A program made the translations under genes and the position numbers. A stretch of 64,000 nt of DNA from Halomarina pelagica (lineage in GTDB: Archaea > Halobacteriota > Halobacteria > Halobacteriales > Haloarculaceae): positions 2,728,001-2,792,000 of the forward strand of contig NZ_CP100454.1 of NCBI RefSeq assembly GCF_024228315.1, read 5' to 3'. Of the stretch, positions 1 through 64,000 are shown piece after piece. The notes beneath the pieces were generated by a model. It was not told the origin of the DNA and ran no database searches. It worked only from the letters and a program-made list of their open reading frames with translations. Each line of letters begins with the position of its first letter. Positions within the stretch are counted from its first letter, which is position 1.

Positions 1-1
1 G

Positions 2-115
2 CTGGCCGCGGGCGCGGACCTCGCGCTGTTCGCGTCGTTCGTTCACTTCGCGGACGCGGGCGTCCACGCCCTCCCGCTCGCCCGGGCGCTGGCCGCCGCG
101 CTCGCCACCGGGTGA
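2..115 (+). CDS. C-terminal fragment of an unidentified protein
   Basis: An open frame enters from the left edge and ends at TGA 113-115, giving 37 residues rich in Ala and Leu and ending ALAAALATG. Codon use (G/C in third positions) matches neighbouring genes, so this is probably the true tail of an upstream gene. The fragment is too short to assign to a family. About 140 bp without a gene separate it from the next start. Confidence 0.5.
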   Translation: MAAGADLALFASFVHFADAGVHALPLARALAAALATG

Positions 116-253
116 CGACGGGTCGATCGCGACGGCGACGTGTGACGAGGCGAGCGGCGACGCGAGGCGACCCGACGACTCCCCGGCGTGCGACGGGGAG
201 TCAGTCCCGTCGCGTACCACCGTCATTTTTACCACCCACCGAATAGGGGCGAC

Positions 254-817
254 ATGGACAAGCTCGCCCGGTCACTGCGCGAGGCACCGATCATCGAGAA
301 GGGGGACTACCACTACTTCGTCCACCCCATCAGCGACGGCGTGCCGATGCTCGAACCCTCGCTCCTGCGCGAGATCGTCATCAAGATCATCCGGAAGGCG
401 AACTTAGAGGAGGTCGACAAGATCGTCACGCCCGCCGCGATGGGCATCCACATCTCGACCGCCGTCTCGCTCATGACCGACATCCCGCTCGTCGTCATCC
501 GCAAGCGACAGTACGGGCTGGAGGGCGAGGTCTCGCTCGCGCAGGTGACGGGCTACTCGGAGAACGAGATGTACATGAACGACGTCGCCGAGGGCGACCG
601 CGTGCTCGTCCTCGACGACGTGCTCTCGACCGGCGGGACGCTCCGCGGGATCACCCAGGCGCTCGAGGAGGTCGGAGCCGACGTCGCCGACATCGTCGCC
701 GTCATCAAGAAGGTGGGCGGCGAGAACGCGATGGCCGACTACGACGTGAAGACGCTGATCAACGTCGACGTCGTCGACGGACGGGTCGTCATCGTCGACG
801 AACACGGCGACGGGTGA
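254..817 (+). CDS. Purine phosphoribosyltransferase (haloarchaeal HGPRTase-like)
   Basis: A 187-residue type I phosphoribosyltransferase that transfers PRPP ribose-phosphate to a purine base in salvage. The PRPP loop is clear: [13 protein letters not shown], near residues 117-129. The start at ATG 254 ([10 protein letters not shown]) is preferred over an upstream GTG at 188. A TATA-like ATTTTTA at 225-231 lies about 25 nt before the ATG, implying a leaderless mRNA, and would fall inside the longer frame. Haloarchaea carry several such paralogues. Whether this one prefers adenine, hypoxanthine or guanine cannot be read from sequence. Confidence 0.9.
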
Positions 818-922
818 ATTTCGAGGGAGGACGGCGAATCGGCGGGCGACATAACGGGCGCGAAAGCGGCGACCGGCGCGGGGTAACCCACACTTTTCCG
901 GAGGGCGCGCGTAACGACGACG

Positions 923-1621
923 ATGGCATCAGCGCTGTTCGTCGTAAGCGAGGAGGGGTACTGGGGCGAGGAGTGTATCGAGCCGCTGACGACGCTCGAC
1001 GAGGCGGGCGTGGACGTCACGGTCGCGACGCCGACCGGAGGCCCGGCGGTCGTCGACGAGCGCTCGGTGGACCCCGAGACCGTCGGCGAGGAGACCGCAG
1101 AGCGGATCAGGGAGGTACACGAGACCGACGAGCGGCTGAACGACCCCGAGGCGCTCGCGACCGTCGACGCGGCGGACTTCGACGCCGTCGTCTTCCCCGG
1201 CGGCCACGGCACCGAGTGGGACGTGAACCAGGACCGCCACGCGCGGGCGCTCCTGCGCGACGCCGTGGAGAACGAGGGAAGCGTCGCGCTCGTCGTCTGC
1301 CACGCCGTCGGCCTCCTCGGGTTCACCCGGGCGAGCGACGGCTCGTTCCTCGTCGAGGGGCGCGACGTCACCGGCTTCCCGAACGACTGGGAGGAGGGCA
1401 TCGTCGACGAGAACGACCTGATGCCCGACGGGCGAAAGCTCCCCTACTGGGTCGAAGACGAGGTGATCGCCGCCGGCGGCGACTGGGACGCCGAACTCGA
1501 CGAGGACGTGAGCGTCACCGTCGACGGCGACCTCATCACCGCCCGCGGCCCGGAGTCCTCGGCCGCCGCCGCGAACGAACTCCAGCAGGCGCTCGCGAGG
1601 GACGCCGACGCAAAGCCGTAG
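923..1621 (+). CDS. DJ-1/PfpI family protein (Hsp31/glyoxalase III-like)
   Basis: A 232-residue protein of the class I glutamine amidotransferase-like superfamily. The nucleophile elbow reads LVVCHAVG near residue 120, giving the Cys-His pair expected of the DJ-1/PfpI/Hsp31 group. VVFPGGHGTEWD near residue 90 supplies the upstream glycine-rich loop and EEGYWGEECIEP the N-terminal Glu region. Members act as methylglyoxal or deglycase enzymes or as holding chaperones, and the exact reaction is not decidable here. It stands alone, 105 bp after the phosphoribosyltransferase, with its own TATA-like element near 890. Confidence 0.85.
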   Translation: MASALFVVSEEGYWGEECIEPLTTLDEAGVDVTVATPTGGPAVVDERSVDPETVGEETAERIREVHETDERLNDPEALATVDAADFDAVVFPGGHGTEWDVNQDRHARALLRDAVENEGSVALVVCHAVGLLGFTRASDGSFLVEGRDVTGFPNDWEEGIVDENDLMPDGRKLPYWVEDEVIAAGGDWDAELDEDVSVTVDGDLITARGPESSAAAANELQQALARDADAKP

Positions 1622-1723
1622 GCCGGTCGCGCGGTCGAATCGCTCCGGAAACGATCGGAAACGAATGGCCGATTTTCTACGTGGGATCGCGACTCGACGC
1701 TCGGTGTGTGGATCCGAGAGAAG

Positions 1724-1785
1724 TAGCGGGAGGTAGATTCGAACTACGCGGACTCGCTTCGCTCGTCCTCTCGTTCAAATCTACT
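1724..1785. repeat. tRNA-iMet 3'-end copy A with inverted T-arm
   Basis: Positions 1724-1747 repeat the 3' end of the initiator tRNA at 1991-2065 with one mismatch. The T-arm sequence then recurs in opposite orientation at 1773-1785, so 1733-1744 and 1773-1785 form a hairpin. Only the acceptor and T-arm half of the tRNA is present, so this is not a tRNA gene. It resembles an attachment-site scar or a transcription-related hairpin downstream of the tRNA, which reads leftward. Confidence 0.7.
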
Positions 1786-1858
1786 CCGGACGATATACAC
1801 GGAACCACGTAGGGGCGTCGAGCTAAAACTCACGCCCGGAGCGTGGGTCTGAGAGAAG

Positions 1859-1920
1859 TAGCGGGAGGTAGATTTGAACCACGGTCGCTCATCCCGCTCG
1901 CTCCCTGATTCAAATCTACT
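1859..1920. repeat. tRNA-iMet 3'-end copy B with inverted T-arm
   Basis: Positions 1859-1879 match the 3' end of the initiator tRNA exactly, and 1909-1920 carry the T-arm in inverse orientation. Copy A, copy B and the real tRNA 3' end are spaced 135 and 132 bp apart. Copies A and B also share an upstream GAGAGAAG that the real tRNA lacks. The 369-bp stretch 1622-1990 holds only these two units plus a GTGGCGCAC/GTGCGCCAC inverted repeat at about 1934-1984, with no credible gene. Confidence 0.7.
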
Positions 1921-1990
1921 CGACGCTATCGTCGTGGCGCACGGCTCACGACTCGCTTCGCTCCTCGTTCGCTGTGTGCGCCACAGAAGA

Positions 1991-2065
1991 TAGCGGGAGG
2001 TAGATTTGAACTACCGATCTCCGGGTTATGAGCCCGGCGGAATCTCCTGGCTATCCCATCCCGCT
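1991..2065 (-). tRNA. Initiator tRNA-Met (anticodon CAT)
   Basis: Read on the minus strand, a complete cloverleaf forms. The acceptor stem is AGCGGGA with TCCCGCT plus discriminator A. The D-arm is GGATAGCCAGGAGATTCC, the anticodon loop CTCATAA is closed by GGG/CCC, and the T-arm is GGTAGTTCAAATCTACC. Two features mark it as the initiator rather than elongator tRNA: the A1-U72 pair typical of archaeal initiators, and three consecutive G-C pairs at the base of the anticodon loop. No intron is visible and CCA is not encoded. Confidence 0.95.
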
Positions 2066-2242
2066 ACATCTTCGTACCGCACTCGGGTAAGTAAGGGTTG
2101 TGATTCGACCGCCGTCTGTCACTCGGGGGCATCGGTCACCGTCGCGACCGGCGAGACGGTCGGTCGCGAGGACGGCGTCGGGCGTCAAGGCGTCCTCCCC
2201 CTCGGACGGAAGACGTATGCGCGAGGCGACCGGTCACCGGAC

Positions 2243-4663
2243 ATGGAGTGGGGGCTCGTCGCCCGGTGGCTCGTCGTCTCCCTCGGCCTGTTCGCCGCCG
2301 GGCTCCCCGTCGCCGCGGCGCTGACGCCGCGGCTCCCCGACCGCGGCGCGGGGATCGCCCTCCCCCTCTCGCTGCTCGTCGTCGGGAGCGTCGCCTACTG
2401 GGTCGGCCACCTCGCGTTCGGCCCGATCGCGCTGGGCGCGGGGCTGCTCGCCCTCGCCGGGGCGTCGGCGCTCGCCCACCGGCTCGGGGCGCGACCGCAC
2501 GGGCGGCGCGCGGTCGAGACGGCGCTCGTGTTCGCGGTCGCCTTCCTGTTTCTCGTCGCCGTCCGCGCCGTCGATCCGGCGGTCCACGCCACGATGGGCG
2601 AGAAGTTCCTCGACTTCTCGCTCCTGCGCGCGCTCCTCCGGACGGAGGCCCTCCCCCCGCTGGATCCGTGGTTCGCGGGCGAACCGGTACGGTACTACTA
2701 CGGCGGGCACCTCCTCGCCGCGCTGCTCGCTCGGCTGACCGACATCGAGGCCCGGTTCGCCTACAACCTCGCGCTCGCCGGGTTCTACGCGACCCTCGTC
2801 ACCGCGGCCTACGGCCTCGCGGGCGCGCTCGGCGACGCGAGGGGGGCCTCCCGACGGACGGCGGGTGCGCTCGGGGCGTTCTTCGTCGGGTTCGCGAGCA
2901 ACCTCTACACGCCGCTGCGCGTCCTCGGCGCGTTCCTCCCCGAATCTGTCGCGGAGGCGGGTGCGGTCCTCGTGGGCGTCCGGGGATTCGAGGCCGCAGG
3001 CTACCGGCCCGTCGCCGACTTCACGTACTGGGGGGCGAGCCGCGTCGTCCCGGGGACGATCAACGAGTTCCCGCTGTTCGCGTGGCTCAACGGCGACCTC
3101 CACGCCCACATGACGAGCGCGCCGTTCCTCCTGCTCGCGGCGACGCTGTGTTACGCCTACTTCCGGACGCCCGCGGCGGCGCACCCGCGACGATGGGCGC
3201 TGCTCGCCGTCCTCGCGCTCGACGCCGGGTTCGTCGCGGTCGTCAACACGTGGTCGCTCCCGACCGTGCTCGGCCTGACGTGGCTCGCGCTCGCCTTCGC
3301 CCCGGCCTCGCCCGCGACGCTCCTCCCGCGAACGCTCGGCGGAGCGCCTCGCCCCGACCGGCGCGACTCGGCGGGCGACTCGGTGGAGGGCTCGCGCGGG
3401 CGGCGAGTCGCTCGGCTCGGCCGCGAACTCCGCCGGGACGGATCGGCGCTCGCCGTCGTCGTCGCGCTCGCGCTCATCGCGCTGCTCGTCTCGCTCCCCT
3501 TCTGGACGACCAGCGCGAGCGCCCGGTCGGTCGCCCTCGTCCCCCCGGGGGATCGAAGCCCGATGTACGCGCTGCTGGTCGTCCACGGGGGATTCCTCGC
3601 GGCGTTCGTCCCCCTCCTCGCGCGACGGACGAGGGCGGTCGCGGGGGACCCGCGGGCGCGGCGGCTCGCGTGGGGGGCCGCCGCGGGGGGCATCGCGCTG
3701 TGGCTGCTCGGGTTCGCCGCGCTCGGCCTCCTCCTGCCCCTCGCGCTCTGCGCGTGGTGGCTCCTGCGCGCAGACCCCGACGACGGGACGGCCTTCGCGA
3801 CGCTCCTGATCCTCGCCGCGGCGGGGCTGGTGATGCTCGTGGACCTCGTCTACGTCCGGGAGCGGGCGGGCCCCGGCCGGATGAACACCGTCTTCAAGAC
3901 CTACGCGCAGGTGTGGGTGCTCTGGTCGCCCGCCGCGGGGGCCGCGCTCGCCGGCCTCGCTCGCAGTCCCGGGTCGACCCCAGTCGGGGCGTCGTTCCGG
4001 CGCGCCGCCCGCGGTTCGTTCCCCGGGAGGATCGGGGCGAGGGCGAGCAGGGAGAGGGGATCGGGGCTTACCGCCGGGCGCGTCCTCGTCGCCGCGCTCG
4101 TCCTCTCGATGTCGGTCTACGGCGCGCTCGCGCTGACCGACCACTTCACCGCCAACCCGGGGCGCTACGACGCCGAGGCCGCCGAGGTGTACCCCCGCAC
4201 CGACGACCCGACGCTCGACGCGCTCGCGTTCGTCGAGACGTACCACCCCGACGAGTACGAGGCGATCCGCTGGCTCGGCGCGCGCGAGGGGCGGCCCGTC
4301 GTCGCCGCCGCGCCCGGCCTCGACAGCTACGGGTGGACGAACGCCGAGACGACGCTCACCGGCCTCCAGACCGTCGCCGGGTGGCGACACGAGGTGGGCT
4401 ACCGCGGTCCGGAGGCCTACTCCGCCCGAGTCGAGGACGCGGATCTGATCTTCACGGGGACTCCCGCACAGCGCGCCCGTCTGCTCGATCGCTACGACGT
4501 GCGCTACGTCTACGTTGGCCCGAACGAGCGCGAGCGCTACGGGACGGTGTCGTTCGAGGACGTACCCGGCGTGCACGTCGAGCGGCGGTTCGAGGACGTG
4601 ACGATCTACGAGGTGGAGCGGTCGGCGGGCGACGATCCGCCCTCCGATGCGGAGGAACGATGA
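2243..4663 (+). CDS. DUF2298 (Chlor_Arch_YYY) polytopic membrane protein
   Basis: An 806-residue protein with many hydrophobic helices and a soluble C-terminal region from about residue 630. Conserved-looking blocks are FLDFSLLRALLRTEALPP, RYYYGGHLLAA, GTINEFPLFAWLNGDLHAHM and RMNTVFKTYAQVW, which match my memory of the DUF2298 family. The acidic/aromatic loop after the first helices and the overall plan resemble GT-C lipid-linked sugar transferases (inference). ATG 2243 is chosen because an extension to 2006 would run through the tRNA gene and lacks hydrophobic character. The C-terminal part (DSYGWTNAETTLTGLQTV) looks extracytoplasmic. Confidence 0.85.
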   Translation: MEWGLVARWLVVSLGLFAAGLPVAAALTPRLPDRGAGIALPLSLLVVGSVAYWVGHLAFGPIALGAGLLALAGASALAHRLGARPHGRRAVETALVFAVAFLFLVAVRAVDPAVHATMGEKFLDFSLLRALLRTEALPPLDPWFAGEPVRYYYGGHLLAALLARLTDIEARFAYNLALAGFYATLVTAAYGLAGALGDARGASRRTAGALGAFFVGFASNLYTPLRVLGAFLPESVAEAGAVLVGVRGFEAAGYRPVADFTYWGASRVVPGTINEFPLFAWLNGDLHAHMTSAPFLLLAATLCYAYFRTPAAAHPRRWALLAVLALDAGFVAVVNTWSLPTVLGLTWLALAFAPASPATLLPRTLGGAPRPDRRDSAGDSVEGSRGRRVARLGRELRRDGSALAVVVALALIALLVSLPFWTTSASARSVALVPPGDRSPMYALLVVHGGFLAAFVPLLARRTRAVAGDPRARRLAWGAAAGGIALWLLGFAALGLLLPLALCAWWLLRADPDDGTAFATLLILAAAGLVMLVDLVYVRERAGPGRMNTVFKTYAQVWVLWSPAAGAALAGLARSPGSTPVGASFRRAARGSFPGRIGARASRERGSGLTAGRVLVAALVLSMSVYGALALTDHFTANPGRYDAEAAEVYPRTDDPTLDALAFVETYHPDEYEAIRWLGAREGRPVVAAAPGLDSYGWTNAETTLTGLQTVAGWRHEVGYRGPEAYSARVEDADLIFTGTPAQRARLLDRYDVRYVYVGPNERERYGTVSFEDVPGVHVERRFEDVTIYEVERSAGDDPPSDAEER

Positions 4664-4759
4664 AGAGCGAGGAGCAGGTCGTGAAACAGGATCCCGCTGG
4701 GTGGGCACACGACAATTACCCGGGTAATCGTTATCCGTCCGAGGGGTGTATTCGCGCAC

Positions 4760-4906
4760 ATGGCGACCGAGGACGACGAGACGACGGTGAACGGGAGTTA
4801 CGCGGTCACGATCCCGGCGTCGGTGCGGGAGGACCTCGACCTCGAACCGATCGACATGGGTGAGACGAACGCCGTCGAGATCACCGAGGACTACGACTGG
4901 TCCTGA
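4760..4906 (+). CDS. Small AbrB/MazE-like protein (48 aa)
   Basis: A 48-codon frame from ATG 4760 to TGA 4906. Residues 14-31 (YAVTIPASVREDLDLEPI) match the first half of an AbrB/SpoVT swapped-hairpin DNA-binding domain, as in MazE/VapB antitoxins. The usual following strand is replaced by an acidic tail ending EITEDYDW. It lies 96 bp after the DUF2298 gene, with AT-rich sequence (AATTACCCGGGTAAT, about 4714-4728) upstream that could serve as a promoter. There is no PIN or MazF partner, so an antitoxin role is unsupported. It is short but has typical haloarchaeal codon use. Confidence 0.6.
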   Translation: MATEDDETTVNGSYAVTIPASVREDLDLEPIDMGETNAVEITEDYDWS

Positions 4907-4942
4907 GTGCAGCGCTGACGCATCCGGGATATTTGAGCGGGG

Positions 4943-5101
4943 GAGGAACCCCGCTGGCGCGTTCCTCTGTTGCACCCGCGAGCGAGACTGCCGAGCGTCC
5001 GCGCCGCGAAGCGGCGCGGTTCACCGCGGACGCTCCGCGTCCGCGGCCTTTTTTGGTCCAGATTTTTTGGCGGGGGTCGAGCGGCCGCCTTCGGCGGCCG
5101 C
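4943..5101. other. Cluster of four near-perfect hairpins
   Basis: The gene-free stretch 4907-5126 contains four stem-loops. They are 4943-4967 (7-bp stem GAGGAAC/GTTCCTC), 4999-5019 (9 bp, loop GAA), 5024-5046 (10 bp, loop TCC) and 5081-5101 (9 bp, loop TTC). In addition, 4993-5003 is complementary over 11 bases to 5025-5035, so the second and third hairpins compete with one long alternative stem. The T-rich motif between them (TTTTTTGGTCCAGATTTTTT, 5049-5068) resembles intergenic elements I recall from other haloarchaea. The structures lie between convergent genes. Confidence 0.7.
5024..5054 (+). terminator. Hairpin plus T-run terminator
   Basis: A perfect 10-bp GC stem (CCGCGGACGC / GCGTCCGCGG) with a 3-nt loop is followed after CC by six T residues (5049-5054). 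It would end transcription of the 48-aa gene and possibly the DUF2298 gene upstream. On the opposite strand, the M42 peptidase gene has its own T-run (complement of A 5114-5119) about 10 nt past its stop codon. Confidence 0.65.
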
Positions 5102-5126
5102 GAGGCCTCCGTGAAAAAAGGTGGTT

Positions 5127-6179
5127 TCAGAGCGTGTAGTCGTTCTCGCCCGTCTCGCTCTCTAAGAACGCCGTGATGAGGTCGATGGCCGCACTGACGT
5201 CCTCGCGGTGGGCGCTCTCGGTGACGGTGTGGAGGTAGCGCGTGGGGATCGAGATCGCGCCGACCGGCTTCGCGCCGTAGGAGTTCTGGAAGCCCGCCGT
5301 GTCCGTGCCGCCGCGGGGGAGCACCTCCGGCTGGACGGGGATCTCCCGCTCCTCGGCCACCGCTCGGAGGCGGCGGTTCACCTTCGGGTTCGTGATGACC
5401 GACGAGTCCTTGAGCTTGATCGCCGCGCCCTCCCCGAGGCGGGTGACCTGCTCTCCCTTCTCCACGCCGGGGAGGTCGCTCGCGACGGTCACGTCCATCG
5501 CGATCGCGAGGTCGGGATCGAGGTCGACGCCGAGGGCCGCCGCGCCGCGCAGGCCGACCTCCTCCTGGACGGTGGCGGCGAAGTGGATCGTCGCGGTCGG
5601 GTCCTCGATGCGGCGGGCGGCCTCGAGCACGGCGAACAGGCAGACCCGATCGTCGAGGGACTTGCCGGTGACGAGGTCGCCGACGACGGTCGTCGTCTGG
5701 TCCATCGAGACGAGGTCGCCGACCGAGACGCGCTCCCTCGCGGCGTCGCCGTCCATGCCCAGGTCCACGTAGACGTCCTCGACTTCGAACTCGTCGCCCT
5801 CGTCGTCGGACTCGAGGTGCGGCGGGGGCGAGCCGATGACGCCCGGCAGGTCGCCGTCCTCCGTGTGGACGGTGACGCGCTGGGCGCGGAGGACGTCCGC
5901 GTCCCACCCGCCGAGCGCGTCGATCTGGAGGAACCCCTCGTCGGTGACGTGCCGGACCATGAAGCCGATCTCGTCCATGTGCGCGCCGACGAGGACGGCG
6001 TAGTCGCGCTCGCCGCGAATCGTCCCGACGACGTTGCCCATCGCGTCCGAGCGGACCTCGTCGGTCGTCTCCGCGAACTCGCGGCGGACGATCTCGCGGA
6101 CGCGGTCCTCGTACCCGGGAACCCCCCGCGCTTCCGTCAGTTCCTTCAGAAGGTCGTAGTCGAAATCGAACTCCGCCAT
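5127..6179 (-). CDS. M42 family metallopeptidase (tetrahedral aminopeptidase-like)
   Basis: A 350-residue peptidase of family M42, a cytosolic di-zinc aminopeptidase that trims peptides. The expected ligands are visible: H67 and D69 in GAHMDEIGF, D177 in LDDRVC, catalytic E206 and metal E207 in VQEEVG, D229 in AMDVTV and H317 in RYLHTVT. RGGTDTAGFQNS near residue 290 is the usual C-terminal signature. ATG 6179 (MAEFDFDY) is preferred over a GTG two codons upstream. Length is normal for the family. It converges on the 48-aa AbrB-like gene and has its own promoter region, shared with the low-complexity block on its right. Confidence 0.92.
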   Translation of the reverse strand: MAEFDFDYDLLKELTEARGVPGYEDRVREIVRREFAETTDEVRSDAMGNVVGTIRGERDYAVLVGAHMDEIGFMVRHVTDEGFLQIDALGGWDADVLRAQRVTVHTEDGDLPGVIGSPPPHLESDDEGDEFEVEDVYVDLGMDGDAARERVSVGDLVSMDQTTTVVGDLVTGKSLDDRVCLFAVLEAARRIEDPTATIHFAATVQEEVGLRGAAALGVDLDPDLAIAMDVTVASDLPGVEKGEQVTRLGEGAAIKLKDSSVITNPKVNRRLRAVAEEREIPVQPEVLPRGGTDTAGFQNSYGAKPVGAISIPTRYLHTVTESAHREDVSAAIDLITAFLESETGENDYTL

Positions 6180-6260
6180 ACCCACGGTCGGCGCGGTCGC
6201 AGTATAGGCGTAGCGACTCGCGAGCGCGTTGGCCGCTCGCGAGTCGCCCCACGCAGTGTT

Positions 6261-6313
6261 CGCCCCTCCCCGTTCCTCCTCGCCCCTCCCCGTCTCTCCT
6301 CGCCCCTCCTCAC
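6261..6313. repeat. 20-bp pyrimidine-rich tandem repeat
   Basis: About 2.7 copies of a 20-bp unit, CGCCCCTCCCCGTTCCTCCT, lie between the M42 peptidase and polyprenyl synthase genes. Copies differ at two or three positions. The opposite strand is almost entirely purine. No gene is visible in this gap (6180-6358). Confidence 0.7.
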
Positions 6314-6358
6314 CAGTTTTCGGCCCGCCCGCTCACATCCCCCGCTCACAATCCCCGC

Positions 6359-7423
6359 TCACACCTCCCGCTCGACGACGAAGCGGGTGAACGCCGTGAG
6401 TCGCTCGGCGGGTTCGGATTCGAGGTCGAGTGCGGCGACGTGATCGCGGGCGCTGGCGGCGAGGTCGCGCGCCTGCCGGCGGGCGTACTCGACGCTTCCG
6501 GTCGCGGAGAGCAGTTCGACGACCTCGCGCACCTCCTCGTCGGTGTTCTCCTCGGCCCAGAGCAGTTCCTCGAGCCTGGCGACGTCCGCGGGGTCCGCGT
6601 GTTCGGCCGCGTGGATGACCATCAGCGTCTTCTTGCCCTCGCGGACGTCGTTGCCGACGCCCTTGCCGAACTCGCCGCCGGCCTCCATGCTCGTCTCCAC
6701 GTCGAGCACGTCGTCCGCGATCTGGAAGGCGACGCTCATCCGCTCGGCGTAGCGGGCGACCTCGCGTTCGGTCTCGCGGTCCTGCCCGGTGACGATGGCC
6801 GCGAGGCGTGCGACGATTCGACCCAGACAGCCGGTCTTGCAGGCGCACATCTCCAGGTACTCCCGCTCCGTGATGTCGATGGCTCGCCCGTTGTGCCAGC
6901 AGATGTCCATCCCCTGCCCGAGGTGCGTCCGGTTGAGTTCGTGCATGAGCATCTCGTAGGCGGCCAGCCGGGTCTCGGCGTCGAGTTCGGCGGGGTTGCG
7001 GGTGATTACCTTGAGCGGGAGGAAGTACATCGCGTTCCCGGCGTTGAGCGCCACGTCGACCCCGTGGTCGTGGTGGAGCGCCGGTGCCCCGCGGCGCATC
7101 GTCGCCCCGTCCTCCACGTCGTCCACGATGATGGTGCCGTTGTGGAGGATCTCGGGGATGCAGGCGTAGGGGAGGAAGTCGCGCGGGTCCTCGCCGAACG
7201 CCTCACAGAAGACGAGAAAGAGCACCGCGCGCCAGCGCTTGCCGCCCCGGTCGAGGAGATCCCAGAGCGGCGAGGCGAGCGCCCGCTGGATCGCGTCCGG
7301 ATCGTAGGCGTAGGACGCGGGGCCGAAGAAGTCCGTGAGGTACGCCTCGTCGATCGTCCGGGGGAGCAGGCGCTCGATTTCCGCGTCGATGACTGGCCGC
7401 CACTGTTCGAGGACGTCCCGCAT
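6359..7423 (-). CDS. Polyprenyl (geranylgeranyl-type) diphosphate synthase
   Basis: A 354-residue trans-isoprenyl diphosphate synthase that condenses IPP with allylic diphosphates for archaeal membrane-lipid or quinone side chains. The first Asp-rich motif DDVEDG is at residues 101-106, followed by MRRG. The second is DDVLDVE (in QIADDVLDVE), followed by FGKGVGNDVREGKKT. RGGKRWRAVL near residue 60 binds IPP. ATG 7423 (MRDVLEQW) is chosen because the upstream extension is Pro/Arg-rich and overlaps the promoter region of the divergent M28 gene. Product length (C20 or longer) cannot be settled by eye. Haloarchaea usually have several paralogues. Confidence 0.92.
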   Translation of the reverse strand: MRDVLEQWRPVIDAEIERLLPRTIDEAYLTDFFGPASYAYDPDAIQRALASPLWDLLDRGGKRWRAVLFLVFCEAFGEDPRDFLPYACIPEILHNGTIIVDDVEDGATMRRGAPALHHDHGVDVALNAGNAMYFLPLKVITRNPAELDAETRLAAYEMLMHELNRTHLGQGMDICWHNGRAIDITEREYLEMCACKTGCLGRIVARLAAIVTGQDRETEREVARYAERMSVAFQIADDVLDVETSMEAGGEFGKGVGNDVREGKKTLMVIHAAEHADPADVARLEELLWAEENTDEEVREVVELLSATGSVEYARRQARDLAASARDHVAALDLESEPAERLTAFTRFVVEREV

Positions 7424-7581
7424 GCTACCTCCGGTGTCGCGCGCAGGGCAAAAAACGCTCGCCATTCGCGCGGCGCGCGGAATCGGAGTTGGGGCCGGGA
7501 CCGGGACTGGTGAGTCGACCTCCCGATCGACCCCGCGACGGACTGACAACGCTTAGGCCGCTGCCCGTCCGACCCGACGAC

Positions 7582-8889
7582 ATGACCGAGTGGATCGGCG
7601 TGACGTTCACGAGTCGAGTGGGGTGGGACCACCTCGAGACCCTCGTCGACGTCGGCGACCGGATGGCCGGCAGCGACGGGGAGCGCGAGGCGGCCGAGCG
7701 CACCCGCGACGCGCTCTCTGCCGCCGGCGCGCGCGACGCCCACCTCGACGAGTTCGAGGTACAGAGATGGACGCGCGGCGACAGCGTCGTCCGCGCGGGC
7801 GGCACCGAGCAGGCGTGTCTCGCCCTCCCGCGCAGCCCCGCGGGGAGCGCCACCGGCGAGTTCGCCGACCTCGGCTACGGCCTGCCGGAGGACTTCGACG
7901 GCGACCTCGACGGGAAGGTCGTGATGGTCTCGTCGGACGTCCCGGACTACTACGAACGGTTCATCCACCGCCGGGAGAAGTACTACCGGGCGGTGCGGGC
8001 GGGGGCGTCGGCGTTCGTCTTCAGGAACCACGTCGAGGGCTGTCTCGCCCCGACGGGGAGCGTCGGAACGCCGGAGGATCCCATCGGCGACGTCCCGGCG
8101 GTCGGCGTCTCGAGCGAGGTGGGCGCGCGGCTCGCGCGGCGGTTCGGCGACGCTGGCGAGGCGGTCACCGTCGAGGTCGACTGCGAGCACGGCCCGGCGA
8201 CCAGCCAGAACGTCCACGCGGTCCTCGGGCCCGCGACCGACGAGGAGGTGTTCGTGACGAGCCACGTCGACGCCCACGACATCGCCGAGGGCGCGATGGA
8301 CAACGGCGCGGGGACGGCGATGGTCGTCGAACTCGCCAACGCGCTCGCAATGCGCGAGCGGGAACTCGAGACGCGGGTCCACTTCGTCTGTTACGGCAGC
8401 GAGGAGGTGGGCCTCTGCGGGTCGAGTTACGACGCCGGGAAGCGCGACCTCGACTCGATCAAGGCGATCGTCAACTGCGACGGCGTGCTCCAGGGTCGGA
8501 CGCTCTCGGCGTACACGCACGGGTTCGACGACCTCGACGCCGTCCTCCGGTCGGTCGCGGAGCGCTTCGACCACCCGATCTCGACGAACCCCCAGCAGGG
8601 ACCGCACAGCGACCACTGGCCGTACGTGCTGTCGGGAGGCGTCCCCGCCTACCACGTCACGAGCGAGACCGGCGAGCGGGGACGGGGGTGGGGCCACACC
8701 CGGGCGGACACGCTGGACAAACTGGAGTCGCGCGACCTGCGCGAGGGGGCCATCCTCCTGACCGACCTCGTCGTCCGCCTCGCGCGCGAGGACACGACGA
8801 TCGCCCGCCAGTCGCGGGAGGAGATCGTCGCCGCCCTCGAGCGGGAGGGCCACGCCGAGGGGCTCCGGGTCACGGGGGACCTCCCGTGA
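7582..8889 (+). CDS. M28 family metallopeptidase
   Basis: A 435-residue zinc aminopeptidase/carboxypeptidase-like protein of family M28. Metal ligands fit the family: H228 and D230 (SHVDAHD), D240 (AMDNGAG), E274 and E275 (GSEEVG), D300 (NCDGV) and H342 (GPHSDHW). A PA-type insert between the N-terminal part and the catalytic core covers about residues 60-200. No signal peptide or lipobox is visible, so it is probably cytosolic. The start is ATG 7582 (MTEWIGVT). It is transcribed divergently from the polyprenyl synthase, with an AACGCTTAGGCC element about 30 nt upstream as a possible promoter. Confidence 0.9.
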   Translation: MTEWIGVTFTSRVGWDHLETLVDVGDRMAGSDGEREAAERTRDALSAAGARDAHLDEFEVQRWTRGDSVVRAGGTEQACLALPRSPAGSATGEFADLGYGLPEDFDGDLDGKVVMVSSDVPDYYERFIHRREKYYRAVRAGASAFVFRNHVEGCLAPTGSVGTPEDPIGDVPAVGVSSEVGARLARRFGDAGEAVTVEVDCEHGPATSQNVHAVLGPATDEEVFVTSHVDAHDIAEGAMDNGAGTAMVVELANALAMRERELETRVHFVCYGSEEVGLCGSSYDAGKRDLDSIKAIVNCDGVLQGRTLSAYTHGFDDLDAVLRSVAERFDHPISTNPQQGPHSDHWPYVLSGGVPAYHVTSETGERGRGWGHTRADTLDKLESRDLREGAILLTDLVVRLAREDTTIARQSREEIVAALEREGHAEGLRVTGDLP

Positions 8890-8944
8890 TCGGGGCCGCG
8901 AGCGTGAGTCACGCTTTTGGACGGGCGACGCGAGGGGGGCAGTA

Positions 8945-9718
8945 ATGACGAGCGACGAGGGCGGGGGCGCGGGCGACCGATCGACCGACCCGGACGGCGT
9001 CGCCCGGGTCGGCGTCCCGGGGTCGGTCCCCGGGTCGGTCACCTCGGCCATCGAGGACGCGGACGCGGAGTACGTCGCCGTCTCCCCGGACGACCTCCCC
9101 CCGGACCTCGACGCGGTCGTCGCGGTCGGCGAGGGGACGGTGCTGTCCCTCGCGCCCGACTGCCGCACGCCGATCCTCGCGGTCGACGCGGACTCGCCGC
9201 TCTCCGTCCCGCTGGCGGCGGTCGACGAGGCGATCGCGACCGTCGCGGCGGGAGCGGGTCGGACCGTCGAGGTGCCGGTCGTCGCGGCCCGCCACGCCGG
9301 CGGGCGGACCCACGCGCTGATGGACGTGATGCTCGTCGCCGCCTCCCCGGCGCGGATCTCGGAGTACTCCGTCGAGAGCGGCGGGCGGACGGTCGCGCGC
9401 TTCCGCGCCGACGGGGTGGTGGTCGCCACCCCGTTCGGCAGCCACGGCTACGCGCGAGCGGCGGGCGGCCCGGCGCTCGCGCTCGGGAGCGGCGTCGCCG
9501 CGGTCGTCCCCGTCGCGCCGTTCGCCATCGATCCCGACCGGTGGGTCCTCCCGCTGGGAACGGTGACGCTGCGCGTCGAGCGCGACGAGGCCGCCGTCGA
9601 ACTGCTCGCTGACGACCGCAGCGCGGGCCCGGTCGCGCCGAACGATCCCGTGCGCGTCGAGCCGGCGGGGTCGCTCCGATTTCTCGCGACCGACGGGCGA
9701 GGATTGGAAAGGCACTAA
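8945..9718 (+). CDS. Degenerate NAD-kinase-like protein
   Basis: A 257-residue protein with the fold signature of ATP-NAD kinases. TPFGSHGYARAAGGPAL at 162-178 corresponds to the family's TPTGSTAY motif, and the C-terminal beta-rich half aligns by eye. However, the catalytic GGDGT is V61-G-E-G-T65, with Glu for the Asp, and the usual Asn-Glu pair appears as M126-D127 (ALMDVM). The first 25 residues are an acidic Gly/Ser/Asp extension. I infer a pseudokinase or a changed substrate. It lies 55 bp after the M28 gene and 24 bp before the next membrane-protein gene, so the three may be co-transcribed. Confidence 0.75.
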   Translation: MTSDEGGGAGDRSTDPDGVARVGVPGSVPGSVTSAIEDADAEYVAVSPDDLPPDLDAVVAVGEGTVLSLAPDCRTPILAVDADSPLSVPLAAVDEAIATVAAGAGRTVEVPVVAARHAGGRTHALMDVMLVAASPARISEYSVESGGRTVARFRADGVVVATPFGSHGYARAAGGPALALGSGVAAVVPVAPFAIDPDRWVLPLGTVTLRVERDEAAVELLADDRSAGPVAPNDPVRVEPAGSLRFLATDGRGLERH

Positions 9719-9742
9719 AGGGAGCGCAACGCCCACCTACGT

Positions 9743-10192
9743 ATGGAACCCTCGGCTTCCTCGGTCTCGCTGTTCGGCCCGATCGACGCCATCCTCGGGC
9801 CGTACATCGGCTACATCCTGCTCGCCCTCGTGGTGGTGAACATGGTCGCCCGGGCGGCCGAGCACGGACAGCACGTCAAGCAGGCGCGCGACGGCGGCGC
9901 GGACGCGCTCACGCGCAGTCCCGTCCGCGTGGCGACGAACGCCCTCCTGCTCGTCGGCGCGTTCTACTTCGCGACCGTCGAGTACCACGCGGGGATCGTC
10001 CTCTCCGTGCTGGTCGTCGGCCTGGTCATCGCCGACCTCTTCGAGTTCGAGTCGCGGCTGGTCGAGGCCCGCCGCGAGATCGACATCGAACGACCCAAGG
10101 GCTCCATCGCCGCGTCCGTCCTCGTGCTGCTGTACGCGGCCTACACCAGCCTGTTCTTCCTCATCGCCGGCGTCTGGGACGCGATCATCTGA
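9743..10192 (+). CDS. Haloarchaeal membrane protein (DUF7313-type)
   Basis: A 149-residue protein with about four hydrophobic helices: 17-37 (YIGYILLALVVVNMVA), 69-84, 86-104 and 125-147. A short charged loop RAAEHGQHVKQARDGG follows the first helix. It matches my memory of the haloarchaeal DUF7313 family, for which no function is known. It follows the NAD-kinase-like gene by 24 bp. On its right the strand changes at the rubrerythrin-like and cytochrome bc genes. Confidence 0.75.
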   Translation: MEPSASSVSLFGPIDAILGPYIGYILLALVVVNMVARAAEHGQHVKQARDGGADALTRSPVRVATNALLLVGAFYFATVEYHAGIVLSVLVVGLVIADLFEFESRLVEARREIDIERPKGSIAASVLVLLYAAYTSLFFLIAGVWDAII

Positions 10193-10279
10193 GGCCGGCG
10201 CGACGCCCGGTCGCTCGCTCGTCCCGGTCGCGCCCCCGAATCGCCCCCGCCGCGACGCCCAGGATCGCCGCGGCGGGAC

Positions 10280-10429
10280 TCACTTCTCTCGCGACTGGCT
10301 GATGTTCCGCATCCGGCCGCCGCAGTTCGGACAGTCCCCGGGGCGGGAGTCCGCCTCGACTCGCTCGCCGCACGCCACGCACTCGTACGTGTACGGCGGA
10401 TCCCGCTCGTACGGATCTTCGGCACCCAT
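10280..10429 (-). CDS. Rubrerythrin-like zinc-ribbon microprotein (49 aa)
   Basis: A 49-residue protein starting MGAEDPYER, with two CxxC knuckles (YECVACGE and GDCPNCGG) about 16 residues apart. This is the arrangement of the rubredoxin-like/rubrerythrin zinc ribbon. Haloarchaeal genomes carry many such 45-60-residue 'rubrerythrin-like domain' proteins, whose role is unknown. It lies downstream of the cytochrome bc cluster on the same strand, 200 bp from the nearest member, so it may be separately transcribed. The gap 10430-10629 shows no further gene. Confidence 0.8.
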   Translation of the reverse strand: MGAEDPYERDPPYTYECVACGERVEADSRPGDCPNCGGRMRNISQSREK

Positions 10430-10629
10430 GTGAGGCGCTACCGAGGCGACGCCCCTATGCCTTGTGGCAGTCGTTTCGACACGCGGACAGGAACTGTCGG
10501 GTCGAGCGTCGGCGTCGAGAAACGAGTGAAGGCGGTCGCGTCCCGCGTCGCTCGCCGACGCGTACCGCGGGAGAGGACGGTGCGGTGGTTCCGATTCGAT
10601 TCGATCCGACGCCGGCCGACGCGACTCGA

Positions 10630-10890
10630 CTACTGTCCGGCGCGCGCCTCGCGGAGCTGGTTGATCGCCGGGATGACGACCCAGAAGGTGAACGCGCCGA
10701 TGAGGGCGAAGTAGAAGAACCCTTCCTTGAGGACGAGCGCGAGCTGGTCGTAGAACGTCAGCGTCTCCGGAGCCGGCGTGATGAGCTGTCCGCTCGCGAA
10801 TTCGGGGGTGTTGTACCAGCCGGCGAAGACGAGCCAGCCGAACCCGCCGAGGATGAGCGCCGAGAGTCCCTTGATGAATTCGTCAGCCAT
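10630..10890 (-). CDS. Small membrane subunit of the bc cluster (DUF7314-type)
   Basis: An 86-residue protein with two predicted helices, about 8-26 (LSALILGGFGWLVFAGW) and 52-73 (GFFYFALIGAFTFWVVIPAI), and short polar ends. It is the last gene of the cytochrome bc cluster, 9 bp after the DUF7315-type gene. I recall the family as DUF7314, restricted to haloarchaea. Position suggests a small accessory subunit of the quinol-oxidising complex (inference). It has no cofactor-binding residues. Confidence 0.75.
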   Translation of the reverse strand: MADEFIKGLSALILGGFGWLVFAGWYNTPEFASGQLITPAPETLTFYDQLALVLKEGFFYFALIGAFTFWVVIPAINQLREARAGQ

Positions 10891-10899
10891 TATCGGACG

Positions 10900-11424
10900 T
10901 TAGTCACGGTCGTCTTTAGGGTTTCCCATTCCCTCGGTGCGAAACCGGGTCCCGAGGACGTAGGTCCCCGCGCCGACGCCGATGAGTACGATCCCCAGGA
11001 GCGCGAAGACGACCTGCAGGACGCCGGAGGGGACCGGGAGCCGCGGGAGCGCCGACTGGACGGCGAACGGAACGGGGGGGAGGACGGCCGGGAGGCCGAC
11101 CGCCGTCCCGACGACCCCCGGGACGCCGAAGAGCGACGCGTAGAACAGCGCGCCGCCGACGAGGACGCGCTCGCCGACCGACGCCGTCGGCCGCAGTCGG
11201 CGGTAGCCGAGGTAGAGCGCGAGGGGGAGGGCGACGCCGACGACCAGCCCGAGCAGCAGGAACCGCTGGACGACGTTGGTCGCGGCGTCGAGAAACAGGA
11301 ACCCGAGGACGACGAACGTAACGGCGACGAGCGTCGAGGAGACGATGACGGTCTTGTAGAGGTCGAGTGAGACCACCACGTCGCCGTCCGCCCCGCGGCG
11401 CGGCTGGTCGGGTCCGTCTGACAT
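10900..11424 (-). CDS. Membrane protein of the bc cluster (DUF7315-type)
   Basis: A 174-residue protein with four hydrophobic segments, about 27-47, 53-71, 86-108 and 135-158. The acidic N-terminus contains a DVVVSLDLYKT segment before the first helix. It sits between the cytochrome b C-terminal gene (26 bp upstream) and the 86-residue membrane gene. It matches the haloarchaeal DUF7315 family as I remember it. No heme- or metal-binding motif is visible, so a structural role in the bc complex is the simplest reading. Confidence 0.75.
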   Translation of the reverse strand: MSDGPDQPRRGADGDVVVSLDLYKTVIVSSTLVAVTFVVLGFLFLDAATNVVQRFLLLGLVVGVALPLALYLGYRRLRPTASVGERVLVGGALFYASLFGVPGVVGTAVGLPAVLPPVPFAVQSALPRLPVPSGVLQVVFALLGIVLIGVGAGTYVLGTRFRTEGMGNPKDDRD

Positions 11425-11450
11425 GATAGCAGTGAGGGGCCGCGCTTACT

Positions 11451-12215
11451 TCACTTCGGCGGACGGAGCCGGTAGTACCGCCGGTTGAGTTCGAACATGT
11501 ACCCCTCGCGCATCGACTTGAGCACCGCGTAGGCGATGAACCCGCCCACGAACGGGAGCAGGAACGTCAGGTCGAACAGCAGGTGCGGCTCGACCGGCAC
11601 CAGGTTCTTGATCGACAGGACGCTGATCGTCGCCGCGAAGATCACGCCGAAGACGCCGACGGCCGCCCAGAACGGCTGCTCGACGGGGCGGCGGGCCGAC
11701 CCCTTGTTGAGGAAGGGGACGATGGCGATGAACCCGACGACGACGAGGTTCGCCAGCACGCCGTAGGTCCGGTCTGCCATCAGCTTCTGGCCGCCCAGGA
11801 GGCTGATCTCGGGGTTGAGCGGGCCGAGCTTGAGCAGGCCGAACGACCAGTAGAGATACCAGTCGGGCAGGATGACCGGCGGCGTCTGACTCGGGTTCGC
11901 CGGCGCGTCGATGTGCGGGGGCAGCGCCGCCGCGAGGAAGATGATCATGCCCACGAAGAAGCTCGTCAACGCGAGGTTGCGAATCATCTCGTGGGGCCAC
12001 GTCGGGAAGCCGAGGACGTCGCGCTCGATGTAGCTCGACTCCGTGCGGAGGTCCTGGTCCTCCCGGCGGGCGCGTTCGAAGTACTCGTACGTCAGGCGAG
12101 GCAGCCCCTGAGAACGAGCCTTCCGCTCGCTCCACGTGGGCGTCTCGTCGTCCGGGGCAACGATGCCGGTCCCGTCGGCCCGAACCTCCTCGCCGCTCTC
12201 GTCGCTCGGAGGCAT
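11451..12215 (-). CDS. Cytochrome b C-terminal subunit (subunit IV-like)
   Basis: A 254-residue protein equivalent to the C-terminal half of cytochrome b, or subunit IV of b6f. An acidic soluble N-terminus of about 85 residues precedes three or four helices. The Qo-site motif appears as LPDWYLYW, with PDWY in place of PEWY, near residue 120. Its partner is the separate cytochrome b N-terminal gene upstream. A 172-bp gap (12216-12387) between the two is long for an operon and shows nothing I can assign. It takes part in quinol oxidation in the cytoplasmic membrane. Confidence 0.88.
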   Translation of the reverse strand: MPPSDESGEEVRADGTGIVAPDDETPTWSERKARSQGLPRLTYEYFERARREDQDLRTESSYIERDVLGFPTWPHEMIRNLALTSFFVGMIIFLAAALPPHIDAPANPSQTPPVILPDWYLYWSFGLLKLGPLNPEISLLGGQKLMADRTYGVLANLVVVGFIAIVPFLNKGSARRPVEQPFWAAVGVFGVIFAATISVLSIKNLVPVEPHLLFDLTFLLPFVGGFIAYAVLKSMREGYMFELNRRYYRLRPPK

Positions 12216-12387
12216 GTCTACGTACCACTCTCTAGCTGGGGGGCAATCTTCAACGTTGTGTTAGACGCCTCGGCGGTACGGAGGAAAAACGAGCGACCGC
12301 TTGCCGATGGCCGGGACGTGACGCGACGCTCGCGAGGGACGAGAGGGAGAAGAGGACGGACGAACCCGCGTGCCGGCTCAGTGCGGC

Positions 12388-13182
12388 TCAGTGCGGCTCG
12401 GCGATGCCCTGCATCCAGACGATGCCGATGTGGATGGCGATGAGCGTCGTCGCGACGAACGGGAGCAGGAAGACGTGGATGATGTACATCCGCTGGAGCG
12501 TCGCCTGGCTCAGCGTGAAGCCGCCGAACAGCAACTGGGCGACCCACTCGCCCGCGAGCGGGATCGAGAGGCTCATCTCGACGCCGATCTGGCCGGCCCA
12601 GAAGGCGAGCTGGTCCCACGGGAGCAGGTAGCCGGTGTACCCGAAGACCATCGTCAGCGAGATGAGGACGATGCCGATGATCCAGTTGAGTTCGCGCGGT
12701 TCCTTGTACGCGCCGGTGAAGTAGACGCGAAGCATGTGCAGGAACACGGCCGCGACCATCACCTGCGCGGACCACCGGTGTAACGACCGGAGGAAGAACC
12801 CGAAGTTCAGCTCGGTCATGATGTAGGTGATGGAGCTGTACGCCGCCGTCGGGTCGCCCGTCGTCGCGGGCGAGTAGTAGAACCCGAGGAGCGCGCCGCT
12901 GATGGCGGCGACGACGTAGGCGATGGTACTGAACGACCCGAGGGCGTACAGGGGATACCAGTACCAGAACTTGTTGTCGAGGTTGTACTGTTCGGTGTGG
13001 CTCTTGGGCATCTGGAGGTTGACCTTGTAGTAGAGGTTCTCGAGGACCTCGAGGTAGTCAACGATGCGCAGACGCCGGTCGAGCCAGATGAGGACCGTCA
13101 GGTAGCCACGCTCGACCGGCGAGAGCTCCTTGCTCTGCATCCAGCCGTCGTGGTCCATCTCGTCCTTGCGTTCTAGGCTCAT
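12388..13182 (-). CDS. Cytochrome b N-terminal subunit (b6-like)
   Basis: A 264-residue, four-helix di-heme cytochrome b. Heme ligands: the two His in LHRWSAQVMVAAVFLH (13 residues between) and in HVFLLPFVATTLIAIH (14 between). The 14-residue spacing in the second pair is that of cytochrome b6, not mitochondrial cytochrome b. Other b6 hallmarks are YIMTELNFG, KEPRELNW and LPWDQLAFW. The Cys that holds heme c_n in b6 (YC-LGG) is Ala here (YALGSFS). Its N-terminus is longer and more acidic than b6. It is the upstream partner of the subunit IV-like gene. Confidence 0.92.
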   Translation of the reverse strand: MSLERKDEMDHDGWMQSKELSPVERGYLTVLIWLDRRLRIVDYLEVLENLYYKVNLQMPKSHTEQYNLDNKFWYWYPLYALGSFSTIAYVVAAISGALLGFYYSPATTGDPTAAYSSITYIMTELNFGFFLRSLHRWSAQVMVAAVFLHMLRVYFTGAYKEPRELNWIIGIVLISLTMVFGYTGYLLPWDQLAFWAGQIGVEMSLSIPLAGEWVAQLLFGGFTLSQATLQRMYIIHVFLLPFVATTLIAIHIGIVWMQGIAEPH

Positions 13183-13218
13183 GGGGTTTGGTGACTCACA
13201 GGGGTTCGATCGGTTTAG

Positions 13219-14097
13219 CTATTCTCCACTGCCGCCGCTCTCCGGTTCGGGCCGCGGGAGCGCGACGAAGGACTTCTGGACCCAGCTGTAGGGGGCGTAC
13301 ACCGACTGGTGACACTGGCAGTACACCTTGTTCTCGGCGTTGAACTTCGCGCTGTCGGGGTAGGCCTTGAACGCGGGGACGCAACAGAAGTGCGTGCACT
13401 TGTCCAGCCACGCCATGAAGCCGGTCTCGGTGGTCGCCGCGCGGATGAACTCGGCGATCGGGCCGTCCTGCTGGCGCATCTCGATCACGTCGTCGCTGCG
13501 GACGACCTGCACCGGGATGGTCTCGGACGCCTCGACGTCCTTCGAGCGCCAGGTCGCCATCGCGGGCTTGCCGAGCCCCGGTCTGCCGACGCCGGTGTCG
13601 AAGTTCTTGTAGTCGTCGAACATCGAGACGTTCAGCGGTTCGCCCTCGGGGATCTCAGCCTGCCACTCGTAGGGCGAGTCCGCAGAGGAGAGAAACGCGT
13701 TGTCCTGGTCGGCGCTGGGCTGGATGCCCGAGTAGGTCTGGACGCCGCAGTACTGGAACCACTCGGAGGAGTACGTGACGCCGCCGAGTTCCGTCTCGGC
13801 GACCTCGAACGTCTGTCCGGCCTCCTCCTTGGTCTTCACCTCCGGCCAGAGACCCTGAATGGTGCCGTCGTCGGCGATCTCGACCGGGATGACGGGCATC
13901 CCGCGCGGGGCGGGACCGTCGGTGTTCTCGATGCCGACGAACTTCGTGATACCGCCGCCGGAACCGATCGGCGCGGTCGCCGTCCCGAGGGCGGCGGCCG
14001 CGCCCGTCCCGGCACCGGCGAGCACTCCTGCGCCGACCACTCCCTTCACGAAGCGTCGGCGACCCGTTTCTGTCGGATATTTGTCGTCGTCTGCCAT
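13219..14097 (-). CDS. Rieske iron-sulfur subunit, Tat-exported
   Basis: A 292-residue Rieske [2Fe-2S] protein that takes electrons from quinol at the Qo site. The Tat-type N-terminus is GRRRFVKGVVGAG, with a hydrophobic stretch to about residue 45. Cluster ligands are C234 and H236 (KCTHFCC), and C260 and H263 (YCQCHQS). C239 and C262 can form the stabilising disulfide. The region between membrane segment and cluster fold (about 50-225) is longer than in bacterial Rieske proteins. It follows the DUF7318-type gene by one base and precedes cytochrome b by 36 bp. Confidence 0.92.
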   Translation of the reverse strand: MADDDKYPTETGRRRFVKGVVGAGVLAGAGTGAAAALGTATAPIGSGGGITKFVGIENTDGPAPRGMPVIPVEIADDGTIQGLWPEVKTKEEAGQTFEVAETELGGVTYSSEWFQYCGVQTYSGIQPSADQDNAFLSSADSPYEWQAEIPEGEPLNVSMFDDYKNFDTGVGRPGLGKPAMATWRSKDVEASETIPVQVVRSDDVIEMRQQDGPIAEFIRAATTETGFMAWLDKCTHFCCVPAFKAYPDSAKFNAENKVYCQCHQSVYAPYSWVQKSFVALPRPEPESGGSGE

Positions 14098-14098
14098 G

Positions 14099-14485
14099 TT
14101 ATCGTTTGTAGTAGGGGTAGACCGCGCGCTTTACGTTCTCCCACGCGTCGCCGCCGGACTGCGTGCCGTGGACGTCCTCCTCGCGGACGTAGAGGTCCTC
14201 CCACTTGCGCCGGCGTTTCTTGACGATCATCACGTCCGGCAGGAACTCCTTGCGGTAGAGCAGGAGGATGAACGACAGATCGACGAAGACGAGCGCGAGC
14301 AGGCCGCCCAGGAACATGTTCCCGAACGGGTCGAGGCCCCACCCGCTGGTGAGGCCGTAGGTGAACATCCCGACGAGCACCACCTCGATGACGGTGAGCA
14401 ACACGATGGCGATGGCCGCCGTCGTGCTCTCGCGGGCCGGTTCGTAGCGGTGGATGTCGCCGTAACTGTTGTTTCCTGAACTCAT
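14099..14485 (-). CDS. Membrane subunit of the bc cluster (DUF7318-type)
   Basis: A 128-residue protein with two helices at about 22-42 and 57-76, and a basic then acidic C-terminus (KKRRRKWEDL). Its ATG overlaps the halocyanin stop codon (TGATG at 14483-14487), so translation is probably coupled. It matches the haloarchaeal DUF7318 family as I remember it. Its conserved position between halocyanin and Rieske genes suggests a structural or assembly role in the complex (inference). Confidence 0.75.
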   Translation of the reverse strand: MSSGNNSYGDIHRYEPARESTTAAIAIVLLTVIEVVLVGMFTYGLTSGWGLDPFGNMFLGGLLALVFVDLSFILLLYRKEFLPDVMIVKKRRRKWEDLYVREEDVHGTQSGGDAWENVKRAVYPYYKR

Positions 14486-15240
14486 CAGTTACCACCCTTC
14501 GTGTTGGGGCTCTCGCCGTACTTCAGCAGGAAGAACGTGAAGATGAGCGAGGAGAGCATCATCATGATCGTCGCGATGCCGACGAAGTGCGGCTGGAGGG
14601 GCACGCCCATCTCCTCGGGGTCGGCCGGTTCCGCGGCCGCGGCGGTGGCCGACTTCCGCGGGACGTTGTCGCCGATGGCGATCGCGCCGAGCATGCCCTG
14701 GCCGGCGTGGGGATCGCACTGATAGGTGACGATGGGCCCGCCGGTCGCCTTCCACTCGTAGGTACCGGACGACTGGATGTCGCTGGCGAAGTCCGCTCCC
14801 TGCTGGGCCGCCACGTTGTGGCCGGCCGACTGCCACTCCCAGACGATCGTCGCGCCCTCGTCGACGTGGACGGCGACCGGATCGAACGCGAGCCCCCCCT
14901 CGCCCACCCCCACCTGCACCGTCACCTTCTTCTTCCCGCGGGCGTCGACGGTGCTCCCTTCGGACCAGCCGTTCGCGCCGTCGAGCCACCCGCCGTAGTC
15001 GATCGGCCCGCTCCCGCCGCCACCACCGCCACCGCCGCCGGCGGAGGCGTTCCCACCGGACGCGTTGCCCCCTGTAGCATTGCCCCCGGTGGCGTTTCCC
15101 CCGGTGGCGTTACCACCGGAGGAGGCGTTTCCGCCGCCGGTCGTGTTGTTCCCGCCCGCCTGGGCGGCGGCTGACCCGGCGGCAGCCGTGACGACACCGG
15201 CGGTCCCGCCGGCCGTCATGAGAAATTCCCGTCTATTCAT
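14485..15240 (-). CDS. Halocyanin-domain blue copper protein, membrane-anchored
   Basis: A 251-residue type 1 copper protein and probable electron acceptor of the bc complex. The start at 15240 gives MNRREFLMTAGG, a Tat signal. A Gly/Asn/Ala/Ser linker follows with repeated GGNATGGNATGG units (about 35-80), then a halocyanin domain. Copper ligands fit: His in SAGHNVAAQ, and Cys-His-Met in YQCDPHAGQGMLG. A hydrophobic C-terminal helix (FVGIATIMMMLSSLIFTFFLL) anchors it. The linker has many N-x-T/S sequons and is a plausible N-glycosylated spacer on the cell exterior. Confidence 0.92.
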   Translation of the reverse strand: MNRREFLMTAGGTAGVVTAAAGSAAAQAGGNNTTGGGNASSGGNATGGNATGGNATGGNASGGNASAGGGGGGGGGSGPIDYGGWLDGANGWSEGSTVDARGKKKVTVQVGVGEGGLAFDPVAVHVDEGATIVWEWQSAGHNVAAQQGADFASDIQSSGTYEWKATGGPIVTYQCDPHAGQGMLGAIAIGDNVPRKSATAAAAEPADPEEMGVPLQPHFVGIATIMMMLSSLIFTFFLLKYGESPNTKGGN

Positions 15241-15307
15241 GCACAGTCTCACTCCGAACCGGGTTCGTATAAACCCACCGAACGCACCGAGAGGGTCGCT
15301 CTCGCCC

Positions 15308-16171
15308 CTACGCGGCGTTCTCGCCGGAATCAGTGTCGGAGCGTTCCTCGCCGGGGTCGGGCAGTCGCCCGCGCTCGATCTCGTCGAGGAACGCCGGGCG
15401 CTCGTCGGAGTCCAGTCCGATCGCCCGCAGGCGGTTGCGGTACTCCTCGGCGCGGAACCGATCGGACAGGCGGGCGTTCGCCACGATCAGGAACAGCAGG
15501 CCGCCGATGACCAGGAGGCCGAACCCAACCGTCACGGCGAGGAGCACGTCGACGCCGAAGAGGGGGACGGACGCGAACATGAACAGCGCCATCAGCAACT
15601 GGACGCCGCCGACGATCTGGAGCATCCGATTGCCGAGTTCGCCGCTCCCCTCGGGTACGTCGAGCGGCCGGGGCAGGGTCTCGCCCTCGGGCGGGTCGGG
15701 CACCTCGTAGTCGTCCATCGAGCAGAGCGCGACCGTCGGTTTCACGTCGCGCAGGACGGTGCCCGTCCCCTCGACGCTGCCGTCGAGGGAGACGACCGCG
15801 TACCCCTCGTCCGAGTAGGCGACGACGCGATCCGGCTCCGAGAAGCGCTCGAGGCGCGCGAACACGTCGCGGTCGGCGATGCGGTTCTTCAGGTCCGCCT
15901 CGACGCGGTCGAGCAGTTCGGGACCCGTGATCCACGTCTCGGGGTCGAAGACCGCCTCCCACTCCTCCGCGGACATGCGGGCCATGTCCTCCGGCCCGAA
16001 GTCGTCGAAGTCGTACTTCTCTTCGACCTGCGCGCGGAGTTCGTCGAGTGAACTATCGTCGTCCGTCGCCCCGCCCGGCGGCGACTCGCGGACGTCCCCC
16101 TCCCCGTCCGCAGGGTCCGTCGCGTCCGCGGCGTCGTCGGGTTCGTCGGCCGACGACCGGGGGTCAACCAT
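15308..16171 (-). CDS. Membrane protein upstream of halocyanin (DUF7319-type)
   Basis: A 287-residue protein with an acidic, disordered-looking N-terminus, a soluble middle part, two helices at about 170-215 and an acidic C-terminal tail. ATG 16171 (MVDPRSSADE) is chosen because the upstream extension is Arg/Ala-rich and overlaps the promoter region of the divergent gene. I recall the family as DUF7319, found beside haloarchaeal bc genes. Its place at the head of the cluster, 67 bp before halocyanin, suggests a regulatory or assembly role (inference). Confidence 0.75.
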   Translation of the reverse strand: MVDPRSSADEPDDAADATDPADGEGDVRESPPGGATDDDSSLDELRAQVEEKYDFDDFGPEDMARMSAEEWEAVFDPETWITGPELLDRVEADLKNRIADRDVFARLERFSEPDRVVAYSDEGYAVVSLDGSVEGTGTVLRDVKPTVALCSMDDYEVPDPPEGETLPRPLDVPEGSGELGNRMLQIVGGVQLLMALFMFASVPLFGVDVLLAVTVGFGLLVIGGLLFLIVANARLSDRFRAEEYRNRLRAIGLDSDERPAFLDEIERGRLPDPGEERSDTDSGENAA

Positions 16172-16290
16172 GTCCGCGAGTACGCCGGCGCGTCGTATAG
16201 GCGTTCCGACGACGGCCGCCGCACCGCCGCCACACCGCCGCCTCGCGGCGCTTTCGTCACCCTGAAGCGCCCGCACCTCGAAATCCGTGT

Positions 16291-16782
16291 ATGTTCGGAC
16301 TCGGCGAGGCGGAGATCGCGACCGTCGTCGCCGTCTCGGTCACGCTGAGCTTTCCCCTCTTCCTCTACGGCGCGTGGATCATGATCGACGCCGAGGCGGT
16401 GACGTGGGGCGTCCTCGTCCGCCACCTGAAGTTCATCCTCAGCGGCCTGACGCTGACGACGGTGCCGCTCCTCCTCTGGATGGCCCCGCGCTTTCTCGAT
16501 CAACTGAACGGCTTCGCGGCCCTCCACGCCTTCCTCGGCTTGCAGGCGTACGCGATGCTCGCCTTCGGCGGGACGGGCATCGTCCGGGTCTTCCGCGCGA
16601 AGTGGCGGCACAACCTCTATCACGACTACGACGAGGACGTCCTGCTCGACGAGATCGGCGACGAGAACATGCGCTTCTGGCGGCGACGCATCCGCATCGG
16701 CGTCTTCGGCTACGTGTTCTTCTGGCTGCTCGCCTACGTCGTCGGCATGGCGCGCTACGTCGTCAAGTACGGGATCGTCTAG
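16291..16782 (+). CDS. Membrane protein divergent from the bc cluster (DUF7321-type)
   Basis: A 163-residue protein with four helices (about 8-30, 44-63, 74-95 and 132-152) and a charged loop (KWRHNLYHDYDEDVLLDEIG). It starts at ATG 16291, diverging from the DUF7319-type gene across 119 bp. It ends at 16782, overlapping the end of nth by 4 bp. I remember it as DUF7321, linked to bc genes in haloarchaea. HNLYHDYD contains His residues, but no heme-binding pattern is certain. Confidence 0.75.
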   Translation: MFGLGEAEIATVVAVSVTLSFPLFLYGAWIMIDAEAVTWGVLVRHLKFILSGLTLTTVPLLLWMAPRFLDQLNGFAALHAFLGLQAYAMLAFGGTGIVRVFRAKWRHNLYHDYDEDVLLDEIGDENMRFWRRRIRIGVFGYVFFWLLAYVVGMARYVVKYGIV

Positions 16783-17465
16783 CCCCAGGGTTCGCCGCTC
16801 GCCAGGTCGACCTCGTGGTCGAGCTTCGAGGACGGACAGATCGTCTCGAGCACGCAGTCGGCGCAGTCGGGGTTCCGCGCGGTGCACGTCGCCCGCCCGT
16901 GGCTGATCATCAGGTGCGTGTACTGCTGCCAGTCCGCCTCGGGGACGACGGTCATGAGGTCGCGCTCGATCCGCTCGGGCGTCTCCTCCTCGGTGATGGC
17001 GAGGCGGCGCGAGAGCCGCCGGACGTGCGTGTCGACGACGATCCCCTCGACGGTGTCGTGGCCGTGCTGGAGGACGACGTTCGCCGTCTTCCGGCCCACG
17101 CCCTTCAGGTCCGTCAACTCCTCCATCGTGTCCGGGATCTCCCCGCCGTGCTCCTCGACGATGGTGTTCGCGGCGCTCTTGAGCCACGTGGCCTTGTTGT
17201 AGTGGTACGTGATCGAACTGATGTCCTCGTCCAGTTCGTCCACGTCGGCGTTCGCGTAGTCCTCGGGGGTGCGGTACTTCTCGAAGAGATCGGCCGTGAC
17301 CTGATTGACGCGCTCGTCGGTGCACTGCGCGGAGAGCACGACCGCGACGAGCAGTTCGAGGCGGTTCGAGAAGTCGAGCGAGATGGTGGAGTCGGGGTAC
17401 TCCTCGTACAGCCGCTCCAGTACCTCCTCGACCTGCTCCTCGCGCGTCGGCAGTGGTGAGCCCAT
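16779..17465 (-). CDS. nth: Endonuclease III (base-excision DNA glycosylase/AP lyase)
   Basis: A 228-residue HhH-GPD glycosylase that removes oxidised pyrimidines. The helix-hairpin-helix reads LKGVGRKTANVVL, including the catalytic Lys. The catalytic Asp is in VDTHVRRLSRRL. The C-terminal [4Fe-4S] loop is C-x6-C-x2-C-x5-C (CTARNPDCADCVLETICPS). N-terminal VVLSAQCTDERVNQVT is the usual DNA-damage pocket segment. Length is normal. It overlaps the convergent DUF7321-type gene by 4 bp. Confidence 0.96.
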   Translation of the reverse strand: MGSPLPTREEQVEEVLERLYEEYPDSTISLDFSNRLELLVAVVLSAQCTDERVNQVTADLFEKYRTPEDYANADVDELDEDISSITYHYNKATWLKSAANTIVEEHGGEIPDTMEELTDLKGVGRKTANVVLQHGHDTVEGIVVDTHVRRLSRRLAITEEETPERIERDLMTVVPEADWQQYTHLMISHGRATCTARNPDCADCVLETICPSSKLDHEVDLASGEPWG

Positions 17466-17568
17466 GGGTGATCCCCGGATGGGCGGAACTTCCCGGTGTC
17501 GCCTTCGATCTCCGGCCCGCGTTTCCCCCCGCCCGCATACTTATAGCATTTCGTGACTATCTCGCGGT

Positions 17569-18141
17569 ATGGCACCGTCGCTCCGTCCGCACGCGGTCGT
17601 CTCGCCGGAGTCGGGGACGGCGTGGCTCGCGATCTGGTTCTCGCTCCTGTACGCCGTCGTCGACCGCGCCGCCGGAGCCCTCGTTTACGCGATTCGCTCG
17701 TTCGTCCCGGGGCTGGACGCCGCCCACGTCTCGACGGCGCTCGCCGGACTGCTCTGGGGCGCGCTCCTGACCGTCGTCGGCGTCGAGATCGTCCGGCAGT
17801 ACCGCGCCAACCCGCGGGCCTTCGGCGATCGCGACGTCCTCCGGGCGTTCCTCGACGGACACCGCCCCGACCGGGAGCGGCACGTCGCAGCGCTCACCGC
17901 CGCGCTCGTCGGCGGGGCCGTCGTCGCCGTCGCGCGCGATCCCTTCTTCGCCGCGCTCGACGGGGCGAGCCGCGTGCTCGTCGCGCTCGTCGAGACCGGG
18001 ACGCTCGCGTCGTTCTCGCGGACGAGCCTCGTCGGCGGGGGAATCTTCCTCTGCGGGTTCGCGCTGTTCGCCTACGGCGTGGATCGCTTGCTCACGGGCG
18101 CGCACCGGGAACTGCTGTTTCTGTATCACAGCCGGCGGTAG
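17569..18141 (+). CDS. Unrecognised four-helix membrane protein
   Basis: A 190-residue protein with hydrophobic segments at about 17-38, 57-74, 104-121 and 149-170 and a short polar C-terminus (YHSRR). A TATA box ACTTATAG at 17539-17546 sits 23-30 nt before ATG 17569, so the transcript is probably leaderless and the start is secure. I do not recognise the family. It is monocistronic, diverging from nth and converging on the phosphotransferase. Confidence 0.65.
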   Translation: MAPSLRPHAVVSPESGTAWLAIWFSLLYAVVDRAAGALVYAIRSFVPGLDAAHVSTALAGLLWGALLTVVGVEIVRQYRANPRAFGDRDVLRAFLDGHRPDRERHVAALTAALVGGAVVAVARDPFFAALDGASRVLVALVETGTLASFSRTSLVGGGIFLCGFALFAYGVDRLLTGAHRELLFLYHSRR

Positions 18142-18154
18142 GACTCACGTCGAG

Positions 18155-19216
18155 TCAGGCGAGGAGGCCCCGCACGTCTCCCCTGATGCGGTCCACCACG
18201 GCCGGTTCGGTTCCGTCGGGTACCGTCAGGTGGTGAAAATCGTTCATGATTCGGACCATCGCCAGCGCCTCGTAGAGCGGTTCGGGCATCGAGAGCGTCT
18301 CGGCGCGGTCCGGTGCCGTCGCTCGATAGCCCGAGAGCATCGCGTCTCGTACGAGCGGTCGGCGGTCCGGGACGTCGGGGAGGCCGGCCAGGAAGGCCCC
18401 GCTGAGGAGGTAGACGGCGAACTCGACGTCGAACGCCGCCGGCACGGCGAGCGTGTATCCCCAGTCGAGCATCCCCGTGATCTCCCCCGTTTCGGGCTCG
18501 ACGAGGAGGTTGTGGAGCCCGTGATCGTTGCGCCCCAGGACGGGATCGAACGGCCCCTCCAACTCACCGATACCCGCCGCGAACCACTGACTCAGTTCGT
18601 CCGTCAGATCCGAAAACCGGGAGTCTGCGTGCCGGTCGAGTTCCCGGCCGACGCGGTCGCGCAGGTAGGTCGGCCAGTCCTCGCGCGGGTCCCCGACCGT
18701 CAGCTCTGCCGGATCGTCGCTTGGCCGCCCGCCGGTCAGTTCGGGGCCGTCGTGGCGGACGTGGCCGAAGCGATCGACCGCCGGAACCGAGTGCAACTCG
18801 GCCAGGTGCTCGCCCGTCTCCCGGGCGAGTCGCCGAAGCACACCGTCGTCGAACCGGGAGACGCACTCGTACGGGAGTTCCTCGCCGGGAAGCGCACGCA
18901 TGAGGTAGAACGGCGTCGGGAGGGTTCCGTGACCGTCGACGACGCCGAACACGTCCGGAACCGGAATCGACGTGTGGGCGGCGAGGATCGCCTGGATTCG
19001 AGCCTCGGTCGGAATGCCCCAGGGCCGTCCGTCGGGTGACGCCTTCAGATATCGTTCCCGTGCGGCGTCGCTGCCGGAAGCGACGATCCGATAGACTGAA
19101 CAGAAGCCCCGTTCGGCCGCGTCGATCTCGCGAGGTTCCAGGGTCGGCTCGATCGACCGAACCATCTCCTCCACGGTCGACTCGGGAATCTCCCGAGCCT
19201 CGGGGATGTCGTCCAC
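18155..19216 (-). CDS. Aminoglycoside-phosphotransferase (APH)-family protein
   Basis: A 353-residue small-molecule kinase fold. The catalytic loop reads GRNDHGLHNLLV (Asp, four residues, Asn) and the metal-binding motif is GMLDWGYT. The first His of the usual HxDxxxxN motif is Arg here. N-terminal IDAAERGFCSVYRIV and RYLKASP (Lys near residue 57) fit the nucleotide-binding lobe, and FYLMRALPGEELP the hinge. Substrates of haloarchaeal members are unknown. Resistance should not be assumed. GC in third positions is slightly lower than in neighbours. Confidence 0.8.
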   Translation of the reverse strand: MDDIPEAREIPESTVEEMVRSIEPTLEPREIDAAERGFCSVYRIVASGSDAARERYLKASPDGRPWGIPTEARIQAILAAHTSIPVPDVFGVVDGHGTLPTPFYLMRALPGEELPYECVSRFDDGVLRRLARETGEHLAELHSVPAVDRFGHVRHDGPELTGGRPSDDPAELTVGDPREDWPTYLRDRVGRELDRHADSRFSDLTDELSQWFAAGIGELEGPFDPVLGRNDHGLHNLLVEPETGEITGMLDWGYTLAVPAAFDVEFAVYLLSGAFLAGLPDVPDRRPLVRDAMLSGYRATAPDRAETLSMPEPLYEALAMVRIMNDFHHLTVPDGTEPAVVDRIRGDVRGLLA

Positions 19217-19382
19217 GACCCGCGTTCCGGGGCGTTCCGTAGAACCCTTTCGGTGCCGTGTCAGCGTCTCCCATGCCGTCGGCGTCAGCAGGGACGGAGC
19301 GTAATGGGAGGTGGTCGAACCCGCTCTCGACAGAGACGTCGACCCGGACTGGATCAGGTCGTCGTCGGACGACCGAGCGCCC

Positions 19383-20525
19383 CTACAGCCCGAGTTCGCG
19401 CCCGAGCACGAGCCGCTGGATCTCGCTGGTCCCCTCGCCGATCTCCATGAGCTTCGCGTCGCGGTAGAACCGCTGGGGCGCGAAGTCGGTCGTGTAGCCG
19501 TAGCCGCCGAGCACCTGCACGGCGTCCTCGGCGACCTCGCGGGCCGCCACGCTGGCGTCGTACTTCGCCAGCGCGGACGCGCGGGTGACGTCCTCGCCCT
19601 CGTCGTACAGGACGGCCGCCTTGTGCGTCAGCAGGCGGGCGCGCTCGATCTTCCGGTCCATCTCGACGAGCATGTCGCGGACGGCGTCGAACTGCCCGAT
19701 GGGCCTGCCGAACTGCTCGCGCTCCTTGGCGTAGTCGAGGGCGGCCTCGAACGCGCCCTGGGCCAGGCCGGTCGAGAGCGCCGCGATGGAGATACGCCCG
19801 CCGTCGAGCGTCTTCATCGTCTGCTCCCACCCCTCGCCCTCCTCGCCGAGCAGGCGCTCGGCGGGGACCCGGCAGTCCGTGAACTTGATCTCGCAGGTCG
19901 GCGAGGCGTTGAGCCCCATCTTCTCCCACTCGGTGACGACTTCGAACCCGTCGTCGTTGCGGGGGTCGACGACGAACGTCGAGATGCCGTCGTAGCCCGC
20001 CTCGGGGTCGGTGACGGCCTTCACGAGGATCGACCCGGCGACGCTCGCGTTCGTGATGAACTGTTTCGTCCCGTCGATGACGTACTCGTCGCCCTCGCGC
20101 GTCGCCGTCGTGTCCATGTCGCTCGCGTCGGACCCGGAGCCGGGTTCGGTGAGCGCCCACGCGCCGACGTACTCGCCGGTCGCGAGCGGGGTGAGCCAGC
20201 GCTCCTTCTGCTCGTCGGTGCCGAACAGTTCGATCGGCTTGCTGGCGAGGCTCGTGTGCGCGGCGTAGGAGAGGCCGACGGAGCCGGAGACGCGCCCGAG
20301 TTCCTCGGTGACGAGCGCGTACGTGAGCTGATCGCCGCCGAGGCCGCCGTACTCCTCGGAGATAGGGACGCCCATCACGTCGAGGTCCGCCAGCGCCCCG
20401 AAGATCTCCTCGGGGAATCGGTGCTCCTCCTCGAGTTCCCACGCGATGGGCTCGATCTCCTCCTCGCAGAACTCGCGCACCGTGTCGCGGATCATCCGGT
20501 GCTCGGCGGGCAAGCTGAAATCCAT
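19383..20525 (-). CDS. Acyl-CoA dehydrogenase
   Basis: A 380-residue FAD flavoprotein that desaturates acyl-CoA at C2-C3. It begins MDFSLPAEHRMIRDTVREF and contains AWALTEPGSGSDASDM (FAD-binding signature), YVIDGTKQFITNA, and near the C-terminus QVLGGYGYTTDFAPQRFYRD. GTSEIQRLVLGREL closes it, and the catalytic base is expected in the preceding helix. Length is normal. It is isolated from the beta-oxidation cluster at 59-63 kb, which has a second acyl-CoA dehydrogenase. Confidence 0.93.
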   Translation of the reverse strand: MDFSLPAEHRMIRDTVREFCEEEIEPIAWELEEEHRFPEEIFGALADLDVMGVPISEEYGGLGGDQLTYALVTEELGRVSGSVGLSYAAHTSLASKPIELFGTDEQKERWLTPLATGEYVGAWALTEPGSGSDASDMDTTATREGDEYVIDGTKQFITNASVAGSILVKAVTDPEAGYDGISTFVVDPRNDDGFEVVTEWEKMGLNASPTCEIKFTDCRVPAERLLGEEGEGWEQTMKTLDGGRISIAALSTGLAQGAFEAALDYAKEREQFGRPIGQFDAVRDMLVEMDRKIERARLLTHKAAVLYDEGEDVTRASALAKYDASVAAREVAEDAVQVLGGYGYTTDFAPQRFYRDAKLMEIGEGTSEIQRLVLGRELGL

Positions 20526-20664
20526 GCACCGAGTCGCGGGGGAACGCTGATAAACGCTCCGGCAAGTGTTGCCCGCCGCCGAACCGACCGTAGCGAGGGG
20601 ACGGATAGCTGGTCGGGACGGTTCCGGGCGGTCCCGAGGTCGGCACCGCCAGGGTCCGACCGCG

Positions 20665-22323
20665 CTAGAAGTACCGACCCAGGTTGCCGAGATCGATCCC
20701 GAGGATGTCCTCGAGCAGTTCGATCAGTCCCTGGGGGGGTTCCGGGTACTCCGGCCGGTCGGGACGCCTCGTCTCCCCGGGCGTCCCGCCGTCGGGGGTT
20801 CCGGAACCGCCCGAACCGTCGGAGCCGTTCGAGCCGTTCGACCCGTTCGATCCGCCAGCACCGCCCGACCCGCCGGAGCCACCCGAGCCGGCAGAGCCGT
20901 CCGAGTTACCCGAACCGTCGGTACCGTTCGATCCGCCGGAGCCGTCGCTACCGCCGGACCCACCGGCCCCGTCGGAGCCGCCGGAGCCGCCGGACTCCCC
21001 CGAACCGTCGGATCCATTCGAGTCGCCGCCGTCGGAGCCGGAGCCACCGCCGGATCCATCCGAGCCGCCCGTGGGCTGGTCGATCGCGAAGAGGTTACCG
21101 TGGCTGAAGGTCGTCCAGCCGAGGAGGCGCTCGTCGCGGACGGGTCGACCCTTCGAGTTGATGGCGTCCTGGTGCTGCTGGACGTAGGTCGGCTCGTTCT
21201 TGATCTCGCTGCCGCGCGACGTGATCACGTCCAGGTAGCCATCCTCCTGCCAGCGCGAGTAGGCGAGTTCGTACGCCGACGCTCCCTCCTCGCGCTCGCG
21301 GGCGGAGAAGCCCCGAGCTTCGCCGTACTTCTCGTCGAAGCGGTCGGGGTTGAGGACGTACTCGACGTACCCGTCGAACATGAGTTTGATCGCGGAGCCA
21401 CCGTACTTCTCGTAGCTGTAGAGGTCCTGGCCGTAGTGGCGACCCAGTTCCGCCATCGTGACGTACGCCTTCAGCGCGTACATCGAGTAGCTGAGTCCCT
21501 CCGACCGCTCGATCTCGTTGGCGAGGAGGCCGTCCCGACGGAGTTGCCCGAAGGCGTGCTGCCGGACCCGGTCGAACGAGGCGCGTAGCTGACCGGAGTC
21601 GCCGACGTACGCCGCCCCCGCCGCGTGGCAGACCTCCCGCCAGACGTAGATGTTCTGGATCCAGTCGGGCACGCCCGTCGGGAGCGTCTCGAGGAACGTC
21701 GCGGTCCACTGTTCGAGGTCGGCCTGCGATCCCACGCCGTCGCGGTCCCAGGCGGGGTGGTCGCGGACGAGTTCCGCGCCGTACCACATCTTCGGGATGG
21801 TGATGTAGAGTTCGATCCCGTCGGTCACCTTCGGGCGCATCCGGGTGGCGGGGTCGAGGAACCAGTGATCCAGGAACTCGACTGCCTTCTCCGCGTACCG
21901 GTCTTCGCCGGTGAACTGGTAGGCGAGTCCGAGATCACGGATCCGGTCGCCCATCTCGATGGCGGCCGTGTAGTCCCCCCGCGTCCCCGACCCCGGCCCG
22001 CCGGTGTCGAAGGTGTGACCGTCACCGTTGTCGGTGACGCTGCGGGGGTCGGCCTCGAGCGAGGCGTTCGCGTCCGCGATGAACTCCTCGTACGCGCTCG
22101 CCCACGGCTCTTCACCCGCCTCCACCTGCCGTTTCACCCCGGCCAGTTCGTCCAGGTGCACGAACAGCGCCGGTCGACTCTCGCCCGTCGGGAGGGACGC
22201 GTCGGACGGTTCGGCGGTGGCGACCGCCGATGCGCCGAGGCTCGTACCCGCCGCCGCGACGGCCGCGAACTTGAGATACTGACGTCTGCTGCACGAGGAA
22301 CGCGCTTCTTCGAGTTCTTCCAT
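20665..22323 (-). CDS. Alginate-lyase-family secreted protein with Gly/Ser linker
   Basis: A 552-residue Tat-exported protein with a signal around CSRRQYLKFAAVAAAGTS. The core (about 50-410) resembles the alginate lyase superfamily (PL5-like alpha/alpha toroid): LGLAYQFTGEDRYAEKAVEF, then WIQNIYVWREVCHAAGAAY, and IERSEGLSYSMYALKAY with a candidate Arg-Tyr pair. Where PL5 has Asn-Asn-His, this has Gln-Asn-Ile-Tyr, so activity is uncertain. Residues 418-507 are a low-complexity Gly/Ser/Asn/Asp linker, followed by a 45-residue tail ending DLGNLGRYF. Upstream DNA (22340-22430) is AT-rich with TATA-like ATTATAACAAC. Possibly acquired by transfer. Confidence 0.75.
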   Translation of the reverse strand: MEELEEARSSCSRRQYLKFAAVAAAGTSLGASAVATAEPSDASLPTGESRPALFVHLDELAGVKRQVEAGEEPWASAYEEFIADANASLEADPRSVTDNGDGHTFDTGGPGSGTRGDYTAAIEMGDRIRDLGLAYQFTGEDRYAEKAVEFLDHWFLDPATRMRPKVTDGIELYITIPKMWYGAELVRDHPAWDRDGVGSQADLEQWTATFLETLPTGVPDWIQNIYVWREVCHAAGAAYVGDSGQLRASFDRVRQHAFGQLRRDGLLANEIERSEGLSYSMYALKAYVTMAELGRHYGQDLYSYEKYGGSAIKLMFDGYVEYVLNPDRFDEKYGEARGFSAREREEGASAYELAYSRWQEDGYLDVITSRGSEIKNEPTYVQQHQDAINSKGRPVRDERLLGWTTFSHGNLFAIDQPTGGSDGSGGGSGSDGGDSNGSDGSGESGGSGGSDGAGGSGGSDGSGGSNGTDGSGNSDGSAGSGGSGGSGGAGGSNGSNGSNGSDGSGGSGTPDGGTPGETRRPDRPEYPEPPQGLIELLEDILGIDLGNLGRYF

Positions 22324-22555
22324 GCTCGACAACCCCCTCAATGTCTCCCCATGTATTTCTTTCGCAGGTTAATGTGTTGTTATAATTTTAATCTGCCTAT
22401 AATTGAATTTCTGTAAAGTTATTGCCCCCTTTCGAACGGTTTTCGTCGACGGATCGTACCGGCGTCGTGACACTCGGCGGAGGGAGCCTCGTCTATCGGT
22501 TTAGGGCGGGACTGTAGGGGACAACACTCATACGTGGCGCTCGTCTCGTATTCCC

Positions 22556-23362
22556 ATGGCCTTCCGTCGGTTGTTGAAGGGGAACATCGAGTGGGAGCGC
22601 CTGGAGGGCGTGATGGTGGAGGTGGCGCGCCGGTACGGGCGGGAGGAGGCCCGGGTGGAGTTTCTCGACGCGGACAACTGGCTCTCGACGCCGTGCGTGG
22701 TCGAGGACCGGTGGTTCGTGAAGGTCATCTCCCGACAGCACTCGCTCCTGCACGCGATCCTCACGACGGGGCGGAACCTCGGCGCGTTCTCGAGCGGGCA
22801 GGAGGGGTTCTTCGAACACGTGGGCGATCCGGTGGAGATGGCCGAACTCGAACTGGACGCGACCCGGCGGATGCGCGAGCTGGGGGTGAACGTCCCCGAA
22901 CCGATCGAGGCGTTCGAACACGACGGTCTCGGCGTGCTCGTCGTGGAGTACCTGCCCGAGTTCAGGACGTTCGACGGGCTCGACGCCGCGGACGTGATCC
23001 GCTACGCGCCCGACCTCTTCGAGTCGCTCGCGCACATTCACGACGCCGGACTCGCCCACGGCGACCTCCGCGCGGAGAACGTCCTCGTCGCCCACGGCCG
23101 CCTGTACCTCATCGACGCCACCAGCGTCCGCGAGGGCGCGATCGAACAGGCCCGCGCGTACGACGTGGCCTGCGCGCTCGCCGCGCTCGCGCCGCTCGTC
23201 GGGGGCCGCGCCGCGGTGGACGCCGCGCGCGAACACTACCCGATGGACGTGCTCCTGGCCGCCCGCGACTTCCTCGACTTCGTCAACATGCGCCCGGACC
23301 ACGACTTCGACGCCGCGAACGTGAAGGGCGAGATCGAGAAGGACGCGAGCAGCGACGCCTAG
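22556..23362 (+). CDS. RIO/Bud32-like protein kinase
   Basis: A 268-residue atypical kinase. The catalytic loop AHGDLRAENVLV (about 168-179) and metal-binding LIDATSV, with Asp-Ala-Thr in place of DFG, follow the RIO/piD261 pattern. RWFVKVIS near residue 50 provides the ATP-binding Lys. FRTFDGLDAAD and ARAYDVACALAALAP are further lobes. Archaeal RIO kinases act in ribosome maturation, while Bud32 works with Kae1. This protein is neither canonical Rio1 nor Bud32 by eye. It starts at ATG 22556 after an AT-rich gap and overlaps the next, convergent gene by 4 bp. Confidence 0.75.
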   Translation: MAFRRLLKGNIEWERLEGVMVEVARRYGREEARVEFLDADNWLSTPCVVEDRWFVKVISRQHSLLHAILTTGRNLGAFSSGQEGFFEHVGDPVEMAELELDATRRMRELGVNVPEPIEAFEHDGLGVLVVEYLPEFRTFDGLDAADVIRYAPDLFESLAHIHDAGLAHGDLRAENVLVAHGRLYLIDATSVREGAIEQARAYDVACALAALAPLVGGRAAVDAAREHYPMDVLLAARDFLDFVNMRPDHDFDAANVKGEIEKDASSDA

Positions 23363-23703
23363 ATGCCGACGGAGAGGAGGAACGGGGTCGACCCGAGCCA
23401 GAACAGCGCGAACGCGAGCGCCGCGACGACGAGCGCGTACTGGTACGGCACGTCGCGCTCGATGCGGGCGTAGAGCGCGAGACCGACGAGCGCGGCGCTC
23501 ACGCCGCCGACGAGCGCGAGCGCGAGCCCGCCGAGTATCCAGGCGAACGTGTTGTCCGGATCGCCGGGGGTCGCGCGCTCGCGCACGCGAAGTAACCAGA
23601 ACACGAGGAGACCGACGGCCGTGACGAACACGAGGGCGAAGTAGCCGAGCGTTACGGCACCCCCGAGCGTCTGGAGGGGGTGAAGGAAGCGAAGGGGACC
23701 CAT
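23359..23703 (-). CDS. Unrecognised three-helix membrane protein
   Basis: A 114-residue protein with hydrophobic segments at about 18-38 (LGYFALVFVTAVGLLVFWLL), 56-77 and 88-110, and a polar loop RVRERATPGDPDN. Its stop overlaps the end of the RIO-like kinase gene by 4 bp in convergent orientation. I do not recognise the family. Confidence 0.6.
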   Translation of the reverse strand: MGPLRFLHPLQTLGGAVTLGYFALVFVTAVGLLVFWLLRVRERATPGDPDNTFAWILGGLALALVGGVSAALVGLALYARIERDVPYQYALVVAALAFALFWLGSTPFLLSVGI

Positions 23704-23749
23704 ACGTACCGTCTGCGGAGACGACCGGATAACCGTTCCGGAGGGGTCC

Positions 23750-24172
23750 TCACTCGGTGATCTCGATGCGGACCGGCTCGGAGTCGTCCCCGTCGTCCCG
23801 GTGCTCGCGCCCGAGGTGTCGCTCGACGAGGCGGACGTTTCTGACGTTCGCCTTGAACACCGCGTCGAAGATCGCCCCGACGATCGGGACGGACCCCACC
23901 ACGGCGTCCGCGGCCACGTTCGTCAGCATCCGCACGATCGTCGAGTACGGGACCCCGAGGTTGGCCGCCTCGTAGACGATGTACAGCGAGAGGCCCGTGC
24001 CGATGAGGTCGCCCGCGTTGCCGGGCGCGAGGCTCAGGATCGGATCGATGCCGAAGCGGAAGTCCGTCCCGGGGAGGCGAAACCCGTCGTCGAGCAGGTG
24101 CGCGACCGCGCGCATCCGTCGAAGCGCCGCCTCGTCGTTCGGAAGGTCGATGTCGGCGTTCACACCGTTCAT
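23750..24172 (-). CDS. DUF4112 domain protein
   Basis: A 140-residue membrane-associated protein. ATG 24172 (MNGVNADIDLP) is chosen over long upstream GTG extensions that read into the promoter of the aldehyde dehydrogenase. The sequence AHLLDDGFRLPGTDFRFGIDPILSLAPG followed by a hydrophobic stretch (split here: DLIGTGLSLYIVYEA) and VPIVGAIFDAVFKANVRN is the DUF4112 pattern. Function is unknown. It diverges from the aldehyde dehydrogenase gene over 126 bp. Confidence 0.85.
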   Translation of the reverse strand: MNGVNADIDLPNDEAALRRMRAVAHLLDDGFRLPGTDFRFGIDPILSLAPGNAGDLIGTGLSLYIVYEAANLGVPYSTIVRMLTNVAADAVVGSVPIVGAIFDAVFKANVRNVRLVERHLGREHRDDGDDSEPVRIEITE

Positions 24173-24298
24173 ACTGCCCCCAGGGTGCGCGGCGGCTTGA
24201 GGGTACGTATATGTTCGATCGGAGAACGGTCTCGGCGGGTCGCGCACCCGGAAACACGGTGAGTTTTTACCGCCCTCTCGCGCAATTCTTACCACGTC

Positions 24299-25837
24299 AT
24301 GAGCCAGCAAGTTCAGGAACCCTACGCGCACTACATCGCGGGGGAGTTCGTCGACCGATCCGGTGACGGCGAGACGTTCGAATCGGTGAACCCGGCGACC
24401 GGCGAGTCGCTCGGCGAGTTCCAGCGCGGAACGCCGGAGGACGTGGAACGCGCGGTCGAGGCCGCCGAGAGCGCCTTCGAGGAGTGGCGCTCGCTGTCCT
24501 ACATCGACCGCGCGGAGTACCTCTGGGAGATCTACCACGAGCTGAAGGAGCGACACGAGGAACTCGGACGTGTAGTCACGAAGGAGTGCGGGAAGGAGAT
24601 AAGCGAGGGGAAGGCCGACGTGACCGAGGCCTGGCACATGGTCGAGTGGGCCGCGGGCGACGCCCGCCACCCGAAGGGCGACGTCGTCCCGAGCGAGATC
24701 CCGGCGAAGGACGCCTACATGCGCCGCAAACCGCGCGGCGTCGTCGGCTGCATCACGCCGTGGAACTTCCCCGTCGCCATCCCGTTCTGGCACATGGCCG
24801 TCGCGCTCGTCGAGGGCAACACGGTCGTCTGGAAGCCCGCAGAGCAGACGCCCATGTGCGGCCAGATCATCGCCGAGATGTTCGACTCGACGGGCATCCC
24901 GGAGGGCGTCTTCAACATGGTGCAGGGCTTCGGCGACGCCGGCGCGGCCATCGTCGACAGCGACGTCGACACCGTCCTGTTCACCGGGAGCGCAGAGGTC
25001 GGCCACGAGGTCGCCCGCAAGGTCGCCGAACAGCCCGGCACGCTCGCGGCCTGCGAGATGGGCGGCAAGAACGGCATCGTCGTCACCGAGAACGCGGACC
25101 TCGACGTCGCCGTCCACTCCGCCGTCATGTCGAGCTTCAAGACGACCGGCCAGCGCTGCGTCTCCTCCGAACGTCTGATCGTCCACGAGGACGTCTACGA
25201 CGAGTTCAAGCAGCGCTTCGTCGAGGTCGCGGAGGGGATCTCCGTCGGCGACCCGCTCGACGAGGACACGTTCATGGGGCCGGCCATCGAGCCGGAGCAC
25301 GTCGAGAAGATCCGCAAGTACAACGACCTCGCGCGCGAGGAGGCCACCGAGGTGCTCGTCGACCGCACCGAACTCGACGACTCGGAGATCCCCGAGGGCC
25401 ACGAGGGGGGCAACTGGGTCGGCCCGTTCGTCTACGAGGTCGAGTACGACGACGAGGGCGAGCAGCGCTCCATCCGCGAGGAGGTCTTCGGCCCCCACGT
25501 CGCGCTGATGAAGTATTCCGGTGACATCGAGCGGGCGGTCGAGATCCACAACGACACGCCCTACGGGCTGGCCGGCGCGGTCATCTCGGAGGACTACCGC
25601 CAGATCAACTACTACCGCGACCGCGCGGAGGTCGGCCTCTCCTACGGCAACCTCCCCTGCATCGGCGCGGAGGTCCAGCTCCCCTTCGGCGGCGTGAAGA
25701 AGTCCGGCAACGGCTACCCCAGCGCCCGCGAGGTCATCGAGGCCGTCACCGAGCGCACCGCCTGGACGCTCAACAACTCGAAGGAGATCCAGATGGCACA
25801 GGGCCTCTCGGCGGACATCAAGACGCAGGAGGACTGA
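24299..25837 (+). CDS. NAD(P)-dependent aldehyde dehydrogenase
   Basis: A 512-residue ALDH-superfamily enzyme that oxidises an aldehyde to a carboxylate. Visible motifs are GCITPWNFPVAIPFW (catalytic Asn), FTGSAEVGHEVA (nucleotide binding), ACEMGGKNGIVV (general-base Glu) and TTGQRCVSSERL (catalytic Cys). IREEVFGPHVALMKY and PFGGVKKSGNGYPSAREV are the C-terminal signatures. It resembles the alpha-ketoglutaric semialdehyde or aminoadipate semialdehyde type more than betaine aldehyde dehydrogenase, but substrate cannot be fixed. A TATA-like TTTTTACC near 24265 precedes it. Confidence 0.93.
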   Translation: MSQQVQEPYAHYIAGEFVDRSGDGETFESVNPATGESLGEFQRGTPEDVERAVEAAESAFEEWRSLSYIDRAEYLWEIYHELKERHEELGRVVTKECGKEISEGKADVTEAWHMVEWAAGDARHPKGDVVPSEIPAKDAYMRRKPRGVVGCITPWNFPVAIPFWHMAVALVEGNTVVWKPAEQTPMCGQIIAEMFDSTGIPEGVFNMVQGFGDAGAAIVDSDVDTVLFTGSAEVGHEVARKVAEQPGTLAACEMGGKNGIVVTENADLDVAVHSAVMSSFKTTGQRCVSSERLIVHEDVYDEFKQRFVEVAEGISVGDPLDEDTFMGPAIEPEHVEKIRKYNDLAREEATEVLVDRTELDDSEIPEGHEGGNWVGPFVYEVEYDDEGEQRSIREEVFGPHVALMKYSGDIERAVEIHNDTPYGLAGAVISEDYRQINYYRDRAEVGLSYGNLPCIGAEVQLPFGGVKKSGNGYPSAREVIEAVTERTAWTLNNSKEIQMAQGLSADIKTQED

Positions 25838-25925
25838 CCGCCACCGCCCCTCGGCGGTCCGCGATCCGCGATCCGCGGTAGCGGTCGGTTCGTCTCTTCG
25901 GCGCGTCTCGCGCGGCGATACGTCT

Positions 25926-26011
25926 AGTGGAAACGCGACCGGACGGAGGAGACGCGACTGAACGAGGGGAAGCGATCGAGGGAGACGCGACCGAACGAGA
26001 GAGACGTGACG
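25926..26011. repeat. Degenerate GAGACGCGACYGAACGAG repeats in a gene-poor gap
   Basis: The gap 25838-26216 has no convincing gene. At 25926-26011 an 18-bp unit close to GAGACGCGACCGAACGAG recurs imperfectly four times with roughly 20-33 bp spacing. The left part (25850-25880) holds a short CGATCCGCGATCCGCG repeat. Near 26158 a TATA-like ACATAAAGG stands before no obvious gene. Confidence 0.5.
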
Positions 26012-26216
26012 GACGAAAGGGGCGAAAGGGGAGGCGGGACGGAGTGCCGTCGAGTCCGGGCACCTCGACGGCGTGGTGACGGCGGCCTGCGCGTTTCCGC
26101 GTTACCGAACGAACGAGAAAAGCGCCCGTCCGGCACTCGTTACTCGGGCCGCGTTCGTACATAAAGGTTGGTACCTGCCGCCGTCCCGGTCCCCGCGGCC
26201 GTCGTCGCCCGCGACG

Positions 26217-27011
26217 TCAGCGCCGATCCCGGAGCGCGGGGAACTCCTCGCGCACCGCCTCGATCCGGTCCGCCTCCACGTCCGCGACGACGAGCGCCGG
26301 GTCGTCCCCGCAACTGGCGAGCGGGACCCCCCACGGGTCGTAGACGGTCGAGCGACCGAGGAGGGTCGCGTCGTCGAAGCGTCCCGAGCCGTTGGCCGCG
26401 GCGACGTAGCACAGATTTTCGACCGCGCGTGCGCGTGGCAGCAGTTGCCAGTGCTCGACCCGCGGGTAGGGCCACGCGCTCGGGACGCAGACGAGCGTCG
26501 CGCCCGCGTCCGCGAGGGCGCGGTAGAGTTCCGGGAACCGGAGGTCGTAGCAGGTCGTCGTCCCGATCCTGAACCCGTGGAAGTCGACGACCGGGAGCGA
26601 CTCGCCGGGGACGAGCAGTTCCGCCTCGGCGGAGTCGTAGCCGAAGAGGTGGCGCTTGCGGTAGACCGCCCGTCGCTCGCCCGACCGGTCGAGGAACACC
26701 GACGTGTTTGCGTACCCCTCGTCGGCCGGACCGCCGTCGGTCGTCGAGAGGTCCTCGACGATGCTTCCGGCGACGATCCCGAGGTCGTGCTCGCGGGCGG
26801 CCTCCGCCAGCCGCGAGAGCGTCGGGCCGTCGAGCGACTCCGCGCGGCGGGCGTAGGCGTCGAACGCGAAGTAGCCGACGGTGAACACCTCGGGGAGGAC
26901 GACGAGGTCGGCACCGCGCGCGGCGGCCGCGGCGACCGCGTCGGTAGCGCGCGCGACGTTCCCCGAGACGTCGCCGGCTTCGATCTCCAACTGGGCGAGT
27001 GCGATGCGCAT
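26217..27011 (-). CDS. Carbon-nitrogen hydrolase (nitrilase superfamily)
   Basis: A 264-residue amidase-type hydrolase with the Glu-Lys-Cys triad: Glu in VVLPEVFTVGY, Lys in YRKRHLFGYD and Cys in TTCYDLRFPELYR. It starts MRIALAQLEIEAGDV. Family members cleave non-peptide C-N bonds (omega-amidase, carbamoyl-type substrates). Its closest type by eye is the Nit/omega-amidase-like branch, which is uncertain. It lies 17 bp downstream of the SRPBCC gene on the same strand, likely in one transcript with it and the DUF7123-type gene. Confidence 0.9.
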   Translation of the reverse strand: MRIALAQLEIEAGDVSGNVARATDAVAAAAARGADLVVLPEVFTVGYFAFDAYARRAESLDGPTLSRLAEAAREHDLGIVAGSIVEDLSTTDGGPADEGYANTSVFLDRSGERRAVYRKRHLFGYDSAEAELLVPGESLPVVDFHGFRIGTTTCYDLRFPELYRALADAGATLVCVPSAWPYPRVEHWQLLPRARAVENLCYVAAANGSGRFDDATLLGRSTVYDPWGVPLASCGDDPALVVADVEADRIEAVREEFPALRDRR

Positions 27012-27028
27012 GCGACTCAGGTGGTGGC

Positions 27029-27445
27029 TCAGACCTGCTCCCTGATAGCGGCTTCGAGGTTATCGAGTTCGGCGTCGAGGTTGCGCTTGAAGAACCGTTC
27101 GACCCCGGGGAGCTTCCCGTCGACGACGAACCGATTGGTGAGGCGCGTCCCGCCGTCGGTCGGTTCGAGTTCGTGCTCGCCGACGACTCGCATCACCTTC
27201 GAACGACCGACGAACCGGACGTACCGCGGCGGATCGACGGTCGTCTCCCGCGTCTCGACGGCGATCGTGCGCTTGACGAGCGGGATGGGGAGTTCGACGT
27301 ACCACGTGGCGGTTCGCTCTCCGGTGGTCTCGAAGTCGGTGACGACGCTGATGGGACGCGCCCGCTTCTCCGGGTCGGAGATGAAGTCCCACACGTCCTC
27401 GGGCGGCGCGTCAAGCTCTATGGTCCGCTCTACCCGGACGGTCAT
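27029..27445 (-). CDS. SRPBCC (START-like) family protein
   Basis: A 138-residue helix-grip protein. MTVRVERTIELDAPPEDVWDFISDPEK is the usual opening (split: ELDAPPEDVWDFISDP), and FVVDGKLPGVERFFKRNLDAELDNL the C-terminal helix. Such proteins bind hydrophobic ligands in a central cavity, but the ligand is unknown. It lies between the DUF7123-type gene and the nitrilase-family gene, all on the minus strand. Confidence 0.88.
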   Translation of the reverse strand: MTVRVERTIELDAPPEDVWDFISDPEKRARPISVVTDFETTGERTATWYVELPIPLVKRTIAVETRETTVDPPRYVRFVGRSKVMRVVGEHELEPTDGGTRLTNRFVVDGKLPGVERFFKRNLDAELDNLEAAIREQV

Positions 27446-27478
27446 ACCGGCCCTTCACCGCCTACCGTAAAAAGTGTC

Positions 27479-27703
27479 CTATCCCAGGGTGACGCGCCAG
27501 GTCGTCGACCGCGCTCGCCCCCACTTCTCGATCTCGATGTCGTCGCTCGAGTCGGCGAGACGCGGGAGCCGAGCGCCGACCTGCTTCGCCGTCAGACCGA
27601 TGCTGTCGGCGATGCGCTTCGCCCGGAAGTAACTCTCTCCCTGGGAGACGCTGTCACGCAGGTAGTCGAGGATGCGCTGGTCCTCCTCGCTCAACTCGGC
27701 CAT
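27479..27703 (-). CDS. Small winged-helix protein (DUF7123-type)
   Basis: A 74-residue protein beginning MAELSEEDQRILDYLRDS, then GESYFRAKRIADSIGLTAKQVGARLPRL, a helix-turn-helix with wing, and ending WRVTLG. It matches the haloarchaeal DUF7123 family as I remember it. A GTG two codons upstream (27709) is an alternative start. It heads a probable three-gene minus-strand transcript with the SRPBCC and nitrilase-family genes. A DNA-binding role is inferred. Confidence 0.8.
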   Translation of the reverse strand: MAELSEEDQRILDYLRDSVSQGESYFRAKRIADSIGLTAKQVGARLPRLADSSDDIEIEKWGRARSTTWRVTLG

Positions 27704-27878
27704 AGCCACACTACGTAACTCGACGGATTAACGGTTACGGCATTATACAGAGCCGGGGGAGAGACGCCTCCGAACGGTGTCGTCCCCGGTGGCCCTCGAC
27801 GATCGCAGGATCGATCGGCCGCGGCCGCCGTCGAGCCCGTCCCCCGTCGATCGCGTCACGACGGGCCCCCCGACGGTG

Positions 27879-28076
27879 TCAGGGCCTGTCGTAGACGTGC
27901 AGCGCGGCGATGGCGAGCGCGCCGGCGAGCATCGCCGCCGCGAAGCCCCACGCGGAGAGCACCTGGTTCTCGCCGACCGCGGCCGCGTACATCACGACCG
28001 CGCCGCCCAGCCCGATCAGCCCGAACACAAGCGCGAGCCCGAGTTCCATGTCCGTCGCCGACGCCGTCTCTGTCAT
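27879..28076 (-). CDS. Small two-helix membrane protein (DUF7525-type)
   Basis: A 65-residue protein, MTETASATDMELGLALVFGL onward, with two hydrophobic helices (about 11-31 and 42-61) joined by GENQVLS and ending HVYDRP. It matches a conserved small haloarchaeal family that I recall as DUF7525. Function is unknown. It diverges from the alcohol dehydrogenase. The gap on its other side (27710-27878) shows nothing else. Confidence 0.7.
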   Translation of the reverse strand: MTETASATDMELGLALVFGLIGLGGAVVMYAAAVGENQVLSAWGFAAAMLAGALAIAALHVYDRP

Positions 28077-28183
28077 ACCCGTGGAGCGGACGCGACGGGT
28101 AAAAATACCCCCGGTTCGCGCGAGGGCGTCGGCGACCGCCGCGGACGGAACGGTTACCCCCTCCCGGCGTACAGTCGCGAACG

Positions 28184-29242
28184 ATGCGCGCAGCAGTCCT
28201 CTACGAGTACGGCGAACCGCTGGTCATCGAAGACGTACCGCGGCCGGACCCGGAACCGCACGGCGTCGTCGTCGAGGTCGAGGCCTGCGGCGTCTGTCGG
28301 AGCGACTGGCACGCCTGGATGGGCCACGGCGAGTGGGCCGACGACCGCGTTCCGCGCGGACAGGTGCTCGGGCACGAACCCGCCGGTACCGTCGTCGCGG
28401 TCGGCGAGCGGGTCGCCGAGGTCCGCGAGGGCGACCGCGTCGCGCTCCCGTTCAACCTGGGCGACGGCACCTGTCCGTTCTGCCGGAACGGCCACGGGAA
28501 CGTCTGTCCGAACGGTCTCGGCCTCGGGTTTCACCCCGACGCGCCGGGCGCGTTCGCGGAGCAGGTCCACCTCCCGTGGGCCGACTACAACGCCATGCCC
28601 CTCCCCGGCGACCTCGACGCTCGCGACGTTGCGGCGCTCGGTTGCCGGTTCATGACCGCGTTCCACGCGCTGGTCCACCGCGTCTCCCTCGCGCCGGGCG
28701 ACTGGGTGGCGGTCCACGGCTGCGGCGGCGTCGGCCTCTCGGCCGTCCACGTGGCCGACGCGCTCGGCGTTCGCGTCGTCGCGGTCGACGTGCGCGAGTC
28801 GGCGCTGGACCGCGCGACCGACCTCGGCGCGGACGAGACGGTGGACGCGCGGGACGCGGACGTCCCCGAGGCGGTGCGGGCGATCACCGACGGCGGCGCG
28901 CACGTCTCGCTCGACGCGCTCGGCCGGGCCGAGACGTGCCGGAACTCGGTCGCGTGCCTCCGGCGGCGCGGCGAACACGTCCAGATCGGACTCACGACCG
29001 ACGAAGAGCGCGGCGAGGTCTCGCTCCCGACCGACCGGATGGCGATGGACGAACTGTCGTTTCACGGCTCGCGGGGGATGCCGCCGACGCGGTACGACGA
29101 ACTCCTCGGCCTCCTCTCGTCGGGCGACGTCGACCCGGGGCGACTGGTGAGCCGCCACGTCGCGCTCGAGGCGGTGCCGGAGCGACTTGCGGCCATGACG
29201 GCGTACGAGACGGAGGGCGTCGAGGTGGTGACCTCGTTCTGA
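28184..29242 (+). CDS. Zinc-dependent alcohol dehydrogenase (MDR family)
   Basis: A 352-residue medium-chain dehydrogenase/reductase. Catalytic zinc residues lie in EACGVCRSDWHAWMG and LGHEPAGTVV. The structural zinc loop reads DGTCPFCRNGHGNVC, with Asp where the first of four Cys normally stands, a change also known in haloarchaeal MDR enzymes. The Rossmann motif is VHGCGGVGLSAVHVA. RGMPPTRYDELLGLL lies near the C-terminus. Substrate is unknown. It starts at ATG 28184, opposite the DUF7525-type gene. Confidence 0.9.
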   Translation: MRAAVLYEYGEPLVIEDVPRPDPEPHGVVVEVEACGVCRSDWHAWMGHGEWADDRVPRGQVLGHEPAGTVVAVGERVAEVREGDRVALPFNLGDGTCPFCRNGHGNVCPNGLGLGFHPDAPGAFAEQVHLPWADYNAMPLPGDLDARDVAALGCRFMTAFHALVHRVSLAPGDWVAVHGCGGVGLSAVHVADALGVRVVAVDVRESALDRATDLGADETVDARDADVPEAVRAITDGGAHVSLDALGRAETCRNSVACLRRRGEHVQIGLTTDEERGEVSLPTDRMAMDELSFHGSRGMPPTRYDELLGLLSSGDVDPGRLVSRHVALEAVPERLAAMTAYETEGVEVVTSF

Positions 29243-29289
29243 CGCGCTCTGCGGGAGACCCACGGAGGGGGCGAGCGGCGACCGGACGA

Positions 29290-29865
29290 TCACTCCGCGG
29301 CTTCGGTCTCCGCCCGAGCGTCGGCCGCCTCCCACTCCGCGACGAGGTCGTCCGCGGTGGTGACGGTGGCTCCGTAGACCTCCTCGAGGTAGGCCAGCCC
29401 GCGGCGGTGGTCGGTTTCGGTGAACGCGTCGACGGCGTCGACGGGAACGACGAGGTCGTACCCCCGGAAGAACGCGCTGGCGGACGCGTGGCGGACGCAC
29501 ATGTTCGTGTGGAGGCCGGTCAGGACGAGCCGATCGACGCCCAGGCTACGCAGGTGCTCGTCGAGGCCCGTCCCGTAGAAGGCGTCGTAGGTCCGCTTCT
29601 CGAACACGTGGTCGCCCTTCTCCGGGGCGAGCGCGCCGATCACCTCCGCTCCCTCGGTTCCCTTCATCGCGTGCTCGCCCCAGACGGCGAGTTCGAAGTC
29701 CTCCGGCAGGTGGGCGTCGTTCGCGTAGACGACCGGGACGCCGTGGTCGCGCGCGGCCGGGAGCAGCCGTTCGAGCGTCGGGACGATCCGCTCGGCCCGC
29801 TCGGCGGCGATCTCGCCGGTCACGAAGTCGTTCAACATGTCGATCACGAGTAGCGCGTCGGTCAT
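29290..29865 (-). CDS. Isochorismatase-family cysteine hydrolase
   Basis: A 191-residue hydrolase with the Asp-Lys-Cys triad: Asp in VIDMLNDFVTGE, Lys in VFEKRTYDAFYGT, Cys in LHTNMCVRHASASAFF. The family includes nicotinamidases and N-carbamoyl amide hydrolases. The exact substrate is not evident, though the His-rich metal site of true nicotinamidase is not obvious. It is flanked by the convergent alcohol dehydrogenase and the divergent PEBP gene, so probably monocistronic. Confidence 0.9.
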   Translation of the reverse strand: MTDALLVIDMLNDFVTGEIAAERAERIVPTLERLLPAARDHGVPVVYANDAHLPEDFELAVWGEHAMKGTEGAEVIGALAPEKGDHVFEKRTYDAFYGTGLDEHLRSLGVDRLVLTGLHTNMCVRHASASAFFRGYDLVVPVDAVDAFTETDHRRGLAYLEEVYGATVTTADDLVAEWEAADARAETEAAE

Positions 29866-30008
29866 TGGGATCGTACCCCCGGTCGTCTAGCGGTCGTCGG
29901 CGACGATAACCCTTCTCGGGGCGCGACGCCGCCCACGGGTCGGCCTCGGGGACAGTCCGCGGGATCGCCGCCGCCCTATATGGCGCTCCGGGTCGAACTC
30001 CCGGACCT

Positions 30009-30464
30009 ATGACGGCGCTGTCACTCACGAGTCCGGCGTTCGAGGACGGCGGACGCATCCCCGACGAGTACGGCTATCGGGCGGAGAACGTCAATCCGCC
30101 GCTCGAGGTCGACGGGATCCCCGACGGGACGGAGTCGCTCGCCATCGTGATGGACGATCCCGACGCGATGGAGCCGGCGGGAAAGGTGTGGGACCACTGG
30201 ATCGTCTGGAACGTTCCGCCGGACGCGACGTCCATCCCCCAGGACTGGCGGGCGACCGACGCGGTCGAGGGGCGAAACGACTACGACGAGGTCGGATACG
30301 GCGGTCCGAACCCGCCCGACCGGGAGCACGCCTACCGGTTCGACTGCTACGCGCTCGACACGACGCTCGACCTCCCGGCGGGGAGCACGAAGGCGGACGT
30401 CGAGGCGGCCATCGAGGGCCACGTCATCGAACGGGCGCGGCTGATCGGGCGGTACGCGCCGTAG
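30009..30464 (+). CDS. YbhB/YbcL (PEBP, Raf-kinase-inhibitor-like) protein
   Basis: A 151-residue phosphatidylethanolamine-binding-protein fold. The ligand-site segments are clear: SLAIVMDDPDAMEPAGKVWDHW, and YGGPNPPDREHAYRFDCYAL (both shortened here from longer conserved blocks). Prokaryotic members have unknown ligands, and some inhibit proteases. It is monocistronic, with a CCTATATGGCG promoter element at about 29976. Confidence 0.92.
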   Translation: MTALSLTSPAFEDGGRIPDEYGYRAENVNPPLEVDGIPDGTESLAIVMDDPDAMEPAGKVWDHWIVWNVPPDATSIPQDWRATDAVEGRNDYDEVGYGGPNPPDREHAYRFDCYALDTTLDLPAGSTKADVEAAIEGHVIERARLIGRYAP

Positions 30465-30503
30465 CGCCGACATCGAAGATCACGCCGCACGGCGGGATCG
30501 CTC

Positions 30504-31382
30504 TCACGCGGGCGACCGCGCCGTCGAGGTCCAGCGGTCGCTCGCGTCGAGGTACTCCTCGAACGTGCGCGGGACGAACCCGTACTCGGCGACGAGCGCG
30601 TCCACGTCGATGCCGTAGCCGTGCTCGTCGAACCAGGCGTACATGTCCGCGAGTTCGTCGCCGGCGACCATCCGGTACTCCCCGCGGTCGAGGTGGACCG
30701 CGGTCACGTCGCGATCGAGAGCCGCCGCGAACGCCGCGGCCAGTTCCGAGAGCGTCCGGGCGTCGCCCGCGAGGTCGATCGACGCGCCGACGAACCGGTC
30801 GGGGTCGGCGAACGCGGTCGCGACGAGCCGCCCCACGTCGTTCACGTCGACGAGGTCGAGGCGCGTCCCTACCTCGAGCGGGAGCGCGAGTCGACCGTCG
30901 ACGATCTCCCCGCGCATGCGCTCGAAGTTCTGCATGAAGTACACCGGCCGGACGACCGTCGCCGGGAGGTCGAGTTCGCGCAGGTGTCGCTCGATCGCGT
31001 ACTTCGACTCGAAGTGCTTCAGGCCCGTGTCGCGGTCCGCGCCGGCGACCGAACTGAACACGAAGTGCGGGACGCCGGCCGCGGCCGCCGCGGTCGCGAG
31101 CGTCTCGCCCTGTTCGATCTCGGCGGCGACCCCGTCCTCGAAGAACGTCGTCACGCAGTAGACGCCGTCCATCCCCTCCGCCAGCATACCCATCGTCACG
31201 CCGTCGCGCATGTCGCCCTCGACGACGTTGACGCCCCGGGCCGACAGTTCGCGCGCCGCCTCGCCGTGTGCGTCCCGGGTCAGCCCGTACACCTCGTACT
31301 TGCCGTACTCCCCGGAGAGCAGGTGATCGACGACGCCCCCTCCCTGGGAGCCCGTCGCTCCCGCAACCAGAATCCGTTTCAT
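30504..31382 (-). CDS. NmrA-like NAD(P)-binding protein
   Basis: A 292-residue atypical short-chain dehydrogenase. MKRILVAGATGSQGGGVVDH gives the Rossmann loop. VVEGDMRDGVTM, FVFSSVAGAD and VVRPVYFMQNF follow. The Tyr-x3-Lys catalytic pair of true dehydrogenases is not clear, as in NmrA redox sensors. It may act as a quinone reductase or as a nucleotide-ratio sensor. It lies 40 bp from the convergent PEBP gene. Confidence 0.88.
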   Translation of the reverse strand: MKRILVAGATGSQGGGVVDHLLSGEYGKYEVYGLTRDAHGEAARELSARGVNVVEGDMRDGVTMGMLAEGMDGVYCVTTFFEDGVAAEIEQGETLATAAAAAGVPHFVFSSVAGADRDTGLKHFESKYAIERHLRELDLPATVVRPVYFMQNFERMRGEIVDGRLALPLEVGTRLDLVDVNDVGRLVATAFADPDRFVGASIDLAGDARTLSELAAAFAAALDRDVTAVHLDRGEYRMVAGDELADMYAWFDEHGYGIDVDALVAEYGFVPRTFEEYLDASDRWTSTARSPA

Positions 31383-31626
31383 GGTGATAGTGGAGACGCG
31401 CCGGGAGGAGATAAGGAGTGATAATGATTAGCACGATTTTGGATTCATCCCCCGCCGCGGACCGTCACGGGAGACAGCGCCGGGGATCGGATAGTCACCT
31501 CGCGGCGCGGAACCGACCGTCGGAGCGGCGTGACGTACGCCACGAGGCCGAAGCGGTCGCCCCCGACGGCCTGGGAAACGAACAGTTATAACCACGCTTT
31601 TGTGCCGGGCGTGCGAGGTTCTCGCT

Positions 31627-32049
31627 ATGGCCGACGACGAGGAACGATCGAACGACGAGGAGCGAACGGCAGACGACGACTCCCCCGACGAGTCGGAGGG
31701 GGACGGCGAGAAGTCCTTCCGCGAGCGCGTCGAGGAGATCCGACAGCAGCGCGAGCAGGAGGGCGGCGAGGGCGGCAAGTCCCGCGAGGAGCGCCTGGAG
31801 GAGGCCTTCGGCGGGGGCGGCGGTCCCGGCGGCATGGGCGGCAACCCCTTCGCGCAGATGATGGGCGGCATGATGGGCGGGGGCGGTCCCGGCGGCATGG
31901 GCGGCGGCCCGGGCGGCATGGGCGGTCCCGGTCAGCGCGGCCGCGGCGAGGAGAGCGAGGAACTCGTCCGCGAGGTCCGGAAGGTCCGCGACGAACTCCA
32001 CGACATCCGTCGCGAACTGGAGCGCATCGGCGACGCGCTCGAGGACTGA
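31627..32049 (+). CDS. Acidic protein with Gly/Met-rich centre
   Basis: A 140-residue protein in three parts. The first is a highly charged N-terminus (about 1-62, MADDEERSNDEERTADDD onward). The second is a Gly/Met/Pro stretch (about 63-105, with PGGMGG and MMGGMMGG repeats). The third is an amphipathic C-terminal coiled coil (VREVRKVRDELHDIRRELER). ATG 31627 is chosen because a TATA-like AGTTATAAC lies near 31583 and the upstream frame is short and unlike the rest. I do not recognise the family. The layout suggests an oligomer with a flexible, possibly membrane-touching centre (inference). Confidence 0.7.
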   Translation: MADDEERSNDEERTADDDSPDESEGDGEKSFRERVEEIRQQREQEGGEGGKSREERLEEAFGGGGGPGGMGGNPFAQMMGGMMGGGGPGGMGGGPGGMGGPGQRGRGEESEELVREVRKVRDELHDIRRELERIGDALED

Positions 32050-32077
32050 TCGGGCCTCGAATTCCACTTCTCCCGCC

Positions 32078-32110
32078 GGCGGATGGCGGATGGCGGATGG
32101 CGGATGGCGG
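32078..32110. repeat. 7-bp tandem repeat GGCGGAT
   Basis: About 4.7 copies of GGCGGAT lie in the 68-bp gap between the 31627 gene and the DUF2797 gene, which converge. It may be a slippage-prone microsatellite. Confidence 0.8.
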
Positions 32111-32117
32111 GCGGCGG

Positions 32118-32870
32118 CTAGAACCGCGAGAGGCTCGACTGCAGTTCGCGCTCGCTCGCGCCCTCCCGAAGCTCGTAGCCCACCAGGTCACGGGCGTCCA
32201 CGGCGTAGGTGCCTCCCGCCCGCTCCAGGACGAGGAGTCGCCCCTTCGTGCCGACGACCGTCCCCGTCGCCATGGTCTCGGGTAGCGGCTGGTCGTCGAG
32301 CGCGAGCCCGTAGTCGAACGCGAACCGGTCGACGACGTCGAAGCCGTCGAGCAGCGCCTCCCACGCCGCCTCGTCGACCGCCCGGTGGAGTCCGGCGACC
32401 TTCTCCGGGACGCGCACCCGGTCGGTGATCGACCGCGCGATCTCGGCCTCGAGTTCGCGCGCGATGCGCCCGTTCGAGACGGTGTGGACGTGCGCCGCGC
32501 GATCGGCCCCCTGTTCGCGCAGCCGCGTCTCGAGGCGTTCGAGCCGGGTGACGCCCACCTTGAACGTCGCGGGCGCGAACGCCGCGAGATAGACGGCGTG
32601 CTCCCGATAGCAGTCCATCTCGTCCTTCAGACACGTCCCGGTGCAGCGCGCGCAGACCCACGTGGAGGCGTGCGCCTCGCAGTACGGTGCGGTCGGATTC
32701 GAGCACGGCACGTGGCCGTCGGCGGTGAGCGCGCCGGCACAGTGACGCGACCCGAGGCCGTACTCGAGTCGCTCGTCGGGGAGGAGCGGGATCGGCTCGA
32801 CCGCCCCCGAAGCCGCGTCGCTCGTCACGAGGAGGGCGAGGTCCGGACGCTGGTAACCGACGACCTGCAC
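32118..32870 (-). CDS. DUF2797 protein (Cys-rich, GIY-YIG-like)
   Basis: A 250-residue protein with a Cys/His-rich centre: RHCAGALTADGHVPC, APYCEAH, WVCARCTGTC and EMDC, likely a zinc site. It is followed by HAVYLAAFAPATFKVGVTR, which resembles the GIY-YIG nuclease core by eye. DUF2797 function is unknown. GTG 32870 (VQVVGYQRPD) is chosen. A TATA box (complement of TATATA, 32893-32900) lies 24-31 nt before it, which predicts a leaderless transcript and excludes the 62-residue upstream extension. Confidence 0.85.
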   Translation of the reverse strand: MQVVGYQRPDLALLVTSDAASGAVEPIPLLPDERLEYGLGSRHCAGALTADGHVPCSNPTAPYCEAHASTWVCARCTGTCLKDEMDCYREHAVYLAAFAPATFKVGVTRLERLETRLREQGADRAAHVHTVSNGRIARELEAEIARSITDRVRVPEKVAGLHRAVDEAAWEALLDGFDVVDRFAFDYGLALDDQPLPETMATGTVVGTKGRLLVLERAGGTYAVDARDLVGYELREGASERELQSSLSRF

Positions 32871-32892
32871 GCCAGTGAGTCGGTGCGCGTTC

Positions 32893-32900
32893 GATATATA
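32893..32900 (-). promoter_or_regulatory. TATA box of the DUF2797 gene
   Basis: The minus strand reads CAGTATATATCG across 32890-32901. Its distance to GTG 32870 places transcription start at or within a base or two of the start codon, which decides the gene start. The divergent PAP2 gene has its own TATA-like AAGTATATGC near 33017. Confidence 0.65.
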
Positions 32901-33055
32901 CTGTCGGCTACTCGTCGCGCGGGGGAGGCACCAGGCGTGCTCCCCGGCGGCGTCCGTTGCCCGACGGCGGCGGACGCAGACCCGCACCCGAACGAGAATT
33001 GACGCGTAACCAACAAGTATATGCTCGAGGGTGTCGCTACAGACGCGATAGCGCA

Positions 33056-33844
33056 ATGGTCCCCCTCCCTCCAGAGACGTTGTTCGTCGGCGGCGTGTTC
33101 CTCGCCAGCGCCCTCGCGCTGGCGGTGGGTACCGCCGTCTTCCTCCCCGACCGCACGCTCCGCTCGCTGGCGCGCGAGTTCCTCAGCACCGACTGGAAGT
33201 ACATCGGGGTCGCCTGGGCGGTCACGTACGCCGTGAACGAGGTCGCCCGTCGGTTCCACGCCGACCGGATGTTCACCGAGTCCGTCTACGAGGTGGAAGG
33301 CACCGCGGTCGCCGTCTTCCAGACGGTCACGTCGCCGCGATTGACGCTGTTCTTCACCGGCGCGTACCTCGTGGGCTTCCCGTTCGTCGTGTTGTTCACC
33401 TACTTCAAGCTGAAGGCGCACGACGAGCAGGAGGCGCACCGCTACGCGCTCGCGTACGTCGCGCTGGTGCTGCTCGCGGTGCCGTTCTTCCTGCTCTTTC
33501 CGGTCCGCATCCCCAGCCTCTACGTCGCGGAGGTCCGGCCGCTCATGCTCGACGTGAGTCCCGTCGTCCGCGCCGGTATCTTCGCGACCGACACGCTCGT
33601 GAAGGCCTTTCCCAGCCTCCACACCGGGTTGTCGGTACTCGCGGCGCTGTACGCGCGGTCGGTCGGCGGTCGGTACGCGCGCTTCGCGGCCGTCCTCGCG
33701 TTCGTCGTCGTCCTCTCGACGCTCTACCTCGGCGTCCACTGGCTGACGGACGCGCTGTTCGCGACGATGCTCGTCGCGCCCGCGTACTACCTCTCGCGGC
33801 GCGTCGATCCCGACCGGGTCCTCCGGTTGCCGGCGCGCCGTTAG
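33056..33844 (+). CDS. PAP2-superfamily membrane phosphatase
   Basis: A 262-residue polytopic protein with the phosphatidic-acid phosphatase motifs: KAFPSLHTG (PSxH, about 186-193) and GVHWLTDALF (His and Asp). The first RP-type motif is less clear (VKAFPSL is preceded by IFATDTL). It probably dephosphorylates lipid or isoprenoid phosphates at the membrane, and a sterol-type alternative cannot be excluded. ATG 33056 (MVPLPPETLF) begins just before helix 1. The promoter element AAGTATATGC lies about 35 nt upstream. Confidence 0.85.
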   Translation: MVPLPPETLFVGGVFLASALALAVGTAVFLPDRTLRSLAREFLSTDWKYIGVAWAVTYAVNEVARRFHADRMFTESVYEVEGTAVAVFQTVTSPRLTLFFTGAYLVGFPFVVLFTYFKLKAHDEQEAHRYALAYVALVLLAVPFFLLFPVRIPSLYVAEVRPLMLDVSPVVRAGIFATDTLVKAFPSLHTGLSVLAALYARSVGGRYARFAAVLAFVVVLSTLYLGVHWLTDALFATMLVAPAYYLSRRVDPDRVLRLPARR

Positions 33845-33971
33845 TCGATCTTCGACCGGCCCGGCGGCAGGCCGTGCTCGGCGCGGTGCTCCACGACCGC
33901 CGCTCTCACAGGGGCTGAAACGTCCGACGACCGGCGGGGGCACGAAAGGTCTTAAGCGCTGACGACGAACC

Positions 33972-34718
33972 GTGCGTGTGAACGGCAGTCACGACGGTCG
34001 CGCCGAGGCGCTCCAGCGGCTCGCTCCTGAACGGTTCGCCGAGGTCGTCCGCGAGTTCGCGGTCGCCCGGTGGGACGGTTGGTCGGTCGAGGTCGCGCCG
34101 CCGACGCCCGCGGGCGGCATCGACGTCCGACTCGCGCGAGACGGCGAGCACCGCCTCCTGCACGTCCGCCACTACCCCCCGTCGAGCCGCGTCGACGCGA
34201 CCGTGGTTCGCGACCTCGTCGCGCTCCGGTCGGAGCGGGACGTCGACCGCGTCTCGCTGGCGACGACCTCGACCGTCTCCCCGGAGGCCGAACGGGTGGC
34301 GAGGGCGGCGGGGATCGACCTCCTCGACGGGGCGGCGCTGGCGCGGGTGATGGCCGACGTCGGCGTCGAGGTCCCGGACGCCGAGTCGGAGGAGCCGATG
34401 CCGGCGTCGGCCGTCCCCGCCCTCGCCTACTGGCCGGATCACCTGATCGAACGCGTCGTCGGCGTCCTCGCGCGCCTCGACCGGGCGGCACCCGACGACC
34501 AGCGCGTGACGCGGACGAGCACGTACACGGACGTCGATTACTACCACCCCGACGTTCGCGGGCTGTTCGCGAAGGCCCGCATCACGGACCACAGCTTCCT
34601 CGCGTACGTCCGCATCGACGGCCGCCTCCGGCCGGTCGTGCGCCTGTCGGTCCACCAGCACGACACCCCCTACGACCCGGAGGAGGAACTCTCGACAGCG
34701 ATTCGGCGGGCGCTCTGA
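33972..34718 (+). CDS. Mrr-like restriction-endonuclease-fold protein
   Basis: A 248-residue protein. Residues 10-125 follow the Mrr catalytic fold: EVVREFAVARWDGWSVEV, GGIDVRLARDG, then LLHVRHYPPSS, and VSLATTSTVSPEAERVA, LLDGAALARVM. The usual Gln-x-Lys of the active strand (QCKRY) reads HVRHY, so the catalytic Lys is lost. The C-terminal half (145-245) is unrelated to anything I recognise, with DVDYYHPDVRGLFAK and LRPVVRLSVHQHD. Start GTG 33972 or 33978, with TATA-like CTTAAG at about 33951. There are no methylase or specificity genes nearby, so a classic restriction system is unlikely. Confidence 0.65.
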   Translation: MRVNGSHDGRAEALQRLAPERFAEVVREFAVARWDGWSVEVAPPTPAGGIDVRLARDGEHRLLHVRHYPPSSRVDATVVRDLVALRSERDVDRVSLATTSTVSPEAERVARAAGIDLLDGAALARVMADVGVEVPDAESEEPMPASAVPALAYWPDHLIERVVGVLARLDRAAPDDQRVTRTSTYTDVDYYHPDVRGLFAKARITDHSFLAYVRIDGRLRPVVRLSVHQHDTPYDPEEELSTAIRRAL

Positions 34719-34835
34719 CGCCGAGCGCGAAAAGCGGGTACGATCGAGTCGACCGACGCGACGGTTACCGTCGCGCGGACGCCGCGGGTGCTGTGCAGGC
34801 GACACGTTGAGGTGTCGGGCGCGACGTCCTCCCCC

Positions 34836-35645
34836 ATGGTGACGGTGACCGTCGCGACGGGGGCGTTCGCGCTCGTACTCGCCGCCGCGCACGTGCTCGC
34901 GGGACGCCTCAGCACCCTGGACCCGCTGTCGCACGACGCGACCCTCTCGTTCGCGGGGGGCGTCTCCGTCGCGTACGTGTTCGTCCTCCTGCTCCCCGAG
35001 ATCAACGAGGCCGTCCTCGACCTCGTGGAGAGCCGCGAAGCCGTGGGGTCGTTCTTCAGCCGCGACGTACACGTCTACGTCGTCGTCCTGCTCGGGTTCG
35101 TCCTCTTCTACGGGATCCACTCGCTCGTCACGCAGGCGCGGAGCGGATCCGAAGGCGCGGGGGACGCCGCGGGCGCTGACGGGGCGGAGGGCGGGAACGA
35201 CGGGGACGGCGCATCCGACGCGACGGGGGACGAGGACGCCTCCGACGCGATCTTCTGGGCGCACGTGCTGTCGTTCACCGGATACAACGCCCTCATCGGC
35301 TACCTCCTGTTCCACCAGGAGGAGTCGGGGCTCCTGAACCTGCTCTTCTACACCGTCGCCCTCGCGCTGCACTTTCTCGTCATCGACGCCGGGTTCAGAC
35401 GCCACCACGGCTCCGTCTACGATCGCGTCGGCCGGTGGATCCTCTCGGGGGCGGTACTCGTCGGTGCCGGAGTCGGGCTCCTCATGGGCGTCTCGGAGGC
35501 GCTGCTGGCGGTGCTGTTCGCCTTCCTCGCCGGGAGCGTCGTGTTCAACAGCATCAAGGAGGAACTCCCGTCGCCGGCGGGGAGCCGCTTCGTCGCGTTC
35601 CTCGGCGGGGCGGGACTCTACACGGCGATCCTCCTGTTCGCCTGA
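34836..35645 (+). CDS. Integral membrane protein, possibly ZIP-like
   Basis: A 269-residue protein with about eight hydrophobic helices and an acidic Gly/Asp/Ala loop at about 107-133. ATG 34836 (MVTVTVATGAFALVL) is taken as the start. SFAGGVSVAYVFVLLLPEINE near residue 35 and SVVFNSIKEELP near the end faintly resemble ZIP metal-transporter helices, but the His-rich metal site is absent. I treat the ZIP link as weak. It sits upstream of the BsuPI gene. Confidence 0.55.
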   Translation: MVTVTVATGAFALVLAAAHVLAGRLSTLDPLSHDATLSFAGGVSVAYVFVLLLPEINEAVLDLVESREAVGSFFSRDVHVYVVVLLGFVLFYGIHSLVTQARSGSEGAGDAAGADGAEGGNDGDGASDATGDEDASDAIFWAHVLSFTGYNALIGYLLFHQEESGLLNLLFYTVALALHFLVIDAGFRRHHGSVYDRVGRWILSGAVLVGAGVGLLMGVSEALLAVLFAFLAGSVVFNSIKEELPSPAGSRFVAFLGGAGLYTAILLFA

Positions 35646-35703
35646 GAGGGGAGAACGACTCGCGTACCGCCTTCGATGTTGGAGAACGCCGGGTGAGCGA
35701 TTT

Positions 35704-35736
35704 GATATATCGAAATACGGTGTACCCCCGTACACC
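35704..35736 (+). promoter_or_regulatory. TATA box and palindromic operator candidate
   Basis: GATATATCGAAA (35704-35715) is a TATA element. Immediately after it, 35719-35736 is a perfect inverted repeat, GGTGTAC-CCCC-GTACACC. The repeat lies between the TATA box and the expected transcription start (about 35735), where archaeal repressors usually bind. Confidence 0.5.
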
Positions 35737-35763
35737 TATGCCCGTCGCCGCCCAGCGTCCGCT

Positions 35764-36081
35764 ATGCTCCGAGGCGACCTCACGGCGACCGCTGACGGGG
35801 GGGTGACGTTCGCGTTCACCGTCGAGAACGCCGGCGACGAACCCGTTTCGCTCACCTTCTCGGACGCCGCGCGCGCCGACTTCGTCGTGGACGACGAGCG
35901 CTGGCGCTGGAGCGACGGGCGGCTGTTCGCGCAGGTGCTGGGCGAGGAGACGCTCGCGCCGGGGGAGTCGCGGACCTACGAGGCGGAGTGGCCCGACCCC
36001 GACCCGGGGACCCACGAGGCGCGCGCGGAACTCCTCGCCCGCGAGCACGACTGCGAGGCGCGGACGCGGTTCGAGATCTGA
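35764..36081 (+). CDS. BsuPI-domain protein
   Basis: A 105-residue all-beta protein related to the intracellular proteinase inhibitor BsuPI. MLRGDLTATADGGVTFAFTV, VSLTFSDAARADFVVDD, WRWSDGRLFAQV and LAPGESRTYEAEWP form the Ig-like pattern. No signal peptide is visible, so it is cytosolic. ATG 35764 fits the promoter at 35704. An ATG at 35738 is in a different frame. The role in archaea is unknown, with protease control only an inference. It ends 2 bp from the convergent epimerase gene. Confidence 0.82.
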   Translation: MLRGDLTATADGGVTFAFTVENAGDEPVSLTFSDAARADFVVDDERWRWSDGRLFAQVLGEETLAPGESRTYEAEWPDPDPGTHEARAELLAREHDCEARTRFEI

Positions 36082-36083
36082 CG

Positions 36084-37016
36084 TCAGTCCGCCCTCGCGA
36101 GTAACTCGCGGGTCGCGCGGCGGACGGACTCGTCGCTCGACAGCTCCGGCTCCCACCCGAGTTCGGCTAGGCGGTCGATGGGGAGAGACACCCGCGGGAC
36201 GTCCCCGACCCAGCCGCGGTCGCCGCCGGTGTACTCGTAGCGGGGGTCGAGGCCCATCTCCTCGCTCACGATGTCGGCGACGCGGGTGACGCTCGTCGTG
36301 TCGCGCGTTCCGAGGTTGTAGACGTTGAGGTCCCCCTCGGCGCGCTCGACGACGTGGCACATCGCCGCGACGCACTCCGCGACGTGCATGTAGGACTTCT
36401 CCTGCTCGCCGTCGCCGAGGATCGTGAGCGTCTCGGGGTCGGCGCGAAGTTTCTCGACGAAATCCGGGACGACGCCCGCGCCGAACCGCGGCCCGACGAT
36501 GTTCGCGAAGCGGAACGTCCACACCGTGAAGCCGCGGCTGTGCGCGTACGCCGAGAGGACGGACTCCTCGGCGAGTTTCGTCGCGCCGTAGACGCTGATC
36601 GGTTCGAGCGGGCCGTAGTCCTCGGGGGTGGGTTCGCCCGCCTCGCCGTAGACGGTGCACGAGGAGGTGAACGCGAGGTTCGCGACGCCCACCGCCTCCA
36701 TGCGTTCGAGGAGCGCGTACGTGATGGCCGTGTTCGTCTCGAACTGCGCGCGCGGGCGGTCGGTGTCGACGTACTTGTCGGCCGCAGCGAGGTGACAGAC
36801 GAGATCGACGTCCTCGGTGACGGCGTCCGCGACGACGGACGGGTCGGTGAGGTCCCCCTCGACGAACGTCACCGCGTCCGGGACGGACGCGCGGACGCCG
36901 TTCGAGAGGTCGTCGACGACGAGGACGTCGTTGTCGGGCACGAGGCGCGCGGCGAGGCGAGAGCCGACGAGCCCCGCGCCACCCGTGACGACGACGCGCC
37001 GGCCGCTGAGTTGCAT
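36084..37016 (-). CDS. NAD-dependent epimerase/dehydratase (UDP-glucose 4-epimerase-like)
   Basis: A 310-residue extended short-chain dehydrogenase acting on nucleotide sugars. The Rossmann motif is VVVTGGAGLVGSRLA, with VDDLSNG after strand 2. The catalytic triad is Ser/Thr in FTSSCTVYGE and Tyr-Lys in YGATKLAEE. NIVGPRF and YEYTGGDRGWVGDVP fit the sugar-binding side. ATG 37016 (MQLSGRRVVV) is chosen. The longer frame would begin with repeated Ala-Arg-Arg-Thr-Arg encoded by the 15-bp repeats upstream. It probably serves surface-glycan or glycolipid synthesis. Confidence 0.9.
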   Translation of the reverse strand: MQLSGRRVVVTGGAGLVGSRLAARLVPDNDVLVVDDLSNGVRASVPDAVTFVEGDLTDPSVVADAVTEDVDLVCHLAAADKYVDTDRPRAQFETNTAITYALLERMEAVGVANLAFTSSCTVYGEAGEPTPEDYGPLEPISVYGATKLAEESVLSAYAHSRGFTVWTFRFANIVGPRFGAGVVPDFVEKLRADPETLTILGDGEQEKSYMHVAECVAAMCHVVERAEGDLNVYNLGTRDTTSVTRVADIVSEEMGLDPRYEYTGGDRGWVGDVPRVSLPIDRLAELGWEPELSSDESVRRATRELLARAD

Positions 37017-37053
37017 GTCCGATATGGCCACCGCCCCGCCTAAAGTCGCTTCC

Positions 37054-37143
37054 GTCCGCCTCGCTCTCGTCCGCCTCGCTCTCGTCCGCCTCGCTCTCGT
37101 CCGCCTCGCTCTCGTCCGCCTCGCTTTCGTCTGCCCCGCTTTC
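37054..37143. repeat. Six copies of a 15-bp tandem repeat
   Basis: Unit GTCCGCCTCGCTCTC occurs six times head to tail, the first four identical and the last two diverged (CTTTC, then GTCTGCCCCGCTTTC). It fills most of the gap between the divergent epimerase and aTrm56 genes. The unit is a multiple of three. On the minus strand it would encode Ala-Arg-Arg-Thr-Arg repeats, and on the plus strand Val-Arg-Leu-Ala-Leu repeats, both improbable as protein. Confidence 0.9.
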
Positions 37144-37179
37144 GAAAGCCCTACTCGCGCCCGAGCGAATTCCGGCAAT

Positions 37180-37731
37180 ATGAACGACCACGAAGTCGCC
37201 GTCCTGCGTCTCGGTCACCGTCCCGGGCGGGACAACCGGATGACGACCCACGTCGGCCTCACGGCCCGGGCGCTCGGGGCCGACCGCGTCGTCCTCACCG
37301 GGAACGCGACGCAGTCGAGAGAGACCATCGAGGACATCACCGCCCGCTTCGGCGGCCCGTTCGTCGTCGAGCAGACCGAGGAGCCGAAACGCGTCGTCAG
37401 CGAGTTCCCCGGGTCGGTCGTCCACCTGACCATGTACGGCCTCCCCGTACAGGACGTGGCGGCCGATATCCGCGCCGACCACCGGGCGGGACCCCTCCTG
37501 GTCGTCGTCGGCGCGGAGAAGGTCCCCTTCGACGTGTACGAGCGGGCCGACTGGAACGTCGCCGTCACCAACCAGCCCCACTCCGAGGTGGCGGGCCTCG
37601 CGGTCTTCCTCGACCGCCTCTTCGAGGGCCGGGAACTCGAACGGGAGTGGACGGACGCGACCCACCGCGTGATCCCGAAGGCGACTGGGAAGCGGGTGGA
37701 ACCGGTCGGGTCGGACGACGGCGGCGAGTAG
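37180..37731 (+). CDS. tRNA (cytidine(56)-2'-O)-methyltransferase (aTrm56)
   Basis: A 183-residue SPOUT-class methyltransferase, specific to archaea, that methylates the ribose of C56 in the tRNA T-loop. EVAVLRLGHRPGRDNRMTTH opens the protein. LTMYGLPVQD, VVVGAEKVPFDVYERADWNV and AVTNQPHSEVAGLAVFLDRL form the knotted SAM-binding site. ATG 37180 (MNDHEVAVLRLG) is chosen because upstream codons fall in the 15-bp repeat. Length is normal. It is monocistronic. Confidence 0.95.
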   Translation: MNDHEVAVLRLGHRPGRDNRMTTHVGLTARALGADRVVLTGNATQSRETIEDITARFGGPFVVEQTEEPKRVVSEFPGSVVHLTMYGLPVQDVAADIRADHRAGPLLVVVGAEKVPFDVYERADWNVAVTNQPHSEVAGLAVFLDRLFEGRELEREWTDATHRVIPKATGKRVEPVGSDDGGE

Positions 37732-37926
37732 CGGCGTTCTACGCGCGCTTTCGACGGACGACGCGAACGTCGTCGATACACCACATGTCGCGATAGTACC
37801 TCGCCGCGTCGGGACTCGCGAACTACCTCGGCGACTGTGCGATAGCACTGCGTATCGTCCGAAACGCGGACTCGTCGTCTCGACGAGTGGTCCGGCGGGT
37901 CTCGCGGTGAACGACGAGTTGGGCGC

Positions 37927-38697
37927 TCAGCGCGGCTTCGTGACCCGATAGAGCGACCCCGTCAGGCAGAAAAACGTCTCGCCGGCGCGCTCGCGGTCCC
38001 GGACGGCACCGGTCCACGCGTCGGCCGTAGCTCGATCCAGCACGTCCGCGGTGTGCTCCCGGACCGCGGGCACCAATCGCCCGGCGAAGGTGTTCTCCAG
38101 ACTCGCGTTGCAGATAGCGTACGGCTCGACGTACTCTACCCGGAGACCAGCGTTCCGAAGCGGCGCGGCCAGCGCCGAGCCGAGTCGGGGCCGCGCGCAG
38201 TGACCGTCCCACGCGTCGTACACCCGCTCTGCCAGGTCGGGATCGCCGACGCGCCAGACGAGCGTCTCCCAGTCGGTCGCGTAGACCACCGCCCGTCCGC
38301 CGGGGCGCAGGACCCGCGCGAGTTCCACGAGCGCGTCGTCCAGCGCGTCGACGTACCCGTACACCTGCACCGAGAGCGCGGCGTCGACGGTTCCGTCGGG
38401 GAGCGGGAGCGCCGTGGCCTCGCCCGCGATCAGCGACACCGCGTCGTCCGACGCGCACCGCTCGGCCGCCAGCGCGAGCATCGCCTCGCTGCGCTCGACG
38501 CCGATCACGGATCGCACGTCGACCGCGGCCGCCAGTTCCGCGGGCTCGAATCCGGGACCCGGACCGAGCGAGAGCACGGTCTCCCCGCCGTCGAGGTCGA
38601 GCGCCTCGCGGACGCGACGGCGACGCTCCGCGGCCGCCTGCGTGCGATAGACGGCCTCTTCGCGGCGGGCCGCCTCCGCGTCGTACACCTCGTTCAT
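37927..38697 (-). CDS. Class I SAM-dependent methyltransferase
   Basis: A 256-residue methyltransferase. Motif I is VLSLGPGPGFEPAELA, with the acidic residue after strand 2 in VIGVERSEAM. Motif II-like ALPLPDGTVDAALSVQVYGYV and LARVLRPGGRAVVYATDWE follow. The order is typical of UbiE/arsenite-type enzymes, but Cys residues for arsenite are absent. Substrate is unknown. ATG 38697 (MNEVYDAEAARR) is chosen. The gap 37732-37926 to its left shows no gene. Confidence 0.88.
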   Translation of the reverse strand: MNEVYDAEAARREEAVYRTQAAAERRRRVREALDLDGGETVLSLGPGPGFEPAELAAAVDVRSVIGVERSEAMLALAAERCASDDAVSLIAGEATALPLPDGTVDAALSVQVYGYVDALDDALVELARVLRPGGRAVVYATDWETLVWRVGDPDLAERVYDAWDGHCARPRLGSALAAPLRNAGLRVEYVEPYAICNASLENTFAGRLVPAVREHTADVLDRATADAWTGAVRDRERAGETFFCLTGSLYRVTKPR

Positions 38698-38879
38698 GTG
38701 AGGACGACGGACCGGCTGAGAGGTAAAACGCACGCCGATCCGGGAGCACGCGGGACGACGGTCGGGCGGGAACGCCGACGCGTTCCGAACGTTCCGGCGG
38801 ACGAGGAGAGTGGGCGTATGGGGTGATATATGTTGACAGAGAGCAACGGGTATCCCGTCCCGCGTCGTACCGATTCGGG

Positions 38880-40313
38880 ATGGCTAAAGCTGGCAGACCA
38901 CGGAGAGAGGAATCGAGAGGAGAACTCACCGGGGAGGAGATAGCGGCCTTCGAGGCGGGGTTCGGCGGTGAGGTCATCCGCCCCGACGACCCGGGCTACG
39001 ACGAGGCGCGGCGGATCTGGAACGGCATGATCGACAAGCGTCCCGCGCTCATCGCCCGGTGTCGGGGGCCCGCCGACGTCGCGGCGGCGGTGAACTTCGC
39101 GCGGGAGCGCGACCTGCCGGTGGCGATCCGCGGCGGGGGGCACAACGTGGCCGGGACGGCCCTCTGCGACGACGGGATCGTCGTCGACCTCTCGGAGATG
39201 GACGGCGTGCGCGTCGATCCCGAGGCTCGGACGGTCCGCGCGGAGGGCGGCGCGACGCTCGGGGACGTCGACCGGGAGACGCAGGCGTTCGGCCTCGCCA
39301 CGCCGCTCGGCGTCGTGAGCGAGACGGGCATCGCCGGCCTGACGCTCAACGGGGGGATCGGCCACCTTCGCCGGAAGTACGGGCTGTCGTGCGACAACCT
39401 CGCGTCCGTCGACGTCGTCACGGCCGACGGCGAGATCCGGACCGCGAGCGCCGAGCGCGAGGCGGACCTGTTCTGGGCGCTGCGGGGCGGCGGCGGCAAC
39501 TTCGGCGTCGTCACCTCCTTCGAGTACGACCTCCACGAGGTCGGCCCCGAGGTGTACGGCCTCTTCGTGGTGCACCACGGCGACGTCGCGATCGAGGCCA
39601 TCGAGCGGTTCCGCGAGTACGCGGCGTCCGCCTCGCGGAGCGCGAGCGTCCTCCCGTTCTACGGGTTCGTCCCCGAACTGGAGGAGTTCCCGGAGGACGC
39701 GTGGGGGGAGCCGATGGTCGTCTTCCTCGGGTGTTACGACGGCGAGACGGACGACGCCGTCTCCGAGTTCCGCGACCTCCGGACGCTGGCCGAACCGATC
39801 GTCGACTTCAGCGGCCCCATGCCGTACACCGAACTGCAGTCGATGCTCGACGAGGACTACCCCGACGGGAACTACTACTACTGGAAGGCGACGTACCTGA
39901 CGGACCTCGACGACGACGTGATCGAGTACGTCGTGCGCCGCGGGGAGGAGAGCCCGTCGGCGCTGTCGACGGTCGACCTCTGGCACCTCGGCGGGGCGAT
40001 CGGCGACGTCGCGCCGGACGCGACCGCGTTCTGGCACCGGGAGAAACCCTACATGCTCACCTTCGAGGCGAACTGGGACGATCCCGACGACAGCGACGCG
40101 AACGTCGAGTGGGTCCGCGAGAGCATCGCCGGGGTCCGGGAGATGCCGGTCGCGGCCGGCGGCTACGGCAACTTCCCCGGGTTCCACGAGGACCCCGCGC
40201 TGGAACTCTTCGGCGGGAACTACGACCGGCTGGTCGAGGTGAAGACCGAGTACGACCCGGGGAACCTGTTCCGGTTGAACCAGAACGTCCCCCCGAGGGC
40301 CGGCGAACCCTGA
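38880..40313 (+). CDS. FAD-binding oxidoreductase with BBE domain
   Basis: A 477-residue VAO/PCMH-type flavoprotein. H88 in VAIRGGGHNVAGTAL is the predicted 8-alpha-N-histidyl FAD link. The region equivalent to the second covalent Cys of berberine bridge enzyme reads LATPLGVVSETG, so only a single link is expected. GGIGHLRRKYGLSCDNLAS and FWALRGGGGNFGVVTSFEY complete the FAD domain, and GGNYDRLVEVKTEYDPGNLF is the BBE tail. Family members oxidise sugars, alcohols or alkaloid-like compounds; the substrate here is unknown. ATG 38880 is preferred to ATG 38823, which would place the TATA-like TGATATATG inside the gene. Confidence 0.9.
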   Translation: MAKAGRPRREESRGELTGEEIAAFEAGFGGEVIRPDDPGYDEARRIWNGMIDKRPALIARCRGPADVAAAVNFARERDLPVAIRGGGHNVAGTALCDDGIVVDLSEMDGVRVDPEARTVRAEGGATLGDVDRETQAFGLATPLGVVSETGIAGLTLNGGIGHLRRKYGLSCDNLASVDVVTADGEIRTASAEREADLFWALRGGGGNFGVVTSFEYDLHEVGPEVYGLFVVHHGDVAIEAIERFREYAASASRSASVLPFYGFVPELEEFPEDAWGEPMVVFLGCYDGETDDAVSEFRDLRTLAEPIVDFSGPMPYTELQSMLDEDYPDGNYYYWKATYLTDLDDDVIEYVVRRGEESPSALSTVDLWHLGGAIGDVAPDATAFWHREKPYMLTFEANWDDPDDSDANVEWVRESIAGVREMPVAAGGYGNFPGFHEDPALELFGGNYDRLVEVKTEYDPGNLFRLNQNVPPRAGEP

Positions 40314-40370
40314 CGGGCCAGGTCCGGTCGAATTCGACCCGGACCTGATCGCGCCCGCGGGCCGAACGCC

Positions 40371-41567
40371 TCACTTCGACGGCGCACCGTCGTCGTCCAC
40401 GAACGGCCGCTCGCGCACCTCCCCCGCCTCGTCCTCCCCGACCGTCCGGAACTCCGGAAGCGTCGTCGTCGCGTCCCGCTCGGGATCGAGCAGCCACGGG
40501 AGGACGATCCGGGCGAACTCGAGGACGACCACGAGCAGGAACGGCCCGAGGAAGATGCCGTACCAGCCGAACAGCAGCGGGCCGAACAGGTACGCGAGCA
40601 TGAGCGCGCCGACGTGGAGCGTCCGCCCGCTGACGATGGGCCGGAGGATCACGTCCGGGATCGCGTCCACGATCACGATCGAGACGCCCGCGAAGACCAG
40701 CGGGAACCAGAGCGTCGAGGGGTCGGCGAGCGCGCCGCGCGCGAGGAGCGCGAGGAACACCGGGACGTAGACGAGTTTCATCCCGACGACGGGGACGAGG
40801 CTGGCGACGCCGGTGAGCATGCCGAGCAGCGCGGGAACCGGGAGTGCGACGGCCGACGAGGGGGCGATCGCGTCGAGCGCCGTGTACGCCACGGTTCCGA
40901 TCGCCCCGGTGAGGAAGGCGTTGAGGATGTTGCCGAAGAAGACGTTCCGAAGGTCGCGGTCGACGGTCCGGACGTAGGTCTCGACGACGGTCCCGTCGAG
41001 GTCGAACGTCCGCCGCGCCCACGAGCCGATCCGGTGGTCGTCCCGGAGCAGGTAGAACGCCAGGGTGAACGCGATGAAGAGGTGGATCCCGACGCCCGCG
41101 AGGACGCCGAACGAGACGGTCACGGCGTCGAGGGCACCCCGCAGGAGGCCGTCGGTCGGCGGTCCCGCTTCGACGAGGCGCATCGCCTCGCGGGCGAGCG
41201 TGTCTACGTCGACCGCGAGCGTCGAGAAGTCGACGAAGGGCTGGAGGTACTCCCGGTACGGGTCGAGCGCCCCCGACTCGACGAGTCGGAACAGTTCCTG
41301 CAGTGCGAGCGCGAGCGCCCAGCCGAAGACGACCACCGCCGGCAGGGCGACGACGACGAGCGCGACGAAGACGGCGAGCGTCGGGGCGGGGATCACCCGC
41401 CGCAGCCGCGAGTAGACCGGCCTCGTCACGTAGTAGACGAACAGCGCGAGGACGACGGTCCCCGCGTAGGAGTACCCGACGAACAGGATCGCGCCGAGGA
41501 GGACGAGGGCGGCGACCCAGAGCGCGGCGCGCAGACGGTCGGGGCGACGGTCGAACCAGCGGGTCAT
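40371..41567 (-). CDS. AI-2E family transporter/permease
   Basis: A 398-residue polytopic membrane protein of the AI-2E (UPF0118) family. Features are an N-terminal helix pair, a central soluble stretch (about 85-145), then helices with FGNILNAFLTGAIGTVAYTA, LGMLTGVASLVPVVGMKLVY and FGWYGIFLGPFLLVVV. Family members export small molecules or ions (Na+/H+ antiport has been reported for some). ATG 41567 is chosen over GTG 41573. It ends 57 bp from the convergent flavin oxidoreductase. Confidence 0.88.
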   Translation of the reverse strand: MTRWFDRRPDRLRAALWVAALVLLGAILFVGYSYAGTVVLALFVYYVTRPVYSRLRRVIPAPTLAVFVALVVVALPAVVVFGWALALALQELFRLVESGALDPYREYLQPFVDFSTLAVDVDTLAREAMRLVEAGPPTDGLLRGALDAVTVSFGVLAGVGIHLFIAFTLAFYLLRDDHRIGSWARRTFDLDGTVVETYVRTVDRDLRNVFFGNILNAFLTGAIGTVAYTALDAIAPSSAVALPVPALLGMLTGVASLVPVVGMKLVYVPVFLALLARGALADPSTLWFPLVFAGVSIVIVDAIPDVILRPIVSGRTLHVGALMLAYLFGPLLFGWYGIFLGPFLLVVVLEFARIVLPWLLDPERDATTTLPEFRTVGEDEAGEVRERPFVDDDGAPSK

Positions 41568-41864
41568 GGTCACGACGCCCGCGTTCGGTCGCGGGAGGCG
41601 GGGCGGGCCACCCCCGACACGGTGCGGGAGCGAACGGGTAACGGCTCTGCGGTCATGGCGGTCACATCAGTGGAACAACGCGTTCGCGGGGGATAAGCGG
41701 ACGCGCAGGTCCGTGGCGGGGACAGTCATCGGCGTCGAGGCGAGGCGAGGCGCTCGCCTCGCCGGCGGTGAAACGGAACGAAATGGACCGGACGTCGGTC
41801 GGGACGACCGGCGTTCGACTCGCCACCCGGTGGCGGTTACGATACGATCACGGGCACGCCGCGG

Positions 41865-42476
41865 TCACGCGCCGCGCGCGGACCGGCGGGCCGAGGCGTC
41901 GGCCGCCTCGGCCGCGTCCCGGCCGCCCATGGCGACCATCGCCATCGAGATGCCGGTCGTGAGCAGGCTCACGCCGAACAGGAGGCCGACCGCCCAGACG
42001 GCGCTCGACGGGAGGCCGGCCCAGATGAGCGCCGCCAGGACGAGCGAGATGACGCCGCTCGCGACCATCCAGGCCCAGCGGGGTTCGCCGCGCAGGCGGA
42101 GTCCCATCACGATCTCGACGACGCCGTCGATCAGGAAGTACGCGATCAGCACGAGCGTCAGCGACATCAGTCCGAGCACCGGATCCGTCAGGAACAGGAT
42201 GCCCGCGACGAGATACACCAGCGCGAGGACGATCTGCCAGAGGGTCCCCTTCCAGCCGCCCGCGGAGAACGCGTGTGCGACGTGGATGACCGCGCCGACG
42301 ACCAGCGCCGCCCCCAGGAAGACCGAGATCGACACGCCGGTAACGAACGGGTAGACGATCGCGAGCACGCCCAGCAGGGCGATCAGCGCGCCGCCGATCA
42401 TGAGCGTCCGCCAGGAGCCGTACAGGGTGGTCTCCGTCCGGCGCATCTCGGCGTCGCTCGAGGTTTCAGTACTCAT
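41865..42476 (-). CDS. HdeD-like (DUF308) membrane protein
   Basis: A 203-residue protein with six hydrophobic helices arranged as paired repeats, e.g. LMIGGALIALLGVLAIVYP and VASGVISLVLAALIWAG, the HdeD/DUF308 pattern. In E. coli HdeD relates to acid resistance, but the archaeal role is unknown. Upstream of the start (42477-42540) a TATA-like CTTAAGTTA is readable on the minus strand. To its left, 41568-41864 (297 bp) has only a GGCGAGGCG/CGCCTCGCC palindrome near 41744-41763. Confidence 0.85.
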   Translation of the reverse strand: MSTETSSDAEMRRTETTLYGSWRTLMIGGALIALLGVLAIVYPFVTGVSISVFLGAALVVGAVIHVAHAFSAGGWKGTLWQIVLALVYLVAGILFLTDPVLGLMSLTLVLIAYFLIDGVVEIVMGLRLRGEPRWAWMVASGVISLVLAALIWAGLPSSAVWAVGLLFGVSLLTTGISMAMVAMGGRDAAEAADASARRSARGA

Positions 42477-42618
42477 TTCGAATCACCGACGTGGCTAGGG
42501 GGGGAGATAACTTAAGGCGTGTTGATAAATCAGACTACTGTCACGGGGGTCGGCGGTTCACCGCTTCGGTCGGGTCTCCCTTCCGACGGGTCGTGGCCGT
42601 GCGACCGGTCGCATGCGG

Positions 42619-42972
42619 CTACGGGTCGTGTCTCTCCTCCCCGACGAGCGTCCAGTGGTTGTGCTCCGTCCCGTCCGGGCGTCGTTCCGTCACGACGTGG
42701 TAGACGTAGGGACCGTGCGGACAGTCGTCGCACCCGCTCGCGCACGGCTGGAGTTTGTGGACCTCGGTGAACCCTTCGCGCTCGACGACGCGGACGATCT
42801 CCTCTCCGGGGGCGGCTTCGAGGTCCGTCGATCCGTCGTGGCGTTCCCGGAGGAGCGCCTGCGCGTAGAGGATGGCTCGCCGGAGGTCGTGTTCGTCCAG
42901 GTCCGAGAGCGCGTCGACGACCGGGGTGGGGAGGGTTTCGGCCGTCACCGACGCCTGGGGATCGCGGCTCAT
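42619..42972 (-). CDS. Unrecognised protein with CxxxCxxCPHGPY motif
   Basis: A 117-residue protein with an N-terminal helical part (LSDLDEHDLRRAILYAQALL) and a C-terminal part containing CASGCDDCPHGPYVYHVV. The Cys3-His cluster followed by GPY-Y recalls small DUF6788-like zinc proteins. Function is unknown. It diverges from tfe across 92 bp. Confidence 0.65.
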   Translation of the reverse strand: MSRDPQASVTAETLPTPVVDALSDLDEHDLRRAILYAQALLRERHDGSTDLEAAPGEEIVRVVEREGFTEVHKLQPCASGCDDCPHGPYVYHVVTERRPDGTEHNHWTLVGEERHDP

Positions 42973-43031
42973 GCATCACCCGAGGGATCGGAAGCGTATA
43001 GCACTGCGGCCGAACGGCCGGAGGAGCGGAA

Positions 43032-43038
43032 GTTTTAC
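43032..43038 (+). promoter_or_regulatory. TATA box of tfe
   Basis: GTTTTAC at 43032-43038, within GGAAGTTTTACCC, lies 27-33 nt before ATG 43065. This spacing implies a leaderless or nearly leaderless tfe transcript. Confidence 0.55.
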
Positions 43039-43064
43039 CCGCGCCAGTCGCGCAGTTTTCCGTA

Positions 43065-43583
43065 ATGGCCTTCGAGGAGCTACTGAACGACCCCGTTATT
43101 CAGAAATATCTACACGAGCTGGTGGGTCCGACGGGCATGCCGGTCGCCGCCGCGCCGCCGGACGGTGAGGTGACCGACGAGGAACTCGCCGAGGAACTCG
43201 GGCTCGAACTCAACGACGTTCGCCGGGCGCTGTTCATCCTCTACGAGAACGACCTCGCGAGTTACCGCCGTCTGCGCGACGAGGACTCCGGCTGGCTCAC
43301 CTACCTCTGGACCTTCGAGTACGAGAACATCCCCGAGAAGCTCGAGGAGGAGATGTACGACCTCCTCGACGCGCTCGAGGAGCGCCGCCAGTACGAGGCG
43401 GACCACGAGTTCTACCTGTGTCCGGAGGAGTCGCTCCGCTTCGAGTTCGGCGAGGCGATGGAGTTCAACTTCCAGTGTCCGAGTTGCGGGGCGGACCTGG
43501 AGGCGATGAACAACGACGCGCTCGTGAACGCGATGAACGGCCGCATCGAGGCGCTGCGCGAGGAGTTGAACGTCGATATCTGA
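43065..43583 (+). CDS. tfe: Transcription initiation factor TFE (alpha subunit)
   Basis: A 172-residue archaeal homologue of TFIIE-alpha that helps TBP/TFB-bound RNA polymerase melt promoters. The N-terminal winged helix (MAFEELLNDPVIQKYLHELV onward; TDEELAEELGLELNDVRRAL) is followed by a charged linker and a zinc-ribbon-like region. In that region C119 starts LCPEES, where a second Cys would be expected at 122 (Glu here), while the second knuckle CPSCG (C138, C141) is intact. It overlaps the DUF2110 start by one base (TGATG), so the two are translationally coupled. Confidence 0.95.
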   Translation: MAFEELLNDPVIQKYLHELVGPTGMPVAAAPPDGEVTDEELAEELGLELNDVRRALFILYENDLASYRRLRDEDSGWLTYLWTFEYENIPEKLEEEMYDLLDALEERRQYEADHEFYLCPEESLRFEFGEAMEFNFQCPSCGADLEAMNNDALVNAMNGRIEALREELNVDI

Positions 43584-44248
43584 TGGTCGTCCTCGCAACG
43601 AAGATCTACGTCGGTGGCGACGCCCGTGATCGGGCGCTCGATTCGCTCGACTCGCTCGTCGGAAACGCCCTCGGCGACCTCGACGTCGCGTGGGACGTCG
43701 GGCTCCGCAGGGACGACTTCCCGTCCGTGACGATCGAGGGCGACGACGCCGTGGTCGCGCGCAACGTCCTCCGCGAGGAGTGGGGGGCGATCACCCCCGA
43801 CTTCCGCGACGGCGAGGAGTACGTCGGCACGCTCGAGGCGTGGGACGACGAGGGGTTCGTCCTCGACGCGGGCGAACGGGTGCGGATCCCCGCCGGGGAC
43901 CTCGGACTCGGTCCCGGCACCCCCTCGCAGATCAGGCGGCGGTTCGGCCTCGTCCAGCACGTTCCGCTCCGGTTCGTCCACGGGGACGAACCGCGGCTGG
44001 CCGACGACGAGCGCGACCGCCTCTACGACTGGACGCGCGGTACCGGCCGGGTGAACGTGAACAGCGCCACCCGCGCCGAGGTGCGCGCGACCGTCAACCG
44101 GGCGGGCCACGCCGAGGACATCGTCACCGTCGAGCGCCTCGGCCTCCTCGAGCAGAGCGTCGTCTGCCGCGAGGACACCGACCCCCCGGGACTGCTCTCC
44201 AGCATCGGCGGCTACCTCCCCTCGGAGTTGCTCTGCGTCATTCCATGA
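43583..44248 (+). CDS. DUF2110 family protein
   Basis: A 221-residue archaeal protein starting MVVLATKIYVGGDARDRALD. It has a beta-rich middle part (EYVGTLEAWDDEGFVLDAG, similar to an S1/SPT5-like barrel by eye) and a C-terminal TVERLGLLEQSVVC segment. DUF2110 is found beside tfe in many archaea, which suggests a transcription- or RNA-related role (inference). The start codon overlaps the tfe stop, and its stop overlaps the DUF5803 start by 4 bp (ATGA). Confidence 0.88.
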   Translation: MVVLATKIYVGGDARDRALDSLDSLVGNALGDLDVAWDVGLRRDDFPSVTIEGDDAVVARNVLREEWGAITPDFRDGEEYVGTLEAWDDEGFVLDAGERVRIPAGDLGLGPGTPSQIRRRFGLVQHVPLRFVHGDEPRLADDERDRLYDWTRGTGRVNVNSATRAEVRATVNRAGHAEDIVTVERLGLLEQSVVCREDTDPPGLLSSIGGYLPSELLCVIP

Positions 44249-44976
44249 GACGACCGCTCGCGCTCGCGTTGCTCGCCTTCCTCGCGATGAGCGCGGGCTG
44301 TACCAGCCTCTTCGGGCCGGGCGAGTTGAGCCAGGAGCAGTTGAACGAGAACACGTCCTACGACTGGAGCACCGACGCGACGGCGACGTACACCGTCTCC
44401 GCGGACGAGTACAGGGCGGTGTACGTCCTCGACAACCGGACGAACCTCTCGGTGTACGGCCGCAACACGTTCGGCCTCGAGCGGCCGCTCGACGTGTCCG
44501 CGGTGAAGTACCAGTACCCCAACGGGACGGTCATCGGGCTGAACGACAGCGACGAGTTCGCGGTCACGCAGTCGCGGGAGCGGGCGACGATCACGGTCCC
44601 GGAGAAGGGCGGCAAGGTGGCGTTCACCGTCCCGCGCAACGGGAAGACGTTCTCCACGCCGACGTTCGTCGACGGCGCGTCCTACGAGGTCGTCCTGCCG
44701 CCGAACACGGACGTGGCGGTACCGCTCCTGGGGAAGGTTTCGCCGGGCGGGTACACCACGGAGCGGGTCGACGGGCGGATTCACATCGAGTGGTCGACCG
44801 TCGAGACGAACGGCATCTCGGTGCGGTACTACCTCGACCGCGACCTGCTCATCTTCGGGTCGCTGGCCGGGATCCTCACCATCGCGGGGCTCGTCGGGAG
44901 CGCCTACTACGTCCGGCAGATACGCGAACTCGAGCGGCGACGGCGGGACGTCGGTCTCGACACGCGCGAGGAGTGA
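44245..44976 (+). CDS. DUF5803 lipoprotein-like membrane protein
   Basis: A 243-residue protein with an N-terminal lipobox LAMSAGCTS (Cys near residue 19). An extracytoplasmic beta-rich domain follows (about 25-205), then one C-terminal helix (ILTIAGLVGSAYYV) and a basic cytosolic tail. It is therefore anchored at both ends, with the main part outside. It matches the haloarchaeal DUF5803 family. It is third in the tfe operon, coupled to DUF2110 by ATGA overlap. Function is unknown. Confidence 0.85.
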   Translation: MRRPLALALLAFLAMSAGCTSLFGPGELSQEQLNENTSYDWSTDATATYTVSADEYRAVYVLDNRTNLSVYGRNTFGLERPLDVSAVKYQYPNGTVIGLNDSDEFAVTQSRERATITVPEKGGKVAFTVPRNGKTFSTPTFVDGASYEVVLPPNTDVAVPLLGKVSPGGYTTERVDGRIHIEWSTVETNGISVRYYLDRDLLIFGSLAGILTIAGLVGSAYYVRQIRELERRRRDVGLDTREE

Positions 44977-45015
44977 GCGCCCCCACTTTTAACGTCCCCC
45001 GCCGTAGCGCGGGGC

Positions 45016-45732
45016 ATGCGCGTCGCGGTCGTGACCGTCGGTGACGAACTCCTCGCAGGTGAGACAGTGAACACGAACGCCGCGTGGCTCGGTGAGCGGC
45101 TCACGGCCCGCGGCGCGACCGTCGAGCGGGTCGTGACCGTGCCGGACCGGATCGAGGACATCGCGTCGGTCGTCCGCGAGTACCACGAAGAGTACGACGC
45201 CGTGGTCGTCACCGGCGGGCTCGGCCCCACCCACGACGACCTGACGATGGACGCGGTCGCCGCGGCGTTCGATCGCGACCTGGAGCGCAGCGAGAAGGCG
45301 CTCGCCTGGCTCGAGGAGCACGGCGGGTACGTCCGCGAGGACCTCACGGCGGGGACGGCGGACCTCCCCGCCGGCGCGCGGGTCCTCCACAACGAGGTGG
45401 GCGTCGCGCCGGGGTGCGTCGTCGAGTCGGTCTACGTCCTCCCGGGCGTCCCGGCGGAGATGAAGGCGATGTTCGAGTCGATCGAACCGGAGTTCACGGG
45501 GACGAAACGGTACGTCGAGACCGTGGCGGTGGACGAACCCGAGAGCGCGCTGATCGATCGCTTCGAGGAGCTACGGGATCGCTTCGACGTGACCGTCGGA
45601 AGCTATCCGGGGGACTACGTCCGGGTGAAGCTCCGCGGCGAGGATCGAGCGGCCGTCGAGGCGGCGGCCGCGTGGCTGCGCGAGCGGGCGACGCTGGTGG
45701 CGACCGCCGAACGGGGACGCGAGCGGGAGTGA
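45016..45732 (+). CDS. CinA-like molybdopterin-binding-fold protein
   Basis: A 238-residue protein with the MoaB/MogA/CinA N-terminal domain: VAVVTVGDELLAGETVNTN, VVVTGGLGPTHDDLTMDAVA and VYVLPGVPAEMKAM. The C-terminal deamidase domain of bacterial CinA is absent. The residual 70 residues resemble the archaeal short form. It may bind ADP-ribose or pterin compounds, or act in nicotinamide-nucleotide repair. The gene follows DUF5803 by 39 bp, with TTTTAACG near 44989 as a possible internal promoter. Confidence 0.88.
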   Translation: MRVAVVTVGDELLAGETVNTNAAWLGERLTARGATVERVVTVPDRIEDIASVVREYHEEYDAVVVTGGLGPTHDDLTMDAVAAAFDRDLERSEKALAWLEEHGGYVREDLTAGTADLPAGARVLHNEVGVAPGCVVESVYVLPGVPAEMKAMFESIEPEFTGTKRYVETVAVDEPESALIDRFEELRDRFDVTVGSYPGDYVRVKLRGEDRAAVEAAAAWLRERATLVATAERGRERE

Positions 45733-45761
45733 CGCCCGTCGCGCTCGATTGCACCCGCCGG

Positions 45762-45878
45762 CTAGCGGTAGAGGTAGGAGAGCCACGCGGCGGTGAGCGC
45801 GATGCCACCGATGCCGATAACGTAGCCCGCGAGGTCGATGACGCCCGCCTGAACGCCCTCTTGCAAGATCACGTACAT
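45762..45878 (-). CDS. 38-residue single-helix membrane microprotein
   Basis: The frame from ATG 45878 to TAG 45762 encodes 38 residues: MYVILQEGVQAGVIDLAGYV, then IGIGGIALTAAWLSYLYR. Residues 12-36 form one hydrophobic helix with a small-residue Gly-x3-Gly face. A TATA-like GCTTATGCC lies about 25-33 nt upstream on the minus strand. I infer a real gene from composition, promoter spacing and the complete frame. There is no known function. Confidence 0.5.
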   Translation of the reverse strand: MYVILQEGVQAGVIDLAGYVIGIGGIALTAAWLSYLYR

Positions 45879-46044
45879 AGACGCGGGTTCCGACGGGGGC
45901 GGCATAAGCGATACGTTCCGCGGCGGACGGCTACGGAGCGTTCGACCCTCGTCGGCCTCGCCAATCCTCGGCGACGGATCGCCTCCACCGCGAACCGCTC
46001 GGCTGCGATCCGATTCCGGTTCGATGGAGCCGTGGTCGGGCGAA

Positions 46045-49000
46045 CTACGTCGTGCTGACCTCCGGAAGGCCCGCGACCACGCTGATGGAGGTGTTGGTCG
46101 CGTTGGTCAGCATCGGCCCGAGTCCCTCCCAGGGCACGTCGGCCAGCGCCTCGCGCAGTCCCCGTCCGGCGGGCACGGTGTAGGTCGTATCGCCCTCCGT
46201 CTCCACGACGAGAGCCGCCAGCGCATCCTCGCCATCCGGCGGCTCCGTGGTCGCGAGGGAGATGCCGGCGCGCTCGCCCGGCTCGCCGACGAAGACGCCG
46301 TCGGCCGTCGAGAGGTCCGTGACGTTCCGCCCGGCCCCGTTCTCGAAGACGTAGACCGCCCCCGCGTCCACCCCCGCGAGGTCGCTGCGCGGCACGCCGA
46401 TCACCAGATCGTTCGTCCCCGAGCCGGTGAGATCAGTTCGGAGGACGTTCCAGCCGGGGCGTTCGTCCGGCGTCAGCCCCATCTTCTTCGCCATCTCCGG
46501 CAGCGGGTGAATGGGCGTCTCGAACTCGGCCGGGTTCTTCCGCACGCGGAAAATCCCCCAGAAGCCACCTTCGAGGCGGCGGCGCTCCTTGAGTTCACCG
46601 TAGAGGAAGTCCCCGGTGCTCTCCGCGAGGCCGCCAGCGCCGCTGACCATGTCCAGGAACTCGGCGCTCCCGACCGTGAACTTGTCGTCGACGCCGATGA
46701 TCGGCGAGTCCGCCACGTCGGTGAAGCGCCGCCACTGATGTTCGGAGATGTGGAACGACAGACCCCGCGCCTTGTCGGAGAGTTTCCCGACGAGGAACCT
46801 GACCTCGTCGCCGAGCAGCGCCCGCGGAATCGGCGTCGCTGGATCGCCGTGCGTCTCCGAGTCGAAGACCAGGTGCTGGGCCGGGTTGTTCTCGAACCGA
46901 CGGATGAACGGCTCCGACCGGTTGTTGATCGCCGGGTAGCCCTGATCCTCGCGGTCGCCGATCTGGTTACAGGGGGCGTCGGGGTTCTCCGTGTCGGGAC
47001 CAGGCGGGACGACGCAGTTGTCGGGGTCGTTCTCGTTGATGATGAATCGGGCGTCGCTCATCTGGAGCGTGAACTCCCGCCTGTCGGAGCCGTCGGGGTT
47101 CTTGAGCATCACGCTGTCGCCCGTCGGCGCGGGCTCGGCCGTCCGCGGGTCGAGCCACGTCGCACCCGGCGGTTCGACCGCCAGCGCGCCGAAGGCACCG
47201 TGGTGGCGGTGGCTCCGGAGGTCCGCCGTGTCCCAGAGCGCGACGAAGGGGTGGTTCTCGTGGGGCGACCAGCGGTAGGTGATGGTCTCGCCGGGCGCGA
47301 CCGTCTGATCGAAGTTGAACCCGACGGTGGCACCGTCCGACCCGTTCACGTCGTAGTCAGTGTGCAGGGCGTGCAGCGAGATCCGACTCGACGGATCCCA
47401 CGGCTGTTCGATCCGCATTAGCGGGTGTGCGTGGTCGTCGTCGAGATCGCACGGGAGTTCGTTCGTGAGGTTGATCTCGATACAATCGCCCTCGTTCGCC
47501 CGGATGACCAGCGGTTCGGCGGGACGGTCGCCGCACTTGATGTCCTCGACGTGTTCGTCGAGCGCGTAGACGATCCCGAACGGGTCGTGATCGCCGTACT
47601 CGTTGAACTCGATCTCCGTCTGGAACGCCGTGACGTCGAACCGTCGCACTCGCGCGTCGTCCGGGCAGGGATCGCCCGGGTCGGGCGCTTTCGGTGGCAC
47701 CTCGCCGACGTTCCTGTTCTGGCGGGCGTCCTTGTCCGGCGGGAACGCCCGACAGTCGTCCTCGTCGTAGAGCAGTTTCGCCCGCTGGCCGAGGCGCTCG
47801 AGGCGCTTGAGCCCGAGGAAGGGCGCGAAGTGGCCCATCCGTTTGAGGTCCTTCTTCGTGATCTTCTTCCCCTTCGGCGGGCCCCGATCGGGGAGTGGCT
47901 TGAGGTGGGGGGTCTTCGCGTCGAAGACGCGGTGGATCCCCCACATCCCCGTCCACCGATCGTCGATGATGCCCGTCCCGTAGAGGTAGTCCTGGATGGG
48001 AAGGCCGAACGGGTTGTCCATCCGATCGAAGTCGGTCTCGTGCTCCGCGTCGTGTGGATCGACGAAGAACGTGAACTGCTCGGAGGTACCGATGATGTTC
48101 GAGACCGTGTCCTCGCGGGCCAACCCTTCCGTCTCGAAGAAGCGACCGTGGATCTGGAAGTTGTGCTGTTCCTCCCAGGCACCCTGGATCAGCCGGATCC
48201 GGATCGGGTCGTTCGAGTAGGCTTCGAGCAGCGGCGTCGGCGGATCGCCGTGGACCGCTGAACTGAACGAGTAGGCCGGGTCGGGGTCGCCGCGCTGGTA
48301 GACCGGCGCGTTCCGGAGGTTGATCGCCATCGTCCCCGCGTTCTCGTTGTGCTCCTCCTCGTCGTTGATGAACTCGCCGTCGCGGTCGACGAGCTGGGCG
48401 AAGTCGTGGAGGTGGAGACAGAACTCGCGGAAGTCGTCCTTGCCCTTCGGCGTCTTGATAATCGCCTGCGCGCCGCTCTCGATCGGTTCGCCCGAGTACG
48501 GATCGAGGTACTCAGAGCCCTCGGGTTCGACGATGAGCGCGCAGAACTCGCCGTGCATCACGTCGTCGATGCCGAAGATGTGGTCGTGGAAGTAGATCGG
48601 CCCCTCCTCGTCCGCGTACCACCGGTAACTCCGCTGTTGACCGGGCTCGGTGTCCTGATCGTAGTTGTAGCCGTTGGCGAGCGAGTCCGACCCCAGCAGG
48701 TCGAAGCTCACGAAGTGGGGGTGGATCGACACCGGCCGCTCGGTTTCGTTCTTGAGCGTGATCTCGACGCAGTCGCCGACGTTCGCGCGGATGAACAGCG
48801 GCTCGGGGTTCATCTCGCCGGTGCGGATCGCCTCCGCGTCTTCCTCTAAGGCGTAGACGATCCCGTCGGGGTCGTGATCGCCGTTGTCGTTGTAGACGAC
48901 GTCGGCGGGAAGCGCGACGATGGTGAACTCACTGACTGGCGCGTCCTTGCCCGCGGGCGGCCCACCGAACTTCGTGTTGTCGATCCAGGGATCGCAGGGG

Positions 49001-50907
49001 TCCGCGTACGGCGCGCCGGGGACGATCTCGCCCAGTGCCTCCTCCTCCTCGGGCGTGGGCTGGCGACCCGTTTCGAGGGGGTTCGGTCCAGTCGCGAGCG
49101 GCGAGTCCGGCGGCGGACTGCCGACCTCGTTGGGGATGAAGTCGGGGAAGCCCGGGATCGGCGAGTCTTCGGGGAGAATACCCCGCGGGAACGGCACCTC
49201 GTCGGGCACCGGGTCGTCCGCGATGGTCGTACTCGGCAGCGGCTGGAGGCCGCACTGCTCCTTGTCGAAGATGCGGAAACTTCCCCACATCCCCTCGCCG
49301 TAGTGGGGGAAGAGATGACAGTGAAAGAGGTTGTCGCCGGCGGTGCCGTGCGCGCCGCCCGCGCCGATCTCGAACGCCTCCTCGAACGTCATCTCGGGTC
49401 GCACCGTCTCGATGGGACCGGACGCCTCCGACCCCTGCGCCTCGCCGTGGGCCACGACGAAGTAGACGGGGTAGGCCGCGCCCAGCCCGATCGTCTGGGA
49501 GTCGATCGTGTCGGAGTCCGAGCGCCCGGGGATCGTCTTCCAGCGGTGGGCGTGGAGGTGGTGGACGTGGTTCTCCTCGGTGGACGCCCCGACCGCGACG
49601 AACTTCATCGGGTCGCCCTTGTAGACGGGGTAGGTGTTGTCGCCGCCGCCCGGGTCGCCGTTTATCCACGAGTTGTAGAAGAACTCCTCCAGGAGTTCGG
49701 GTTCCACGTCGAGTTCCTCGGCGCGGTCGGGATCGGCCCGCTGGCCCGTCGGATCCGCCCGGTAGTTGATCGCGTGGATCGTCTGCTCGTTGTCCGTCCC
49801 GGGGAAATCGACCCGCGGTTCGAGCCCCTCGGGTGTGTGGTAGTGGACGACGATCTCGCGGTAGCTCGTCCCGATGAACTCGGGGTCGTGGATGTCGGCC
49901 TGGACGCCGCTTCGGATCTCCCCGCCGGTGAACGGATCGGTCCAGGTCGCGCCCGCGGGCTCGACCATCATCGTCCCGAACAGGCTTCGGGCCAGCAGGT
50001 TCGCCTCCTGGGGTGGCTCCTCGGCGCTGTCCATGGCGGGGTTCGCGAGGTCGTAGAAGAAGTGGGGCCCCTGGTGGGCGGCGAACCAGCGGTAGGTGAT
50101 CGACTCGCCTGGCGCGACCGTCGTGTCCGCGTTGAACCCGACCTTCGCGCCGTCGGACTCCTGTACGTCGTAGGGCAGGCCCGTCTGGTGCATCGACGCG
50201 TGGCGATCGAGGTGATTGATGAACTCGATCTCGACGATGTCGCCCTCGTTGGCGCGGATGACGAGCGGGCGCAGCACCGACGTGTCGATGCCGTCGTCGT
50301 GCGGATCGCCCGCGGGGTGGTCGTCACCGCCGTGATGGTGGGTCCCTCGCTCGTGGTCGTGCCCGCCGTCCTTTCGGTGGCGGTGGTGCTGGTCGGCCCC
50401 GTCGGGGTGGTGGTGATCGTGATCGGCTCCCTTCGGGTGCTGGTGGTGCTTGTGGTGGTCGATGTCGATGTGGGCGGTGTCCTCGCACTGCTCCTTGGCG
50501 TCGGAGCCCGAGTAGAAGTCGACGCGCTGTTCGTCGCCGTCGATCGCCTCGAACGCGTCGTTCGGGAACGTTCCAGAGGCCTTGCGCGCGGCCTTCAGGT
50601 CCTCGTCGAGGACGTACATCGCCCCCTTCGGCTGGTGGAGGCCGAACTGGTTGTACGGAATGTCTACCTCGATGGCGTGGACCGTGAACTTCCGGACCTT
50701 TCCGTCTTTCTTCGGTTCGTCGGGGACGTGTCTCTCGTCGCCGTCGAGGACGCCGAACGCGCCGCCGCCGAGGGCCATCCCCGACGCGAGCGCGCCGCTT
50801 CCTGCTAAGAACGATCGCCGCGTCGCCTGGAGGGAGCCCCGCGCTCCCCCCTCGATGCCGCCGTCCGGTGACACGCTATCGCTCCGGTCCGCTTCGTCTT
50901 TTGTCAT
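46045..50907 (-). CDS. Giant six-domain multicopper oxidase with permuted copper motifs
   Basis: A 1620-residue Tat-exported protein (ATRRSFLAGSG, twin Arg at 30-31). It has three tandem two-cupredoxin units (about 65-580, 650-1060, 1085-1530). Copper motifs are H447-x2-H450-L-H452-A-H454, H529-C530-H531-x3-H535-x4-M540, H729-P-H731 and H774-D-H776. Together they give one type 1 and one trinuclear site, with motifs 3 and 4 in domain 2 and motifs 1 and 2 in domain 3. Domains 4-6 lack the HCH motif. Residues about 145-205 are His-rich (about 19 His). The tail (about 1535-1580, DLTGSGTNDLVIGVPRSD) resembles an FG-GAP repeat. It is similar in plan to MnxG/MofA-type manganese oxidases; substrate not proven. 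Confidence 0.88.
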   Translation of the reverse strand: MTKDEADRSDSVSPDGGIEGGARGSLQATRRSFLAGSGALASGMALGGGAFGVLDGDERHVPDEPKKDGKVRKFTVHAIEVDIPYNQFGLHQPKGAMYVLDEDLKAARKASGTFPNDAFEAIDGDEQRVDFYSGSDAKEQCEDTAHIDIDHHKHHQHPKGADHDHHHPDGADQHHRHRKDGGHDHERGTHHHGGDDHPAGDPHDDGIDTSVLRPLVIRANEGDIVEIEFINHLDRHASMHQTGLPYDVQESDGAKVGFNADTTVAPGESITYRWFAAHQGPHFFYDLANPAMDSAEEPPQEANLLARSLFGTMMVEPAGATWTDPFTGGEIRSGVQADIHDPEFIGTSYREIVVHYHTPEGLEPRVDFPGTDNEQTIHAINYRADPTGQRADPDRAEELDVEPELLEEFFYNSWINGDPGGGDNTYPVYKGDPMKFVAVGASTEENHVHHLHAHRWKTIPGRSDSDTIDSQTIGLGAAYPVYFVVAHGEAQGSEASGPIETVRPEMTFEEAFEIGAGGAHGTAGDNLFHCHLFPHYGEGMWGSFRIFDKEQCGLQPLPSTTIADDPVPDEVPFPRGILPEDSPIPGFPDFIPNEVGSPPPDSPLATGPNPLETGRQPTPEEEEALGEIVPGAPYADPCDPWIDNTKFGGPPAGKDAPVSEFTIVALPADVVYNDNGDHDPDGIVYALEEDAEAIRTGEMNPEPLFIRANVGDCVEITLKNETERPVSIHPHFVSFDLLGSDSLANGYNYDQDTEPGQQRSYRWYADEEGPIYFHDHIFGIDDVMHGEFCALIVEPEGSEYLDPYSGEPIESGAQAIIKTPKGKDDFREFCLHLHDFAQLVDRDGEFINDEEEHNENAGTMAINLRNAPVYQRGDPDPAYSFSSAVHGDPPTPLLEAYSNDPIRIRLIQGAWEEQHNFQIHGRFFETEGLAREDTVSNIIGTSEQFTFFVDPHDAEHETDFDRMDNPFGLPIQDYLYGTGIIDDRWTGMWGIHRVFDAKTPHLKPLPDRGPPKGKKITKKDLKRMGHFAPFLGLKRLERLGQRAKLLYDEDDCRAFPPDKDARQNRNVGEVPPKAPDPGDPCPDDARVRRFDVTAFQTEIEFNEYGDHDPFGIVYALDEHVEDIKCGDRPAEPLVIRANEGDCIEINLTNELPCDLDDDHAHPLMRIEQPWDPSSRISLHALHTDYDVNGSDGATVGFNFDQTVAPGETITYRWSPHENHPFVALWDTADLRSHRHHGAFGALAVEPPGATWLDPRTAEPAPTGDSVMLKNPDGSDRREFTLQMSDARFIINENDPDNCVVPPGPDTENPDAPCNQIGDREDQGYPAINNRSEPFIRRFENNPAQHLVFDSETHGDPATPIPRALLGDEVRFLVGKLSDKARGLSFHISEHQWRRFTDVADSPIIGVDDKFTVGSAEFLDMVSGAGGLAESTGDFLYGELKERRRLEGGFWGIFRVRKNPAEFETPIHPLPEMAKKMGLTPDERPGWNVLRTDLTGSGTNDLVIGVPRSDLAGVDAGAVYVFENGAGRNVTDLSTADGVFVGEPGERAGISLATTEPPDGEDALAALVVETEGDTTYTVPAGRGLREALADVPWEGLGPMLTNATNTSISVVAGLPEVSTT

Positions 50908-50916
50908 AGCTCACGC

Positions 50917-50939
50917 AATTACACCCGACAGGGTGAATT
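50917..50939. promoter_or_regulatory. Palindromic operator candidate of the multicopper oxidase gene
   Basis: An inverted repeat AATT-A-CACCC-GACA-GGGTG-AATT covers 50917-50939, with two 9-base half-sites apart from one extra A. It lies between the TATA box (50941-50948) and the start codon (50907), where a bound repressor would block polymerase entry. This suggests regulated, perhaps metal-responsive, expression (inference). Confidence 0.55.
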
Positions 50940-50940
50940 A

Positions 50941-50948
50941 GTTATAAA
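50941..50948 (-). promoter_or_regulatory. TATA box of the multicopper oxidase gene
   Basis: The minus strand reads CATTTATAACTAATTC across 50935-50950, with TTTATAAC at 50941-50948. It is 34 nt from ATG 50907, giving a transcription start near 50917-50920 and a leader of about 10 nt. Confidence 0.6.
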
Positions 50949-51424
50949 TGAAGTTATACACCTGAGTGTCCAGTTAATCTGGAGTACAGAGGATCCTCAA
51001 TCACTCGATTCGTGGCGTTTCAGTGCCTCTTACCTGTCGAACGGCGACACAGAATCGTCGAGGGAGGTGACACGAACCGCGACACGTTCCAGAATCCCTG
51101 CTAAGTTCATTTTACCGAGTAGTAGTCGGAGAACCGAAACTCGACTGGCTCTGTAAGACAGCGGATCGGAACGAAAACCCTCGAACGAGCGTTCTCCACC
51201 CTCTCAACCGGGAACGCGGCGATACGGAGACGTCGTCGGGGCTGAATGTATCGATAAAGGTAACAGATAGATCCGTTTAACCGTCGTTATACCTCGGCGA
51301 GGCGGTGACGGTCACCGCTCTCTGACCGAACGGGTGTCACGAGGGTCACGGCGTCGGGTTCGTCCCACCCTCGCGGCGGACGCCGTCCGCGACGCTTTTG
51401 CGGCCCCTCCGAGTACGCCACCCC
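50949..51424. other. Gene-free AT-richer stretch
   Basis: About 480 bp between the divergent multicopper oxidase and NAD-kinase-family genes have lower GC than their surroundings and no credible reading frame on either strand. I see no tRNA, repeat array or insertion-sequence end. The left part has a second TATA-like GTTATACACC (50952-50961). The segment could hide a regulatory RNA, but nothing in it proves one. Confidence 0.5.
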
Positions 51425-52492
51425 GTGAGACGCATCGGGTTCGTGCTCAACCCCATCGCGGGGATGGGCGGCCGGGTCGGGCTGAAGGGGACGGACGGGA
51501 AGGTCGAGGAGGCGCTGGCGCGCGGCGCGGAGGCGCGGGCACCCGATCGCGCGCGGGAGGCCCTCGATGGCCTGTTCGAGCGCGACCGGACCGTCGACCT
51601 CCTCGCCTACGGCGATCCGATGGGTGCATCCGAGGCGCGTGCCGCGGGGTTCGACCCGACGGTCGTCGGCCGCCCGGACGGCGAGGAGACGGGCGCGTCC
51701 GACACCCGGGCGGCCGTCGCGGCGTTCCTGGAGGCGGGCGTCGACCTCGTGCTGTTCGTCGGCGGGGACGGCACCGCCGTGGACGTGGCCGAGACGATCG
51801 AGTCCGCCGGCGTCGAGACGCCGATGCTCGGCGTCCCGGCCGGGGTGAAGGTCTACTCCTCGGTCTTCGCGGTGACCCCGCGGGCCGCGGGGCGGATCGC
51901 CGCCACCTACGAGCGGGTCGAAGCCCGCGAGGTCAACGACATCGACGAGGACGACTACCGCGAGGGGGAGGTCCACACCGAACTGAAGGCCGTCGTCTCG
52001 GTCCCGGTCGCCGAGGAGGTACAGGCGGGAAAGCAACTGGGCGGCGGGAGCGTCGAGTCGCTCGCGGCGGGCGTCGCGGAGGACGTCGAACCGGGGACGA
52101 CCTACGTGTTCGGCCCGGGGAGCACCGTCGGCGCGATCGAGCGCGAACTCGGCTTCGAGGGGTCGCCGCTCGGCGTGGACGTCTGGCGGGACGGGGAGGT
52201 GCTCGTCCGCGACGGCGGGGAGCGCGAGATACTCGACGCGCTCTCCGAGCGTAACGTCGTCGTCGTCTCGCCCATCGGCGGACAGGGGTTCGTCTTCGGG
52301 CGGGGTAACCAGCAGCTCTCGCCCGCGGTGCTCCGTCGGTCGGACGTGCTAATCGTCGCCTCGCGGTCGAAACTCGACGGGATCGGCGTCCTGCGGGCGG
52401 ACACCGGCGACCCCGACCTCGACGAGGAACTCCGGGGCTGGCACCGCGTGCGAACCGGCCGATTCGAGCGGCGACTCGTGGAACTCGTGTGA
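51425..52492 (+). CDS. ATP-NAD kinase family protein (intact GGDGT)
   Basis: A 355-residue protein of the ATP-NAD/AcoX kinase family. VRRIGFVLNPIAGMGGRVGL starts it, and G113-G-D-G-T117 (LVLFVGGDGTAVD) is the phosphate-binding catalytic motif. GVPAGVKVYSSVFAVTP and FGPGSTVGAIEREL are further conserved blocks. This is the longer archaeal type, distinct from canonical NadK. Substrate (NAD or another diphosphate) is not certain. GTG 51425 is chosen because it starts directly at strand 1. It complements the degenerate paralogue at 8945-9718. Confidence 0.85.
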   Translation: MRRIGFVLNPIAGMGGRVGLKGTDGKVEEALARGAEARAPDRAREALDGLFERDRTVDLLAYGDPMGASEARAAGFDPTVVGRPDGEETGASDTRAAVAAFLEAGVDLVLFVGGDGTAVDVAETIESAGVETPMLGVPAGVKVYSSVFAVTPRAAGRIAATYERVEAREVNDIDEDDYREGEVHTELKAVVSVPVAEEVQAGKQLGGGSVESLAAGVAEDVEPGTTYVFGPGSTVGAIERELGFEGSPLGVDVWRDGEVLVRDGGEREILDALSERNVVVVSPIGGQGFVFGRGNQQLSPAVLRRSDVLIVASRSKLDGIGVLRADTGDPDLDEELRGWHRVRTGRFERRLVELV

Positions 52493-52594
52493 ACCGTCTC
52501 GACGGTCGTGTGAGTGACTATCAGTATTATACTCGACTGTTAGATTAGCCATGTTGAGATATCCTTAAGGGCGTTCGGGGCGCTATCCGAGTGC

Positions 52595-53629
52595 ATGGAA
52601 ACGCGGAAGGTCCAGCGGCTGGGTCCCTCGACGCTGGCGATGACGCTACCGGCGGAGTGGGCGAAGCAGTACAACGTGGAGAAGGGCGACGAGGTCTCGA
52701 TCCGCATCGGCGGCAAGGGGATGCTCACGGTGATGCCCGAGTCCGTCCAGCGCGAGGAGAGCGAGGCGATCATCCACGCGGGGAGCCTCGACGCCGACGC
52801 CGTCGAGCGGGCCATCATCGCCCAGTACGTCCTCGGGCGGCGGGTCATCCACGTGGAGGCCCCGGATGGCGAGACGCTCGACAGCGCGCACATCAACGCG
52901 GTCTACAACGCCGAGACGCAACTGATGGGCCTCGGCGTCATCGAGGAGACGCCCGACCGCATCGCCATCCGGTGCTCGGTCGACCCGGAGGACTTCACGC
53001 TCGACAACCTGCTCGAACGTCTCGAAGCGACGGGCCAGACGATGCGCAACGAGGCGATCCGCGCGCTCGCCCACGGCAACCCCGACCTCGCCCAGCGCGC
53101 GCTCAACCGCGAGCGGCAGGCGAACAAGATCTTCGTCCTCCTGCTTCGCCTCATCTTCACCGCCTTCCAGAACCCGAACCTGACGAACGCCCTGGGGCTC
53201 GACGACGGCTTCGCGCTCATCGGCTACCGCTCGATCGCCAAGAACCTCGAACTCACCGCCGACAACGCGGAGGACATCGCCGAGATCGCGCTCAACGCCG
53301 AGGGCCACGAGCTGAAAGTCGACCAGCCGACGATGCGGAAGATCCGCGAGTTCACCGACCAGGTGAACGAGATCACCGAGAAGGGCGTGATCTGCGCGGT
53401 CGAACGCGACTACGACACGGCGATCGAGGTGCGCCGCCTGTTCGCCGAGATCAGAGACCGCGAGAAGGAGATCCTGAGCGAACTGCCCGAGATGCCGAAC
53501 GAGGACCTGCTCGAGGTGCGCGAGGTGCTCGTCAGCCTCCAGCAGACCGCCCAGTACGCCGTCCGCAACGCCGAGATCGCCACGAACCTCGCGCTCAACG
53601 CCGAGAGCGAGCACACGACGATCCGGTAG
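52595..53629 (+). CDS. PhoU-domain regulator with N-terminal AbrB domain
   Basis: A 344-residue protein. Residues 1-45 (METRKVQRLGPSTLAMTLPA onward, ending GDEVSIRIGGKGMLTV) form an AbrB/SpoVT hairpin DNA-binding domain. The rest contains two PhoU-like helical bundles (SLDADAVERAIIAQYVLGRR; NEAIRALAHGNPDLAQRALNRE). Archaeal members are thought to regulate phosphate uptake genes. No pst genes are adjacent. TATA-like elements (CAGTATTATACTCG, about 52520) lie upstream. Confidence 0.9.
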   Translation: METRKVQRLGPSTLAMTLPAEWAKQYNVEKGDEVSIRIGGKGMLTVMPESVQREESEAIIHAGSLDADAVERAIIAQYVLGRRVIHVEAPDGETLDSAHINAVYNAETQLMGLGVIEETPDRIAIRCSVDPEDFTLDNLLERLEATGQTMRNEAIRALAHGNPDLAQRALNRERQANKIFVLLLRLIFTAFQNPNLTNALGLDDGFALIGYRSIAKNLELTADNAEDIAEIALNAEGHELKVDQPTMRKIREFTDQVNEITEKGVICAVERDYDTAIEVRRLFAEIRDREKEILSELPEMPNEDLLEVREVLVSLQQTAQYAVRNAEIATNLALNAESEHTTIR

Positions 53630-53651
53630 GTCAGTCGGCCACTCTTCTCGC

Positions 53652-53730
53652 CCCGTCTCCCTTCTTCCTTCTCCCTTCTCCCGTCTCCCGTCTCCCTTCT
53701 CCCTTCTCCCGTCTCCCTTCTCCCGTCTCC
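53652..53730. repeat. Pyrimidine tandem repeat (CTCCCTT/CTCCCGT)
   Basis: About eleven imperfect 7-bp units, CTCCCTT or CTCCCGT, follow the PhoU gene stop. One strand is pyrimidine apart from scattered G. It may help terminate the PhoU transcript or form triplex-like structure (inference). The gap 53630-53809 has no gene. Confidence 0.8.
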
Positions 53731-53809
53731 GCACACATGGATCTCCGAGCGCGGTTCGCGGTCGGAGCCGGGGCGCTCGGGGAAAAAGCGCACGAGCGGT
53801 GCCGGCGCG

Positions 53810-55009
53810 TCAGTTTCCGGCGCGTGCGGGGGAGAGCGCCGAGAGGAGGCCGCCGTCGTCGCCGTCGCCACCGTCAGTACCGTCGTCCGTCGGCGAGGAG
53901 CCGTCGTCCGGTTCGTCGGTGGGCGCGGACGACGCGCTCCCGTTCGATTCCGAGGGGGTCGCGGCGGACGAGTCCCCGTCCCCCTCGCCGGCGTCTGATC
54001 CCCCTGCGGTCGTTCGGTTCACGCCGCCCTCCGCCGAGGCGTTCGCTTCGGCCCCGTCGGCGGCGTCCTTCGTCCCGAAGACGTCCGTCTCGATCGTCTT
54101 CTCGTACGTCAGGCTATCGAGCGGGAGACGGATCGTCGCGCCGGAGGGCAGTTCGAGAGTCGCGTAGAAGTCGATGCGGAGGTCGGTCACCTGGTTCCGT
54201 TCGAGGTGCGAGACCCACCACTCGTCGAGGCGGGCGTTCCGGATGGCCGTCGTCGCGTCGATCGCCTCCTCGGTTCCCGGCTCGATCACGTGCGAGCGTT
54301 CGCTCGCCCCGCTCCCCACGGGGACGTCGTTCATCGTCACCTCGTATCCGATCTCGGTGAGCACGTAGGGCGAGGCGTTGGGGTTGTAGACGACGAACTG
54401 CGTCTCGATCGGCGTCCGCTCGTCGGTCACCGCGCCCCACCGCGCGTCCGTCTCGCGGACGATCAGCACCGGATCGGGCGCGAGCGGGGAGTCGGCGCGA
54501 ACCGGCCGGTCCTCCGTCGAGCGGAACTGGCCGATCACGTCGGTCTCCACCGTGCGCTCCTGCGGGACGGCGAACGTCCGCCCGAGGAGCGAGGAGTGCA
54601 CCCGCGCGTCGACGCGGACGCGCGTCGTCTCGCCGTTCCGGACGTGCGTCACCCACCAGTCCGGAATCCGCCGGTTGTCCATCGACGTGACGAACGAGAG
54701 GGTCGCGTTCCCGGACTCGACGTGGACGCCATCCTTCTCGCCGCTCGCCAGGACGACCCCGTTCATCGCCACCGTGTAGTTCACCGTCGTCCCGCCGAGT
54801 CGGACGCCGATCGGGTTCGGGTTCCGGACGTGCAGGTCGGTGTGAACGACCGTCCGCGACTCGTTGACCGCGCCGAAGCGATTCTCGACGCCAGTGACGG
54901 ACGGTGCGCCGACGACGCCGGTGACCAGCGCCCCGCCCACGCTCGCGGCGAGCACGAGCGCGACCGCCGCGACGACGCGAAGCCGCGACGCGAACAGTTC
55001 GCGTACCAT
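53810..55009 (-). CDS. LEA type 2 (WHy-domain) exported protein
   Basis: A 399-residue protein with an N-terminal membrane helix (VVAAVALVLAASVGGALVTG). Two WHy-type beta domains follow (about 55-170, TDLHVRNPNPIGVRLGGTTV; 200-310, TQFVVYNPNASPYVLTEIGY). The C-terminus (315-390) is an acidic Ser/Gly/Asp/Thr-rich tail. RIPDWWVTHVRNG and RLDEWWVSHLERN occupy equal places in the two repeats, showing internal duplication. WHy proteins relate to stress or desiccation tolerance. The extracytoplasmic side is likely. Confidence 0.85.
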   Translation of the reverse strand: MVRELFASRLRVVAAVALVLAASVGGALVTGVVGAPSVTGVENRFGAVNESRTVVHTDLHVRNPNPIGVRLGGTTVNYTVAMNGVVLASGEKDGVHVESGNATLSFVTSMDNRRIPDWWVTHVRNGETTRVRVDARVHSSLLGRTFAVPQERTVETDVIGQFRSTEDRPVRADSPLAPDPVLIVRETDARWGAVTDERTPIETQFVVYNPNASPYVLTEIGYEVTMNDVPVGSGASERSHVIEPGTEEAIDATTAIRNARLDEWWVSHLERNQVTDLRIDFYATLELPSGATIRLPLDSLTYEKTIETDVFGTKDAADGAEANASAEGGVNRTTAGGSDAGEGDGDSSAATPSESNGSASSAPTDEPDDGSSPTDDGTDGGDGDDGGLLSALSPARAGN

Positions 55010-55042
55010 GCGGTGAGGACTCGGCCGGAGACGTATAGCTCT

Positions 55043-56146
55043 TCAGTACTGTTCCAACACGATAGAGTACACCGTTTCGAGAATGTTCACGGCGTGCTCC
55101 ACGCTCACGCGCTCGCGAGTGGCGAGACAGGAGGCGCGGAGTCGGTCGCGTTCGTCGAGCGTCCGTCGGATGGCGCGCCGGAAGCCGTCGACGTCCCCGG
55201 GCTGGTAGTGGTATCCGGTCGAACCCTCCTCGATGGTATCGGCGAGCGCTCCCTCGTCCACCCCGACGACGGGCGTTCCGCAGACGTTGGCCTCCAGCGC
55301 GACCAGCCCCTGCGTCTCGACCGGGCTGGGGAAGACGAACACGTCGAGCGCGGAGTAGAAGCCGGGGAGTTCGTCGCGGTCGAGGAAGCCGAGGAAACGC
55401 ACGTCGGCGTCCGACTCGGCCGCGCGCGATTCGAGCATCGGCCGCGCGGGGCCGTCGCCGCCGAAGACGACCGGGATGTCGAGGCCCTCGGCGGCGGCGA
55501 TCACGTCCTGCAGGCGCTTCTCCTGGCCGTGGCGGCCCGTGTAGCCGAGGAGCGGGCCGTCGGGGAGGTCGTACTTCGCGCGGAAGGCGTCGCCGTCTGC
55601 GGGGGCGAACCGCTCGACGTCGATGCCGTTCGGGACGACGGTGACGGGGGCGGAGACGCCGCGCTCGATCAGCCTCGCCCGGGCGCTCTGGCTCGGCGTG
55701 ACGACGTGGTCCGCGCGGTTGAGGTAGGCGGTCTCGTAGTCGTTGGCGGCGCGCGAGACGACCCTCGCGAGGTGACTGTCGAAGAGGTAGTCGGCGTACT
55801 CGGAGGTGGGCGTGTGAAAGGAGACGACGAACGGGAGGTCGCGCCGCCGCGAGAGGCGATACCCGGCCAGTCCGACCCCGAAGGGGGTGTGCGAGTGAAC
55901 GAGGTCCACGTCGCGCACCGCGCTCGGGATCCGAGGGAGGCCCACGTGGAAGCCGTCGTAGAAGGGAAAGGGGAGGCTGAAGACGGGGTACTCGCCGGTC
56001 CTCGGCGCGTGGTCGCTCCTCGGGTAGACCACGTCCATCCGCCCCCCGCGGCGACGCCAGCGGTCGCTCCACGTCTCGATGGTGTAGGTCACGCCGTTCA
56101 CCGTCGGGAGGTACGTGTCGGTGAAGACGGCCACGTCCGGTCGCAT
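55043..56146 (-). CDS. GT4-family glycosyltransferase (GPI/mannosyl type)
   Basis: A 367-residue GT-B glycosyltransferase. N-terminal VAVFTDTYLPTVNGVTYTIE is characteristic of GT4 enzymes acting on diacylglycerol or mannosyl lipids, and VHSHTPFGVGLAGYRL and VVPNGIDVERFAP follow. The C-terminal acidic motif is SPVETQGLVALEANVCGTPV (Glu-x7-Glu). ATG 56146 (MRPDVAVFTD) is chosen. It lies 25 bp downstream of another GT4 gene, suggesting a two-step glycolipid or glycan pathway. Confidence 0.9.
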   Translation of the reverse strand: MRPDVAVFTDTYLPTVNGVTYTIETWSDRWRRRGGRMDVVYPRSDHAPRTGEYPVFSLPFPFYDGFHVGLPRIPSAVRDVDLVHSHTPFGVGLAGYRLSRRRDLPFVVSFHTPTSEYADYLFDSHLARVVSRAANDYETAYLNRADHVVTPSQSARARLIERGVSAPVTVVPNGIDVERFAPADGDAFRAKYDLPDGPLLGYTGRHGQEKRLQDVIAAAEGLDIPVVFGGDGPARPMLESRAAESDADVRFLGFLDRDELPGFYSALDVFVFPSPVETQGLVALEANVCGTPVVGVDEGALADTIEEGSTGYHYQPGDVDGFRRAIRRTLDERDRLRASCLATRERVSVEHAVNILETVYSIVLEQY

Positions 56147-56171
56147 TTCACGAGAGTCCACCGCCCTGGGG

Positions 56172-57224
56172 TTAATCGTTTGTGACTCTCCGGTAGGCGG
56201 CCGTGAGTTCCTCGCCCACCCGGTCGAGGCCGTGCTCGGCCGCGGTCTCGCGGGCGTTCTCGCCGAGGCGCTCGCGCAGGTCGGGGTCGCTCGCGAGCCG
56301 ATCGAGCGCCGCGCGGAACTCCGCCCGCGTCTCGCACAGCAAGCAGTCCTCGCCGTCGGTGTAGAACTCGCGGAAGACGGGGAGGTCGCGGAGGACGACC
56401 GCCTTCCCGCAGGCCATCGCCTCCAGGACGACGATCCCCTGGTTCTCGACCTTCGCCGGGAAGCAGAACACGTCGCCGGCGGCGAACGCGCCGCGCTTGT
56501 CGTCCACCCAGCCGGTGAAGGTGACGTTCTCCGGGGGGTCGCGCGTCCACCGCCGGACGGTCGGGCTCGCCTGCGGCCCGGTGTCGTAGGTCCCGAACCA
56601 GGCGAAGTCGTAGTCGGTCGCCTCGGCGAGCCGGCAGAAGTCCGTCAACCCCTTGCGCTCGAAGACGTTGCCGAGCGCGAAGACAACCATCCCCTCCAGG
56701 TCGTAGCGCGCCCGGTACTCCCCGCGGAGGGCCTCGAAGCCCGCCAGCGACTCGAGGTCCACACCGTTGGAGATGGGTCTGATCGGCGCGTCCACGGGGT
56801 AGGACTCGAGCACCCGCTTCGTGTACTCACTCGGGCACAGCACGAGGTCGGCCCGCGAGTAGAACCACCGGAGGTAGCGACGGAGCGGGGGTCCCACCGC
56901 GGTCGAACCGCGGAAGCTCTCGGCGAAGTCCTCGCTCGTGACGTGCGCGTGGAGGACGAGGGGGAGGTCGTTCCGCCGGGCGTGTCGGGCGACCGCGACC
57001 GACCCCGGCCCGACGACGTTGCAGTGCGCGAGGTCGAACTCGTCGAACGCGCCGTCCCCGACGAGCGCGTGAGAGAGCGCCCGCCCCGGCGTCCCCCCAC
57101 GCCAGGGCGAGACGAGCAGTTCCACGTCGGTGTCGGCGAGCGCCTTCCGCTGGTGGGCGACGGAGGTGCCGATCCCGCTCCTGGCGAGGGGGGATTCGAG
57201 TTCGAGGTAGTGACAGACGCGCAT
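56172..57224 (-). CDS. GT4-family glycosyltransferase
   Basis: A 350-residue GT-B glycosyltransferase starting MRVCHYLELESPLARSGIGT. Domain landmarks are LVLHAHVTSEDFAESFRG, RPISNGVDLESLAGF, GMVVFALGNVFERKGL and AKVENQGIVVLEAMACGKAV, with the donor-site Glu-x7-Glu. Acceptor and donor are unknown. The gene is first in the pair with the 55043-56146 enzyme and diverges from rnp4. Confidence 0.9.
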   Translation of the reverse strand: MRVCHYLELESPLARSGIGTSVAHQRKALADTDVELLVSPWRGGTPGRALSHALVGDGAFDEFDLAHCNVVGPGSVAVARHARRNDLPLVLHAHVTSEDFAESFRGSTAVGPPLRRYLRWFYSRADLVLCPSEYTKRVLESYPVDAPIRPISNGVDLESLAGFEALRGEYRARYDLEGMVVFALGNVFERKGLTDFCRLAEATDYDFAWFGTYDTGPQASPTVRRWTRDPPENVTFTGWVDDKRGAFAAGDVFCFPAKVENQGIVVLEAMACGKAVVLRDLPVFREFYTDGEDCLLCETRAEFRAALDRLASDPDLRERLGENARETAAEHGLDRVGEELTAAYRRVTND

Positions 57225-57310
57225 ACCGTCGCTGTTCGCGGGCGGCGATTAACCGTACCGACTTCGGAGCACAACGCAACGCGGATGTACGCCCGCCGGG
57301 TGGATCGACC

Positions 57311-57640
57311 ATGGGTATCCCCGAGGAGCGCATCGAGCGGCTCCACGCCCTCGCGCGACGGGCCGTCGCGGAGGGCCACGAGGACCGCTCGCGGGCGTAC
57401 GTGCGGCGGGCCCGCCGGATCGCCGAGCGCAACCGCTGTGGCCTGCCGCGGACGTTCAAGCGCTTCACCTGCGACGCCTGCGACGTCTACCTACGACCGG
57501 GGAAGAACGCCCGCGTCCGCCTGCGGGACGGGCACACGGTCGTCACCTGCGACTGCGGCGCGCAGAAGCGCTACCCGTACCGGCCGCGGCGCGAGGAGCG
57601 GGACGACGCCAACGCGACCGAGCGCACCCGACCCAACTGA
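57311..57640 (+). CDS. rnp4: RNase P protein component 4 (Rpp21)
   Basis: A 109-residue archaeal RNase P protein. The N-terminal helix pair is IERLHALARRAVAEG and RSRAYVRRARRIAERNRCGL, followed by PRTFKRFTCDACDVYLRPG and VVTCDCGAQKRYPY. Zinc ligands are the Cys in RCGL, CDAC and CDC. It helps remove tRNA 5' leaders. It is followed at 35 bp by the CRM-domain gene, a conserved archaeal arrangement. Confidence 0.94.
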   Translation: MGIPEERIERLHALARRAVAEGHEDRSRAYVRRARRIAERNRCGLPRTFKRFTCDACDVYLRPGKNARVRLRDGHTVVTCDCGAQKRYPYRPRREERDDANATERTRPN

Positions 57641-57675
57641 CAAGGTTCAAAGTCGTCGCGTCGATACGACGTGTG

Positions 57676-57921
57676 ATGGCAAACGAGGACCTGAAGGCGC
57701 GCGCACACGACCTCGACGTGACCGTCTGGGTCGGCAAGGGAGGCATCGAACCGGTGGCCGAGGAGCTTCGCGACCAGTTGCGAGAGACCGACCTCGTGAA
57801 GGTGAAGTTCCTCCGGGCGTCGCGCGGCGGAACGACGACGGAGGAGCTGGCGGCCGACCTGGCGGAGCGCGTCGGTGCGGACCTCGTCGACACGCGGGGA
57901 CACACCGCGGTCTTCCACTGA
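57676..57921 (+). CDS. CRM-domain (YhbY-like) RNA-binding protein
   Basis: An 81-residue protein with a full CRM domain: VTVWVGKGGIEPVAEELRDQ, LVKVKFLRASRGG and DLVDTRGHTAVFH. Such proteins bind rRNA precursors or RNase P-related RNAs. ATG 57676 is preferred to the GTG just before it. Its TGA overlaps the ATG of the mscS-like gene by one base, giving translational coupling in the rnp4-yhbY-mscS order. Confidence 0.93.
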   Translation: MANEDLKARAHDLDVTVWVGKGGIEPVAEELRDQLRETDLVKVKFLRASRGGTTTEELAADLAERVGADLVDTRGHTAVFH

Positions 57922-58841
57922 TGGCGCAGGACGGAGTCCTCCAGTCGGGGGCGAGAGCGACCGGTGCGGTCTCGAAGGTGCTCGCGGACGCGTTCGGGTT
58001 GGACGGCCAGATCGCCAACGCGATCGGCTCGGCCATCGTCTTCGTGATCGCCTTCGTCGCCGTCTACGCCGTCGGTCGGGCGACGGTCCTGCCGCTCGCG
58101 GGGCGCGTCCTCGACTCGCGGGACGTGGACGTGCACGCGAAGAAGCCGCTGGTGCGGGTCGTCCACGTCCTCGTGGCGTTCGCCGCGGTGGCGATCGCGT
58201 TCGGGTTCGCGGGCTACGACGGCTTCCTCACCTCGATCGCGACCGTGGCGGCCGCGGCGACGCTCGCGGTCGGGCTGGCGATGCAGGACGTCCTCAAGAA
58301 CCTGGTCGCGGGCGTGTTCATCTACACGGACAGGCCGTTCCGCATCGGCGACTGGATCGAGTGGGACGGGTACTCCGGCATCGTCGAGGACATCAGCCTG
58401 CGCGTGACGCGCGTGCGGACCTTCGACAACGAACTGCTCACGGTACCGAACTCGACGCTCACCGACGACGTGATCAAGAACCCCGTCGCGAAGGACAAGC
58501 TCCGGTTGCAGTTCCTGTTCGGCATCGGCTACGACGACGACATCGGGCGGGCGACCGACATCATCGTCGAGGAGGCCGAGCGGCACGCGGAGATCCTCGA
58601 CACGCCCGCGCCCTCGGTGCGCCTGACTGAGCTGGCGGACTCCTACGTCGGCCTCCAGTCGCGGTTCTGGATCGCGGACCCCTCCCGCGCCGACTTCGTG
58701 CGCGTCCGCGGGGAGTACGTCACGAACGTCAAGGGGCGCTTCGACGAGGCGGGCATCAACATCCCCTACCCGCAGGTGGACGTTCACGGCGGCATCGAAC
58801 TCACTAACGGCGCGACGGTGGCCGAGACGGCCGACGACTGA
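57921..58841 (+). CDS. MscS-family mechanosensitive channel
   Basis: A 306-residue channel with three N-terminal helices. The third is Gly/Ala-rich (VAAAATLAVGLAMQDVLKNL), which lines the MscS pore. FRIGDWIEWDGYSGIVEDIS, LRVTRVRTFDNELLTVPNST and the beta/alpha-beta cytosolic domain ending NIPYPQVDVHG follow. It relieves osmotic downshock. ATG 57921 overlaps the yhbY stop. No gene lies in 58842-59023. Confidence 0.93.
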   Translation: MAQDGVLQSGARATGAVSKVLADAFGLDGQIANAIGSAIVFVIAFVAVYAVGRATVLPLAGRVLDSRDVDVHAKKPLVRVVHVLVAFAAVAIAFGFAGYDGFLTSIATVAAAATLAVGLAMQDVLKNLVAGVFIYTDRPFRIGDWIEWDGYSGIVEDISLRVTRVRTFDNELLTVPNSTLTDDVIKNPVAKDKLRLQFLFGIGYDDDIGRATDIIVEEAERHAEILDTPAPSVRLTELADSYVGLQSRFWIADPSRADFVRVRGEYVTNVKGRFDEAGINIPYPQVDVHGGIELTNGATVAETADD

Positions 58842-59023
58842 CCGCTACGCCGTCCTCTCTCTCGACCGCCTCCCCGTCAGCACTACCGTTCTCGAAGGAT
58901 TCGCGCAACCGACGCGTGGACCGTCCAACCCCGCGTCTCCCGCCCCCTCCCCTTCGGGCTGGGCTGGGCGTTGCCACGACGCACAACACCTAACTCCTCC
59001 CGCCCAGACTGTCACGGTGGTTC

Positions 59024-60628
59024 ATGGCAAATCTCGTCTCCGACATCGAATCCACCGCCGACGCGCGTCCGGACGCACCCGCAGTCGTCTACGACGGACG
59101 GACGCTGACCTACGCCGAGTTCTGGGCGCGGGCGGGTCGCTTCGCCGCCGCCCTCGCCGAGCGCGGGATCGACCCCGGCGACCGCGTCGGTATCTACCTC
59201 CCCAACCTCCCGCAGTACGTCACCGCCTTCACCGGCACCCTGCGCGCCGGCGGCATCGTCGTCCCGATGAACCCGCAGTACAAGGAGCGGGAGATCTCGC
59301 ACCTGCTCGCCGACAGCGGCGCGCGCGCCGTCGTGACGCTCGCCGACCTCGTCCCGAACGTCCTCGCCGCGCGGGAGGGGACGGCCGTGGAACACGTCGT
59401 GAGCGTTGGCGGCGCGGCGGAGGAGACGACCGAGTTCGAGGCGTTCCTCGCGGGCGACGGCCTCCCCGTCGTCGAGCGCGACGCGGACGACGTGGCCGTC
59501 CAGCCGTACACCTCCGGCACGACGGGCGAGCCGAAGGGCGTCATGCTCACCCACGAGAACCTCGGGTGGAACGCCCGGGCGACGGGCGCGCTGATGCCCG
59601 ACGGGTTCCAGCCGGACGATAAGATGCTCGGGGTCCTCCCCCTGTTTCACATCTACGGGATGACCGTGACGATGCTCGGGACGCTGTTCGCGGGAGCGGC
59701 GTACTATCCCCTCCCGAGCTGGGACGCCCGGCGGGCGGTGTCGCTCATCGAGGAGGAGAGAATCACGATCATGCACGGCGTCCCGGCGATGTACAACGAC
59801 CTCATCAACCAGCCGGACGCCGAGTCGTTCGACCTCTCGTCGCTCCGGTTCGCCAACTCCGGCGGCAGCAGCCTCCCGATCGAGGTGATGCGCCGCTTCG
59901 AGGCGCTGTACGACGTGGACCTCTTCGAGGGCTACGGGCTCACCGAGACCAGCCCCGTCACGCACGCCAACCGCCCTGGCGCTCGCCGCCCGGGGAGCAT
60001 CGGCAAGCCGATCGACGGCGTCGAGGCGCGCGTCGTGGACGGCGCGTTCGAGGACGTGCCGCCGGTCGAGCGCGGCCCCGTCGACGAGAGCGAGGTGTCG
60101 GAGACACCTCGAAAAGACGGCGAAGCCGTCGACGAGAGCGAGGTGGACCTGAACGGGGTCACCGGCGAGGTCGTCGTCGCCGGCCCGAACGTGATGAAGG
60201 GCTACTACGGCCTCCCCGAGGCGAACGAGAAGGCCTTCACCGAGGAGGACGGCACGCGCTGGTTCCACACCGGCGACATCGGCTACCACGACGAGGACGG
60301 CTTCTTCTACGTCGTCGACCGCGCGAAGCACATGATCAACACCGCCGGGTACAACGTCTACCCCCGCGAGGTCGAGGAACTCCTCTTCGAGCACCCCGAG
60401 GTGGCCGACGCCGCGGTCGTGGGCATCCCGGACGAGCGCCGGGGAGAGACGGTCAAGGCGTTCGTGGTGCCGACGCCCGACGCGGCGGTGACCGAGGAAG
60501 AGATCCGCGAGTACTGCCTGGAGCGCCTCGCGGAGTACAAACACCCCCGCGAGGTCGAGTTCGTCGAGGCGCTCCCCCGGACGACCACCGGCAAGGTCCA
60601 GAAGTTCGAGCTGCGAGGCGGTGAGTGA
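59024..60628 (+). CDS. Fatty-acyl-CoA ligase (AMP-binding)
   Basis: A 534-residue adenylate-forming enzyme that activates fatty acids to acyl-CoA. The P-loop motif is YTSGTTGEPKGVMLTHENL. FEGYGLTETSPVTHANRPGA is the A5 region, WFHTGDIGYHDEDGFFYVVD A7 and the C-terminal Lys is in PRTTTGKVQKFELRG. Residues 353-374 hold a repeated Val-Asp-Glu-Ser-Glu-Val block not expected in the family. It begins the fatty-acid cluster through 63.8 kb. A TATA-like element is weak. Confidence 0.93.
   Translation: MANLVSDIESTADARPDAPAVVYDGRTLTYAEFWARAGRFAAALAERGIDPGDRVGIYLPNLPQYVTAFTGTLRAGGIVVPMNPQYKEREISHLLADSGARAVVTLADLVPNVLAAREGTAVEHVVSVGGAAEETTEFEAFLAGDGLPVVERDADDVAVQPYTSGTTGEPKGVMLTHENLGWNARATGALMPDGFQPDDKMLGVLPLFHIYGMTVTMLGTLFAGAAYYPLPSWDARRAVSLIEEERITIMHGVPAMYNDLINQPDAESFDLSSLRFANSGGSSLPIEVMRRFEALYDVDLFEGYGLTETSPVTHANRPGARRPGSIGKPIDGVEARVVDGAFEDVPPVERGPVDESEVSETPRKDGEAVDESEVDLNGVTGEVVVAGPNVMKGYYGLPEANEKAFTEEDGTRWFHTGDIGYHDEDGFFYVVDRAKHMINTAGYNVYPREVEELLFEHPEVADAAVVGIPDERRGETVKAFVVPTPDAAVTEEEIREYCLERLAEYKHPREVEFVEALPRTTTGKVQKFELRGGE
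60080..60145 (+). repeat. In-frame palindromic insertion within the acyl-CoA ligase gene
   Basis: An 18-bp sequence, GTCGACGAGAGCGAGGTG, occurs at 60080-60097 and again at 60128-60145, exactly 48 bp (16 codons) apart. Between them are a 9-bp perfect palindrome (60091-60111, CGAGGTGTC-GGA-GACACCTCG) and a 6-bp one (60116-60130, GACGGC-GAA-GCCGTC). The protein gains Ser-Glu-Thr-Pro-Arg-Lys-Asp-Gly-Glu-Ala and a repeated V-D-E-S-E-V. It resembles a mobile palindromic element inserted in frame. Confidence 0.75.
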
Positions 60629-60720
60629 CCGGCGGGAACCGTGAGTTACGACGCGAGAACCGCACCGCGTTCGACCGCGTCCGTGACGAATCGCTGAAAC
60701 CGAAGGAACGCGCGAAGTGA
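60625..60720 (+). pseudogene. Fragment of a probable DUF433-type antitoxin
   Basis: The frame ending at TGA 60720 encodes ELRRENRTAFDRVRDESLKP then KERAK. This tail resembles the C-terminus of the small DUF433 proteins (with residues like 'ALxPPE' near the end) that pair with DUF5615 toxins. The rest of the domain is missing, and the frame starts at a GTG (60625) overlapping the ligase stop. The match is by memory and weak on its own. The GTGA overlap with the next fragment supports it. Confidence 0.35.
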
Positions 60721-60797
60721 CCCGTTCGACGAAGATCCTTCTGGACGAGCACGTCGGCCGGATCTTCGAGCGCGGTCAGACCGATGAAGGACCCTGA
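60717..60797 (+). pseudogene. Truncated DUF5615 PIN-like toxin gene
   Basis: GTG 60717 begins VTRSTKILLDEHVGRIFERG and stops 6 residues later (TGA 60795-60797). ILLDEHVGRIFER is the opening of DUF5615 PIN-like proteins, with the first metal-binding Asp. After residue 19 the sequence leaves the family, so most of the about 110-residue toxin is deleted. The four-base GTGA overlap with the preceding fragment is typical of a coupled antitoxin-toxin pair. Confidence 0.5.
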
Positions 60798-60925
60798 CTT
60801 GGCGCACATTGTAAAGCATCTGGTCAGCACCAGAAAACGTCGTTACAGATTCTACGACTCTGTATCTATCCCGTAAAGTGTCATGTCCGGTAACACCTTT
60901 TAGGGTGGCCTCCCGTGGTGGTGCC

Positions 60926-61714
60926 ATGAGCGACGAACCAGTGCTCCTCGACGTCGAGGACGGGATCGCGACCCTGACCCTCAACCGCCCGGACGTGCGC
61001 AACGCCATCACCCACGAGGTCTCGACCGCGATGATCGAGCGCCTGGAGGAGGCGGAGCGGAGCGACGCCCGGGCGCTCGTGGTGACGGGGTCGGGCGGCA
61101 GCTTCTCGGCGGGCGGCGACGTCAACGCGATGGCGGCGCGGCTGTCCGGCGAGGCGACGCTCGCGGAGTCGGTCCGGCGCATCCACCAGGAGACGAGCCG
61201 CGCGATCGAGCGCGTGGCGACGTTCCACCTCCCGACGATCGCCACGGTCGACGGGGTGGCCTTCGGCGCGGGCGCGAACCTCGCGCTCGCCTGCGACGTG
61301 CAGGTGGCGAGCCCGGAGGCGAAGATCAGCTTCGGCTTCAGGCAGGTCGGTCTCGCCGTGGACACCGGCACGTCCTACTTCCTCCCGCGCGTCGTCGGGA
61401 TGAACAAGGCCAAGGAACTCGTGTTCACGGGCGAACTGCTCGACGCCGAGGACGCGCTCGACCTCGGGCTGTTCAACCACGTCTACGAGGACTTCGAGGC
61501 GGAGGCCGACGAGTTCGTCCGCTCGATCGCGGAGGGGCCGACCGTCGCCCTCGAGACGTCGAAGCGCGCGCTCAACCAGGGTCTGGAGCAGTCGCTCGAC
61601 CAGGCGATGACCCGCGAGGCGGCCCACCAGGCGGCCGTCTTCGAGACGCGCGACCACCGGGAGGGCGCGAGCGCGTTCACGGAGAAGCGCGATCCCGAGT
61701 TCACCGGCGAGTAG
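60926..61714 (+). CDS. Enoyl-CoA hydratase/isomerase
   Basis: A 262-residue crotonase-fold enzyme of beta-oxidation. The oxyanion loops are GGSFSAGGDVNAMAAR and DGVAFGAGANLALACDVQVA. The hydratase Glu pair is only partly evident: position one reads GAGANLALAC and the second VGLAVDTGTSYFLPR has Asp. It may therefore be an isomerase or other crotonase. ATG 60926 (MSDEPVLLDV) is chosen. It lies between the toxin remnant and the acyl-CoA dehydrogenase. Confidence 0.9.
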   Translation: MSDEPVLLDVEDGIATLTLNRPDVRNAITHEVSTAMIERLEEAERSDARALVVTGSGGSFSAGGDVNAMAARLSGEATLAESVRRIHQETSRAIERVATFHLPTIATVDGVAFGAGANLALACDVQVASPEAKISFGFRQVGLAVDTGTSYFLPRVVGMNKAKELVFTGELLDAEDALDLGLFNHVYEDFEAEADEFVRSIAEGPTVALETSKRALNQGLEQSLDQAMTREAAHQAAVFETRDHREGASAFTEKRDPEFTGE

Positions 61715-61780
61715 TCACATCTCTTACCAGTGTTCGAGATCGACCCGAGGCTATTTTACGTCGGAAGCTAACTCCCCCTC

Positions 61781-62920
61781 ATGGCATTCCAGCTCACGGC
61801 CGAACAGGAGGCGATCCGGGACGCCGTCCGCGAGTTCGGCGAGAACGAGATCGTGCCCGTCGCGCGCGAGTACGACGAGCAGAAGAAGTACCCCGAGGAG
61901 ATCCGCAAGAAGGCGGCGGAGTACGACCTCGTCGCGCCCAACGTCCCCGAGGAGTACGGCGGGGCGGGGATGGACCTGCTCTCGACGATCGTCGTCACGG
62001 AGGAACTGTGGCGGGCGGACCCCGGCATCGGGAGCGCCGTCGGGTCGGCCGGCTTCGGCACGTCCATGATCACCCGGTTCGGCGACGAGTGGATGAAGGA
62101 GGAGTGGCTCCCGCAGATCACCGCGGGCGAGGCCGTCTCCTGCTCCTGCATCTCCGAGCCCGCCCACGGCTCTGACGTCGCCGGCATCGAGACCACCGCG
62201 GAGCGCGACGGCGACGAGTGGGTGATCGACGGGAACAAGATGTGGATCACCAACGGGACGGTCGCCGACGTGGGCGTCGTCATGGCGAAGACCGACCCGG
62301 GCGAGGGCCACAAGGGCATCAGCGCGATCCTCGTCCCCACGGACGCCGACGGCTTCGAGCCGACGAAGATCGACAACAAGCTCGGCATCCGCGCCTCCGA
62401 CCTCGCGGAGATCGTCCTCGACGGCGTGCGCGTCCCCGAGGAGAACCTCATCGGCGAGGAGAACCGCGGGTTCTACCAGCTGATGAACTTCTTCGCCGGG
62501 GGGCGCGCGAGCGTCGCCTCCCAGGCGGTCGGCGCGGCCCAGGGCGCGCTCGACGCGGCCATCGACTACGCGAACGAGCGCGAGCAGTTCGGCCAGAAGA
62601 TCGGCGAGTTCCAGGCGCTCCGCCACAAGCTCGCCGACATGGCGACGAAGGTCGAGGCCGCCCGCTCGCTCACCTACCGCGCCGCGGGCTACGCCGAGGA
62701 GGGCGACCGCGACCGCGGCATGAAGTACGCGAGCATGGCGAAGCTGTTCGCCTCGGAGAACGCGGTCGAGGTCGCGGACGACGCGCTCCAGGTGTTCGGC
62801 GGCTCGGGTTACGTCACCGACTACCCCGCCGAGCGCTACTACCGCGACGCCCGCATCACGAAGATCTACGAGGGGACGAGCGAGATCCAGAAGAACATCA
62901 TCGCCGACCGCATCCTCTGA
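61781..62920 (+). CDS. Acyl-CoA dehydrogenase
   Basis: A 379-residue FAD flavoprotein. MAFQLTAEQEAIRDAVREFG is the start, and SCSCISEPAHGSDVAGIETT and WVIDGNKMWITNGTVADVG form the FAD/substrate region. GVRVPEENLIGEENRGFYQLM and QVFGGSGYVTDYPAERYYRD follow, with GTSEIQKNIIADRIL at the end. The usual SEP-x-AGSD reads SEPAHGSDVAG. A TATA-like TATTTTACG lies about 30 nt before the start. It is the partner of the hydratase and ligase in fatty-acid degradation, with a second paralogue at 19383-20525. Confidence 0.94.
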   Translation: MAFQLTAEQEAIRDAVREFGENEIVPVAREYDEQKKYPEEIRKKAAEYDLVAPNVPEEYGGAGMDLLSTIVVTEELWRADPGIGSAVGSAGFGTSMITRFGDEWMKEEWLPQITAGEAVSCSCISEPAHGSDVAGIETTAERDGDEWVIDGNKMWITNGTVADVGVVMAKTDPGEGHKGISAILVPTDADGFEPTKIDNKLGIRASDLAEIVLDGVRVPEENLIGEENRGFYQLMNFFAGGRASVASQAVGAAQGALDAAIDYANEREQFGQKIGEFQALRHKLADMATKVEAARSLTYRAAGYAEEGDRDRGMKYASMAKLFASENAVEVADDALQVFGGSGYVTDYPAERYYRDARITKIYEGTSEIQKNIIADRIL

Positions 62921-62929
62921 GCCCCGAAG

Positions 62930-63787
62930 ATGACCGACCCCGATCACACCGCGAACGGTCCCGACCACCGCGCCTGGACCGACGCCCAGGCTGAGACGAC
63001 CGTCGAGGTGGACGGCCACGAGGTGTCGATGGCCTACTACGACGAGGGCGAGGGCCACCCCGTCGTCTTCCTCCACGGCATCCCGACGTGGTCGTTCCTC
63101 TGGCGGCGGATCGCGCCCCCGCTCGCGGACGACGTTCGGACGATAGTCCCCGACCTCGTCGGCTACGGCAACAGCGACCGGCGGGACGGCTTCGACCGCT
63201 CGATCCGCGCCCAGGAGCTGGCCGTCGCCGACCTGATCGACGGGCTGGGCCTCGAGACCGTCTCGCTGGTCGCCCACGACATCGGCGGGGGCGTCGCGCT
63301 CCGCTACGCGGCCCACGAACCGGACCGGGTGGAGAGGCTCGTCCTCTCGAACGCGGTCTGCTACGACTCCTGGCCCGTCGAGTTCGTCACCACGATGGGC
63401 CTGCCGAGGACCGCGGAGATGGCCCCCGACGAATTCGAGGCGAAGCTGGATTTCGCGTTCGCCGACGGGCTCCACGGCGACGACGCGGACCCAGAGTGGC
63501 TCGACGGCATGAAGGCACCGTGGCTGGCGGAGGGCGGCCGCCGCGCGCTCGCCCGCGCCGCCGTCGCCACGAACACGAACCACACGACGGAGATCGACTA
63601 CGACGCGATCGACGCCGACGTGCTGTGCCTGTGGGGCGCTGACGACCGGATGCAGCCGCTCTCGTACGGCGAGCGCCTCGCGGCGGACCTCGGCGGCGAG
63701 GTCGTCGAACTCGAGCGCGCCTACCACTGGGTCGTCGAGGACCGCCCCGAGGCGTACCTCGAGGCCTGCCGGGAGTTCCTCGGATGA
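62930..63787 (+). CDS. Alpha/beta hydrolase, haloalkane-dehalogenase-like
   Basis: A 285-residue hydrolase. HGIPTWSFLWRRI holds the oxyanion His-Gly, and the nucleophile elbow reads LVAHDIGGGVALRYA, with Asp as nucleophile as in haloalkane dehalogenases and epoxide hydrolases. The late acid is in LCLWGADDRMQPLSYG and the His in RAYHWVVEDRPEAYLE. The second halide-binding Trp of true dehalogenases is not obvious. It starts 9 bp after the dehydrogenase and is probably in its operon. Confidence 0.88.
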   Translation: MTDPDHTANGPDHRAWTDAQAETTVEVDGHEVSMAYYDEGEGHPVVFLHGIPTWSFLWRRIAPPLADDVRTIVPDLVGYGNSDRRDGFDRSIRAQELAVADLIDGLGLETVSLVAHDIGGGVALRYAAHEPDRVERLVLSNAVCYDSWPVEFVTTMGLPRTAEMAPDEFEAKLDFAFADGLHGDDADPEWLDGMKAPWLAEGGRRALARAAVATNTNHTTEIDYDAIDADVLCLWGADDRMQPLSYGERLAADLGGEVVELERAYHWVVEDRPEAYLEACREFLG

Positions 63788-63828
63788 TCGAAAGTCTCAC
63801 GGTCGAAGACGGGGAGGCACCGCTATGA
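63784..63828 (+). CDS. Possible 14-residue coupling ORF
   Basis: ATG 63784 lies in an ATGA overlap with the hydrolase stop. It encodes MIESLTVEDGEAPL and ends in an ATGA overlap with the following regulator start (63825). No promoter or ribosome site marks it as an independent gene. It may carry ribosomes from the hydrolase to the regulator, or be chance. Confidence 0.3.
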   Translation: MIESLTVEDGEAPL

Positions 63829-64000
63829 GCAGCCCCGGAACGAACACCGACCCGGACGAGGCCCCCGACTGGGAGTTCAAGGAGCGGGACGTCCTCATCC
63901 TGAAGGAACTCTCGGCGGACTCACAGCTCTCCTCGCGGGAACTCGCGCGCATCCTCGAGGAGAAGTACGGCATCGAGGTCTCGCACGTCACCGTCAGCGA
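63825..64000 (+). CDS. N-terminal part of a winged-helix regulator (Lrp/AsnC-like)
   Basis: 58 codons run to the right edge. After an acidic N-terminus, FKERDVLILKELSADSQLSS then RELARILEEKYGIEVSHVTV form a helix-turn-helix of the winged type found in Lrp/AsnC or related haloarchaeal regulators. ATG 63825 is chosen. Its place after the hydrolase suggests control of the fatty-acid cluster (inference). The C-terminal effector domain is outside the window, so the family is not certain. Confidence 0.7.
   Translation, partial: MSSPGTNTDPDEAPDWEFKERDVLILKELSADSQLSSRELARILEEKYGIEVSHVTVS

Follow-up and report, generated by a model that had tools for sequence, protein, structure and literature searches.

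The window that we analyzed is a stretch of 64,000 nt from Halomarina pelagica (GCF_024228315.1, NZ_CP100454.1, positions 2,728,001–2,792,000). An earlier note on this DNA had described a gene for a 1620-residue multicopper oxidase (MCO) at 46045–50907; the open reading frame is real and intact, that is, 1620 uninterrupted codons from an ATG start, but it lies on the minus strand. The features of the locus are as follows (D1–D6, cupredoxin domains; T1, type 1 copper).

46045–50907, minus strand: MnxG-type six-cupredoxin multicopper oxidase gene, 1620 aa (including the stop codon)
50764–50835, minus strand: Tat leader by motif, SLQATRRSFLAGSGALASG, residues 25–48, RR at 30–31 (Pfam TAT_signal weak, E 0.1)
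49228–50712, minus strand: unit 1 (D1 and D2), residues 66–560; D2 holds the predicted T1 Cu and half of the predicted trinuclear site
50299–50478, minus strand: His-rich loop within D1 by composition, residues 144–203, 20 His in 60
49552–49569, minus strand: HVHHLH, residues 447–452, a general MCO motif; predicted T1 ligand His447, trinuclear ligands His450 and His452
49288–49323, minus strand: HCHLFPHYGEGM, residues 529–540; by motif, predicted T1 ligands Cys530, His535 and Met540, trinuclear ligands His529 and His531
47863–48942, minus strand: unit 2 (D3 and D4), residues 656–1015; D3 holds the remaining half of the predicted trinuclear site, and the T1 ligands of D4 are gone
48715–48723, minus strand: HPH, residues 729–731, predicted trinuclear ligands (motif and conservation)
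48580–48588, minus strand: HDH, residues 774–776, predicted trinuclear ligands (motif and conservation)
46498–47655, minus strand: unit 3 (D5 and D6), residues 1085–1470; a complete copper set is absent
46345–46455, minus strand: FG-GAP-like C-terminal tail, residues 1485–1521 (Pfam 17.8 bits, below the cut-off of 22.1)
45916–51356 (approximate), no strand: insertion holding the oxidase gene alone between CinA-like and NAD-kinase-like flanks, defined by the empty site in relatives

The oxidase matches the Pfam families Cu-oxidase_3 (E 4e-22) and Cu-oxidase_2 (E 1e-12) and, weakly, the FG-GAP repeat; its C-terminal tail matches other haloarchaeal ORFs. The H. pelagica genome encodes three copies of the oxidase; the main contig carries one of them, and a 617-kb contig carries the other two. 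For the window copy, dN/dS is 0.30 against copy 2 of the same genome and ~0.10 against the Halocatena homologue, a pair in which synonymous sites are near saturation; judged by these ratios, the gene is under purifying selection.

The window copy lies alone in a ~5.4-kb insertion, with a CinA-like gene on one side and a NAD-kinase-like gene on the other. These flanking genes are adjacent in eight relatives (seven from the same genus and Halocatena), that is, the site is empty; in the closest of them, whose NAD kinase is 95% identical, the two flanks can be aligned to within 5 bp of each other. Near both ends of the insertion, at 45919 and 51372, there is a direct repeat of 11 bp, CGCGGCGGACG. 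A palindrome upstream of the start of the window copy, CACCCTGTCGGGTG, is absent from the other copies and was discarded as a candidate.

We assigned ligand roles using the general motif rules for multicopper oxidases: H447, C530, H535, and M540 are the predicted T1 ligands, and H450, H452, H529, H531, H729, H731, H774, and H776 are the predicted trinuclear ligands. The motifs are located where the earlier note had placed them (447–452, 529–540, 729–731, and 774–776); however, H454, which it had counted as a ligand at the end of HxxHLHxH, has no canonical role, and its column varies (His in 30 of 35 homologues). Each motif had been said to occur once; this is correct for HCHx3Hx4M, which has one occurrence and arose in none of 20,000 shuffles of the oxidase sequence, but HxxHxH matches three places in this His-rich protein and arises in 14.6% of the shuffles, so it is weak evidence taken alone. 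All 12 ligand columns are invariant in the 35 homologues (33 haloarchaeal; Priestia MnxG is among the 35), so the ligand set is under strong constraint. The full set is also found in Hymenobacter and Nonomuraea; the Rubrobacter homologue has Phe in the Met540 column, and several ligands are gone from the Pseudonocardia homologue. Of the stray His residues previously pointed out, only the leading His in MHQ (D1) and in LHA (D5) are in former ligand columns and widely kept; HQGPH is unconserved. D4 has EQHNF where HxxHxH would be, and D6 has no HCH; the ligand alignment and the unit tree (described below) support the view that ligands are kept solely at the junction of units 1 and 2 (D2/D3). AlphaFold2 models of D1–D4 (residues 60–1060) and D3–D6 (residues 640–1480), made with few homologues, have pLDDT values of 32 and 36.

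The proposal that MnxG is the closest relative is borne out by the PDB: the best sequence match is 9bxa_A (MnxG; E 1e-206 over all six domains), far ahead of the next match, coagulation factor V (E 1e-12). In the alignment with 9bxa, D2 pairs with D2 and D3 with D3, and HxxHxH, HCH, HxH, and HDH are all paired; the ligand order previously called ‘permuted’ is thus what members of the MnxG family normally have, Bacillota MnxG included. The sole ligand mismatch is at T1 His535, which is opposite Ala 340 in 9bxa (Priestia megaterium MnxG has His there); H340A is known as a mutation that knocks out the T1 site of Mnx, and it would account for the mismatch. Two small genes upstream of Priestia mnxG match MnxE and MnxF (9bxa_B and 9bxa_E), so the Priestia relative is encoded by a true mnx operon; together with the 9bxa match, this identifies the Bacillus Mn oxidase as the closest known relative. 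The earlier note had named, as evidence against its reading, clear orthology to a six-domain oxidase whose ligands lie in D1 and D6; this case does not apply because the ligands of MnxG are in D2 and D3.

The homology to MnxG is full-length over six cupredoxins, with 12/12 ligands in D2 and D3. The MnxG from Bacillus sp. PL-12 (9bxa, which also contains MnxE and MnxF chains) shares the six cupredoxins, the D2/D3 ligand order, and homology over the full core; however, it is shorter (1227 vs 1620 aa), lacks the Tat leader, the His-rich loop, and the C-terminal tail, and acts with MnxE/MnxF, neither of which was detected for the haloarchaeal oxidase (vide infra). Pseudomonas MnxG/McoA and Leptothrix MofA are six-domain, Mn-oxidizing MCO relatives, but they differ in length; the haloarchaeal oxidase matches NCBIfam NF041487 (proteobacterial MnxG equivalog) with E 3e-55 but scores 186.8 bits against a cut-off of 3100, so it is not that equivalog. 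Small laccases share the two-domain repeat and the logic of the trimer interface, but they are homotrimers with three live sites, one unit per chain with its own full ligand set, whereas the oxidase is one chain with three units, one ligand set, and one site; its matches to two-domain laccases reach E ~1e-7 at best and are confined to single stretches. Ceruloplasmin, hephaestin, and factors V/VIII also have six cupredoxins from a triplicated unit, but their trinuclear site, if present, is between D1 and D6, whereas the trinuclear ligands of the oxidase sit in D2/D3.

Units 1 and 2 of the oxidase align with 29% identity (E 4e-34). In a single-unit tree of 12 proteins from archaea, Bacillota, Actinomycetota, Pseudomonadota, and Bacteroidota, all copies of unit 1 fall together, as do those of unit 2 and those of unit 3 (support 100, 99, and 93); thus, the three tandem two-cupredoxin units recognized in the earlier note are homologous. 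Because like units cluster across archaea and four bacterial phyla, the trimer fusion predates the window gene and the triplication is older than the spread of the family. The description of the protein as a fused laccase trimer therefore stands as evolutionary history but not as a trait special to this gene; likewise, the layout with one live site is family-wide (Bacillota MnxG included) and was described in 2013 (PMC3600357). In the portions of Vasin et al. 2013 (PMC3600357) used here, a six-domain ancestor with three sites and a D2/D3 trinuclear site in algae, bacteria, and archaea are proposed, and two haloarchaeal MnxG-like proteins, Hlac_1576 and Htur_3146, are listed; haloarchaeal MnxG-like oxidases and their D2/D3 site are, thus, already known from that work. 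These two proteins, which we liken to the oxidase by description only, are of the same kind and class, with a D2/D3 trinuclear site inferred; those portions treat them without analysis of multiple copies, insertion, or MnxE/F. The details that are new are the three copies, the clean single-gene insertion, the putative Tat export, the undetected MnxE/MnxF, and the His-rich D1 loop. The family bears the record of a clear triplication, after which two of the three active sites were lost, and the unit tree agrees.

The family is encoded by 26 of 392 Halobacteriales genomes (23 of the 345 of good quality) in 16 of 95 genera, including Halocatena pleomorpha, Halalkalicoccus paucihalophilus, and a Haloplanus MAG; in a phylum-wide sample of 393 genomes, matches are found solely in Halobacteriales. 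The gene is plasmid-borne in Haladaptatus pallidirubidus, Natronococcus sp. AD-5, Halorientalis marina, and Halalkalicoccus jeotgali. In the whole-protein tree, the 33 haloarchaeal sequences form one group separate from six bacterial sequences, and the window copy pairs with Halocatena, not with copy 2 from its own genome. Identity between copy 2 (L035 7168–12300) and the window copy is 88–94% in D1–D3 and 90% in the tail; in D5b–D6 it drops to ~70%. Copies 2 and 3 share an 80-residue coiled insertion in D5; D5b–D6 of copy 2 looks like a recombined segment, so recombination probably confuses the branch joining the window copy and Halocatena, which has moderate support (87/86) in a tree without D5b–D6. 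Split copies, each in two overlapping frames, occur in Halalkalicoccus paucihalophilus and in genome G226 (L074 7890–12091; L103 6172–11048); these are either pseudogenes or sequencing frameshifts.

A Tat-like RR motif is present in 27 of the 33 haloarchaeal homologues, and Priestia MnxG begins directly at D1; the leader of the window copy is consistent with export, as previously suggested. The D1 loop is hypervariable in the family (23 to >200 residues) and is His-rich solely in the three H. pelagica copies (20, 19, and 39 His).

Both MnxE and MnxF are needed for the activity of Bacillus Mnx (PMC5622069). Searches for MnxE/MnxF with phmmer at the haloarchaeal loci and in the whole genomes of 19 carriers, with Priestia as positive control, returned only chance-level matches, although distant forms could be missed by these single-sequence queries; neither mnxE nor mnxF was detected beside the haloarchaeal genes, as they are beside mnxG in Bacillus MnxEFG. 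The haloarchaeal copies also have no regulator or metal gene as a constant neighbor. CHRD-domain genes are located within ~4 kb of several copies (L034 12127–12822; L084 4990–5643; L078 3784–4590), and PadR-like genes are near four. We rejected a conserved operon because no partner gene recurs in most loci, the CHRD and PadR-like genes being near only some.

The window gene probably encodes an exported six-cupredoxin oxidase of the MnxG clade, with one T1 Cu in D2 and one trinuclear cluster at D2/D3 that reduces O2; we infer that the ligands fold into a single cluster. Electrons from the substrate would enter singly at the D2 T1 copper (H447, C530, H535, and M540) and be carried by the H529-C530-H531 bridge to the trinuclear cluster (the eight His ligands assigned above), where O2 would be reduced to water; the junctions between units 2 and 3 and units 3 and 1, with their ligands lost, would have a structural role. 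The likeliest substrate is Mn(II), which may be oxidized extracellularly, an assignment that we hold with about equal belief and doubt; alternatively, the substrate could be another metal ion, Fe(II) or Cu(I), or else an organic reductant. Points against our reading are the ~38% identity to Priestia MnxG, the undetected MnxE/MnxF, and the missing constant neighbor among regulator and metal genes. In the literature searched, which excludes most subscription journals, there is no report of haloarchaeal Mn oxidation or of Mn oxide formation by an archaeal MnxG without MnxE/F.

The same fold and copper chemistry would also serve a metal-detoxifying or iron oxidase acting on Fe(II) or Cu(I). In favor of this, MnxE/F were undetected, the His-rich loop suits Cu handling, and six-domain ceruloplasmin and Fox1 are ferroxidases (in part from PMC3600357); there is also a CopA-type copper-resistance match (TIGR01480, E 1e-10), but it is local and far under the cut-off, and MnxG is by far the closest characterized relative, so we regard this function as possible but somewhat unlikely. 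A laccase-like oxidase of organic substrates, of the fused two-domain laccase type, is improbable: two-domain laccases are among the weaker matches, but the full-length kinship is to MnxG. We give almost no credence to chance motifs or a decaying gene; although split copies exist at other loci (G226, L074), the window copy is intact, keeps 12/12 ligands, and has dN/dS well under 1, and the invariance of the 12 ligand columns across 35 homologues rules out chance motifs.

Returning to Mn(II) oxidation by the MnxG-clade oxidase, an unlikely but specific version is that the haloarchaeal MnxG works without MnxE/F as a Tat-exported single chain, with disordered metal-binding loops (His-rich here) supplying Cu/Mn. 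If the oxidase does act on Mn, a known enzyme class would give the archaea living in salt lakes and salterns a part in the Mn cycle; an E/F-free MnxG would also be a simpler system in which to learn how a two-electron metal oxidation is driven by a single T1 copper.

D5, which has no copper site, contains the motif DxADxRxHRHHG (residues 1226–1237; 47197–47232, minus strand). We considered it as a second metal site but do not propose one, because the MnxG in 9bxa does not keep both of the last His residues; the motif is, nonetheless, near-invariant in archaea and bacteria.
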